Assembly: GCA_947561715.1 (NCBI GenBank) | Contig: OX387199.1 | Location: 10,049,001 to 10,113,000 of the forward strand | DNA from: Ascidia mentula | Lineage: Eukaryota > Chordata > Ascidiacea > Phlebobranchia > Ascidiidae | Direction: 5' to 3' | DNA length: 64,000 nucleotides | Shown: one piece after another, positions 1 through 64,000 of the stretch | Layout of the letters: each line of letters starts with the position of its first letter | Numbering within the stretch: position 1 is the first letter of the stretch | The notes under the pieces: generated by a model | What the model saw: the letters and a program-made list of their open reading frames with translations, nothing else | Database searches by the model: none | Told to the model about the DNA's origin: nothing | Translations under genes and position numbers: made by a program

Positions 1-2420
1 AATTGTCTCCATTCTGTAACGATGGAAACTCAACCCAATCTGGATGAGCGAACTCGTTGCCTACGAAAGGGTTCCTTTTGGTAAACATGTAAAAAAACGT
101 TTACGCCAATAAAGTAATTTACCCATAAAATTCAGGTATGATTTTCCACTGAAGGCATTTGTGATAAGTCTGATCATCTTGTGGAGACTCATTCCTCTGT
201 CCAATCTCGGTGACATTTCCCGCCGGTCCAACATGCACTCATTGTCCATAAGTTGCCTTGCAATCGTCCATTGACAATCCATGCTCTGAACATTAAAATT
301 TATAACATCAGACAATGAATGTTCAAATCTAAAAGTTAAATCGTTAACCTGTTGGTGGTCTTCTGGGTACGTGATATATCTTTCCCCTGTCCTCCGTTCG
401 GACAACATTTGACAAATTTCGCTCATTCCCCAGTTTTCATCCGACATTCCGTTTAATATCTGAAAACGCGAAACCCGTTAGAGTAGAAAATGACGCTCCT
501 TGATGCTGCCATGGTTTTACCTGCATCCATTGACTTGGAATATGCATCGATAATCTGTAATCGAAACCGAATCCACCTTGATTGACAGGACGAGTCAAAC
601 TTGGAAATTCGGTATACTCCTATACGCAGCAAAAAACACACTCTTTAAATCTTTGTTCGATTTTTTGTTGACCAAACAAAGACAAGTCCTACCTCTGCAA
701 TGGTTATGATTTTTGGATAGTATCGATGCAAAATTTTGTTTGCAAGCAATAGGTAAGCCATTGCTCCAATGTCCATGTGCATTCCGAAGTATTGTCGGTA
801 GTTATCAACAGATTGGATGTCTAAAGATCATTAAAAATTTACAAAACAAACGCTTTTTAAGTATTGCAATTGCACTAATACTGATAAGTACATTTACCAG
901 GAATTTGATTGTGGTAGATCATTGGCGTTACTCCATTAAACCGAAAACCGTCGAATCCAAAGTTTTCCACGTAATGACGGAGGTTGGACAGTAAAAATCG
1001 AAGAACTTCCCACCTAAACAAGTTTTTACATGCGCCATCACACAGAGATGATTGTACGTAAACCATCGCAATGCCCCTTACTTTGTAAAGTCAAACTTTC
1101 GCGCGTCATTTTCCCTGAAATCCCGTCTATCAGAACGGAAGAAACACTCATCAGTGCCATCAAAGCGATCTAAACTTTCCCAGCCATTCTTCGATGCGTG
1201 ACTGTGCATAACATCCATCATGACGTAAATTCCCATCCCATGTGCGACGTTTATCAACTCCCTCAGATCGTCAGGAGTCCCATATCGGCTGCGATCATAA
1301 CACAAGTGTTTTTGTAAACTACACGTAATCCTGAACTGAGGCAAAAACTCACAATTCTATCACTAAAACGTGGACTCACCTTGAGGGCGCAAAAAAGTTG
1401 GTAACTTGGTAACCAACGCTCGGATAATAAGGATGCTCCATAATTGCCATGAGAAGCACGCAGTTGTAGCCTAGATCGCGAATGCGAGGAAGAACATCTG
1501 TGGTGAACTGCTTGTAAGAAGATACTTGACAACGATCGGAGCTGATCCCAATGTGAGCTTCGTAAATGCGCAAACGTTCGGGCTTCGAAATTTGATTGTT
1601 TGCAAACTGGAAATAAAGTTTTAATTTGTTTTTCTGTTCGACTCTCGCTTTTGACAACGTGAAGAAAAGCAAACCATATCACGTACTCGTTGACAAGATT
1701 TATTTGAAGACGGATTCCAAAAGCGCCATGTAAACGTTGATCCGCACTGGGTCACGTATTTTGCCCACGGTGAAATTCTTTCCAATATCTGATTGTCTTT
1801 CGTTTCAACCACAAGCTGAAATTAAACAATTTTGTTATTTGTGTTTCCACATCAATGTCTGAGTAAAGCAAGCCATCTACCTTCAGTTCGGATAGATGGT
1901 TTATTGGGCATCTACCATCTCGATTTGGTGGCATGAACATTTCCCACTGACCATATCCGATGTCCTTGTACATTATTTTTTCCCAGTTGTCTGAACAAGC
2001 ATTGTGGCTTAAATACACGAAGAGATTCGATTTGAAGCTACACACTCACTAAAATCTCCCATTAGGTAGACGGCCCTCGCATTGGGAACCCATTCCCTGC
2101 ATTGAATTCCTCCCTCTTGTGTGAGAACAACACCGAAAGTTTCGTAACTTCGACTGAACCGATCCATTCCTTCCTCGCGTTCAATGTCCATCAGCGCTTT
2201 TTCAAACATTCCATATCTACAACACCAATATTAGTTATATTATTTATAGTTACTTGACCAACCTTTAGATTTAATTACAACGGTTTTGTATTTTACTGTC
2301 TTTTATTTACCTAAGTCTGATATCCTTTTCAAAGCTTCTTAATCTTGGGTCATTTGCAAACAAGCTTTCGATTTCGGGAACTCCCCATTGTTGAAGATTG
2401 TCGTGACCTGAGAATTCCAT
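1..2420 (-). CDS. Branching-enzyme-like pseudoenzyme, copy A (3' end outside window)
   Basis: This is the 5' part of the repeated gene: exons 1-11 and the first 60 nt of exon 12, after which the window begins. The start ATG is the complement of 2418-2420 and begins [13 protein letters not shown] element lies at 2528-2534, about 108 bp upstream. The GH13 nucleophile position is an Asn codon at 935-937 in place of the Asp expected in this family. Exons match copy B without indels. The C-terminal beta domain and RS tail are not visible for this copy. Confidence 0.85.
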
Positions 2421-4501
2421 TTTTGCTCCACGATGTGAGATTCGAATCAAAGGTTAAGTAAGCGGTTATAACGCAGCTTGACCGAGATTTCAACGAATGA
2501 TGTGATGTAGGTATGTTGCGATGGAATTTATATAGGGCGTAAAAAGGAAGAAGTTCGCTCTTAATGGGATTGTCGGGCAATAAAGTGAGATTGGCAAGGA
2601 TTAGGATAATAATTTGGAATACAAAGAGACTTGATTATTCAACAATGTTCACAGCTTACCACTACATGAACATAACAGGAAGGAATAAGTTTAATGACAA
2701 TGTAATCCAACTATAATGGTCTGAAATCATTTGTGATGCGAATTTAATTCAATATCACAAAGATTAAAATGCGGGTGCGTTTGGTCGGAATTCAACCAAA
2801 AGTACGCTTACACTTTCTCTTATTCAATAATATGATGCGTTTTGACAATAATGTAAGGTAAACCTCATAAACTTAATGCCACCTCAACAAAATGTCAGGA
2901 ATGAAAAAATTACTTTCACAAAAAAAACCTTTGTACTTGGACGAGTTCCGAGTTATTCAAGGCCGCTCTTGTTGTCTGAATAACGAAAAAGTGACAAAAT
3001 CATTTCCGTATTACGCACAAACGTACTCCTGCTGTCGTAAAGTTTTGGCGACTTTGCTGGCAAAAACGTTTATTTTACATTCGATGCTTCGGTCGGTGTG
3101 CAACTGATCTTTCTCTTTAGCACCATCGTGCGCCGTAAGAATTTAGATTATTTCAGTCGCTCGTGCAATTTGTTCGTAATTGCGTTTTAGTTTGTGTTAC
3201 AAATAAGTTTTTTGTGTGAAGACTATTCCCGTTTTCGATAGACTAGTAAGTCGATGAACAGAAATTATTGTTCCGCAAATATTTAAATGCTCAAAAATGT
3301 GTATCACCAGCTTTTCTGGATTGTCGAATGGTCATTGCTTATATAATATTGACATAATATTTTAACAAACCGCAAACCAGTCGCTTCTCCTGAGATCGTG
3401 GTTGCGACAGCATATAACCAAGCAACGTACGAATTGTCTTTTTTAGTCCGAGTCGCAATGAGCTCGTTCGCTACTATTTTTCTTGTAATATCCACGTGAT
3501 AATATTTGCGTTTGCAATACCTAAGTTTTCCCTTGAAACATTCCGCGGGTAAAATTAATATTTTGCAAACACTTTTCATTCTATCATAGGTAAGCTTGCT
3601 TGACAACTTTCCTCGAGTGCCCATAGGATTTGGCACTTAGTGTCAGTTTGATCACATGCCAACAGCACAACCCTCGCAGCGGGAGCTGCCCGCACATCTG
3701 TATTTCCACTAAAGTAAGTTTGGCCGGCGGTAAAAGACCAACTTGTATTCCTCTGTCACAATGTAACGTACATACGACGTAACAAAGCGATCAGTGACGC
3801 ACGGAGGTCCATTTTTGGTTGAATAGGAACGGGTGCATGTGCTGGTGCTACGTCCAATTTGAGCGTGTTTGGAGGAATTTTTAGTGGATTTAGGGGGGGG
3901 TTTAAAATCATCAGAGTGTTTGTAATACAGGATTAGACATTCTCAGTTGACATTATTTGGGTTGTAAAAACACCAAGAAATGCAATTGAAATTTGCAGAG
4001 ATATGAATCGTGTAGTCTACCTAATCATTTGCGTATTTCTGGCAGTGTATGTTTTACTATGCGTAATTAACATAAAACAACAAACTAGCTGATGCAAACC
4101 AAGCCTCCCACTACGGCTGTTTTGGGATATACTGTCGTCATTGTTTTATGGACGTTCGTTTCGTTGTCACGCTAGACGCACAATTGCCATAAAGATATCC
4201 CGTCTTTAACCGTTATTGAAACTAAACTTTCGTGAAATTACTGGCCATTTAACGAGGGGTACAGAATTTCGGAATCTCCAACAAAACATCATATCGAATT
4301 AAATCTTCACATTGAGTTGATTTTAATTCGGAACATTTACTCCAATAAAGTCCAAAAAACTGTTGTTTATTCAATAATAGCTCTGACAACAATGCAGAAA
4401 TACAAAGGTCATTTTGTGACACAAACAACAAATAAGAATTACAACAATCAACACAGCACAACAAATATGTAGTTTTGTGTGGATATTTTATTTGAAACCA
4501 A
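2421..4501. other. Inter-gene spacer A-B, class 1-like
   Basis: It holds the copy A promoter at its left end. The rest has only short open frames (for example 2892-3107 plus, 3304-3636 minus), whose frames are broken by indels in other units, so I call no gene. The hairpin seen near the equivalent of 8593-8615 has lost its left arm here (about 3115-3135). A run of eight G lies near 3893-3900, and a GC palindrome (GCGGGAGCTGCCCGC) near 3678-3692. Confidence 0.7.
4487..4492 (-). terminator. AATAAA polyadenylation signal (copy B; same in the other copies)
   Basis: AATAAA on the minus strand begins 9 bp after the TGA stop of the last exon, giving a very short 3' UTR. The same spacing is found at the 3' end of every copy from B to L. 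This supports the RS tail being the true end of the protein rather than read-through. Confidence 0.65.
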
Positions 4502-7500
4502 TCAATATCCCGAAGCCCGACGACCCGAAACGCTTGAAAATCCGACAGATCTGGAACGTGACGGGCTACGACCGTTTCGTTGAAATCGATGAGAAGAGCA
4601 GCCAGAAGCATTGTAAACTGGTTGACTTCTGCCAAAACTTGCACATCTGTATGGACTCTTATCTCTTCTCGATTCGCCCAAATTCATCTCCCTCAAGCGA
4701 GTTTCACAGCTCGGCGAACGACCACGACTGTGGCTACGTTCACGACGCCACGGTGAAGTGCTCCGTGAGTTGTAGTCACGGCCGCGATCACGACAATCAT
4801 CGTATCCATAATAAACCCGATTGGCATTCACGTCGTTGGACCAATGAGAAAGGGCGTCGCTCGCCATTACAATAACACAACGTGACGGCAAATAAACCTT
4901 GAGCAAAATAGAAAGATTTAGTGATTCGTTTGAATGACAGTATGATAGCATCTTACCATCAGTGAACATGGGTTATTGTCACACGATTGTTGTTGAGTGT
5001 GGAAATCCACCGAAGCTTCATTTCTACCGTGACCTCCAAACATTTTTTGGTCACTGTCCAAAACAATCTTGTACCTTCAACGCGAAAGGGTGTTATTTAC
5101 GACGGAACGCGAACTGTGCAAGGTATACCCAAACCATACTCACGTTCCTGATGTTCGTACACCGATTCGATAATTGGGATAACTTTGTGTAGGATGAAAG
5201 TTAAACATGAAGACCAGGCCGGCTCTTTCGAATACAATCACTTTCTCATCATCGTGTTGACGTGTAACAAGTCCCTTAAGATCAAATGGATTGTGGAAAC
5301 GTGCACTGCAAGTGAATATACCAACGGAAAAAATAATTATCCTATACCTGAGGGGAACTTAGCCAACCAAATCGTTCTTCCAAACGGTTAATTGCGATAT
5401 CGAAATTATTGAGGTATTTGTATCTCAGCTGCTGGTCATCAGCAAGCTCAAACTGTCTTCTTGCCAGTTGGTAATTGTCTCCATTCTGTAACGATGGAAA
5501 CTCAACCCAATCTGGATGAGCGAACTCGTTGCCTACGAAAGGGTTCCTTTTGGTAAACATGTAAAAAAACGTTTACGCCAATAAAGTAATTTACCCATAA
5601 AATTCAGGTATGATTTTCCACTGAAGGCATTTGTGATAAGTCTGATCATCTTGTGGAGACTCATTCCTCTGTCCAATCTCGGTGACATTTCCCGCCGGTC
5701 CAACATGCACTCATTGTCCATAAGTTGCCTTGCAATCGTCCATTGACAATCCATGCTCTGAACATTAAAATTTATAACATCAGACAATGAATGTTCAAAT
5801 CTAAAAGTTAAATCGTTAACCTGTTGGTGGTCTTCTGGGTACGTGATATATCTTTCCCCTGTCCTCCGTTCGGACAACATTTGACAAATTTCGCTCATTC
5901 CCCAGTTTTCATCCGACATTCCGTTTAATATCTGAAAACGCGAAACCCGTTAGAGTAGAAAATGACGCTCCTTGATGCTGCCATGGTTTTACCTGCATCC
6001 ATTGACTTGGAATATGCATCGATAATCTGTAATCGAAACCGAATCCACCTTGATTGACAGGACGAGTCAAACTTGGAAATTCGGTATACTCCTATACGCA
6101 GCAAAAAACACACTCTTTAAATCTTTGTTCGATTTTTTGTTGACCAAACAAAGACAAGTCCTACCTCTGCAATGGTTATGATTTTTGGATAGTATCGATG
6201 CAAAATTTTGTTTGCAAGCAATAGGTAAGCCATTGCTCCAATGTCCATGTGCATTCCGAAGTATTGTCGGTAGTTATCAACAGATTGGATGTCTAAAGAT
6301 CATTAAAAATTTACAAAACAAACGCTTTTTAAGTATTGCAATTGCACTAATACTGATAAGTACATTTACCAGGAATTTGATTGTGGTAGATCATTGGCGT
6401 TACTCCATTAAACCGAAAACCGTCGAATCCAAAGTTTTCCACGTAATGACGGAGGTTGGACAGTAAAAATCGAAGAACTTCCCACCTAAACAAGTTTTTA
6501 CATGCGCCATCACACAGAGATGATTGTACGTAAACCATCGCAATGCCCCTTACTTTGTAAAGTCAAACTTTCGCGCGTCATTTTCCCTGAAATCCCGTCT
6601 ATCAGAACGGAAGAAACACTCATCAGTGCCATCAAAGCGATCTAAACTTTCCCAGCCATTCTTCGATGCGTGACTGTGCATAACATCCATCATGACGTAA
6701 ATTCCCATCCCATGTGCGACGTTTATCAACTCCCTCAGATCGTCAGGAGTCCCATATCGGCTGCGATCATAACACAAGTGTTTTTGTAAACTACACGTAA
6801 TCCTGAACTGAGGCAAAAACTCACAATTCTATCACTAAAACGTGGACTCACCTTGAGGGCGCAAAAAAGTTGGTAACTTGGTAACCAACGCTCGGATAAT
6901 AAGGATGCTCCATAATTGCCATGAGAAGCACGCAGTTGTAGCCTAGATCGCGAATGCGAGGAAGAACATCTGTGGTGAACTGCTTGTAAGAAGATACTTG
7001 ACAACGATCGGAGCTGATCCCAATGTGAGCTTCGTAAATGCGCAAACGTTCGGGCTTCGAAATTTGATTGTTTGCAAACTGGAAATAAAGTTTTAATTTG
7101 TTTTTCTGTTCGACTCTCGCTTTTGACAACGTAAAGAAAAGCAAACCATATCACGTACTCGTTGACAAGATTTATTTGAAGACGGATTCCAAAAGCGCCA
7201 TGTAAACGTTGATCCGCACTGGGTCACGTATTTTGCCCACGGTGAAATTCTTTCCAATATCTGATTGTCTTTCGTTTCAACCACAAGCTGAAATTAAACA
7301 ATTTTGTTATTTGTGTTTCCACATCAATGTCTGAGTAAAGCAAGCCATCTACCTTCAGTTCGGATAGATGGTTTATTGGGCATCTACCATCTCGATTTGG
7401 TGGCATAAACATTTCCCACTGACCATATCCGATGTCCTTGTACATTATTTTTTCCCAGTTGTCTGAACAAGCATTGTGGCTTAAATACACGAAGAGATTC

Positions 7501-7892
7501 GATTTGAAGCTACACACTCACTAAAATCTCCCATTAGGTAGACGGCCCTCGCATTGGGAACCCATTCCCTGCATTGAATTCCTCCCTCTTGTGTGAGAAC
7601 AACACCGAAAGTTTCGTAACTTCGACTGAACCGATCCATTCCTTCCTCGCGTTCAATGTCCATCAGCGCTTTTTCAAACATTCCATATCTACAACACCAA
7701 TATTAGTTATATTATTTATAGTTACTTGACCAACCTTTAGATTTAATTACAACGGTTTTGTATTTTACTGTCTTTTATTTACCTAAGTCTGATATCCTTT
7801 TCAAAGCTTCTTAATCTTGGGTCATTTGCAAACAAGCTTTCGATTTCGGGAACTCCCCATTGTTGAAGATTGTCGTGACCTGAGAATTCCAT
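4502..7892 (-). CDS. Glycogen branching enzyme-like pseudoenzyme with RS-rich C-terminal tail, copy B (reference model)
   Basis: Exons on the minus strand: 7783-7892, 7522-7688, 7353-7462, 7159-7287, 6852-7078, 6554-6760, 6370-6485, 6165-6292, 5993-6091, 5821-5931, 5595-5757, 5348-5532, 5144-5274, 4957-5074, 4502-4897. All introns are GT-AG, 59-94 bp, and join in phase to 798 residues; animal branching enzyme is about 700. An N-terminal CBM48-like glycogen-binding module (about 60-135) contains GDFNNW. A GH13 barrel follows (about 170-560) with region [11 protein letters not shown], then a beta domain ending near [10 protein letters not shown] (about 677). In region II (FRFNGV) the nucleophile Asp is Asn343 (codon 6407-6409). 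The acid/base Glu398 is kept. In region IV (EDHQQ) the Asp is Gln467 (5824-5826). Loss of two of three catalytic carboxylates implies no branching activity, although glycogen binding may persist. Residues 681-798 form an Arg-Ser-rich tail unknown in this family. TATA is at 8000-8006 and AATAAA at 4487-4492. Confidence 0.92.
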
Positions 7893-9987
7893 TTTTGCTC
7901 CACGATATGAGATTCGAATCAAAGGTTAAGTAAGCGGTTATAACGCAGCTTGACCGAGATTTCAACGAATGTTGTGATGTAGGTATGTTGCGATGGAATT
8001 TATATAGGGCGTAAAAAGGAAGAAGTTCGCTCTTAATGGGATTGTCGGGCAATAAAGTGAGATTGGCAAGGATTAGGATAATAATTTGGAATACAAAGAG
8101 ACTTGATTATTCAACAATGTTCACAGCTTACCACTACATGAACATAACAGGAAGGAATAAGTTTAATGACAATGTAATCCAACTATAATGGTCCGAAATC
8201 ATTTGTGATGCGAATTTAATTCAATATCACAAAGATTAAAATGCGGGTGCGTTTGGTCGGAATTCAACCAAAAGTACGCTTACACTTTCTCTTATTCAAT
8301 AATATGATGCGTTTTGACAATAATGTAAGGTAAACCTCATAAACTTAATGCCACCTCAACAAAATGTCAGGAATGAAAAAATTACTTTCACAAAAAAAAA
8401 CCTTTGTACTTGGACGAGTTCCGAGTTATTCAAGGCCGATCTTGTTGTCTGAATAACGAAAAAGTGACAAAATCATTTCCGTATTACGCACAAACGTACT
8501 CCTGCTGTCGTAAAGATTTGGCGACTTTGCTGGCAAAAACGTTTATGTTACATTCGATGCTTCGGTCGGTGTGCAACTGACCTTTCTCACAAACGATGGT
8601 GATTAGCGCCATCGTGCGCCGAAAGAATTTAGATTATTTCAGTCGCTCGTGCAATTTGTTCGTAATTGCGTTTTAGTTTGTGTTACAAATAAGTTTTTTG
8701 TGTGCAGACTATTCCCGTTTTCGATAGACTATTAAGTCGATAAACAGAAATTATTGTTCCGCAAATATTTAAATATTCAAAAATGTGTATCATCAGCTTT
8801 TCTGGATTGTCGAATAGTCATTGCTTATATAATATTGATATAATATTTTAACAAACCGCAAACCAGTCGCTTCTACTGAGATCGTGGTTGCGACAGCATA
8901 TAACCAAGCAACGTACGAATTTGTCTTTTTTAGTCCGAGTCGCAATGAGCTCGTTCGCTACTATTTTTCTTGTAATATCCACGTTATAATATTTGCGTTT
9001 GCAATACCTAAGTTTTCCCTTGAAACATTCCGCGGGTAAAATCAATATTTCGCAAACACTTTTCATTCTACCATAGGTAAGCTTGCTTGACAACTTTCCT
9101 CGAGTGCCCATAGGATTTAGCACTTAGTGTCAGTTTGATCACATGCCAACAGCACAACCCTCGCAGCGGGAGCTGCCCGCACATCTGTATTTCCACTCAA
9201 ATAAGTTTGGCCGGCGGTAAAAGACCAACTTGTATTCCTCTGTCACAATGTAACGTACATACGACGTAACAAAGCGATCAGTGACGCACGGAGGTCCATT
9301 TTTGGTTGAATAGGAACGGGTGCTTGTGCTGGTGCTAGGTCCAATTTGAGCGTGTTTGGAGGAATTTTTAGTGGATTTAGGGGCTGTTTAAAATCATCAG
9401 AGTGTTTGTAATACTGGATTAGACATTCTCCGTTGACATTATTTGAATTGTAAAAACACCAAGAAATGCAATTGAAATTTGCAGAGATATGAATCGTGTA
9501 GTCTACCTAATCATTTGCGTATTTCTGGCAGTGTATGTTTTACTATGCGTAATTAACATAAAACAACAAACTAGCTGATGCAAACCAAGCCTCCCACTAC
9601 GGCTGTTTTGGGATATACTGTCGTCATTGTTTCATGGACGTTCGTTTCATTGTCACGCTAGACGCACAATTGCCATAAAGATATCCCGTCTTTAACCGTT
9701 ATTGAAACTAAACTTTCGTAAAATTACTGGCCATTTAACCAGGGATACAGGATTTCGGAATCTCCAACAAAACATCATATCGAATTAAATCTTCACATTG
9801 AGTTTATTTTAATTCGGAACATTTACTCCAATAAAGTCCAAAAAACTGTTGTTTATTCAATAATAGCTCTGACAACAATGCAGAAATACAAAGGTCATTT
9901 TGTGACACAAACAACAAATAAGAATTACAACAATCAACACAGCACAACAAATATGTAGTTTTGTGTGGATATTTTATTTGAAACCAA
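7893..9987. other. Inter-gene spacer B-C, class 1
   Basis: It contains the copy B promoter, an intact small hairpin (8593-8599 pairing with 8609-8615) and the GC palindrome that elsewhere is the transposon target. The 71-codon plus-strand frame of spacer A-B is broken here by extra A residues near 8390-8400. No gene is supported. Confidence 0.7.
8000..8006 (-). promoter_or_regulatory. TATA box of the repeated gene (copy B; same in the other copies)
   Basis: The minus-strand element reads CCTATATAAATTCC, 108 bp upstream of the start codon, so transcription would start roughly 75-80 bp before the ATG. The same element sits at the same distance in copies A, C, D, E, F, G, H, J, K and L; it is deleted in I. 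Position and conservation across diverged classes support it. No transcript data are available. Confidence 0.6.
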
Positions 9988-12900
9988 TCAATATCCCGAA
10001 GCCCGACGACCCGAAACGCTTGAAAATCCGACAGATCTGGAACGTGACGGGCTACGACCGTTTCGTTGAAATCGATGAGAAGAGCAGCCAGAAGCATTGT
10101 AAACTGGTTGACTTCTGCCAAAACTTGCACATCTGTATGGACTCTTATCTCTTCTCGATTCGCCCAAATTCATCTCCCTCAAGCGAGTTTCACAGCTCGG
10201 CGAACGACCACGACTGTGGCTACGTTCACGACGCCACGGTGAAGTGCTCCGTGAGTTGTAGTCACGGCCGCGATCACGACAATCATCGTATCCATAATAA
10301 ACCCGATTGGCATTCACGTCGTTGGACCAATGAGAAAGGGCGTCGCTCGCCATTACAATAACACAACGTGACGGCAAATAAACCTTGAGCAAAATAGAAA
10401 GATTTAGTGATTCGTTTGAATGACAGTATGATAGCATCTTACCATCAGTGAACATGGGTTATTGTCACACGATTGTTGTTGAGTGTGGAAATCCACCGAA
10501 GCTTCATTTCTACCGTGACCTCCAAACATTTTTTGGTCACTGTCCAAAACAATCTTGTACCTTCAACGCGAAAGGGTGTTATTTACGACGGAACGCGAAC
10601 TGTGCAAGGTATACCCAAACCATACTCACGTTCCTGATGTTCGTACACCGATTCGATAATTGGGATAACTTTGTGTAGGATGAAAGTTAAACATGAAGAC
10701 CAGGCCGGCTCTTTCGAATACAATCACTTTCTCATCATCGTGTTGACGTGTAACAAGTCCCTTAAGATCAAATGGATTGTGGAAACGTGCACTGCAAGTG
10801 AATATACCAACGGAAAAAATAATTATCCTATACCTGAGGGGAACTTAGCCAACCAAATCGTTCTTCCAAACGGTTAATTGCGATATCGAAATTATTGAGG
10901 TATTTGTATCTCAGCTGCTGGTCATCAGCAAGCTCAAACTGTCTTCTTGCCAGTTGGTAATTGTCTCCATTCTGTAACGATGGAAACTCAACCCAATCTG
11001 GATGAGCGAACTCGTTGCCTACGAAAGGGTTCCTTTTGGTAAACATGTAAAAAAACGTTTACGCCAATAAAGTAATTTACCCATAAAATTCAGGTATGAT
11101 TTTCCACTGAAGGCATTTGTGATAAGTCTGATCATCTTGTGGAGACTCATTCCTCTGTCCAATCTCGGTGACATTTCCCGCCGGTCCAACATGCACTCAT
11201 TGTCCATAAGTTGCCTTGCAATCGTCCATTGACAATCCATGCTCTGAACATTAAAATTTATAACATCAGACAATGAATGTTCAAATCTAAAAGTTAAATC
11301 GATAACCTGTTGGTGGTCTTCTGGGTACGTGATATATCTTTCCCCTGTCCTCCGTTCGGACAACATTTGACAAATTTCGCTCATTCCCCAGTTTTCATCC
11401 GACATTCCGTTTAATATCTGAAAACGCGAAACCCGTTACAGTAGAAAATGACGCTCCTTGATGCTGCCATGGTTTTACCTGCATCCATTGACTTGGAATA
11501 TGCATCGATAATCTGTAATCGAAACCGAATCCACCTTGATTGACAGGACGAGTCAAACTTGGAAATTCGGTATACTCCTATACGCAGCAAAAAACACACT
11601 TTTTAAATCTTTGTTCGATTTTTTGTTGACCAAACAAAGACAAGTCCTACCTCTGCAATGGTTATGATTTTTGGATAGTATCGATGCAAAATTTTGTTTG
11701 CAAGCAATAGGTAAGCCATTGCTCCAATGTCCATGTGCATTCCGAAGTATTGTCGGTAGTTATCAACAGATTGGATGTCTAAAGATCATTAAAAATTTAC
11801 AAAACAAACGCTTTTTAAGTATTGCAATTGCACTAATACTGATAAGTACATTTACCAGGAATTTGATTGTGGTAGATCATTGGCGTTACTCCATTAAACC
11901 GAAAACCGTCGAATCCAAAGTTTTCCACGTAATGACGGAGGTTGGACAGTAAAAATCGAAGAACTTCCCACCTAAACAAGTTTTTACATGCGCCATCACA
12001 CAGAGATGATTGTACGTAAACCATCGCAATGCCCCTTACTTTGTAAAGTCAAACTTTCGCGCGTCATTTTCCCTGAAATCCCGTCTATCAGAACGGAAGA
12101 AACACTCATCAGTGCCATCAAAGCGATCTAAACTTTCCCAGCCATTCTTCGATGCGTGACTGTGCATAACATCCATCATGACGTAAATTCCCATCCCATG
12201 TGCGACGTTTATCAACTCCCTCAGATCGTCAGGAGTCCCATATCGGCTGCGATCATAACACAAGTGTTTTTGTAAACTACACGTAATCCTGAACTGAGGC
12301 AAAAACTCACAATTCTATCACTAAAACGTGGACTCACCTTGAGGGCGCAAAAAAGTTGGTAACTTGGTAACCAACGCTCGGATAATAAGGATGCTCCATA
12401 ATTGCCATGAGAAGCACGCAGTTGTAGCCTAGATCGCGAATGCGAGGAAGAACATCTGTGGTGAACTGCTTGTAAGAAGATACTTGACAACGATCGGAGC
12501 TGATCCCAATGTGAGCTTCGTAAATGCGCAAACGTTCGGGCTTCGAAATTTGATTGTTTGCAAACTGGAAATAAAGTTTTAATTTGTTTTTCTGTTCGAC
12601 TCTCGCTTTTGACAACGTAAAGAAAAGCAAACCATATCACGTACTCGTTGACAAGATTTATTTGAAGACGGATTCCAAAAGCGCCATGTAAACGTTGATC
12701 CGCACTGGGTCACGTATTTTGCCCACGGTGAAATTCTTTCCAATATCTGATTGTCTTTCGTTTCAACCACAAGCTGAAATTAAACAATTTTGTTATTTGT
12801 GTTTCCACATCAATGTCTGAGTAAAGCAAGCCATCTACCTTCAGTTCGGATAGATGGTTTATTGGGCATCTACCATCTCGATTTGGTGGCATGAACATTT

Positions 12901-13378
12901 CCCACTGACCATATCCGATGTCCTTGTACATTATTTTTTCCCAGTTGTCTGAACAAGCATTGTGGCTTAAATACACGAAGAGATTCGATTTGAAGCTACA
13001 CACTCACTAAAATCTCCCATTAGGTAGACGGCCCTCGCATTGGGAACCCATTCCCTGCATTGAATTCCTCCCTCTTGTGTGAGAACAACACCGAAAGTTT
13101 CGTAACTTCGACTGAACCGATCCATTCCTTCCTCGCGTTCAATGTCCATCAGCGCTTTTTCAAACATTCCATATCTACAACACCAATATTAGTTATATTA
13201 TTTATAGTTACTTGACCAACCTTTAGATTTAATTACAACGGTTTTGTATTTTACTGTCTTTTATTTACCTAAGTCTGATATCCTTTTCAAAGCTTCCTAA
13301 TCTTGGGTCATTTGCAAACAAGCTTTCGATTTCGGGAACTCCCCATTGTTGAAGATTGTCGTGACCTGAGAATTCCAT
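9988..13378 (-). CDS. Branching-enzyme-like pseudoenzyme with RS tail, copy C
   Basis: This full-length copy is 3391 bp, the same as copy B, and the exon frames match. It differs by R28G in exon 1 and a changed start of intron 10 (GTTATC instead of GTTAAC, still stop-free). The Asn nucleophile replacement is at 11893-11895. TATA is at 13486-13492 and AATAAA at 9973-9978. The 3' tail is class 1 (QRNG, FSSVSG). No frameshift or premature stop was found. Confidence 0.88.
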
Positions 13379-15458
13379 TTTTGCTCCACGATATGAGATT
13401 CGAATCAAAGGTTAAGTAAGCGGTTATAACGCAGCTTGACCGAGATTTCAACGAATGTTGTGATGTAGGTATGTTGCGATGGAATTTATATAGGGCGTAA
13501 AAAGGAAGAAGTTCGCTCTTAATGGGATTGTCGGGCAATAAAGTGAGATTGGCAAGGATTAGGATAATAATTTGGAATACAAAGAGACTTGATTATTCAA
13601 CAATGTTCACAGCTTACCACTACATGAACATAACAGGAAGGAATAAGTTTAATGACAATGTAATCCAACTATAATGGTCTGAAATCATTTGTGATGCGAA
13701 TTTAATTCAATATCACAAAGATTAAAATGCGGGTGCGTTTGGTCGGAATTCAACCAAAAGTACGCTTACACTTTCTCTTATTCAATAATATGATGCGTTT
13801 TGACAATAATGTAAGGTAAACCTCATAAACTTAATGCCACCTCAACAAAATGTCAGGAATGAAAAAATTACTTTCACAAAAAAAACCTTTGTACTTGGAC
13901 GAGTTCCGAGTTATTCAAGGCCGCTCTTGTTGTCTGAATAACGAAAAAGCGACAAAATCATTTCCGTATTACGCACAAACGTACTCCTGCTGTCGTAAAG
14001 TTTTGGCGACTTTGCTGGCAAAAACGTTTATTTTACATTCGATGCTTCGGTCGGTGTGCAACTGATCTTTCTCTTTAGCACCATCGTGCGCCGTAAGAAT
14101 TTAGATTATTTCAGTCGCTCGTGCAATTTGTTCGTAATTGCGTTTTAGTTTGTGTTACAAATAAGTTTTTTGTGTGCAGACTATTCCCGTTTTCGATAGA
14201 CTAGTAAGTCGATGAACAGAAATTATTGTTCCGCAAATATTTAAATGCTCAAAAATGTGTATCACCAGCTTTTCTGGATTGTCGAATGGTCATTGCTTAT
14301 ATAATATTGACATAATATTTTAACAAACCGCAAACCAGTCGCTTCTCCTGAGATCGTGGTTGCGACAGCATATAACCAAGCAACGTACGAATTGTCTTTT
14401 TTAGTCCGAGTCGCAATGAGCTCGTTCGCTACTATTTTTCTTGTAATATCCACGTGACAATATTTGCGTTTGCAATACCTAAGTTTTCCCTTGAGACATT
14501 CCGCGGGTAAAATTAATATTTTGCAAACACTTTTCATTCTATCATAGGTAAGCTTGCTTGACAACTTTCCTCGAGTGCCCATAGGATTTAGCACTTAGTG
14601 TCAGTTTGATCACATGCCAACAGCACAACCCTCGCAGCGGGAGCTGCCCGCACATCTGTATTTCCACTAAAGTAAGTTTGGCCGGCGGTAAAAGACCAAC
14701 TTGTATTCCTCTGTCACAATGTAACGTACATACGACGTAACAAAGCGATCAGTGACGCACGAAGGTCCATTTTTGGTTGAATAGGAACGGGTGCTTGTGC
14801 TGGTGCTAGGTCCAATTTGAGCGTGTTTGGAGGAATTTTTAGTGGATTTAGGGGCTGTTTAAAATCATCAGAGTGTTTGTAATACTGGATTAGACATTCT
14901 CAGTCGACATTATTTGAATTGTAAAAACACCAAGAAATGCAATTGAAATTTGCAGAGATATGAATCGTGTAGTCTACCTAATCATTTGCGTATTTCTGGC
15001 AGTGTATGTTTTACTATGCGTAATTAACATAAAACAACAAACTAGCTGATGCAAACCAAGCCTCCCACTACGGCTGTTTTGGGATATACTGTCGTCATTG
15101 TTTTATGGACGTTCGTTTCGTTGTCACGCTAGACGCACAATTGCCATAAAGATATCCCGTCTTTAACCGTTATTGAAACTAAACTTTCGTGAAATTACTG
15201 GCCATTTAACGAGGGGTACAGAATTTCGGAATCTCCAACAAAACATCATATCGAATTAAATCTTCACATTGAGTTTATTTTAATTCGGAACATTTACTCC
15301 AATAAAGTCCAAAAAACTGTTGTTTATTCAATAATAGCTCTGACAACAATGCAGAAATACAAAGGTCATTTTGTGACACAAACAACAAATAAGAATTACA
15401 ACAATCAACACAGCACAACAAATATGTAGTTTTGTGTGGATATTTTATTTGAAACCAA
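13379..15458. other. Inter-gene spacer C-D, class 1
   Basis: It contains the copy C promoter. The hairpin's left arm is missing, as in spacer A-B. No gene is supported. Confidence 0.7.
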
Positions 15459-18400
15459 TCAATATCCCGAAGCCCGACGACCCGAAACGCTTGAAAATCC
15501 GACAGATCTGGAACGTGACGGGCTACGACCGTTTCGTTGAAATCGATGAGAAGAGCAGCCAGAAGCATTGTAAACTGGTTGACTTCTACCAAAACTTGCA
15601 CATCTGTATGGACTCTTATCTCTTCTCGATTCGCCCAAATTCATCTCCCTCAAGCGAGTTTCACAGCTCGGCGAACGACCACGACTGTGGCTACGTTCAC
15701 GACGCCACGGTGAAGTGCTCCGTGAGTTGTAGTCACGGCCGCGATCACGACAATCATCGTATCCATAATAAACCCGATTGGCATTCACGTCGTTGGACCA
15801 ATGAGAAAGGGCGTCGCTCGCCATTACAATAACACAACGTGACGGCAAATAAACCTTGAGCAAAATAGAAAGATTTAGTGATTCGTTTGAATGACAGTAT
15901 GATAGCATCTTACCATCAGTGAACATGGGTTATTGTCACACGATTGTTGTTGAGTGTGGAAATCCACCGAAGCTTCATTTCTACCGTGACCTCCAAACAT
16001 TTTTTGGTCACTGTCCAAAACAATCTTGTACCTTCAACGCGAAAGGGTGTTATTTACGACGGAACGCGAACTGTGCAAGGTATACCCAAACCATACTCAC
16101 GTTCCTGATGTTCGTACACCGATTCGATAATTGGGATAACTTTGTGTAGGATGAAAGTTAAACATGAAGACCAGGCCGGCTCTTTCGAATACAATCACTT
16201 TCTCATCATCGTGTTGACGTGTAACAAGTCCCTTAAGATCAAATGGATTGTGGAAACGTGCACTGCAAGTGAATATACCAACGGAAAAAATAATTATCCT
16301 ATACCTGAGGGGAACTTAGCCAACCAAATCGTTCTTCCAAACGGTTAATTGCGATATCGAAATTATTGAGGTATTTGTATCTCAGCTGCTGGTCATCAGC
16401 AAGCTCAAACTGTCTTCTTGCCAGTTGGTAATTGTCTCCATTCTGTAACGATGGAAACTCAACCCAATCTGGATGAGCGAACTCGTTGCCTACGAAAGGG
16501 TTCCTTTTGGTAAACATGTAAAAAAACGTTTACGCCAATAAAGTAATTTACCCATAAAATTCAGGTATGATTTTCCACTGAAGGCATTTGTGATAAGTCT
16601 GATCATCTTGTGGAGACTCATTCCTCTGTCCAATCTCGGTGACATTTCCCGCCGGTCCAACATGCACTCATTGTCCATAAGTTGCCTTGCAATCGTCCAT
16701 TGACAATCCATGCTCTGAACATTAAAATTTATAACATCAGACAATGAATGTTCAAATCTAAAAGTTAAATCGTCAACCTGTTGGTGGTCTTCTGGGTACG
16801 TGATATATCTTTCCCCTGTCCTCCGTTCGGACAACATTTGACAAATTTCGCTCATTCCCCAGTTTTCATCCGACATTCCGTTTAATATCTGAAAACGCGA
16901 AACCCGTTAGAGTAGAAAATGACGCTCCTTGATGCTGCCATGGTTTTACCTGCATCCATTGACTTGGAATATGCATCGATAATCTGTAATCGAAACCGAA
17001 TCCACCTTGATTGACAGGACGAGTCAAACTTGGAAATTCGGTATACTCCTATACGCAGCAAAAAACACACTCTTTAAATCTTTGTTCGATTTTTTGTTGA
17101 CCAAACAAAGACAAGTCCTACCTCTGCAATGGTTATGATTTTTGGATAGTATCGATGCAAAATTTTGTTTGCAAGCAATAGGTAAGCCATTGCTCCAATG
17201 TCCATGTGCATTCCGAAGTATTGTCGGTAGTTATCAACAGATTGGATGTCTAAAGATCATTAAAAATTTACAAAGCAAACGCTTTTTAAGTATTGCAATT
17301 GCACCAATACTGATCAGTACATTTACCAGGAATTTGATTGTGGTAGATCATTGGCGTTACTCCATTAAACCGAAAACCGTCGAATCCAAAGTTTTCCACG
17401 TAATGACGGAGGTTGGACAGTAAAAATCGAAGAACTTCCCACCTAAACAAGTTTTTACATGCGCCATCACACAGATATGATTGTACGTAAACCATCGCAA
17501 TGCCCCTTACTTTGTAAAGTCAAACTTTCGCGCGTCATTTTCCCTGAAATCCCGTCTATCAGAACGGAAGAAACACTCATCAGTGCCATCAAAGCGATCT
17601 AAACTTTCCCAGCCATTCTTCGATGCGTGACTGTGCATAACATCCATCATGACGTAAATTCCCATCCCATGTGCGACGTTTATCAACTCCCTCAGATCGT
17701 CAGGAGTCCCATATCGGCTGCGATCATGACACAAGTGTTTTTGTAAACTACACGTAATCCTGAACTGAGGCAAAAACTCACAATTCTATCACTAAAACGT
17801 GGACTCACCTTGAGGGCGCAAAAAAGTTGGTAACTTGGTAACCAACGCTCGGATAATAAGGATGCTCCATAATTGCCATGAGAAGCACGCAGTTGTAGCC
17901 TAGATCGCGAATGCGAGGAAGAACATCTGTGGTGAACTGCTTGTAAGAAGATACTTGACAACGATCGGAGCTGATCCCAATGTGAGCTTCGTAAATGCGC
18001 AAACGTTCGGGCTTCGAAATTTGATTGTTTGCAAACTGGAAATAAAGTTTTAATTTGTTTTTCTGTTCGGCTCTCGCTTTTGACAACGTGAAGAAAAGCA
18101 AACCATATCACGTACTCGTTGACAAGATTTATTTGATGACGGATTCCAAAAGCGCCATGTAAACGGTGATCCGCACTGGGTCACGTATTTTGCCCACGGT
18201 GAAATTCTTTCCAATATCTGATTGTCTTTCGTTTCAACCACAAGCTGAAATTAAACAATTTTGTTATTTGTGTTTCTACATCAATGTCTGCGTAAAGCAA
18301 GCCATCTACCTTCAGTTCGGATAGATGGTTTATTGGGCATCTACCATCTCGATTTGGTGGCATGAACATTTCCCACTGACCATATCCGATGTCCTTGTAC

Positions 18401-18849
18401 ATTATTTTTTCCCAGTTGTCTGAACAAGCATTGTGGCTTAAATACACGAAGAGATTCGATTTGAAGCTACACACTCACTAAAATCTCCCATTAGGTAGAC
18501 GGCCCTCGCATTGGGAACCCATTCCCTGCATTGAATTCCTCCCTCTTGTGTGAGAACAACACCGAAAGTTTCGTAACTTCGACTGAACCGATCCATTCCT
18601 TCCTCGCGTTCAATGTCCATCAGCGCCTTTTCAAACATTCCATATCTACAACACCAATATTAGTTTTATTATTTATAGTTACTTGACCAACCTTCAGATT
18701 TAATTACAACGGTTTTGTGTTTTACTGTCTTTTATTTACCTAAGTCTAATATCCTTTTCAAAGCTTCTTAATCTTGGGTCATTTGCAAACAAGCTTTCGA
18801 TTTCGGGAACTCCCCATTGTTGAAGATTGTCGTGACCTGAGAACTCCAT
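15459..18849 (-). CDS. Branching-enzyme-like pseudoenzyme with RS tail, copy D (class 1/class 2 mosaic)
   Basis: This full-length copy is 3391 bp with an intact frame. Its 3' end is class 1 (RS tail QRNG, FSSVSG), whereas its 5' end carries class 2 bases (GAACTCC over the start codon region, GCGCC in exon 2), so a class switch lies inside the gene. It carries T156P in exon 4. The Asn nucleophile replacement is at 17364-17366, TATA at 18957-18963 and AATAAA at 15444-15449. The transposon at 20127 sits 1278 bp upstream of its start, beyond the TATA element, and may alter its upstream region. Confidence 0.88.
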
Positions 18850-20117
18850 TTTTGCTCCACGATATGAGATTCGAATCAAAGGTTAAGTAAGCGGTTATAA
18901 CGCAGCTTGACCGAAATTTCAACGAATGTTGTGATGTAGGTATGTTGCGATGGAATTTATATAGGGCGTAAAAAGGAAGAAGTTCGCTCTTAATGGGATT
19001 GTCGGGCAATAAAGTGAGATTGGCAAGGATTAGGATAACAATTTTGAATACAAAGAGACTTGATTATTCAACAATATTCACAGCTTACCACTACATGAAC
19101 ATAACAGGAAGGAATAAGTTTAATGACAATGTAATCCAACTATTATGGTCCGAAATCATTTGTGATGCGAATTTAATTCAATATCACAAAGATTAAAATG
19201 CGGGTGTGTTTGGTCGGAATTCAACCAAAAGTACGCTTACACTTTCTCTTATTCAATAATATGATGCGTTTTGGCAATAATGTAAGGTAAACCTCATAAA
19301 CTTAATGTCACCTCAACAAAATTTCAGGAATGAAAAAACTACTTTCACAAAACAAACCTTTGTACTTGGACGAGTTCCGAGTTATTCAAGGCCGCTCTTG
19401 TTGTCTGAATAACGAAAAAGTGACAAAATCATTTCCGTATTACGCACAAACGTACTCCTTCTGTCGTAAAGATTTGGCGACTTTGCTGGCAAAAACGTTT
19501 ATTTTACATTCGATGCTTCGGTCGGTGTGCAACTGATCTTTCTCGCAAACGATGGTGATTAGCGCCATCGTGCGCCGTAAGAATTTAGATTATTTCAGTC
19601 GCTCGTGCAATTTGTTCGTAATTGCGTTTTAGTTTGTGTTACAAATAAGTTTTTTGTGTGCAGACTATTCCTGTTTTCGATAGACTGGTAAGTCGATGAA
19701 CAGAAATTATTGTTCCGCAAATATTTAAATATTCAAAAATGTGTATCATCAGCTCTTCTGGATTGTCGAATAGTCATTGCTTATATAATATTGATATAAT
19801 ATTTTGACAAACCGCAAACCAGTCGCTTCTACTGAGATCGTGGTTGCGACAGCATATAACCAAGCAACGTACGAATTTGTCTTTTTCAGTCCGAGTCGAA
19901 ATGAGCTCGTTCGCTACTATTTTTCTTGTAATATCCACGTTATAATATTTGCGTTTGCAATACCTAAGTTTTCCCTTGAAACATTCCGCGGGTAAAATCA
20001 ATATTTCGCAAACACTTTTCATTCTACCATAGGTAAGCTTGCTTGACAACTTTCCTCGAGTGCCCATAGGATTTAGCACTTAGTGTCAGTTTGATCACAT
20101 ACCAACAGCACAACCCT
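18850..20117. other. Spacer D-E, part left of the transposon
   Basis: It holds the copy D promoter (18957-18963) and the intact hairpin near 19551-19573. The short frames at 18993-19196 and 19804-19995 (plus) and 19774-20079 (minus) are not kept in all units. It ends at the transposon's 9-bp target duplication. Confidence 0.7.
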
Positions 20118-20126
20118 CGCAGCGGG
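20118..20126. repeat. Target site duplication, left copy
   Basis: CGCAGCGGG here and again at 22399-22407. All other units have this 9-mer once, followed by AGCTGCCCGC, which gives the empty site directly. The G and C runs at the junctions allow a 7-bp reading, but 9 bp is the longest consistent one. Confidence 0.9.
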
Positions 20127-20338
20127 GGTAGATGCTAAAGAACCACCCCACAGCTAGGTCGGCAATTGTGGTCATAGAAATCGTGCAAATATGGGGTATA
20201 TTGGTTTTGGTATAGAGTAAACAAACACCTGTCAAATTAATTTGGTAGCATTATTTAAATATCAATTAATTTTTAATCATTTGCCGAACTAGCATCTGAT
20301 GCCGAAATAACAGTAATACCTTGTAGGTCTCATGTAGG
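20127..20338 (+). repeat. Left terminal inverted repeat
   Basis: These 212 bp are the reverse complement of 22187-22398 apart from one base (CAGCTAGG against CAGCTTGG). The match ends at 20338, the base that mirrors the second base of the right-hand coding exon. The left repeat therefore holds an antisense copy of the gene's last exon. Confidence 0.95.
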
Positions 20339-20492
20339 GATATCACGGAATGAACGGCGGGAAAGAAATCACGTGAACAAGGTCCTTTTTTGCAGCGTGC
20401 GATGGCGTTTGTGTGGTTTCATAAGAAAAGTTATTTGTATAACTGTACGTTGTTAGTATTCTTTATTTAATAATGCTTTTGTTAATTTAGAA
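20339..20492 (+). promoter_or_regulatory. Upstream region of the micro-exon gene with acceptor-like sites
   Basis: These 154 bp lie between the left inverted repeat and the first called ATG. They contain two 3'-splice-like motifs: CCTTTTTTGCAG near 20384-20395 and GTTAATTTAG ending at 20490, two bases before AAATGG. They could be trans-splice acceptors, or belong to an upstream short exon starting at ATGGCG (20402). No clear TATA box was found. Confidence 0.4.
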
Positions 20493-22236
20493 ATGGAGTT
20501 TAACTTTAATTCCGTTCAATCGGTGGTGGTTAACCACCACCACCATCACCACCACCAGCAACAACCCAAAAAGGTAGGTGGAGAATTACTTGCATATTTT
20601 TTGTTGAAAAAATATACGTTTGACATAATTTTATGTTCACAGAAATTTGCAACGCGAAAAAGGTAAGAATAACACTTCTTTATACTAAAATTTTGGACGG
20701 CTATTGTTATGACACTAATACATGGTGTCAGTGTCCGATAGTAACACCCCTGAATGCAAAGATGTGCATTGGGTAATTGTTGAGTGCACCAGATAAAATT
20801 TAAAACCTCATGCACAAGATAAAGTTGAAGACAAGCATAGTTTTATTTTTGTGGTGGTGTCCACTGATTACCCCTTTACTTTAACTGAATATATTTTATA
20901 GATTCCTCGAAAAGGAGGAATTTTGCCGGCTGCAATCGTAAGATACTTGTTATACATGTTGCGTTTATTAACCAAATCTTTATGATGCCCATTAAAAACA
21001 TGTAGAAAAGTGTTGGTCTTGTTGTTGGGTTCTTAAACTGTGCAAGTTATGCTCAAAAATGAATTTTTTGGAAGAAATGCTGTCAATGAACAAGCCAATT
21101 CTGTGACCAATAATGTAATTGCCCTGATAGATTTTGAAATTGTGTGTCGCAAATGCCATGAGTGTTTGCAAGTGCATTACATCCAGAAATATTGGGAGCC
21201 AACTGAGATCGTAAACAAAGTATTGTTACTAAATTAATCACAGTTGAATCAAGTTTTTGCCAACCAACACACTTTTTTTAATTTAGTGAAAACAAGATCC
21301 CCAAAACATCGGAGTAAGTGGTGTCATTACTGTCATATAAAATAAGTTGACAAGTAAAGAATTTTATCTCATTTAATTTTTTACAGATGGGTCCCAGAAG
21401 AAATTTTCTGGAAGAGACATGTAAAAATACTAATCTTTATACTTATATATAACACTATTTAGTACGTGCATAAACACTATTTAAATCTGGTTATTGTAAG
21501 TCTATGTAGTGTGCTATTGGCTAATAACTACTAATCAGTTTTGTTTCTGTTTTAGAGGCAGACAGAGAAAGGAGCAAATGTGAGTGAATATTCTTTCCTA
21601 TTATTGTAGCATACTAAGCTATTGGTTTATAAATACTAATCAGTTTTGTTTCTGTTTTAGAGGCAGACAGAGAAAGGAGCAAATGTGAGTGAATATTCTT
21701 TCCTATTATTGTAGCATACTAAGCTATTGGTTTATAAATACTAATCAGTTTTGTTTCTGTTTTAGAGTCAGGCAGAGAAAGGAGCAAATGTGAGTGAATA
21801 TTCTTTCCTATTATTGTAGCGTACTAAGCTATTGGTTTATAAATACTAATCAGTTTTGTTTCTGTTTTAGAGTCAGGCAGAGAAAGGAGCAAATGTGAGT
21901 GAATATTCTTTCCTATTATTGTAGCATACTAAGCTATTGGTTTATAAATACTAATCAGTTTTGTTTCTGTTTTAGAGTCAGGCAGAGAAAGGAGCAAATG
22001 TGAGTGAATATTCTTTCCTATTATTGTAGCATACTAAGCTATTGGTTCATAAATACTAATCAGTTTTGTTTCTGTTTTAGAGTCAGACAGAGAAAGGAGC
22101 AAATGTGAGTGAATATTCTTTCCTATTATTGTAGTGTACTAAGCTATTGGTTTATAAATACTAATCAGTTTTGTTTCTGTTTTAGACCTACATGAGACCT
22201 ACAAGGTATTACTGTTATTTCGGCATCAGATGCTAG
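20493..22236 (+). CDS. Micro-exon gene carried by the transposon (130 residues, 12 exons)
   Basis: Exons: 20493-20573, 20643-20662, 20902-20937, 21287-21313, 21387-21420, six 24-nt exons (21556-21579, 21661-21684, 21766-21789, 21871-21894, 21976-21999, 22081-22104), and 22186-22236. All introns are GT-AG and the frame stays open to TAG at 22234-22236. The protein starts MEFNFNSVQSVVVN, has seven His then QQQPKK, a charged middle part (EWVPEEIFWKRH), six 8-residue repeats of the form (R/S)Q(T/A)EKGAN, and ends TYMRPTRYYCYFGIRC. No known domain or signal peptide is recognised. The last exon lies in the right inverted repeat, and ATTAAA at 22248-22253 may serve as its polyadenylation signal. The layout resembles schistosome micro-exon genes, but no homology is claimed. 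The start is uncertain, since a second frame is also open. Function unknown. Confidence 0.7.
20663..20901 (+). other. Intron 2 of the micro-exon gene
   Basis: This is a 239-bp intron from GTAAGAATAA to TTTTATAG. Nothing further is recognised inside it. Confidence 0.6.
20938..21286 (+). other. Intron 3 of the micro-exon gene, containing a short open frame
   Basis: This is the longest intron, 349 bp (GTAAGATACT to TTTAATTTAG). It holds an open frame from ATG at 21049 to 21237 with a Cys-rich patch CRKCHEC. It has no splice sites that keep the gene's frame and may be chance or a remnant of older coding sequence. Confidence 0.4.
21556..22185 (+). repeat. Six exact 105-bp tandem repeats, each a 24-nt exon plus an 81-nt intron
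   Basis: The period is exactly 105 bp in all six units. Each has the acceptor TTTCTGTTTTAG, a 24-nt exon, the donor GTGAGTGAAT, and a branch-point-like TACTAAT about 20 nt before the next acceptor. Exons vary at only two bases: units 1-2 code RQTEKGAN, 3-5 SQAEKGAN and 6 SQTEKGAN. The sequence before unit 1 (TGCTATTGGCTAATAACTACTAATCAG) is a diverged form of the repeated intron end, suggesting where the duplication began. Confidence 0.95.
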
Positions 22237-22398
22237 TTCGGCAAATGATTAAAAATTAATTGATATTTAAATAATGCTACCAAATTAATTTGACAGGTGT
22301 TTGTTTACTCTATACCAAAACCAATATACCCCATATTTGCACGATTTCTATGACCACAATTGCCGACCAAGCTGTGGGGTGGTTCTTTAGCATCTACC
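22187..22398 (-). repeat. Right terminal inverted repeat, also coding
   Basis: This mirrors 20127-20338 with one mismatch. The inner boundary lies one base into the last coding exon of the micro-exon gene (22186-22236), so the final 16 residues, the stop codon and the putative 3' end signal are made of inverted-repeat sequence. Confidence 0.95.
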
Positions 22399-22407
22399 CG
22401 CAGCGGG
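22399..22407. repeat. Target site duplication, right copy
   Basis: CGCAGCGGG, matching 20118-20126. It is followed by AGCTGCCCGC, the normal continuation of the spacer in all other units. Confidence 0.9.
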
Positions 22408-23221
22408 AGCTGCCCGCACATCTGTATTTCCACTCAAATAAGTTTGGCCGGCGGTAAAAGACCAACTTGTATTCTTCTGTCACAATGTAACGTACATACG
22501 ACGTAACAAAGCGATCAGTGACGCACGGAGGTCCATTTTTGGTTGAATAGGAACGGGTGCATGTGCTGGTGCTACGTCCAACTTGAGCGTGTGTGAAGGA
22601 ATTTTTAGTGGATTTAGGGGGGGTTTCAAATCATCAGAGTGTTTGTAATACAGGATTAGACATTCTCAGTTGACATTATTTGGGTTGTAAAAACACCAAG
22701 AAATGCAATTGAAATTTGCAGAGATATGAATCGTGTAGTCTACCTAATCATTTGCGTATTTCTGGCAGTGTATGTTTTACTATGCGTAATTAACACAAAA
22801 CAACAAACTAGCTGATGCAAACCAAGCCTTCCACTACGGCTGTTTTGGGATATACTGTCGTCATTGTTTCATGGACGTTCGCTTCGTTGTCACGCTAGAC
22901 GCACAATTGCCATAAAGGTATCCCGTCTTTAACCGTTATTGAAACTAAACTTTCGTGAAATTACTGGCCATTTAACCAGGGGTACAGGATTTCGGAATCT
23001 CCAACAAAACATATCGAAATAAATCTTCACATTGAGTTTATTTTAATTCGTAACATTTACACCAATAAAGTCCAATAAACTTTTGTTTATTCAATAATAG
23101 CTCTGACAACAATGCAGAAAGACAAAGGTCATTTTGTGACACAAACAACAAATAAGAATTACAACAATCAACACAGCACAACAAATATGTAGTTTCGTGT
23201 GGATATTTTATTTGAAACCAA
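22408..23221. other. Spacer D-E, part right of the transposon
   Basis: Class 2 spacer sequence (GGGGGGGTTTCAAATC near 22618) runs up to the 3' end of copy E. No gene is supported. Confidence 0.7.
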
Positions 23222-26200
23222 TCAATATCCCGAAGCTCGACGACCAGAAACGCCTGAAAATCCAACAGATCTGGAACGTGACGGGCTACGACCGTTTTGT
23301 TGAAATCGATGAGAAGAGCAGCCAGAAGCATTGTAAACTGGTTGACTTCTACCAAAACTTGCACATCTGTATGGACTCTTATCTCTTCTCGATTCGCCCA
23401 AATTCATCTCCCTCAAGCGAGTTTCACAGCTCGGCGAACGACCACGACTGTGGCTACGTTCACGACGCCACGGTGAAGTGCTCCGCGAGTTGTAGTCACG
23501 GCCGCGATCACGACAATCATCGTATCCATAATAAACCCGATTGGCATTCACGTCGTTGGACCAATGAGAAAGGGCGTCGCTCGCCATTACAATAACACAA
23601 CGTGACGGCAAATAAACCTTGAGCAAAATAGAAAGATGTAGTGATTCGTTTGAATGACAGTATGATAGCATCTTACCATCAGTGAACATGGGTTATTGTC
23701 ACACGATTGTTGTTGAGTGTGGAAATCCACCGAAGCTTCATTTCTACCGTGACCTCCAAACATTTTTTGGTCACTGTCCAAAACAATCTTGTACCTTCAA
23801 CGCGAAAGGGTGTTATTTACGACGGAACGCGAACTGTGCAAGGTATACCCAAACCATACTCACGTTCCTGATGTTCGTACACCGATTCGATAATTGGGAT
23901 AACTTTTTGTAGGATGAAAGTTAAACATGAAGACCAGGCCGGCTCTTTCGAATACAATCACTTTCTCATCGTCGTGTTGACGTGTAACAAGTCCCTAAGA
24001 TCAATTGGATTGTGGAAACGTGCACTGCAAGTGAATACCAACGGAAACAATAATTATCCTATACCTGAGGGGAACTTAGCCAACCAAATCGTTCTTCCAA
24101 ACGGTTAATTGCGATATCGAAATTATTGAGGTATTTGTATCTCAGCTGCTGGTCATCAGCAAGCTCAAACTGTCTTCTTGCCAGTTGGTAATTGTCTCCA
24201 TTCTGTAACGATGGAAACTCAACCCAATCTGGATGAGCGAACTCGTTGCCTACGAAAGGGTTCCTTTTGGTAAACATGTAAAACAACGTTTATGCCAATA
24301 AAGTAGTTTACCCATAAAATTCAGGTATGATTTTCCACTGAAGGCATTTGTGATAAGTCTGATCATCTTGTGGAGACTCATTCCTCTGTCCAATCTCGGT
24401 GACATTTCCCGCCGGTCCAACATACACTCATTGTCCATAAGTTGCCTTGCAATCGTCCATTGACAATCCATGCTCTGAACATTAAAATTTATAACATCAG
24501 ACAATGAATGTTCAAATCTAAAAGTTAAATCGTTAACCTGTTGGTGGTCTTCTGGGTACGTGATATATCTTTCCCCTGTCCTCCGTTCGGACAACATTTG
24601 ACAAATTTCGCTCATTCCCCAGTTTTCATCCGACATTCCGTTTAATATCTGAAAACGGGAAACCCGTTAGAGTAGAAAATGACGCTCCTTGATGCTGCCA
24701 TGGTTTTACCTGCATCCATTGACTTGGAATATGCATCGATAATCTGTAATCGAAACCGAATCCACCTTGATTGACAGGACGAGTCAAACTTGGAAATTCG
24801 GTATACTCCTATACGCAGCAAAAAACACACTCTTTAAATCTTTGTTCGATTTTTTGTTGACCAAACAAAGACAAGTCCTACCTCTGCAATGGTTATGATT
24901 TTTGGATAGTATCGATGCAAAATTTTGTTTGCAAGCAATAGGTAAGCCATTGCTCCAATGTCCATGTGCATTCCGAAATATTGTCGGTAGTTATCAACAG
25001 ATTGGATGTCTAAAGATCATTGAAAATTTATAAAACAAACGCTTTTTAAGTATTGCAATTGCACTAATACTAATAAGCACATTTACCAGGTATTTGATTG
25101 TGGTAGATCATTGGCGTTACTCCATTAAACCGAAAACCGTCGAATCCAAAGTTTTCCACGTAATGACGGAGGTTGGACAGTAAAAATCGAAGAACTTCCC
25201 ACCTAAACAAGTTTTTACATGCGCCATCACACAGAGATGATTGTACGTAAACCATCGCAATGGCCCTTACTTTGTAAAGTCAAACTTTCGCGCGTCATTT
25301 TCCCTGAAATCCCGTCTATCAGAACGGAAGAAACACTCATCAGTGCCATCAAAGCGATCTAAACTTTCCCAGCCATTCTTCGATGCGTGACTGTGCATAA
25401 CATCCATCATGACGTAAATTCCCATCCCATGTGCGACGTTTATCAACTCCCTCAGATCGTCAGGAGTCCCATATCGGCTGCGATCATGACACAAGTGTTT
25501 TTGTAAACTACACGTAATCCTGAACTGAGGCAAAAACTCACAATTCTATCACTAAAACGTGGACTCACCTTGAGGGGGCAAAAAAGTTGGTAACTTGGTA
25601 ACCAACGCTCGGATAATAAGGATGCTCCATAATTGCCATGAGAAGCACGCAGTTGTAGCCTAGATCGCGAATGCGAGGAAGAACATCTGTGGTGAACTGC
25701 TTGTAAGAAGATACTTGACAACGATCGGAGCTGATCCCAATGTGAGCTTCGTAAATGCGCAAACGTTCGGGCTTCGAAATTTGATTGTTTGCAAACTGGA
25801 AATAAAGTTTTAATTTGTTTTTCTGTTCGGCTCTCGCTTTTGACAACGTGAAGAAAAGCAAAGCATATCACGTACTCGTTGACAAGATTTATTTGATGAC
25901 GGATTCCAAAAGCGCCATGTAAACGTTGATCCGCACTGGGTCACGTATTTTGCCCACGGTGAAATTCTTTCCAATATCTGATTGTCTTTCGTTTCAACCA
26001 CAAGCTGAAATTAAACAATTTTGTTATTTGTGTTTCTACATCAATGTCTGAGTAAAGCAAGCCATCTACCTTCAGTTCGGATAGATGGTTTATTGGGCAT
26101 CTACCATCTCGATTTGGTGGCATGAACATTTCCCACTGACCATATCCGATGTCCTTGTACATTATTTTTTCCCAGTTGTCTGAACAAGCATTGTGGCTTA

Positions 26201-26609
26201 AATACACGAAGAGATTCGATTTGAAGCTACACACTCACTAAAATCTCCCATTAGGTAGACGGCCCTCGCATTGGGAACCCATTCCCTGCATTGAATTCCT
26301 CCCTCTTGTGTGAGAACAACACCGAAAGTTTCGTAACTTCGACTGAACCGATCCATTCCTTCCTCGCGTTCAATGTCCATCAGCGCCTTTTCAAACATTC
26401 CATATCTACAACACCAATATTAGTTTTATTATTTATAGTTACTTGACCAACCTTTAGATTTAATTACAACGGTTTTGTGTTTTACTGTCTTCTATTTACC
26501 TAAGTCTAATATCCTTTTCAAAGCTTCTTAATCTTGGGTCATTTGCAAACAAGCTTTCGATTTCGGGAACTCCCCATTGTTGAAGATTGTCGTGACCTGA
26601 GAACTCCAT
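23222..26609 (-). CDS. Branching-enzyme-like pseudoenzyme with RS tail, copy E (class 2)
   Basis: The copy is full length at 3388 bp. The 3-bp difference from copy B comes from two small deletions inside intron 12, not exons. Compared with copy B, the last exon has seven substitutions: five are third-position synonymous, and two change residues (R to Q in QRNG, S to G in FSSV). The Asn nucleophile replacement is at 25124-25126. TATA is at 26717-26723 and AATAAA at 23207-23212. Intron 12 here ends in TTAG rather than the TTAAG of class 1 copies. The gene lies downstream of the transposon. Confidence 0.88.
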
Positions 26610-28703
26610 TTTTGCTCCACGATATGAGATTCGAATCAAAGGTTAAGTAAGCGGTTATAACGCAGCTTGACCGAGATTTCAACGAATGTTGTGATGTAGG
26701 TATGTTGCGATGGAATTTATATAGGGCGTAAAAAGGAAGAAGTTCGCTCTTAATGGGATTGTCGGGCAATAAAGTGAGATTGGCAAGGATTAGGATAATA
26801 ATTTTGAATACAAAGAGACTTGATTATTCAACAATATTCACAGCTTACCACTACATGAACATAACAGGAAGGAATAAGTTTAATGACAGTGTAATCCAAC
26901 TATAATGGTCCGAAATCATTTGTGATGCGAATTTAATTCAATATCACAAAGATTAAAATGCGGGTGTGTTTGGTCGGAATTCAACCAAAAGTACGCTTAC
27001 ACTTTCTCTTATTCAATGATATGATGCGTTTTGGCAATAATGTAAGGTAAACCTCATAAACTTAATGTCACCTCAACAAAATTTCAGGAATGAAAAAACT
27101 ACTTTCACAAAACAAACCTTTGTACTTGGACGAGTTCCGAGTTATTCAAGGCCGCTCTTGTTGTCTGAATAACGAAAAAGTGACAAAATCATTTCCGTAT
27201 TACGCACAAACGTACTCCTTCCGTCGTAAAGATTTGGCGACTTTGCTGGCAAAAACGTTTATTTTACATTCGATGCTTCGGTCGGTGTGCAACTGATCTT
27301 TCTCGCAAACGATGGTGATTAGCGCCATCGTGCGCCGTAAGAATTTAGATTATTTCAGTCGCTCGTGCAATTTGTTCGTAATTGCGTTTTAGTTTGTGTT
27401 ACAAATAAGTTTTTTGTGTGCAGACTATTCCTGTTTTCGATAGACTGGTAAGTCGATCAACAGAAATTATTGTTCCGCAAATATTTAAATATTCAAAAAT
27501 GTGTATCATCAGCTTTTCTGGATTGTCGAATAGTCATTGCTTATATAATATTGATATAATATTTTGACAAACCGCAAACCAGTCGCTTCTACTGAGATCG
27601 TGGTTGCGACAGCATATAACCAAGCAACGTACGAATTTGTCTTTTTCAGTCCGAGTCGAAATGAGCTCGTTCGCTACTATTTTTCTTGTAATATCCACGT
27701 TATAATATTTGCGTTTGCAATACCTAAGTTTTCCCTTGAAACATTCCGCGGGTAAAATCAATATTTCGCAAACACTTTTCATTCTACCATAGGTAAGCTT
27801 GCTTGACAACTTTCCTCGAGTGCCCATAGGATTTAGCACTTAGTGTCAGTTTGATCACATGCCAACAGGACAACCCTCGCAGCGGGAGCTGCCCGCACAT
27901 CTGTATTTCCACTAAAATAAGTTTGGCCGGCGGTAAAAGACCAACTTGTATTCCTCTGTCACAATGTAACGTACATACGACGTAACAAAGCGATCAGTGA
28001 CGCACGGAGGTCCATTTTTGGTTGAATAGGAACGGGTGCATGTGCTGGTGCTACGTCCAACTTGAGCGTGTTTGAAGGAATTTTTAGTGGATTTAGGGGG
28101 GGTTTCAAATCATCAGAGTGTTTGTAATACAGTATTAGACATTCTCAGTTGACATTATTTGAATTGTAAAAACACCAAGAAATGCAATTGAAATTTGCAG
28201 AGATATGAATCGTGTAGTCTACCTAATTATTTGCGTATTTCTGGCAGTGTATGTTTTACTATGCGTAATTAACATAAAACAACAAACTAGCTGATGCAAA
28301 CCAAGCCTTTCACTACGGCTGTTTTGGGATATACTGCCGTCATTGTTTCATGGACGTTCGCTTCGTTGTCACGCTAGACGCACAATTGCCATAAAGGTAT
28401 CCCGTCTTTAACCGTTATTGAAACTAAACTTTCGTGAAATTACTGGCCATTTAACGAGGGGTACAGGATTTCGGAATCTCCAACAAAACATCATATCGAA
28501 TTAAATCTTCATATTGAGTTTATTTTAATTCGTAACATTTACACCAATAGAGTCCAATAAACTTTTGTTTATTCAATAATAGCTCTGACAACAATGCAGA
28601 AAGACAAAGGTCATTTTGTGACACAAACAACAAATAAGAATTACAACAATCAACACAGCACAACAAATATGTAGTTTCGTGTGGATATTTTATTTGAAAC
28701 CAA
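26610..28703. other. Inter-gene spacer E-F, class 2
   Basis: It has the copy E promoter at 26717-26723, the intact hairpin near 27309-27331 and the uninterrupted GC palindrome near 27878-27896. No gene is supported. Confidence 0.7.
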
Positions 28704-31700
28704 TCAATATCCCGAAGCTCGACGACCAGAAACGCCTGAAAATCCAACAGATCTGGAACGTGACGGGCTACGCCCGTTTTGCAGAAATCGATGAGAAGAG
28801 CAGCCAGAAGCATTGTAAACTGGTTGACTTCTACCAAAACTTGCACATCTGTATGGACTCTTATCTCTTCTCGATTCGCCCAAATTCATCTCCCTCAAGC
28901 GAGTTTCACAGCTCGGCGAACGACCACGACTGTGGCTACGTTCACGACGCCACGGTGAAGTGCTCCGCGAGTTGTAGTCACGGCCGCGATCACGACAATC
29001 ATCGTATCCATAATAAACCCGATTGGCATTCACGTCGTTGGACCAATGAGAAAGGGCGTCGCTCGCCATTACAATAACACAACGTGACGGCAAATAAACC
29101 TTGAGCAAAATAGAAAGATGTAGTGATTCGTTTGAATGACAGTATGATAGCATCTTACCATCAGTGAACATGGGTTATTGTCACACGATTGTTGTTGAGT
29201 GTGGAAATCCACCGAAGCTTCATTTCTACCGTGACCTCCAAACATTTTTTGGTCACTGTCCAAAACAATCTTGTACCTTCAACGCGAAAGTGTGTTATTT
29301 ACGACGGAACGCGAACTGTGCATAGGGTATACCCAAACCATATGCATACTCACGTTCCTGATGTTCGTACACCGATTCGATAATTGGGATAACTTTTTGT
29401 AGGATGAAAGTTAAACATGAAGACCAGGCCGGCTCTTTCGAATACAATCACTTTCTCATCATCGTGTTGACGTGTAACAAGTCCCTAAGATCAATTGGAT
29501 TGTGGAAACGTGCACTGCAAGTGAATACCAACGGAAACAATAATTATCCTATACCTGAGGGGAACTTAACCAACCAAATCGTTCTTCCAAACGGTTAATT
29601 GCGATATCGAAATTATTGAGGTATTTGTATCTCAGCTGCTTGTCATCAGCAAGCTCAAACTGTCTTCTTGCCAGTTGGTAATTGTCTCCATTCTGTAACG
29701 ATGGAAACTCAACCCAATCTGGATGAGCGAACTCGTTGCCTGCGAAAGGGTTCCTTTTGGTAAACATGTAAAACAACGTTTATGCCAATAAAGTAATTTA
29801 CCCATAAAATTCAGGTATGATTTTCCACTGAAGGCATTTGTGATAAGTCTGATCATCTTGTGGAGACTCATTCCTCTGTCCAATCTCGGTGACATTTCCC
29901 GCCGGTCCAACATACACTCATTGTCCATAAGTTGCCTTGCAATCGTCCATTGACAATCCATGCTCTGAACATTAAAATTTATAACATCAGACAATGAATG
30001 TTCAAATCTAAAAGTTAAATCGTTAACCTGTTGGTGGTCTTCTGGGTACGTGATATATCTTTCCCCTGTCCTCCGTTCGGACAACATTTGACAAATTTCG
30101 CTCATTCCCCAGTTTTCATCCGACATTCCGTTTAATATCTGAAAACGCGAAACCCGTTACAGTAGAAAATGACGCTCCTTGATGCTGCCATGGTTTTACC
30201 TGCATCCATTGACTTGGAATATGCATCGATAATCTGTAATCGAAACCGAATCCACCTTGATTGACAGGACGAGTCAAACTTGGAAATTCGGTATACTCCT
30301 ATACGCAGCAAAAAACACACTCTTTAAATCTTTGTTCGATTTTTTGTTGACCAAACAAAGACAAGTCCTACCTCTGCAATGGTTATGATTTTTGGATAGT
30401 ATCGATGCAAAATTTTGTTTGCAAGCAATAGGTAAGCCATTGCTCCAATGTCCATGTGCATTCCGAAGTATTGTCGGTAGTTATCAACAGATTGGATGTC
30501 TAAAGATCATTAAAAATTTACAAAACAAACGCTTTTTAAGTATTGCAATTGCACTAATACTGATAAGTACATTTACCAGGAATTTGATTGTGGTAGATCA
30601 TTGGCGTTACTCCATTAAACCGAAAACCGTCGAATCCAAAGTTTTCCACGTAATAACGGAGGTTGGACAGTAAAAATCGAAGAACTTCCCACCTAAACAA
30701 GTTTTTACATGCGCCATCACACAGAGATGATTGTACGTAAACCATCGCAATGCCCCTTACTTTGTAAAGTCAAACTTTCGCGCGTCATTTTCCCTGAAAT
30801 CCCGTCTATCAGAACGGAAGAAACACTCATCAGTGCCATCAAAGCGATCTAAACTTTCCCAGCCATTCTTCGATGCGTGACTGTGCATAACATCCATCAT
30901 GACGTAAATTCCCATCCCATGTGCGACGTTTATCAACTCCCTCAGATCGTCAGGAGTCCCATATCGGCTGCGATCATGACACAAGTGTTTTTGTAAACTA
31001 CACGTAATCCTGAACTGAGGCAAAAACTCACAATTCTATCACTAAAACGTGGACTCACCTTGAGGGCGCAAAAAAGTTGGTAACTTGGTAACCAACGCTC
31101 GGATAATAAGGATGCTCCATAATTGCCATGAGAAGCACGCAGTTGTAGCCTAGATCGCGAATGCGAGGAAGAACATCTGTGGTGAACTGCTTGTAAGAAG
31201 ATACTTGACAACGATCGGAGCTGATCCCAATGTGAGCTTCGTAAATGCGCAAACGTTCGGGCTTCGAAATTTGATTGTTTGCAAACTGGAAATAAAGTTT
31301 TAATTTGTTTTTCTGTTCGGCTCTCGCTTTTGACAACGTGAAGAAAAGCAAACCATATCACGTACTCGTTGACAAGATTTATTTGAAGACGGATTCCAAA
31401 AGCGCCATGTAAACGTTGATCCGCACTGGGTCACGTATTTTGCCCACGGTGAAATTCTTTCCAATATCTGATTGTCTTTCGTTTCAACCACAAGCTGAAA
31501 TTAAACAATTTTGTTATTTGTGTTTCCACATCAATGTCTGAGTAAAGCAAGCCATCTACCTTCAGTTCGGATAGATGGTTTATTGGGCATCTACCATCTC
31601 GATTTGGTGGCATGAACATTTCCCACTGACCATATCCGATGTCCTTGTACATTATTTTTTCCCAGTTGTCTGAACAAGCATTGTGGCTTAAATACACGAA

Positions 31701-32099
31701 GAGATGCGATTTGAAGCTACACACTCACTAAAATCTCCCATTAGGTAGACGGCCCTCGCATTGGGAACCCATTCCCTGCATTGAATTCCTCCCTCTTGTG
31801 TGAGAACAACACCGAAAGTTTCGTAACTTCGACTGAACCGATCCATTCCTTCCTCGCGTTCAATGTCCATCAGCGCTTTTTCAAACATTCCATATCTACA
31901 ACACCAATATTAGTTATATTATTTATAGTTACTTGACCAACCTTTAGATTTAATTACAACGGTTTTGTATTTTACTGTCTTTCATTTACCTAAGTCTGAT
32001 ATCCTTTTCAAAGCTTCTTAATCTTGGGTCATTTGCAAACAAGCTTTCGATTTCGGGAACTCCCCATTGTTGAAGATTGTCGTGACCTGAGAATTCCAT
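28704..32099 (-). CDS. Branching-enzyme-like pseudoenzyme with RS tail, copy F (mosaic)
   Basis: The copy is full length at 3396 bp. Its length change is explained by +8 in intron 13 and -3 in intron 12, so the frame is intact. It carries H330Y, Q556K and Q773L/R774Q in the tail. The intron 11 acceptor is CGCAG instead of CGTAG. The 3' end is class 2 and the 5' end class 1, the reverse of copy D. The Asn nucleophile replacement is at 30614-30616. TATA is at 32207-32213 and AATAAA at 28689-28694. Confidence 0.87.
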
Positions 32100-34192
32100 T
32101 TTTGCTCCACGATATGAGATTCGAATCAAAGGTTAAGTAAGCGGTTATAACGCAGCTTGACCGAGATTTCAACGAATGTTGTGATGTAGGTATGTTGCGA
32201 TGGAATTTATATAGGGCGTAAAAAGGAAGAAGTTCGCTCTTAATGGGATTGTCGGGCAATAAAGTGAGATTGGCAAGGATTAGGATAATAATTTGGAATA
32301 CAAAGAGACTTGATTATTCAACAATGTTCACAGCTTACCACTACATGAACATAACAGGAAGGAATAAGTTTAATGACAATGTAATCCAACTATAATGGTC
32401 TGAAATCATTTGTGATGCGAATTTAATTCAATATCACAAAGATTAAAATGCGGGTGCGTTTGGTCGGAATTCAACCAAAAGTACGCTTACACTTTCTCTT
32501 ATTCAATAATATGATGCGTTTTGACAATAATGTAAGGTAAACCTCATAAACTTAATGCCACCTCAACAAAATGTCAGGAATGAAAAAATTACTTTCACAA
32601 AAAAAACCTTTGTACTTGGACGAGTTCCGAGTTATTCAAGGCCGCTCTTGTTGTCTGAATAACGAAAAAGAGACAAAATCATTTCCGTATTACGCACAAA
32701 CGTACTCCTGCTGTCGTAAAGATTTGGCGACTTTGCTGGCAAAAACGTTTATTTTACATTCGATGCTTCGGTCGGTGTGCAACTGATCTTTCTCACAAAC
32801 GATGGTGATTAGCGCCATCGTGCGCCGTAATAATTTAGATTATTTCAGTCGCTCGTGCAATTTGTTCGTAATTGCGTTTTAGTTTGTGTTACAAATAAGT
32901 TTTTTGTGTGCAGACTATTCCCGTTTTCGATAGACTAGTAAGTCGATGAACAGAAATTATTGTTCCGCAAATATTTAAATGCTCAAAAATGTGTATCACC
33001 AGCTTTTCTGGATTGTCGAATGGTCATTGCTTATATAATATTGACATAATATTTTAACAAACCGCAAACCAGTCGCTTCTACTGAGATCGTGGTTGCGAC
33101 AGCATATAACCAAGCAACGTACGAATTGTCTTTTTTAGTCCGAGTCGCAATGAGCTCGTTCGCTACTATTTTTCTTGTAATATCCACGTGATAATATTTG
33201 CGTTTGCAATACCTAAGTTTTCCCTTGAAACATTCCGCGGGTAAAATCAGTATTTCGCCAACACTTTTCATTCTACCATAGGTAAGCTTGCTTGACAACT
33301 TTCCTCGAGTGCCCATAGGATTTAGCACTTAGTGTCAGTTTGATCACATGCCAACAGCACAACCCTCGCAGCGGGAGCTGCCCGCACATCTGTATTTCCA
33401 CTAAAGTAAGTTTGGCCGGCGGTAAAAGACCAACTTGTATTCCTCTGTCACAATGTAACGTACATACGACGTAACAAAGCGATCAGTGACGCACGGAGGT
33501 CCATTTTTGGTTGAATAGGAACGGGTGCTTGTGCTGGTGCTAGGTCCAATTTGAGCGTGTTTGGAGGAATTTTTAGTGGATTTAGGGGCTGTTTAAAATC
33601 ATCAGAGTGTTTGTAATACTGGATTAGACATTCTCAGTTGACATTATTTGAATTGTAAAAACACCAAGAAATGCAATTGAAATTTGCAGAGATATGAATC
33701 GTGTAGTCTACCTAATCATTTGCGTATTTCTGGCAGTGTATGTTTTACTATGCGTAATTAACATAAAACAACAAACTAGCTGATGCAAACCAAGCCTCCC
33801 ACTACGGCTGTTTTGGGATATACTGTCGTCATTGTTTCATGGACGTTCGTTTCGTTGTCACGCTAGACGCACAATTGCCATAAAGATATCCCGTCTTTAA
33901 CCGTTATTGAAACTAAACTTTCGTGAAATTACTGGCCATTTAACGAGGGGTACAGAATTTCGGAATCTCCAACAAAACATCATATCGAATTAAATCTTCA
34001 CATTGAGTTTATTTTAATTCGGAACATTTACTCCAATAAAGTCCAAAAAACTGTTGTTTATTCAATAATAGCTCTGACAACAATGCAGAAATACAAAGGT
34101 CATTTTGTGACACAAACAACAAATAAGAATTACAACAATCAACACAGCACAACAAATATGTAGTTTTGTGTGGATATTTTATTTGAAACCAA
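32100..34192. other. Inter-gene spacer F-G, class 1
   Basis: It has the copy F promoter at 32207-32213, a hairpin near 32801-32823 and the class 1 marker GGGGCTGTTTAAAATC near 33585. No gene is supported. Confidence 0.7.
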
Positions 34193-37100
34193 TCAATATC
34201 CCGAAGCCCGACGACCCGAAACGCTTGAAAATCCGACAGATCTGGAACGTGACGGGCTACGACCGTTTCGTTGAAATCGATGAGAATAGCAGCCAGAAGC
34301 ATTGTAAACTGGTTGACTTCTGCCAAAACTTGCACATCTGTATGGACTCTTATCTCTTCTCGATTCGCCCAAATTCATCTCCCTCAAGCGAGTTTCACAG
34401 CTCGGCGAACGACCACGACTGTGGCTACGTTCACGACGCCACGGTGAAGTGCTCCGTGAGTTGTAGTCACGGCCGCGATCACGACAATCATCGTATCCAT
34501 AATAAACCCGATTGGCATTCACGTCGTTGGACCAATGAGAAAGGGCGTCGCTCGCCATTACAATAACACAACGTGACGGCAAATAAACCTTGAGCAAAAT
34601 AGAAAGATTTAGTGATTCGTTTGAATGACAGTATGATAGCATCTTACCATCAGTGAACATGGGTTATTGTCACACGATTGTTGTTGAGTGTGGAAATCCA
34701 CCGAAGCTTCATTTCTACCGTGACCTCCAAACATTTTTTGGTCACTGTCCAAAACAATCTTGTACCTTCAACGCGAAAGGGTGTTATTTACGACGGAACG
34801 CGAACTGTGCAAGGTATACCCAAACCATACTCACGTTCCTGATGTTCGTACACCGATTCGATAATTGGGATAACTTTGTGTAGGATGAAAGTTAAACATG
34901 AAGACCAGGCCGGCTCTTTCGAATACAATCACTTTCTCATCATCGTGTTGACGTGTAACAAGTCCCTTAAGATCAAATGGATTGTGGAAACGTGCACTGC
35001 AAGTGAATATACCAACGGAAAAAATAATTATCCTATACCTGAGGGGAACTTAGCCAACCAAATCGTTCTTCCAAACGGTTAATTGCGATATCGAAATTAT
35101 TGAGGTATTTGTATCTCAGCTGCTGGTCATCAGCAAGCTCAAACTGTCTTCTTGCCAGTTGGTAATTGTCTCCATTCTGTAACGATGGAAACTCAACCCA
35201 ATCTGGATGAGCGAACTCGTTGCCTACGAAAGGGTTCCTTTTGGTAAACATGTAAAAAAACGTTTACGCCAATAAAGTAATTTACCCATAAAATTCAGGT
35301 ATGATTTTCCACTGAAGGCATTTGTGATAAGTCTGATCATCTTGTGGAGACTCATTCCTCTGTCCAATCTCGGTGACATTTCCCGCCGGTCCAACATACA
35401 CTCATTGTCCATAAGTTGCCTTGCAATCGTCCATTGACAATCCATGCTCTGAACATTAAAATTTATAACATCAGACAATGAATGTTCAAATCTAAAAGTT
35501 AAATCGTTAACCTGTTGGTGGTCTTCTGGGTACGTGATATATCTTTCCCCTGTCCTCCGTTCGGACAACATTTGACAAATTTCGCTCATTCCCCAGTTTT
35601 CATCCGACATTCCGTTTAATATCTGAAAACGCGAAACCCGTTACAGTAGAAAATGACGCTCCTTGATGCTGCCATGGTTTTACCTGCATCCATTGACTTG
35701 GAATATGCATCGATAATCTGTAATCGAAACCGAATCCACCTTGATTGACAGGACGAGTCAAACTTGGAAATTCGGTATACTCCTATACGCAGCAAAAAAC
35801 ACACTCTTTAAATCTTTGTTCGATTTTTTGTTGACCAAACAAAGACAAGTCCTACCTCTGCAATGGTTATGATTTTTGGATAGTATCGATGCAAAATTTT
35901 GTTTGCAAGCAATAGGTAAGCCATTGCTCCAATGTCCATGTGCATTCCGAAGTATTGTCGGTAGTTATCAACAGATTGGATGTCTAAAGATCATTAAAAA
36001 TTTACAAAACAAACGCTTTTTAAGTATTGCAATTGCACTAATACTGATAAGTACATTTACCAGGAATTTGATTGTGGTAGATCATTGGCGTTACTCCATT
36101 AAACCGAAAACCGTCGAATCCAAAGTTTTCCACGTAATGACGGAGGTTGGACAGTAAAAATCGAAGAACTTCCCACCTAAACAAGTTTTTACATGCGCCA
36201 TCACACAGAGATGATTGTACGTAAACCATCGCAATGCCCCTTACTTTGTAAAGTCAAACTTTCGCGCGTCATTTTCCCTGAAATCCCGTCTATCAGAACG
36301 GAAGAAACACTCATCAGTGCCATCAAAGCGATCTAAACTTTCCCAGCCATTCTTCGATGCGTGGCTGTGCATAACATCCATCATGACGTAAATTCCCATC
36401 CCATGTGCGACGTTTATCAACTCCCTCAGATCGTCAGGAGTCCCATATCGGCTGCGATCATGACACAAGTGTTTTTGTAAACTACACGTAATCCTGAACT
36501 GAGGCAAAAACTCACAATTCTATCACTAAAACGTGGACTCACCTTGAGGGCGCAAAAAAGTTGGTAACTTGGTAACCAACGCTCGGATAATAAGGATGCT
36601 CCATAATTGCCATGAGAAGCACGCAGTTGTAGCCTAGATCGCGAATGCGAGGAAGAACATCTGTGGTGAACTGCTTGTAAGAAGATACTTGACAACGATC
36701 GGAGCTGATCCCAATGTGAGCTTCGTAAATGCGCAAACGTTCGGGCTTCGAAATTTGATTGTTTGCAAACTGGAAATAAAGTTTTAATTTGTTTTTCTGT
36801 TCGGCTCTCGCTTTTGACAACGTGAAGAAAAGCAAACCATATCACGTACTCGTTGACAAGATTTATTTGAAGACGGATTCCAAAAGCGCCATGTAAACGT
36901 TGATCCGCACTGGGTCACGTATTTTGCCCACGGTGAAATTCTTTCCAATATCTGATTGTCTTTCGTTTCAACCACAAGCTGAAATTAAACAATTTTGTTA
37001 TTTGTGTTTCCACATCAATGTCTGAGTAAAGCAAGCCATCTACCTTCAGTTCGGATAGATGGTTTATTGGGCATCTACCATCTCGATTTGGTGGCATGAA

Positions 37101-37583
37101 CATTTCCCACTGACCATATCCGATGTCCTTGTACATTATTTTTTCCCAGTTGTCTGAACAAGCATTGTGGCTTAAATACACGAAGAGATGCGATTTGAAG
37201 CTACACACTCACTAAAATCTCCCATTAGGTAGACGGCCCTCGCATTGGGAACCCATTCCCTGCATTGAATTCCTCCCTCTTGTGTGAGAACAACACCGAA
37301 AGTTTCGTAACTTCGACTGAACCGATCCATTCCTTCCTCGCGTTCAATGTCCATCAGCGCTTTTTCAAACATTCCATATCTACAACACCAATATTAGTTA
37401 TATTATTTATAGTTACTTGACCAACCTTTAGATTTAATTACAACGGTTTTGTATTTTACTGTCTTTCATTTACCTAAGTCTGATATCCTTTTCAAAGCTT
37501 CTTAATCTTGGGTCATTTGCAAACAAGCTTTCGATTTCGGGAACTCCCCATTGTTGAAGATTGTCGTGACCTGAGAATTCCAT
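34193..37583 (-). CDS. Branching-enzyme-like pseudoenzyme with RS tail, copy G (class 1)
   Basis: The copy is full length at 3391 bp with all exons in frame. The RS tail carries S768Y (SGCYSH), shared only with copy H, so G and H 3' ends descend from one recent duplication. The Asn nucleophile replacement is at 36098-36100. TATA is at 37691-37697 and AATAAA at 34178-34183. Confidence 0.88.
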
Positions 37584-39676
37584 TTTTGCTCCACGATATG
37601 AGATTCGAATCAAAGGTTAAGTAAGCGGTTATAACGCAGCTTGACCGAGATTTCAACGAATGTTGTGATGTAGGTATGTTGCGATGGAATTTATATAGGG
37701 CGTAAAAAGGAAGAAGTTCGCTCTTAATGGGATTGTCGGGCAATAAAGTGAGATTGGCAAGGATTAGGATAATAATTTGGAATACAAAGAGACTTGATTA
37801 TTCAACAATGTTCACAGCTTACCACTACATGAACATAACAGGAAGGAATAAGTTTAATGACAATGTAATCCAACTATAATGGTCTGAAATCATTTGTGAT
37901 GCGAATTTAATTCAATATCACAAAGATTAAAATGCGGGTGCGTTTGGTCGGAATTCAACCAAAAGTACGCTTACACTTTCTCTTATTCAATAATATGATG
38001 CGTTTTGACAATAATGTAAGGTAAACCTCATAAACTTAATGCCACCTCAACAAAATGTCAGGAATGAAAAAATTACTTTCACAAAAAAAACCTTTGTACT
38101 TGGACGAGTTCCGAGTTATTCAAGGCCGCTCTTGTTGTCTGAATAACGAAAAAGAGACAAAATCATTTCCGTATTACGCACAAACGTACTCCTGCTGTCG
38201 TAAAGATTTGGCGACTTTGCTGGCAAAAACGTTTATTTTACATTCGATGCTTCGGTCGGTGTGCAACTGATCTTTCTCACAAACGATGGTGATTAGCACC
38301 ATCGTGCGCCGTAAGAATTTAGATTATTTCAGTCGCTCGTGCAATTTGTTCGTAATTGCGTTTTAGTTTGTGTTACAAATAAGTTTTTTGTGTGCAGACT
38401 ATTCCCGTTTTCGATAGACTAGTAAGTCGATGAACAGAAATTATTGTTCCGCAAATATTTAATTGCTCAAAAATGTGTATCACCAGCTTTTCTGGATTGT
38501 CGAATGGTCATTGCTTATATAATATTGACATAATATTTTAACAAACCGCAAACCAGTCGCTTCTACTGAGATCGTGGTTGCGACAGCATATAACCAAGCA
38601 ACGTACGAATTGTCTTGTTTAGTCCGAGTCGCAATGAGCTCGTTCGCTACTATTTTTCTTGTAATATCCACGTGATAATATTTGCGTTTGCAATACCTAA
38701 GTTTTCCCTTGAAACATTCCGCGGGTAAAATCAATATTTCGCCAACACTTTTCATTCTACCATAGGTAAGCTTGCTTGACAACTTTCCTCGAGTGCCCAT
38801 AGGATTTAGCACTTAGTGTCAGTTTGATCACATGCCAACAGCACAACCCTCGCAGCGGGAGCTGCCCGCACATCTGTATTTCCACTAAAGTAAGTTTGGC
38901 CGGCGGTAAAAGACCAACTTGTATTCCTCTGTCACAATGTAACGTACATACGACGTAACAAAGCGATCAGTGACGCACGGAGGTCCATTTTTGGTTGAAT
39001 AGGAACGGGTGCTTGTGCTGGTGCTAGGTCCAATTTGAGCGTGTTTGGAGGAATTTTTAGTGGATTTAGGGGCTGTTTAAAATCATCAGAGTGTTTGTAA
39101 TACTGGATTAGACATTCTCAGTTGACATTATTTGAATTGTAAAAACACCAAGAAATGCAATTGAAATTTGCAGAGATATGAATCGTGTAGTCTACCTAAT
39201 CATTTGCGTATTTCTGGCAGTGTATGTTTTACTATGCGTAATTAACATAAAACAACAAACTAGCTGATGCAAACCAAGCCTCCCACTACGGCTGTTTTGG
39301 GATATACTGTCGTCATTGTTTCATGGACGTTCGTTTCGTTGTCACGCTAGACGCACAATTGCCATAAAGATATCCCGTCTTTAACCGTTATTGAAACTAA
39401 ACTTTCGTGAAATTACTGGCCATTTAACGAGGGGTACAGAATTTCGGAATCTCCAACAAAACATCATATCGAATTAAATCTTCACATTGAGTTTATTTTA
39501 ATTCGGAACATTTACTCCAATAAAGTCCAAAAAACTGTTGTTTATTCAATAATAGCTCTGACAACAATGCAGAAATACAAAGGTCATTTTGTGACACAAA
39601 CAACAAATAAGAATTACAACAATCAACACAGCACAACAAATATGTAGTTTTGTGTGGATATTTTATTTGAAACCAA
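37584..39676. other. Inter-gene spacer G-H, class 1
   Basis: It is nearly identical to spacer F-G, in line with the shared S768Y of the G and H tails, and has the copy G promoter at 37691-37697. No gene is supported. Confidence 0.7.
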
Positions 39677-42600
39677 TCAATATCCCGAAGCCCGACGACC
39701 CGAAACGCTTGAAAATCCGACAGATCTGGAACGTGACGGGCTACGACCGTTTCGTTGAAATCGATGAGAATAGCAGCCAGAAGCATTGTAAACTGGTTGA
39801 CTTCTGCCAAAACTTGCACATCTGTATGGACTCTTATCTCTTCTCGATTCGCCCAAATTCATCTCCCTCAAGCGAGTTTCACAGCTCGGCGAACGACCAC
39901 GACTGTGGCTACGTTCACGACGCCACGGTGAAGTGCTCCGTGAGTTGTAGTCACGGCCGCGATCACGACAATCATCGTATCCATAATAAACCCGATTGGC
40001 ATTCACGTCGTTGGACCAATGAGAAAGGGCGTCGCTCGCCATTACAATAACACAACGTGACGGCAAATAAACCTTGAGCAAAATAGAAAGATTTAGTGAT
40101 TCGTTTGAATGACAGTATGATAGCATCTTACCATCAGTGAACATGGGTTATTGTCACACGATTGTTGTTGAGTGTGGAAATCCACCGAAGCTTCATTTCT
40201 ACCGTGACCTCCAAACATTTTTTGGTCACTGTCCAAAACAATCTTGAACCTTCAACGCGAAAGGGTGTTATTTACGACGGAACGCGAACTGTGCAAGCTA
40301 TACCCAAACCATATGCATACTCACGTTCCTGATGTTCGTACACCGATTCGATAATTGGGATAACTTTTTGTAGGATGAAAGTTAAACATGAAGACCAGGC
40401 CGGCTCTTTCGAATACAATCACTTTCTCATCATCGTGTTGACGTGTAACAAGTCCCTAAGATCAATTGGATTGTGAAAACGTGCACTGCAAGTGAATACC
40501 AACGGAAACAATAATTATCCTATACCTGAGGGGAACTTAGCCAACCAAATCGTTCTTCCAAACGGTTAATTGCGATATCGAAATTATTGAGGTATTTGTA
40601 TCTCAGCTGCTGGTCATCAGCAAGCTCAAACTGTCTTCTTGCCAGTTGGTAATTGTCTCCATTCTGTAACGATGGAAACTCAACCCAATCTGGATGAGCG
40701 AACTCGTTGCCTACGAAGGGGTTCCTTTTGGTAAACATGTAAAACAACGTTTATGCCAATAAAGTAATTTACCCATAAAATTCAGGTATGATTTTCCACT
40801 GAAGGCATTTGTGATAAGTCTGATCATCTTGTGGAGACTCATTCCTCTGTCCAATCTCGGTGACATTTCCCGCCGGTCCAACATACACTCATTGTCCATA
40901 AGTTGCCTTGCAATCGTCCATTGACAATCCATGCTCTGAACATTAAAATTTATAACATCAGACAATGAATGTTCAAATCTAAAAGTTAAATCGTTAACCT
41001 GTTGGTGGTCTTCTGGGTACGTGATATATCTTTCCCCTGTCCTCCTTTCGGACAGCATTTGACAAATTTCGCTCATTCCCCAGTTTTCATCCGACATTCC
41101 GTTTAATTTCTGAAAACGCGAAACCCGTTAGAGTAGAAAATGACGCTCCTTGATGCTGCCATGATTTTACCTGCATCCATTGACTTGGAATATGCATCGA
41201 TAATCTGTAATCGAAACCGAATCCACCTTGATTGACAGGACGAGTCAAACTTGGAAATTCGGTATACTCCTATACGCAGCAAAAAACACACTCTTTAAAT
41301 CTTTGTTCGATTTTTTGTTGACCAAACAAAGACAAGTCCTACCTCTGCAATGGCTATGATTTTTGGATAGTATCGATGCAAAATTTTGTTTGCAAGCAAT
41401 AGGTAAGCCATTGCTCCAATGTCCATGTGCATTCTGAAATATTGTCGGTAGTTATCAACAGATTGGATGTCTAAAGATCGTCAAAAATTCACAAAATAAA
41501 CGCTTTTTAAGTATTGCAATTGCACTAATAAATACATTTACCAGGTATTTGATTGTGGTAGATCATTGACGTTACTCCATTAAACCGAAAACCGTCGAAT
41601 CCAAAGTTTTCCACGTAATGACGGAGGTTGGAGAGTAAAAATCGAAGAACTTCCCACCTAAACAAGTTTTTACATGCGCCATCACATAGAGATGATTGTA
41701 CGTAAACCATCGCAATGCCCCTTACTTTGTAAAGTCAAACTTTCGCGCGTCATTTTCCCTGAAATCCCGTCTATCAGAACGGAAGAAACACTCATCAGTG
41801 CCATCAAAGCGATCCAAACTTTCCCAGCCATTCTTCGATGCGTGACTGTGCATAACATCCATCATGACGTAAATTCCCATCCCATGTGCGACGTTTATCA
41901 ACTCCCTCAGATCGTCAGGAGTCCCATATCGGCTGCGATCACAACACAAGTGTTTTTGTAAACTAAACGTAATCCTGAACTGAGGCAAAAACTCACAATT
42001 CTATCACTAAAACGTGGACTCACCTTGAGGGGGCAAAAAAGTTGGTAACTTGGTAACCAACGCTCGGATAATAAGGATGCTCCATGATTGCCATGAGAAG
42101 CACGCAGTTGTAGCCTAGATCGCGAATGCGAGGAAGAACATCTGTGGTGAACTGCTTGTAAGAAGATACTTGACAACGATCGGAGCTGATCCCAATGTGA
42201 GCTTCGTAAATGCGCAAACGTTCGGGCTTCGAAATTTGATTGTTTGCAAACTGGAAATAAAGTTTTAATTTGTTTTTCTGTTCGGCTCTCGCTTTTGACA
42301 ACGTGAAGAAAAGCAAACCATATCACGTACTCGTTGACAAGATTTATTTGAAGACGGATTCCAAAAGCGCCATGTAAACGTTGATCCGCATTGGGTCACG
42401 TATTTTGCCCACGGTGAAATTCTTTCCAATATCTGATTGTCTTTCGTTTCAACCACAAGCTGAAATTAAACAATTTTGTTAGGTGTGTTTCTACATCAAT
42501 GTCTGAGAAAAGCAAGCCAACTACCTTCAGTTCGGAGAGATGGTTTATTGGGCATCTACCATCTCGATTTGGTGGCATGAACATTTCCCACTGACCATAT

Positions 42601-43064
42601 CCGATGTCCTTGTACATTATTTTTTCCCAGTTGTCTGAACAAGCATTGTGGCTTAAATACACGAAGAGATTCGATTTGAAGCTACACACTCACTAAAATC
42701 TCCCATTAGGTAGACGGCCCTCGCATTGGGAACCCATTCCCTGCATTGAATTCCTCCCTCTTGTGTGAGAACAACACCGAAAGTTTCGTAACTTCGACTG
42801 AACCGATCCATTCCTTCCTCGCGTTCAATGTCCATCAGCGCCTTTTCAAACATTCCATATCTACAACACCAATATTAGTTTTATTATTTATAGTTACTTG
42901 ACCAACCTTCAGATTTAATTACAACGGTTTTGTATTTTACTGTCTTTTATTTACCTAAGTCTAATATCCTTTTCAAAGCTTCTTAATCTTGGGTCATTTG
43001 CAAACAAGCTTTCGATTTCGGGAACTCCCCATTGTTGAAGATTGTCGTGACCTGAGAATTCCAT
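39677..43064 (-). CDS. Branching-enzyme-like pseudoenzyme with RS tail, copy H (most diverged complete copy)
   Basis: The copy is full length at 3388 bp. Its length differences (-3 in intron 12, +6 in intron 13, -6 in intron 7) are all intronic. It has more replacements than the other copies: P347S (making VTSM, as in active family members), G368R, T395A, I432K and Y629F. Even so, the nucleophile position stays Asn (41579-41581) and region IV stays EDHQQ. The tail has S768Y as in copy G. TATA is at 43172-43178 and AATAAA at 39662-39667. The 3' end is class 1 and the 5' side mostly class 2. Confidence 0.86.
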
Positions 43065-45159
43065 TTTTGCTCCACGATATGAGATTCGAATCAAAGGTTA
43101 AGTAAGCGGTTATAACGCAGCTTGACCGAGATTTCAACGAATGTTGTGATGTAGGTATGTTGCGATGGAATTTATATAGGGCGTAAAAAGGAAGAAGTTC
43201 GCTCTTAATGGGATTGTCGGGCAATAAAGTGAGATTGGCAAGGATTAGGATAATAATTTTCAATACAAAGAGACTTGATTATTCAACAATATTCACAGCT
43301 TACCACTACATGAACATAACAGGAAGGAATAAGTTTAAATGACAATGTAATCCATCTATAATGGTCCGAAATCATTTGTGATGCGAGTTTAATTCAATAT
43401 CACAAAGATTAAAATGGGGATAATGCGTTTGGTCGGAATTCAAACAAAAGTACGCTTACACTTTCTCTTATTCAATAATATGATGCGTTTTGACAATAAT
43501 GTAAGGTAAACCTCATAAACTTAATGTCACCTCAACAAAATTTCAGGAATGAAAAAACTACTTTCACAAAACAAACCTTTGTACTTGGACGAGTTCCGAG
43601 TTATTCAAGGCCGCTCTTGTTGTCTGAATAACGAAAAAGTGACAAAATCATTTCCGTATTACGCACAAACGTACTCCTTCTGTCGTAAAGATTTGGCGAC
43701 TTTGCTGGCAAAAACGTTTATTTTACATTCGATGCTTCGGTCGGTGTGCAACTGATCTTTCTCGCAAACGATGGTGATTAGCGCCATCGTGCGCCGTAAG
43801 AATTTAGATTATTTCAGTCGCTCGTGCAATTTGTTCGTAATTGCGTTTTAGTTTGTGTTACAAATAAGCTTTTTGTGTGCAGACTATTCCTGTTTTCGAT
43901 AGACTGGTAAGTCGATGAACAGAAATTATTGTTCCGCAAATATTTAAATATTCAAAAATGTGTATCATCAGCTTTTCTGGATTGTCGAATAGTCATTGCT
44001 TATATAATATTGATATAATATTTTGACAAACCGCAAACCAGTCGCTTCTACTGAGATCGTGGTTGCGACAGCATATAACCAAGCAACGTACGAATTTGTC
44101 TTTTTCAGTCCGAGTCGAAATGAGCTCGTTCGCTACTATTTTTCTTGTAATATCCACGTTATAATATTTGCGTTTGCAATACCTAAGTTTTCCCTTGAAA
44201 CATTCCGCGGGTAAAATCAATATTTCGCAAACACTTTTCATTCTACCATAGGTAAGCTTGCTTGACAACTTTCCTCGAGTGCCCATAGGATTTAGCACTT
44301 AGTGTCAGTTTGATCACATACCAACAGCACAACCCTCGCAGCGGGAGCTGCCCGCACATCTGTATTTCCACTAAAATAAGTTTGGCCGGCGGTAAAAGAC
44401 CAACTTGTATTCCTCTGTCACAATGTAACGTACATACGACGTAACAAAGCGATCAGTGACGCACGGAGGTCCATTTTTGGTTGAATAGGAACGGGTGCAT
44501 GTGCTGGTGCTACGTCCAACTTGAGCGTGTTTGAAGGAATTTTTAGTGGATTTAGGGGGGGTTTCAAATCATCAGAGTGTTTGTAATACAGGATTAGACA
44601 TTCTCAGTTGACATTATTTGGGTTGTAAAAACACCAAGAAATGCAATTGAAATTTGCAGAGATATGAATCGTGTAGTCTACCTAATCATTTGCGTATTTC
44701 TGGCAGTGTATGTTTTACTATGCGTAATTAACATAAAACAACAAACTAGCTGATGCAAACCAAGCCTTCCACTACGGCTGTTTTGGGAAATACTGTCGTC
44801 ATTGTTTCATGGACGTTCGCTTCGTTGTCACGCTAGACGCACAATTGCCATAAAGGTATCCCGTCTTTAACCGTTATTGAAACTAAACTTTCGTAAAATT
44901 ACTGGCCATTTAACCAGGGGTACAGGATTTCGGAATCTCCAACAAAACATATCGAAATAAATCTTCACATTGAGTTTATTTTAATTCGTAACATTTACAC
45001 CAATAAAGTCCAATAAACTTTTGTTCATTCAATGATAGCTCTGACAACAATGCAGAAAGACAAAGGTCATTTTGTGACACAAACAACAAATAAGAATTAC
45101 ATCAATCAACACAGCACAACAAATATGTAGTTTCGTGTGGATATTTTATTTGAAACCAA
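43065..45159. other. Inter-gene spacer H-I, class 2
   Basis: It has the copy H promoter at 43172-43178. An extra A in GTTTAAATGAC (about 43334) and GGGGATAATGCG (about 43417) mark this unit as somewhat diverged. No gene is supported. Confidence 0.7.
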
Positions 45160-46584
45160 TCAATATCCCGAAGCTCGACGACCAGAAACGCCTGAAAATC
45201 CAACAGATCTGGAACGTGACGGGCTACGCCCGTTTTGTTGAAATCGATGAGAAGAGCAGCCAGAAGCATTGTAAACTGGTTGACTTCTACCAAAACTTGC
45301 ACATCTGTATGGACTCTTATCTCTTCTCGATTCGCCCAAATTCATCTCCCTCAAGCGAGTTTCACAGCTCGGCGAACGACCACGACTGTGGCTACGTTCA
45401 CGACGCCACGGTGAAGTGCTCCGAGAGTTGTAGTCAAGGCCGCGATCACGACAATCATCGTATCCATAATAAACCCGATTGGCATTCACGTCGTTGGACC
45501 AATGAGAAAGGGCGTCGCTCGCCATTACAATAACACAACGTGACGGCAAATAAACCTTGAGCAAAATAGAAAGATTTAGTGATTCGTTTGAATGACAGTA
45601 TGATAGCATCTTACCATCAGTGAACATGGGTTATTGTCACACGATTGTTGTTGAGTGTGGAAATCCACCGAAGCTTCATTTCTACCGTGACCTCCAAACA
45701 TTTTTTGGTCACTGTCCAAAACAATCTTGTACCTTCAACGCGAAAGGGTGTTATTTACGACGGAACGCGAACTGTGCAAGGTATACCCAAACCATACTCA
45801 CGTTCCTGATGTTCGTACACCGATTCGATAATTGGGATAACTTTTTGTAGGATGAAAGTTAAACATGAAGACCAGGCCGGCTCTTTCGAATACAATCACT
45901 TTCTCATCATCGTGTTGACGTGTAACAAGTCCCTAAGATCAATTGGATTGTGAAAACGTGCACTGCAAGTGAATACCAACGGAAACAATAATTATCCTAT
46001 ACCTGAGGGGAACTTAGCCAACCAAATCGTTCTTCCAAACGGTTAATTGCGATATCGAAATTATTGAGGTATTTGTATCTCAGCTGCTGGTCATCAGCAA
46101 GCTCAAACTGTCTTCTTGCCAGTTGGTAATTGTCTCCATTCTGTAACGATGGAAACTCAACCCAATCTGGATGAGCGAACTCGTTGCCTACGAAAGGGTT
46201 CCTTTTGGTAAACATGTAAAAAAACGTTTACGCCAATAAAGTAATTTACCCATAAAATTCAGGTATGATTTTCCACTGAAGGCATTTGTGATAAATCTGA
46301 TCATCTTGTGGAGACTCATTCCTCTGTCCAATCTCGGTGACATTTCCCGCCGGTCCAACATGCACTCATTGTCCATAAGTTGCCTTGCAATCGTCCATTG
46401 ACAATCCATGCTCTGAACATTAAAATTTATAACATCAGACAATGAATGTTCAAATCTAAAAGTTAAATCGTTAACCTGTTGGTGGTCTTCTGGGTACGTG
46501 ATATATCTTTCCCCTGTCCTCCGTTCGGACAACATTTGACAAATTTCGCTCATTCCCCAGTTTTCATCCGACATTCCGTTTAAT
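45160..46584 (-). pseudogene. 3' remnant of the branching-enzyme-like gene, copy I (exons 1-9 and promoter deleted)
   Basis: Only exons 10-15 remain. Sequence matches other copies up to GTTTAAT at 46578-46584 in exon 10, then jumps to the spacer sequence that normally lies about 2.24 kb further on. Both original sites carry the same 7-bp GTTTAAT (in copy B at 5923-5929 and 8161-8167), so the deletion has a microhomology junction. The start codon, CBM48 module, GH13 regions I-III and TATA box are lost. The remaining exons are open, with one RS-tail change (DRGRDY to DRGLDY). It should not be expressed as a normal protein. Confidence 0.9.
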
Positions 46585-48402
46585 GACAATGTAATCCAAC
46601 TATAATGGTCTGAAATCATTTGTGATGCGAATTTAATTCAATATCACAAAGATCAAAATGGGGGTGATGCGTTTGGTCGGAATTCAAACAAAAGTACGCT
46701 TACACTTTCTCTAATTCAATAATATGATGCGTTTTGACAATAATGTAAGGTAAACCTCATAAACTTAATGCCACCTCAACAAAATGTCAGGAATGAAAAA
46801 ATTACTTCACAAAAAAAAACCTTTGTACTTGGACGAGTTCCGAGTTATTCAAGGCCGCTCTTGTTGTCTGAATAACGAAAAGTGACAAAATCATTTCCGT
46901 ATTACGCACAAACGTACTCCTGCTGTCGTAAAGATTTGGCGACTTTGCTGGCAAAAACGTTTATTTTACATTCGATGCTTCGGTCGGTGTGCAACTGACC
47001 ATTCTCACAAACGATGGTGATTAGCGCCATCGTGCGCCGTAAGAATTTAGATTATTTCAGTCGCTCGTGCAATTTGTTCGTAATTGCGTTTTAGTTTGTG
47101 TTACAAACAAGTTTTTTGTGTGCAGACTATTCCCGTTTTCGATAGACTAGTAAGTCGATGAACAGAAACTATTGTTCCGCAAATATGTAAATATTCAAAA
47201 ATGTGTATCATCAGCTTTTCTGGATTGTCGAATAGTCATTGCTTATATAATATTGATATAATATTTTAACAAACCGCAAACCAGTCGCTTCTACTGAGAT
47301 CGTGGTTGCGACAGCATATAACCAAGCAACGTACGAATTTGTCTTTTTTAGTCCGAGTCGCAATGAGCTCGTTCGCTACTATTTTTCTTGTAATATCCAC
47401 GTTATAATATTTGCGTTTGCAATACCTAAGTTTTCCCTTGAAACATTCCGCGGGTAAAATCAATATTTCGCAAACACTTTTCATTCTACCATAGGTAAGC
47501 TTGCTTGACAACTTTCCTCGAGTGCCCATAGGATTTGGCACTTAGTGTCAGTTTGATCACATGCCAACAGCACAACCCTCGCAGCGGGAGCTGCCCGCAC
47601 ATCTGTATTTCCACTAAAGTAAGTTTGGCCGGCGGTAAAAGACCAACTTGTATTCCTCTGTCACAATGTAACGTACATACGACGTAACAAAGCAATCAGT
47701 GACGCACGGAGGTCCATTTTTGGTTGAATAGGAACGGGTGCATGTGCTGGTGCTACGTCCAACTTGAGCGTGTTTGAAGGAATTTTTAGTGGATTTAGGG
47801 GGGGTTTCAAATCATCAGAGTGTTTGTAATACCGGATTAGACATTCTCAGTTGACATTATTTGGGTTGTAAAAACACCAAGAAATGCAATTGAAATTTGC
47901 AGAGATATGAATCGTGTAGTCTACCTAATCATTTGCGTATTTCTGGCAGTGTATGTTTTACTATGCGTAATTAACATAAAACAACAAACTAGCTGATGCA
48001 AACCAAGCCTTCCACTGCGGCTGTTTTGGGATATACTGTCGTCATTGTTTCATGGACGTTCGCTTCGTTGTCACGCTAGACGCACAATTGCCATAAAGGT
48101 ATCCCGTCTTTAACCGTTATTGAAACTAAACTTTCGTAAAATTACTGGCCATTTAACCAGGGGTACAGGATTTCGGAATCTCCAACAAAACATATTCAAA
48201 TAAATCTTCACATTGAGTTTATTTTAATTCGTAACATTTACACCAATAGAGTCCAATAAACTTTTGTTTATTCAATAATAGCTCTGACAACAATGCAGAA
48301 AGACAAAGGTCATTTTGTGACACAAACAACAAATAAGAATTACAACAATCAACACAGCACAACAAATATGTAGTTTCGTGTGGATATTTTATTTGAAACC
48401 AA
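46585..48402. other. Inter-gene spacer I-J, shortened by the copy I deletion
   Basis: The left end begins at GACAATG directly after the deletion junction, so the TATA region of copy I is missing. The remainder is ordinary spacer. Part of the left half is unlike both neighbours (GGGGGTGATGCG near 46660, shared with the H-I unit). Confidence 0.75.
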
Positions 48403-51400
48403 TCAATATCCCGAAGCTCGACGACCAGAAACGCCTGAAAATCCAACAGATCTGGAACGTGACGGGCTACGCCCGTTTTGTTGAAATCGATGAGAAGAGC
48501 AGCCAGAAGCATTGTAAACTGGTTGACTTCTACCAAAACTTGCACATCTGTATGGACTCTTATCTCTTCTCGATTCGCCCAAATTCATCTCCCTCAAGCG
48601 AGTTTCACAGCTCGGCGAACGACCACGACTGTGCCTACGTTCACGACGCCACGGTGAAGTGCTCCGCGAGTTGTAGTCACGGCCGCGATCACGACAATCA
48701 TCGTATCCATAATAAACCCGATTGGCATTCACGTCGTTGGACCAATGAGAAAGGGCGTCGCTCGCCATTACAATAACACAACGTGACGGCAAATAAACCT
48801 TGAGCAAAATAGAAAGATGTAGTGATTCGTTTGAATGACAGTATGATAGCATCTTACCATCAGTGAACATGGGTTATTGTCACACGATTGTTGTTGAGTG
48901 TGGAAATCCACCGAAGCTTCATTTCTACCGTGACCTCCAAACATTTTTTGGTCACTGTCCAAAACAATCTTGTACCTTCAACGCGAAAGGGTGTTATTTA
49001 CGACGGAACGCGAACTGTGCAAGGTATACCCAAACCATACTCACGTTCCTGATGTTCGTACACCGATTCGATAATTGGGATAACTTTTTGTAGGATGAAA
49101 GTTAAACATGAAGACCAGGCCGGCTCTTTCGAATACAACCACTTTCTCATCATCGTGTTGACGTGTAACAAGTCCCTAAGATCAATTGGATTGTGAAAAC
49201 GTGCACTGCAAGTGAATACCAACGGAAACAATAATTATCCTATACCTGAGGGGAACTTAGCCAACCAAATCGTTCTTCCAAACGGTTAATTGCGATATCG
49301 AAATTATTGAGGTATTTGTATCTCAGCTGCTGGTCATCAGCAAGCTCAAACTGTCTTCTTGCCAGTTGGTAATTGTCTCCATTCTGTAACGATGGAAACT
49401 CAACCCAATCTGGATGAGCGAACTCGTTGCCTACGAAAGGGTTCCTTTTGGTAAACATGTAAAAAAACGTTTACGCCAATAAAGTAATTTACCCATAAAA
49501 TTCAGGTATGATTTTCCACTGAAGGCATTTGTGATAAGTCTGATCATCTTGTGGAGACTCATTCCTCTGTCCAATCTCGGTGACATTTCCCGCCGGTCCA
49601 ACATGCACTCATTGTCCATAAGTTGCCTTGCAATCGTCCATTGACAATCCATGCTCTGAACATTAAAATTTATAACATCAGACAATGAATGTTCAAATCT
49701 AAAAGTTAAATCGTTAACCTGTTGGTGGTCTTCTGGGTACGTGATATATCTTTCCCCTGTCCTCCGTTCGGACAACATTTGACAAATTTCGCTCATTCCC
49801 CAGTTTTCATCCGACATTCCGTTTAATATCTGAAAACGCGAAACCCGTTAGAGTAGAAAATGACGCTCCTTGATGCTGCCATGATTTTACCTGCATCCAT
49901 TGACTTGGAATATGCATCGATAATCTGTAATCGAAACCGAATCCACCTTGATTGACAGGACGAGTCAAACTTGGAAATTCGGTATACTCCTATACGCAGC
50001 AAAAAACACACTCTTTAAATCTTTGTTCGATTTTTTGTTGACCAAACAAAGACAAGTCCTACCTCTGCAATGGTTATGATTTTTGGATAGTATCGATGCA
50101 AAATTTTGTTTGCAAGCAATAGGTAAGCCATTGCTCCAATGTCCATGTGCATTCCGAAGTATTGTCGGTAGTTATCAACAGATTGGATGTCTAAAGATCA
50201 TTAAAAATTTACAAAACAAACGCTTTTTAAGTATTGCAATTGCACTAATACTGATAAGTACATTTACCAGGAATTTGATTGTGGTAGATCATTGGCGTTA
50301 CTCCATTAAACCGAAAACCGTCGAATCCAAAGTTTTCCACGTAATGACGGAGGTTGGACAGTAAAAATCGAAGAACTTCCCACCTAAACAAGTTTTTACA
50401 TGCGCCATCACACAGAGATGATTGTACGTAAACCATCGCAATGCCCCTTACTTTGTAAAGTCAAACTTTCGCGCGTCATTTTCACTGAAATCCCGTCTAT
50501 CAGAACGGAAGAAACACTCATCAGTGCCATCAAAGCGATCTAAACTTTCCCAGCCATTCTTCGATGCGTGACTGTGCATAACATCCATCATGACGTAAAT
50601 TCCCATCCCATGTGCGACGTTTATCAACTCCCTCAGATCGTCAGGAGTCCCATATCGGCTGCGATCATGACACAAGTGTTTTTGTAAACTACACGTAATC
50701 CTGAACTGAGGCAAAAACTCACAATTCTATCACTAAAACGTGGACTCACCTTGAGGGCGCAAAAAAGTTGGTAACTTGGTAACCAACGCTCGGATAATAA
50801 GGATGCTCCATAATTGCCATGAGAAGCACGCAGTTGTAGCCTAGATCGCGAATGCGAGGAAGAACATCTGTGGTGAACTGCTTGTAAGAAGATACTTGAC
50901 AACGATCGGAGCTGATCCCAATGTGAGCTTCGTAAATGCGCAAACGTTCGGGCTTCGAAATTTGATTGTTTGCAAACTGGAAATAAAGTTTTAATTTGTT
51001 TTTCTGTTCGGCTCTCGCTTTTGACAACGTGAAGAAAAGCAAACCATATCACGTACTCGTTGACAAGATTTATTTGATGACGGATTCCAAAAGCGCCATG
51101 TAAACGTTGATCCGCACTGGGTCACGTATTTTGCCCACGGTGAAATTCTTTCCAATATCTGATTGTCTTTCGTTTCAACCACAAGCTGAAATTAAACAAT
51201 TTTGTTATTTGTGTTTCTACATCAATGTCTGAGTAAAGCAAGCCATCTACCTTCAGTTCGGATAGATGGTTTATTGGGCATCTACCATCTCGATTTGGTG
51301 GCATGAACATTTCCCACTGACCATATCCGATGTCCTTGTACATTATTTTTTCCCAGTTGTCTGAACAAGCATTGTGGCTTAAATACACGAAGAGATTCGA

Positions 51401-51790
51401 TTTGAAGCTACACACTCACTAAAATCTCCCATTAGGTAGACGGCCCTCGCATTGGGAACCCATTCCCTGCATTGAATTCCTCCCTCTTGTGTGAGAACAA
51501 CACCGAAAGTTTCGTAACTTCGACTGAACCGATCCATTCCTTCCTCGCGTTCAATGTCCATCAGCGCCTTTTCAAACATTCCATATCTACAACACCAATA
51601 TTAGTTTTATTATTTATAGTTACTTGACCAACCTTCAGATTTAATTACAACGGTTTTGTGTTTTACTGTCTTTTATTTACCTAAGTCTAATATCCTTTTC
51701 AAAGCTTCTTAATCTTGGGTCATTTGCAAACAAGCTTTCGATTTCGGGAACTCCCCATTGTTGAAGATTGTCGTGACCTGAGAACTCCAT
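48403..51790 (-). CDS. Branching-enzyme-like pseudoenzyme with RS tail, copy J (class 2)
   Basis: The copy is full length at 3388 bp with an intact frame. It carries R306S, I597V and S722R (RRERRHSRG) in the tail. The Asn nucleophile replacement is at 50305-50307. TATA is at 51898-51904 and AATAAA at 48388-48393. Its upstream neighbour on the array is the intact copy K unit; its downstream spacer belongs to the truncated unit I. Confidence 0.88.
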
Positions 51791-53881
51791 TTTTGCTCCA
51801 CGATATGAGATTCGAATCAAAGGTTAAGTAAGCGGTTATAACGCAGCTTGACCGAAATTTCAACGAATGTTGTGATGTAGGTATGTTGCGATGGAATTTA
51901 TATAGGGCGTAAAAAGGAAGAAGTTCGCTCTTAATGGGATTGTCGGGCAAAAAAGTGAGATTGGCAAGGATTAGGATAATAATTTTGAATACAAAGAGAC
52001 TTGATTATTCAACAATATTCACAGCTTACCACTACATGAACATAACAGGAAGGAATAAGTTTAATGACAATGTAATCCAACTATAATGGTCCGAAATCAT
52101 TTGTGATGCGAATTTAATTCAATATCACAAAGATTAAAATGCGGGTGTGTTTGGTCGGAATTCAACCAAAAGTACGCTTACACTTTCTCTTATTCAATAA
52201 TATGATGCGTTTTGGCAATAATGTAAGGTAAACTTCATAAACTTAACGTCACCTCAACAAAATTTCAGGAATGAAAAAACTATTTTCACAAAACAAACCT
52301 TTGTACTTGGACGAGTTCCGAGTTATTCAAGGCCGCTCTTGTTGTCTGAATAACGAAAAAGTGACAAAATCATTTCCGTATTACGCACAAACGTACTCCT
52401 TCTGTCGTAAAGATTTGGCGACTTTGCTGGCAAAAACGTTTATTTTACATTCGATGCTTCGGTCGGTGTGCAACTGATCTTTCTCGCAAACGATGGTGAT
52501 TAGCGCCATCGTGCGCCGTTAGAATTTAGATTATTTCAGTCGCTCGTGCAATTTGTTCGTAATTGCGTTTTAGTTTGTGTTACAAATAAGTTTTTTGTGT
52601 GCAGACTATTCCTGTTTTCGATAGACTGGTAAGTCGATGAACAGAAATTATTGTTCCGCAAATATTTAAATATTCAAAAATGTGTATCATCAGCTTTTCT
52701 GGATTGTCGAATAGTCATTGCTTATATAATATTGATATAATATTTTGACAAACCGCAAACCAGTCGCTTCTACTGAGATCGTGGTTGCGACAGCATATAA
52801 CCAAGCAACGTACGAATTTGTCTTTTTCAGTCCGAGTCGCAATGAGCTCGTTCGCTACTATTTTTCTTGTAATATCCACGTGATAATATTTGCGTTTGCA
52901 ATACCTAAGTTTTCCCTTGAAACATTCCGCGGGTAAAATCAATATTTCGCAAACACTTTTCATTCTACCATAGGTAAGCTTGCTTGACAACTTTCCTCGA
53001 GTGCCCATAGGATTTAGCACTTAGTGTCAGTTTGATCACATGCCAACAGCACAACCCTCGCAGCGGGAGCTGCCCGCACATCTGTATTTCCACTAAAGTA
53101 AGTTTGGCCGGCGGTAAAAGACCAACTTGTAATCCTCTGTCACAATGTAACGTACATACGACGTAACAAAGCGATCAGTGACGCACGGAGGTCCATTTTT
53201 GGTTGAATAGGAACGGGTGCATGTGCTGGTGCTACGTCCAACTTGAGCGTGTTTGAAGGAATTTTTAGTGGATTTAGGGGGGGTTTCAAATCATCAGAGT
53301 GTTTGTAATACAGGATTAGACATTCTCAGTTGACATTATTTGAATTGTAAAAACACCAAGAAATGCAATTGAAATTTGCAGAGATATGAATCGTGTAGTC
53401 TACCTAATCATTTGCGTATTTCTGGCAGTGTATGTTTTACTATGCGTAATTAACATAAAACAACAAACTAGCTGATGCAAACCAAGCCTTCCACTACGGC
53501 TGTTTTGGGATATACTGTCGTCATTGTTTCATGGACGTTCGCTTCGTTGTCACGCTAGACGCACAATTGCCATAAAGGTATCCCGTCTTTAACCGTTATT
53601 GAAACTAAACTTTCGTAAAATTACTGGCCATTTAACCAGGGGTACAGGATTTCGGAATCTCCAACAAAACATATCGAAATAAATCTTCACATTGAGTTTA
53701 TTTTAATTCGTAACATTTACACCAATAGAGTCCAATAAACTTTTGTTTATTCAATAATAGCTCTGACAACAATGCAGAAAGACAAAGGTCATTTTGTGAC
53801 ACAAACAACAAATAAGAATTACAACAATCAACACAGCACAACAAATATGTAGTTTCGTGTGGATATTTTATTTGAAACCAA
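51791..53881. other. Inter-gene spacer J-K, class 2
   Basis: It has the copy J promoter at 51898-51904, a hairpin near 52489-52511 and an intact GC palindrome. No gene is supported. Confidence 0.7.
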
Positions 53882-56800
53882 TCAATATCCCGAAGCTCGA
53901 CGACCAGAAACGCCTGAAAATCCAACAGATCTGGAACGTGACGGGCTACGCCCGTTTTGTTGAAATCGATGAGAAGAGCAGCCAGAAGCATTGTAAACTG
54001 GTTGACTTCTACCAAAACTTGCACATCTGTATGGACTCTTATCTCTTCTCGATTCGCCCAAATTCATCTCCCTCAAGCGAGTTTCACAGCTCGGCGAACG
54101 ACCACGACTGTGGCTACGTTCACGACGCCACGGTGAAGTGCTCCGCGAGTTGTAGTCACGGCCGCGATCACGACAATCATCGTATCCATAATAAACCCGA
54201 TTGGCATTCACGTCGTTGGACCAATGAGAAAGGGCGTCGCTCGCCATTACAATAACACAACGTGACGGCAAATAAACCTTGAGCAAAATAGAAAGATGTA
54301 GTGATTCGTTTGAATGACAGTATGATAGCATCTTACCATCAGTGAACATGGGTTATTGTCACACGATTGTTGTTGAGTGTGGAAATCCACCGAAGCTTCA
54401 TTTCTACCGTGACCTCCAAACATTTTTTGGTCACTGTCCAAAACAATCTTGTACCTTCAACGCGAAAGGATGTTATTTACGACGGAACGCGAACTGTGCA
54501 AGGTATACTCAAACCATACTCACGTTCCTGATGTTCGTACACCGATTCGATAATTGGGATAACTTTTTGTAGGATGAAAGTTAAACATGAAGACCAGGCC
54601 GGCTCTTTCGAATACAATCACTTTCTCATCATCGTGTTGACGTGTAACAAGTCCCAATTGGATTGTGAAAACGTGCACTGCAAGTGAATACCAACGGAAA
54701 CAATAATTATCCTATACCTGAGGGGAACTTAGCCAACCAAATCGTTCTTCCAAACGGTTAATTGCGATATCGAAATTATTGAGGTATTTGTATCTCAGCT
54801 GCTGGTCATCAGCAAGCTCAAACTGTCTTCTTGCCAGTTGGTAATTGTCTCCATTCTGTAACGATGGAAACTCAACCCAATCTGGATGAGCGAACTCGTT
54901 GCCTACGAAAGGGTTCCTTTTGGTAAACATGTAAAAAAACGTTTACGCCAATAAAGTAATTTACCCATAAAATTCAGGTATGATTTTCCACTGAAGGCAT
55001 TTGTGATAAGTCTGATCATCTTGTGGAGACTCATTCCTCTGTCCAATCTCGGTGACATTTCCCGCCGGTCCAACATACACTCATTGTCCATAAGTTGCCT
55101 TGCAATCGTCCATTGACAATCCATGCTCTGAACATTAAAATTTATAACATCAGACAATGAATGTTCAAATCTAAAAGTTAAATCGTTAACCTGTTGGTGG
55201 TCTTCTGGGTACGTGATATATCTTTCCCCTGTCCTCCGTTCGGACAACATTTGACAAATTTCGCTCATTCCCCAGTTTTCATCCGACATTCCGTTTAATA
55301 TCTGAAAACGCGAAACCCGTTACAGTAGAAAATGACGCTCCTTGATGCTGCCATGGTTTTACCTGCATCCATTGACTTGGAATATGCATCGATAATCTGT
55401 AATCGAAACCGAATCCACCTTGATTGACAGGACGAGTCAAACTTGGAAATTCGGTATACTCCTATACGCAGCAAAAAACACACTCTTTAAATCTTTGTTC
55501 GATTTTTTGTTGACCAAACAAAGACAAGTCCTACCTCTGCAATGGTTATGATTTTTGGATAGTATCGATGCAAAATTTTGTTTGCAAGCAATAGGTAAGC
55601 CATTGCTCCAATGTCCATGTGCATTCCGAAGTATTGTCGGTAGTTATCAACAGATTGGATGTCTAAAGATCATTAAAAATTTACAAAACAAACGCTTTTT
55701 AAGTATTGCAATTGCACTAATACTGATAAGTACATTTACCAGGAATTTGATTGTGGTAGATCATTGGCGTTACTCCATTAAACCGAAAACCGTCGAATCC
55801 AAAGTTTTCCACGTAATGACGGAGGTTGGACAGTAAAAATCGAAGAACTTCCCACCTAAACAAGTTTTTACATGCGCCATCACACAGAGATGATTGTACG
55901 TAAACCATCGCAATGCCCCTTACTTTGTAAAGTCAAACTTTCGCGCGTCATTTTCCCTGAAATCCCGTCTATCAGAACGGAAGAAACACTCATCAGTGCC
56001 ATCAAAGCGATCTAAACTTTCCCAGCCATTCTTCGATGCGTGACTGTGCATAACATCCATCATGACGTAAATTCCCATCCCATGTGCGACGTTTATCAAC
56101 TCCCTCAGATCGTCAGGAGTCCCATATCGGCTGCGATCACGACACAAGTGTTTTTGTAAACTACACGTAATCCTGAACTGAGGCAAAAACTCACAATTCT
56201 ATCACTAAAACGTGGACTCACCTTGAGGGCGCAAAAAAGTTGGTAACTTGGTAACCAACGCTCGGATAATAAGGATGCTCCGTAATTGCCATGAGAAGCA
56301 CGCAGTTGTAGCCTAGATCGCGAATGCGAGGAAGAACATCTGTGGTGAACTGCTTGTAAGAAGATACTTGACAACGATCGGAGCTGATCCCAATGTGAGC
56401 TTCGTAAATGCGCAAACGTTCGGGCTTCGAAATTTGATTGTTTGCAAACTGGAAATAAAGTTTTAATTTGTTTTTCTGTTCGGCTCTCGCTTTTGACAAC
56501 GTGAAGAAAAGCAAACCCTTTCACGTACTCGTTGACAAGATTTATTTGATGACGGATTCCAACAGCGCCATGTAAACGTTGATCCGCATTGGGTCACGTA
56601 TTTTGCCCACGGTGAAATTCTTTCCAATATCTGATTGTCTTTCGTTTCAACCACAAGCTGAAATTAAACAATTTTGTTATTTGTGTTTCTACATCAATGT
56701 CTGAGTAAAGCAAGCCATCTACCTTCAGTTCGGATAGATGGTTTATTGGGCATCTACCATCTCGATTTGGTGGCATGAACATTTCCCACTGACCATATCC

Positions 56801-57262
56801 GATGTCCTTGTACATTATTTTTTCCCAGTTGTCTGAACAAGCATTGTGGCTTAAATACACGAAGAGATTCGATTTGAAGCTACACACTCACTAAAATCTC
56901 CCATTAGGTAGACGGCCCTCGCATTGGGAACCCATTCCCTGCATTGAATTCCTCCCTCTTGTGTGAGAACAACACCGAAAGTTTCGTAACTTCGACTGAA
57001 CCGATCCATTCCTTCCTCGCGCTCAATGTCCATCAGCGCCTTTTCTAACATTCCATATCTACAACACCAATATTAGTTTTATTATTTATAGTTACTTGAC
57101 CAACCTTTAGATTTAATTACAACGGTTTTGTGTTTTACTGTCTTTTATTTACCTAAGTCTAATATCCTTTTCAAAGCTTCTTAATCTTGGGTCATTTGCA
57201 AACAAGCTTTCGATTTCGGGAACTCCCCATTGTTGAAGATTGTCGTGACCTGAGAACTCCAT
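53882..57262 (-). pseudogene. Branching-enzyme-like gene, copy K, with intron 12 acceptor deleted
   Basis: Exons are otherwise full length (3381 bp), but 7 bp (TAAGATC on the plus strand) are missing after 54655. This removes the AG acceptor that joins exon 12 to exon 13. The nearest upstream AG (TTGCAG) would shift the frame and stop within about 20 codons. Retaining the intron also stops at once (GTATAG). Either outcome loses the beta domain and RS tail. Further changes are F41L, F161C and M228T. TATA (57370-57376) and the Asn codon (55777-55779) are kept. The copy is probably non-functional, but a truncated product is possible. Confidence 0.7.
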
Positions 57263-59353
57263 TTTTGCTCCACGATATGCGATTCGAATCAAAGGTTAAG
57301 TAAGCGGTCATAACGCAGCTTGACCGAAATTTCAACGAATGTTGTGATGTAGGTATGTTGCGATGGAATTTATATAGGGCGTAAAAAGGAAGAAGTTCGC
57401 TCTTAATGGGATTGTCGGGCAATAAAGTGAGATTGGCAAGGATTAGGATAATAATTTTGAATACAAAGAGACTTGATTATTCAACAATATTCACAGCTTA
57501 CCACTACATGAACATAACAGGAAGGAATAAGTTTAATGACAATGTAATCCAACTATAATGGTCCGAAATCATTTGTGATGCGAATTTAATTCAATATCAC
57601 AAAGATTAAAATGCGGGTGTGTTTGGTCGGAATTCAACCAAAAGTACGCTTACACTTTCTCTTATTCAATAATATGATGCGTTTTGGCAATAATGTAAGG
57701 TAAACCTCATAAACTTAACGTCACCTCAACAAAATTTCAGGAATGAAAAAACTACTTTCACAAAACAAACCTTTGTACTTGGACGAGTTCCGAGTTATTC
57801 AAGGCCGCTCTTGTTGTCTGAATAACGAAAAAGTGACAAAATCATTTCCGTATTACGCACAAACGTACTCCTTCTGTCGTAAAGATTTGGCGACTTTGCT
57901 GGCAAAAACGTTTATTTTACATTCGATGCTTCGGTCGGTGTGCAACTGATCTTTCTCGCAAACGATGGTGATTAGCGCCATCGTGCGCCGTAAGAATTTA
58001 GATTATTTCAGTCGCTCGTGCAATTTGTTCGTCATTGCGTTTTAGTTTGTGTTACAAATAAGTTTTTTGTGTGCAGACTATTCCTGTTTTCGATAGACTA
58101 GTAAGTCGATGAACAGAAATTATTGTTCCGCAAATATTTAAATATTCAAAAATGTGTATCATCAGCTTTTCTGGATTGTCGAATAGTCATTGCTTATATA
58201 ATATTGATATAATATTTTGACAAACCGCAAACCAGTCGCTTCTACTGAGATCGTGGTTGCGACAGCATATAACCAAGCAACGTACGAATTTGTCTTTTTT
58301 AGTCCGAGTCGCAATGAGCTCGTTCGCTACTATTTTTCTTGTAATATCCACGTTATAATATTTGCGTTTGCAATACCTAAGTTTTCCCTTGAAACATTCC
58401 GCGGGTAAAATCAATATTTCGCAAACACTTTTCATTCTACCATAGGTAAGCTTGCTTGACAACTTTCCTCGAGTGCCCATAGGATTTGGCACTTAGTGTC
58501 AGTTTGATCACATGCCAACAGCACAACCCTCGCAGCGGGAGCTGCCCGCACATCTGTATTTCCACTAAAATAAGTTTGGCCGGCGGTAAAAGACCAACTT
58601 GTATTCCTCTGTCACAATGTAACGTACATACGACGTAACAAAGCGATCAGTGACGCACGGAGGTCCATTTTTGGTTGAATAGGAACGGGTGCATGTGCTG
58701 GTGCTACGTCCAACTTGAACGTGTTTGAAGGAATTTTTAGTGGATTTAGGGGGGGTTTCAAATCATCAGAGTGTTTGTAATACAGGATTAGACATTCTCA
58801 GTTGACATTATTTGGGTTGTAAAAACACCAAGAAATGCAATTGAAATTTGCAGAGATATGAATCGTGTAGTCTACCTAATCATTTGCGTATTTCTGGCAG
58901 TGTATGTTTTACTATGCGTAATTAACATAAAACAACAAACTAGCTGATGCAAACCAAGCCTCCCACTACGGCTGTTTTGGGATATACTGTCGTCATTGTT
59001 TAATGGACGTTCGCTTCGTTGTCACGCTAGACGCACAATTGCCATAAAGGTATCCCGTCTTTAACCGTTATTGAAACTAAACTTTCGTAAAATTACTGGC
59101 CATTTAACCAGGGGTACAGGATTTCGGAATCTCCAACAAAACATATCGAAATAAATCTTCACATTGAGTTTATTTTAATTCGTAACATTTACACCAATAG
59201 AGTCCAATAAACTTTTGTTTATTCAATAATAGCTCTGACAACAATGCAGAAAGACAAAGGTCATTTTGTGACACAAACAACAAATAAGAATTACAACAAT
59301 CAACACAGCACAACAAATATGTAGTTTCGTGTGGATATTTTATTTGAAACCAA
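57263..59353. other. Inter-gene spacer K-L, class 2
   Basis: It has the copy K promoter at 57370-57376 and a hairpin near 57961-57983. No gene is supported. Confidence 0.7.
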
Positions 59354-62300
59354 TCAATATCCCGAAGCTCGACGACCAGAAACGCCTGAAAATCCAACAG
59401 ATCTGGAACGTGACGGGCTACGCCCGTTTTGTTGAAATCGATGAGAAGAGCAGCCAGAAGCATTGTAAACTGGTTGACTTCTACCAAAACTTGCACATCT
59501 GTATGGACTCTTATCTCTTCTCGATTCGCCCAAATTCATCTCCCTCAAGCGAGTTTCACAGCTCGGCGAACGACCACGACTGTGGCTACGTTCACGACGC
59601 CACGGTGAAGTGCTCCGCGAGTTGTAGTCACGGCCGCGATCACGACAATCATCGTATCCATAATAAACCCGATTGGCATTCACGTCGTTGGACCAATGAG
59701 AAAGGGCGTCGCTCGCCATTACAATAACACAACGTGACGGCAAATAAACCTTGAGCAAAATAGAAAGATGTAGTGATTCGTTTGAATGACAGTATGATAG
59801 CATCTTACCATCAGTGAACATGGGTTATTGTCACACGATTGTTGTTGAGTGTGGAAATCCACCGAAGCTTCATTTCTACCGTGACCTCCAAACATTTTTT
59901 GGTCACTGTCCAAAACAATCTTGTACCTTCAACGCGAAAGGGTGTTATTTACGACGGAACGCGAACTGTGCAAGGTATACCCAAACCATACTCACGTTCC
60001 TGATGTTCGTACACCGATTCGATAATTGGGATAACTTTTTGTAGGATGAAAGTTAAACATGAAGACCAGGCCGGCTCTTTCGAATACAATCACTTTCTCA
60101 CCATCGTGTTGACGTGTAACAAGTCCCTAAGATCAATTGGATTGTGAAAACGTGCACTGCAAGTGAATACCAACGGAAACAATAATTATCCTATACCTGA
60201 GGGGAACTTAGCCAACCAAATCGTTCTTCCAAACGGTTAATTGCGATATCGAAATTATTGAGGTATTTGTATCTCAGCTGCTGGTCATCAGCAAGCTCAA
60301 ACTGTCTTCTTGCCAGTTGGTAATTGTCTCCATTCTGTAACGATGGAAACTCAACCCAATCTGGATGAGCGAACTCGTTGCCTACGAAAGGGTTCCTTTT
60401 GGTAAACATGTAAAAAAACGTTTACGCCAATAAAGTAATTTACCCATAAAATTCAGGTATGATTTTCCACTGAAGGCATTTGTGATAAGTCTGATCATCT
60501 TGTGGAGACTCATTCCTCTGTCCAATCTCGGTGACATTTCCCGCCGGTCCAACATGCACTCATTGTCCATAAGTTGCCTTGCAATCGTCCATTGACAATC
60601 CATGCTCTGAACATTAAAATTTATAACATCAGACAATGAATGTTCAAATCTAAAAGTTAAATCGTTAACCTGTTGGTGGTCTTCTGGGTACGTGATATAT
60701 CTTTCCCCTGTCCTCCGTTCGGACAACATTTGACAAATTTCGCTCATTCCCCAGTTTTCATCCGACATTCCGTTTAATATCTGAAAACGCGAAACCCGTT
60801 ACAGTAGAAAATGACGCTCCTTGATGCTGCCATGGTTTTACCTGCATCCATTGACTTGGAATATGCATCGATAATCTGTAATCGAAACCGAATCCACCTT
60901 GATTGACAGGACGAGTCAAACTTGGAAATTCGGTATACTCCTATACGCAGCAAAAAACACACTCTTTAAATCTTTGTTCGATTTTTTGTTGACCAAACAA
61001 AGACAAGTCCTACCTCTGCAATGGTTATGATTTTTGGATAGTGTCGATGCAAAATTTTGTTTGCAAGCAATAGGTAAGCCATTGCTCCAATGTCCATGTG
61101 CATTCCGAAGTATTGTCGGTAGTTATCAACAGATTGGATGTCTAAAGATCATTAAAAATTTACAAAACAAACGCTTTTTAAGTATTGCAATTGCACTAAT
61201 ACTGATAAGTACATTTACCAGGAATTTGATTGTGGTAGATCATTGGCGTTACTCCATTAAACCGAAAACCGTCGAATCCAAAGTTTTCCACGTAATGACG
61301 GAGGTTGGACAGTAAAAATCGAAGAACTTCCCACCTAAACAAGTTTTTACATGCGCCATCACACAGAGATGATTGTACGTAAACCATCGCAATGCCCCTT
61401 ACTTTGTAAAGTCAAACTTTCGCGCGTCATTTTCCCTGAAATCCCGTCTATCAGAACGGAAGAAACACTCATCAGTGCCATCAAAGCGATCTAAACTTTC
61501 CCAGCCATTCTTCGATGCGTGACTGTGCATAACATCCATCATGACGTAAATTCCCATCCCATGTGCGACGTTTATCAACTCCCTCAGATCGTCAGGAGTC
61601 CCATATCGGCTGCGATCATGACACAAGTGTTTTTGTAAACTACACGTAATCCTGAACTGAGGCAAAAACTCACAATTCTATCACTAAAACGTGGACTCAC
61701 CTTGAGGGCGCAAAAAAGTTGGTAACTTGGTAACCAACGCTCGGATAATAAGGATGCTCCATAATTGCCATGAGAAGCACGCAGTTGTAGCCTAGATCGC
61801 GAATGCGAGGAAGAACATCTGTGGTGAACTGCTTGTAAGAAGATACTTGACAACGATCGGAGCTGATCCCAATGTGAGCTTCGTAAATGCGCAAACGTTC
61901 GGGCTTCGAAATTTGATTGTTTGCAAACTGGAAATAAAGTTTTAATTTGTTTTTCTGTTCGGCTCTCGCTTTTGACAACGTGAAGAAAAGCAAACCATAT
62001 CACGTACTCGTTGACAAGATTTATTTGATGACGGATTCCAAAAGCGCCATGTAAACGTTGATCCGCACTGGGTCACGTATTTTGCCCACGGTGAAATTCT
62101 TTCCAATATCTGATTGTCTTTCGTTTCAACCACAAGCTGAAATTAAACAATTTTGTTATTTGTGTTTCTACATCAATGTCTGAGTTAAGCAAGCCATCTA
62201 CCTTCAGTTCGGATAGATGGTTTATTGGGCATCTACCATCTCGATTTGGTGGCATGAACATTTCCCACTGACCATATCCGATGTCCTTGTACATTATTTT

Positions 62301-62741
62301 TTCCCAGTTGTCTGAACAAGCATTGTGGCTTAAATACACGAAGAGATTCGATTTGAAGCTACACACTCACTAAAATCTCCCATTAGGTAGACGGCCCTCG
62401 CATTGGGAACCCATTCCCTGCATTGAATTCCTCCCTCTTGTGTGAGAACAACACCGAAAGTTTCGTAACTTCGACTGAACCGATCCATTCCTTCCTCGCG
62501 TTCAATGTCCATCAGCGCCTTTTCAAACATTCCATATCTACAACACCAATATTAGTTTTATTATTTATAGTTACTTGACCAACCTTTAGATTTAATTACA
62601 ACGGTTTTGTGTTTTACTGTCTTTTATTTACCTAAGTCTAATATCCTTTTCAAAGCTTCTTAATCTTGGGTCATTTGCAAACAAGCTTTCGATTTCGGGA
62701 ACTCCCCATTGTTGAAGATTGTCGTGACCTGAGAACTCCAT
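59354..62741 (-). CDS. Branching-enzyme-like pseudoenzyme with RS tail, copy L (class 2)
   Basis: The copy is full length at 3388 bp with an intact frame and splice sites. It carries Y389H in exon 8 and D593G in exon 13. The Asn nucleophile replacement is at 61256-61258. TATA is at 62849-62855 and AATAAA at 59339-59344. It is the last complete copy before the window ends in its upstream spacer. Confidence 0.88.
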
Positions 62742-64000
62742 TTTTGCTCCACGATATGAGATTCGAATCAAAGGTTAAGTAAGCGGTTATAACGCAGCTT
62801 GACCGAGATTTCAACGAATGTTGTGATGTAGGTATGTTGCGATGGAATTTATATAGGGCGTAAAAAGGAAGAAGTTCGCTCTTAATGGGATTGTCGGGCA
62901 ATAAAGTGAGATTGGCAAGGATTAGGATAATAATTTTGAATACAAAGAGACTTGATTATTCAACAATATTCACAGCTTACCACTACATGAACATAACAGG
63001 AAGGAATAAGTTTAATGACAATGTAATCCAACTATAATGGTCCGAAATCATTTGTGATGCGAATTTAATTCAATATCACAAAGATTAAAATGCGGGTGTG
63101 TTTGGTCGGAATTCAACCAAAAGTACGCTTACACTTTCTCTTATTCAATGATATGATGGGTTTTGGCAATAATGTAAGGTAAACCTCATAAACTTAATGT
63201 CACCTCAACAAAATTTCAGGAATGAAAAAACTACTTTCACAAAACAAACCTTTGTACTTGGACGAGTTCCGAGTTATTCAAGGCCGCTCTTGTTGTCTGA
63301 ATAACGAAAAAGTGACAAAATCATTTCCGTATTACGCACAAACGTACTCCTTCTGTCGTAAAGATTTGGCGACTTTGCTGGCAAAAACGTTTATTTTACA
63401 TTCGATGCTTCGGTCGGTGTGCAACTGATCTTTCTCGCAAACGATGGTGATTAGCGCCATCGTGCGCCGTAAGAATTTAGATTATTTCAGTCGCTCGTGC
63501 AATTTGTTCGTAATTGCGTTTTAGTTTGTGTTACAAATAAGTTTTTTGTGTGCAGACTATTCCTGTTTTCGATAGACTGGTAAGTCGATGAACAGAAATT
63601 ATTGTTCCGCAAATATTTAAATATTCAAAAATGTGTATCATCAGCTTTTCTGGATTGTCGAATAGTCATTGCTTATATAATATTGATATAATATTTTGAC
63701 AAACCGCAAACCAGTCGCTTCTACTGAGATCGTGGTTGCGACAGCATATAACCAAGCAACGTACGAATTTGTCTTTTTCAGTCCGAGTCGAAATGAGCTC
63801 GTTCGCTACTATTTTTCTTGTAATATCCACGTTATAATATTTGCGTTTGCAATACCTAAGTTTTCCCTTGAAACATTCCGCGGGTAAAATCAATATTTCG
63901 CAAACACTTTTCATTCTACCATAGGTAAGCTTGCTTGACAACTTTCCTCGAGTGCCCATAGGATTTAGCACTTAGTGTCAGTTTGATCACATACCAACAG
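62742..64000. other. Spacer upstream of copy L, running off the window
   Basis: It has the copy L promoter at 62849-62855 and a hairpin near 63440-63462. The window ends a few bases before the GC palindrome where the transposon sits in unit D-E. Confidence 0.7.

Follow-up and report, generated by a model that had tools for sequence, protein, structure and literature searches.

The element that interrupts a tandem array in the genome of Ascidia mentula is very probably the non-autonomous product of an internal deletion in a two-gene tunicate Mutator-like DNA transposon (MULE), in which a micro-exon gene (MEG) is the second, accessory gene. We call it a non-autonomous derivative because the deletion removed the transposase from a two-gene transposon. 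A tunicate host is also indicated by the COX1 sequence on contig C79, where the glycines expected in motifs such as GFGNW and GTGWT come out as Gly only when AGA/AGG are translated that way, as in the mitochondrial code of tunicates; translation table 5 puts Ser there.

The window (the whole 64-kb stretch of tunicate DNA that was analysed) is a tandem array with units of ~5.48 kb (commonest k-mer spacings 5471-5490), and a single unit is broken by the element at 20127-22398. Its 212-bp terminal inverted repeats (TIRs; left, 20127-20338, plus strand; right, 22187-22398, minus strand) differ from each other by one mismatch, and a 9-bp target-site duplication (TSD), CGCAGCGGG, lies on both sides (20118-20126 and 22399-22407). 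These borders, repeats and duplication agree to the base with the original prediction, as does its statement that every other unit has the empty site: counting complete units only, with an eleventh unit running off the window end, the site is empty in 10 of 10 (at 3675, 9162, 14633, 27878, 33367, 38851, 44337, 47580, 53059 and 58531), and the joined flanks of the element align gap-free to these units at 97.5-99.0% identity. The host array itself carries a Ser/Arg-rich minus-strand ORF of 155 residues in 11 listed copies, includes one unit of just 3.24 kb, and has a 164-residue minus-strand ORF at 29632-30126 that is listed for one unit only. Pfam searches with both ORFs gave no match, nor did the window sequence match Rfam.

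The interior of the window copy is a predicted 12-exon gene on the plus strand, with exons of 81, 20, 36, 27, 34 and 6 x 24 nt and a last exon that extends into the right TIR. The predicted exon borders are GT..AG and splicing in silico yields 130 open codons, so that the 12-exon interior and its open frame, both part of the original prediction, stand. Exon 1 (20493-20573, 81 nt) opens with Met and continues with a His/Gln-rich stretch (MEFNFNSVQSVVVNHHHHHHHQQQPKK); it is followed by exon 2 (20643-20662, 20 nt), exon 3 (20902-20937, 36 nt, FLEKEEFCRLQ), exon 4 (21287-21313, 27 nt, ENKIPKTS) and exon 5 (21387-21420, 34 nt, WVPEEIFWKRH). Next comes a tandem array of 105-bp repeats, each a micro-exon plus intron, in 6.4 copies (21513-22186), and one 24-nt exon lies in each repeat: RQTEKGAN at 21556-21579 and 21661-21684, SQAEKGAN at 21766-21789, 21871-21894 and 21976-21999, and SQTEKGAN at 22081-22104. 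The terminal exon (22186-22236) joins the last array acceptor to the right TIR and encodes TYMRPTRYYCYFGIRC before a stop. Ten of the 12 exons are no longer than 36 nt and six are 24-nt phase-0 exons, so the gene consists mainly of short symmetric exons. If spliced and translated, it would give a small, basic, charged protein (MEFNFNSVQSVVVNHHHH...) with a conserved ~32-residue block from exons 3-5 and a tail of 8-residue repeats. Inspection by eye found no hydrophobic leader in this predicted protein, and no Pfam family scored above its cut-off.

A genome search with the left TIR returned at least 45 matches (40 of 47 candidates were scored, and the total is a lower bound), and the terminus recurs in nine other paired or partial loci, plus more. 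Paired TIRs delimit copies of two size classes. One short copy, L009 (2.05 kb), resembles the window copy, and three long copies have the same ends (L010, 7.8 kb; L011, 9.7 kb; L012, 8.3 kb); read by eye, each of the four has its own 9-bp TSD. In the Pfam run, for which L010 was the one long copy used, this copy had ALS2CR8, ZSWIM RNaseH-like, MULE, SWIM, Peptidase_C48 (Ulp1) and PHD domains above curated cut-offs, with PF10551 at 38.5 bits against a cut-off of 27.6, the PHD finger PF00628 at 29.3 bits against 24, and a further match to PF21056; a search of the RNase H exon against the PDB gave no match. The two large transposase exons are open also in L011 and L012. All three long copies carry the MEG on the strand opposite the transposase and convergent with it. 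Their MEG has additional exons 3' of the 24-nt array, and its 3' end is open with a 35-nt exon and equally open when that exon is skipped. Each long copy begins and ends with similar sequence over ~293 bp, so that the transposase gene and the MEG set out from near-identical DNA. In the full element, the transposase gene reads inward from one end and the MEG inward from the other, the two meeting near the middle.

Like MULEs, which have TSDs of 8-11 bp, the family has a 9-bp TSD and long TIRs and, in its autonomous relatives, the MULE transposase domain, which the window copy itself does not carry. The original prediction had suggested a search for an autonomous relative with the same ends and a MULE-type transposase, and L010, L011 and L012 are such relatives. 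They also change how the cargo is to be understood. A micro-exon gene in place of a transposase describes the window copy correctly and the family wrongly, as the long copies carry both genes, and a host micro-exon gene as sole cargo is ruled out by these same copies, with transposase and MEG together.

The same termini occur in older MITE-like copies and single ends (L013-L017 and L018-L026). Of these, L013-L017 are ~2.0-2.3 kb long, have TIRs 82-89% identical where whole, and retain little of the MEG; their deletion junctions are common among themselves and unlike those of the window copy.

Between the convergent genes lies a ~95-bp block (L010:5889-5993, minus strand) that is kept across many MULE families, with at least 40 genome matches at 81-100% identity (40 of 53 candidates scored). 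We considered a coding C-terminal MEG exon inside it, which is open in L010 and F030, and rejected it; the block is taken as non-coding because other families have 1-2 nt indels and stops there. Among 10 chosen sequences, a 6-bp helix in the block has two pairs changed on both sides; this count of two double changes was as high in 31 of 500 shuffles, and the covariation score was reached by 8 of 500. L010 had no match in Rfam.

The window copy aligns to L012 1-2006 and 8056-8267, with the ~6.0 kb between absent; the left deletion point falls within the array and is ambiguous to the exact base. L009 joins at the same 8056 of L012 with junction letters identical to those of the window copy. In both copies, the deletion took out the transposase together with the 3' exons of the MEG, and the cut falls inside the MEG. 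A single deletion fused the last array acceptor to the opposite TIR: at the junction, the splice acceptor that would have served a further micro-exon abuts the TIR, and therefore the last exon reads through TIR sequence to a stop. Because two copies with different TSDs share one junction, the deleted form either moved itself or arose once and was copied, and the predicted mobility of a TIR element with a micro-exon gene inside is upheld. The deleted product would be mobilised in trans, presumably by the transposase of full copies.

The MEG frame is open in all five young copies examined, and a 12-base deletion in the MEG of L009 is in frame. The original prediction had named interiors with randomly broken frames as a finding that would count against it; such breaks did not appear among these five, and the older L013-L017 are without most of the gene. 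Among the young copies (n = 5), variable columns number 5 of 222 in exons versus 5 of 865 in introns. Exons are thus at least as variable as introns, and no purifying selection is evident at this level.

To older relatives the longest transposase exon, used as query, led with at least 87 genome matches (72 of 236 candidates scored). We read 11 further MULE loci past the transposase, and in five of them a whole or partial MEG runs towards it: F030 and F031 (82-84% transposase-exon identity), F032 (66%), F034 (61%) and F050 (49%). In the other six (F035, F036, F042, F046, F049 and F052; F036 and F042 also by eye) the MEG was not found. Separately, L033 and L054 have array matches within their short flanks. 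The N-terminus encoded by exon 1 has a like counterpart in F032, F034 and F050, and exons 3-5 measure 36/27/34 nt in the window family, F032 and F034 and 36/27/31 nt in F050, with exon entries of F034 and F050 in phase 2 as in the window MEG. The protein block of these exons reads FLEKEEFCRLQSENKIPKTSEWVPEEIFWKRH in the window family, FLPYRRFKKLQEQNKIPQTAQWVTAEIFFGTN in F032, YLTQSEFRKLQDMNKMPKTAKWAPPQYFQEN in F050 and YLSRQQFQEKQSEGLISATARWLNHKTWKDYQ in F034. Block scores among the window family, F032 and F050 are 70-81 versus shuffle maxima of 24-32 (2000 shuffles), and F034 scores 30-39, a level reached by 0 of 5000 shuffles. At the DNA level, blastn with the MEG region of the window family (E<=1e-3) matched neither F034 nor F050, and its one match in F032 spans 36 bases across the exon-5 acceptor; introns do not align between the window-family MEG and the relatives at 49-66%. 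Judged by these sequences, the MEG looks real and old.

The individual relatives differ in quality. F030 has no exons 2-4 and the MEG of F031 is partly decayed (by eye). In F032, exon 2 is out of phase as drawn and the frame is not open; this locus adjoins another transposase copy, and its MEG was assigned through convergence and the intergenic block. The F034 gene model is a fitted one because its first acceptor choice gave a stop and a second was chosen; the transposase exon of F034 also contains a stop. F050 has one array exon of 23 nt (by eye) and a provisional 3' end to its MEG model. A scan with motifs of exons 3-5 cannot count as independent discovery because its patterns were taken from the very sequences concerned; on simulated sequence (10 Mb) it gave two hits to exon 3 and three to exon 4, and it missed F034, which was found via its array and then by eye. 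We note that an acceptor-like TTTAG or TTGCAG stands directly 5' of the exon-1 ATG in the window copy, F032 and F034. This motif could belong to a non-coding exon further upstream, or it could be a site for trans-splicing of a spliced leader, a process that occurs in tunicates.

These relatives bear on whether the MEG was instead a host micro-exon gene captured by a non-autonomous element in the manner of a Pack-MULE, the long copies gaining it later. MULEs that carry host gene fragments are known, as the passages of PMC6446971 on gene capture describe, and the window copy does have a MEG and no transposase. Yet the MEG is convergent to the transposase in L010-L012, its exon lengths recur in F032, F034 and F050, the deletion junction of the window copy cuts inside it, and its predicted protein stays below every Pfam cut-off. 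In addition, a DNA search, which is blind to a diverged host parent, found no near-full MEG copy outside elements of the family. We therefore regard capture from the host as very unlikely indeed, and the window copy was not classed as a Pack-MULE, since its interior belongs to the second gene of the autonomous element itself.

Arrays of 24-nt exons occur in four families, each with a different 8-residue unit: RQTEKGAN with a period of 105 bp, RQVQKEDN with ~98 bp, DDSAPKKG with 82 bp, and IDKAKVPE/INEDKAPK with 101 bp. Units in all four hold a stop-free 24-nt exon with acceptor and donor. Within the window family, the number of micro-exons varies among copies, as had been anticipated: 6 in the window copy, 4 in L009, 3 in L010, 21 in L011 and 8 in L012. 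Because every tandem DNA repeat brings one 24-nt phase-0 exon, and with it one 8-residue unit, gain or loss of repeats never breaks the frame. In full copies, the array lies inside the MEG, ~1.4 kb from the element end. Tandem repeats of other kinds were also seen: a 71-bp repeat (CACAGCATAGTGGCATATACACC...) near the transposase 3' side is common to F046 (L067+L046), F049 (L065+L049) and F050 (L063+L050), and F036 (L060+L036) has at 2385-3863 a 57-bp repeat x26 downstream of another MULE transposase, in which no micro-exon was recognised.

It could be asked whether such arrays act simply as DNA, as sub-terminal binding sites or a spacer satellite, their exon look being decay or coincidence. 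The 71-bp and 57-bp repeats, at a similar place in other families and with no recognised exon, fit this, as do the mini-satellites near an end that the relevant passages of PMC6446971 report for MULE and Rehavkus relatives. Against it, the stop-free 24-nt exon and its splice sites are held in four families whose periods differ (82, ~98, 101 and 105 bp), and the upstream exons are alike in length, phase and protein. We consider a purely DNA-level role very unlikely and retain the reading of the arrays as coding parts of the MEG.

Across 37 aligned array units, 4 of the 24 exon columns are variable, each at intermediate frequency, all four changing the amino acid and none involving an indel; the 81 intron columns include four with substitutions (three of them singletons) and two with indels. 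These sequences hint, from few sites, that the MEG tail changes fast. One possible cause is conflict with the host, in which the N-terminal block would keep the function of the protein while the micro-exon tail is repeatedly rebuilt to evade a host factor. The tail does differ among families as exons 3-5 stay similar, and the contrast between non-synonymous exon columns at intermediate frequency and mostly singleton intron columns is what such conflict could leave; however, the sites are few, homogenisation of an array can mimic the pattern, about three-quarters of random exon changes are non-synonymous anyway, and there is no known host factor. We thus treat a host-conflict protein as conceivable but somewhat doubtful.

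Our literature search, with Repbase Reports and most subscription papers outside its scope, found no MULE with a micro-exon gene. Two-gene MULEs are known; one whose second gene is a micro-exon gene was, to our knowledge, not, and none appeared in the literature searched, so that the arrangement is in that sense new. Maize MuDR and other two-gene MULEs resemble the family here in pairing a MULE transposase with another gene and in their long TIRs and 9-bp TSD. The two genes of MuDR likewise start near opposite ends and run towards each other. Unlike the second genes described for these MULEs, the MEG consists mostly of micro-exons and grows by whole 24-nt exons. Accessory genes described in the passages of PMC6446971 on this subject are mudrB beside mudrA in MuDR, vanB and vanC in VANDAL/Hiun, and mutB in fungal Mutyl.

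Among animal MULEs, Rehavkus resembles the family in its 9-bp TSD and the PHD finger of its transposase. Tandem repeats before an end may be a further resemblance: a mini-satellite before the 3' TIR is given as a Rehavkus feature (PMC6446971) and a 164-bp repeat is reported in the inverted termini of Rehavkus-1_TC (PMC6446971, PMC10218199), and the array here lies towards one end but, in full copies, inside the MEG. It is set apart by description: the passages on it in these two sources place it in arthropods and annelids, with one ORF and no second gene described. Phantom MULEs have tunicate members, TSDs of 8-10 bp and, in some, a SWIM domain, as here; they have one or two ORFs and, in aphids, a mini-satellite after the transposase ORF, and PHD and Ulp1 are not listed for them in the corresponding passages of PMC6446971, a comparison made by description.

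Like the MEG, schistosome micro-exon genes are built mainly from symmetric exons of no more than 36 bp, whose omission leaves the frame intact; the passages of PMC8293314 that characterise them present worm genes for host-exposed proteins and describe them as schistosome-restricted. The MEG, in contrast, is transposon-borne, belongs to a tunicate and has no evident signal peptide by inspection. The parallel that the original prediction drew to these host genes therefore finds no support, given the tunicate host, the lack of an evident leader and a MEG similarly placed in several MULE families. Aphid bicycle genes have many micro-exons. As the MEG does, they form a fast-evolving family recognised via gene structure and not sequence, but as far as PMC9168663 describes them they belong to the aphid and are not carried by a transposon.

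What the MEG does may be suggested by analogy with plant MULEs, for which the relevant passages of PMC6446971 report that mudrB is apparently required for integration and that vanC acts in anti-silencing. We accordingly place first the idea that the MEG product serves the transposon as an accessory factor in the nucleus, either an integration helper or an anti-silencing protein, a proposal to which we give about even weight. A bolder generalisation, which we think improbable, is that the standard second gene of an animal MULE clan would be a self-diversifying protein, a weapon in an arms race with host silencing or host binding, whose tail grows by duplication of 24-nt phase-0 exons and has been renewed independently in several families; the 'mini-satellites' of Rehavkus and aphid Phantom would then be unrecognised micro-exon arrays.

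Before tandem repeats within DNA transposons are named satellites, a search of them for micro-exons is advisable, and gene finders blind to 24-nt exons will have missed such genes. For the family itself, the non-autonomous copies with the MEG alone are a natural test of MEG action in trans. More broadly, the arrangement is a form of frame-safe protein evolution, in which a tandem repeat with one in-frame exon can expand and shrink freely and protein length varies cost-free.
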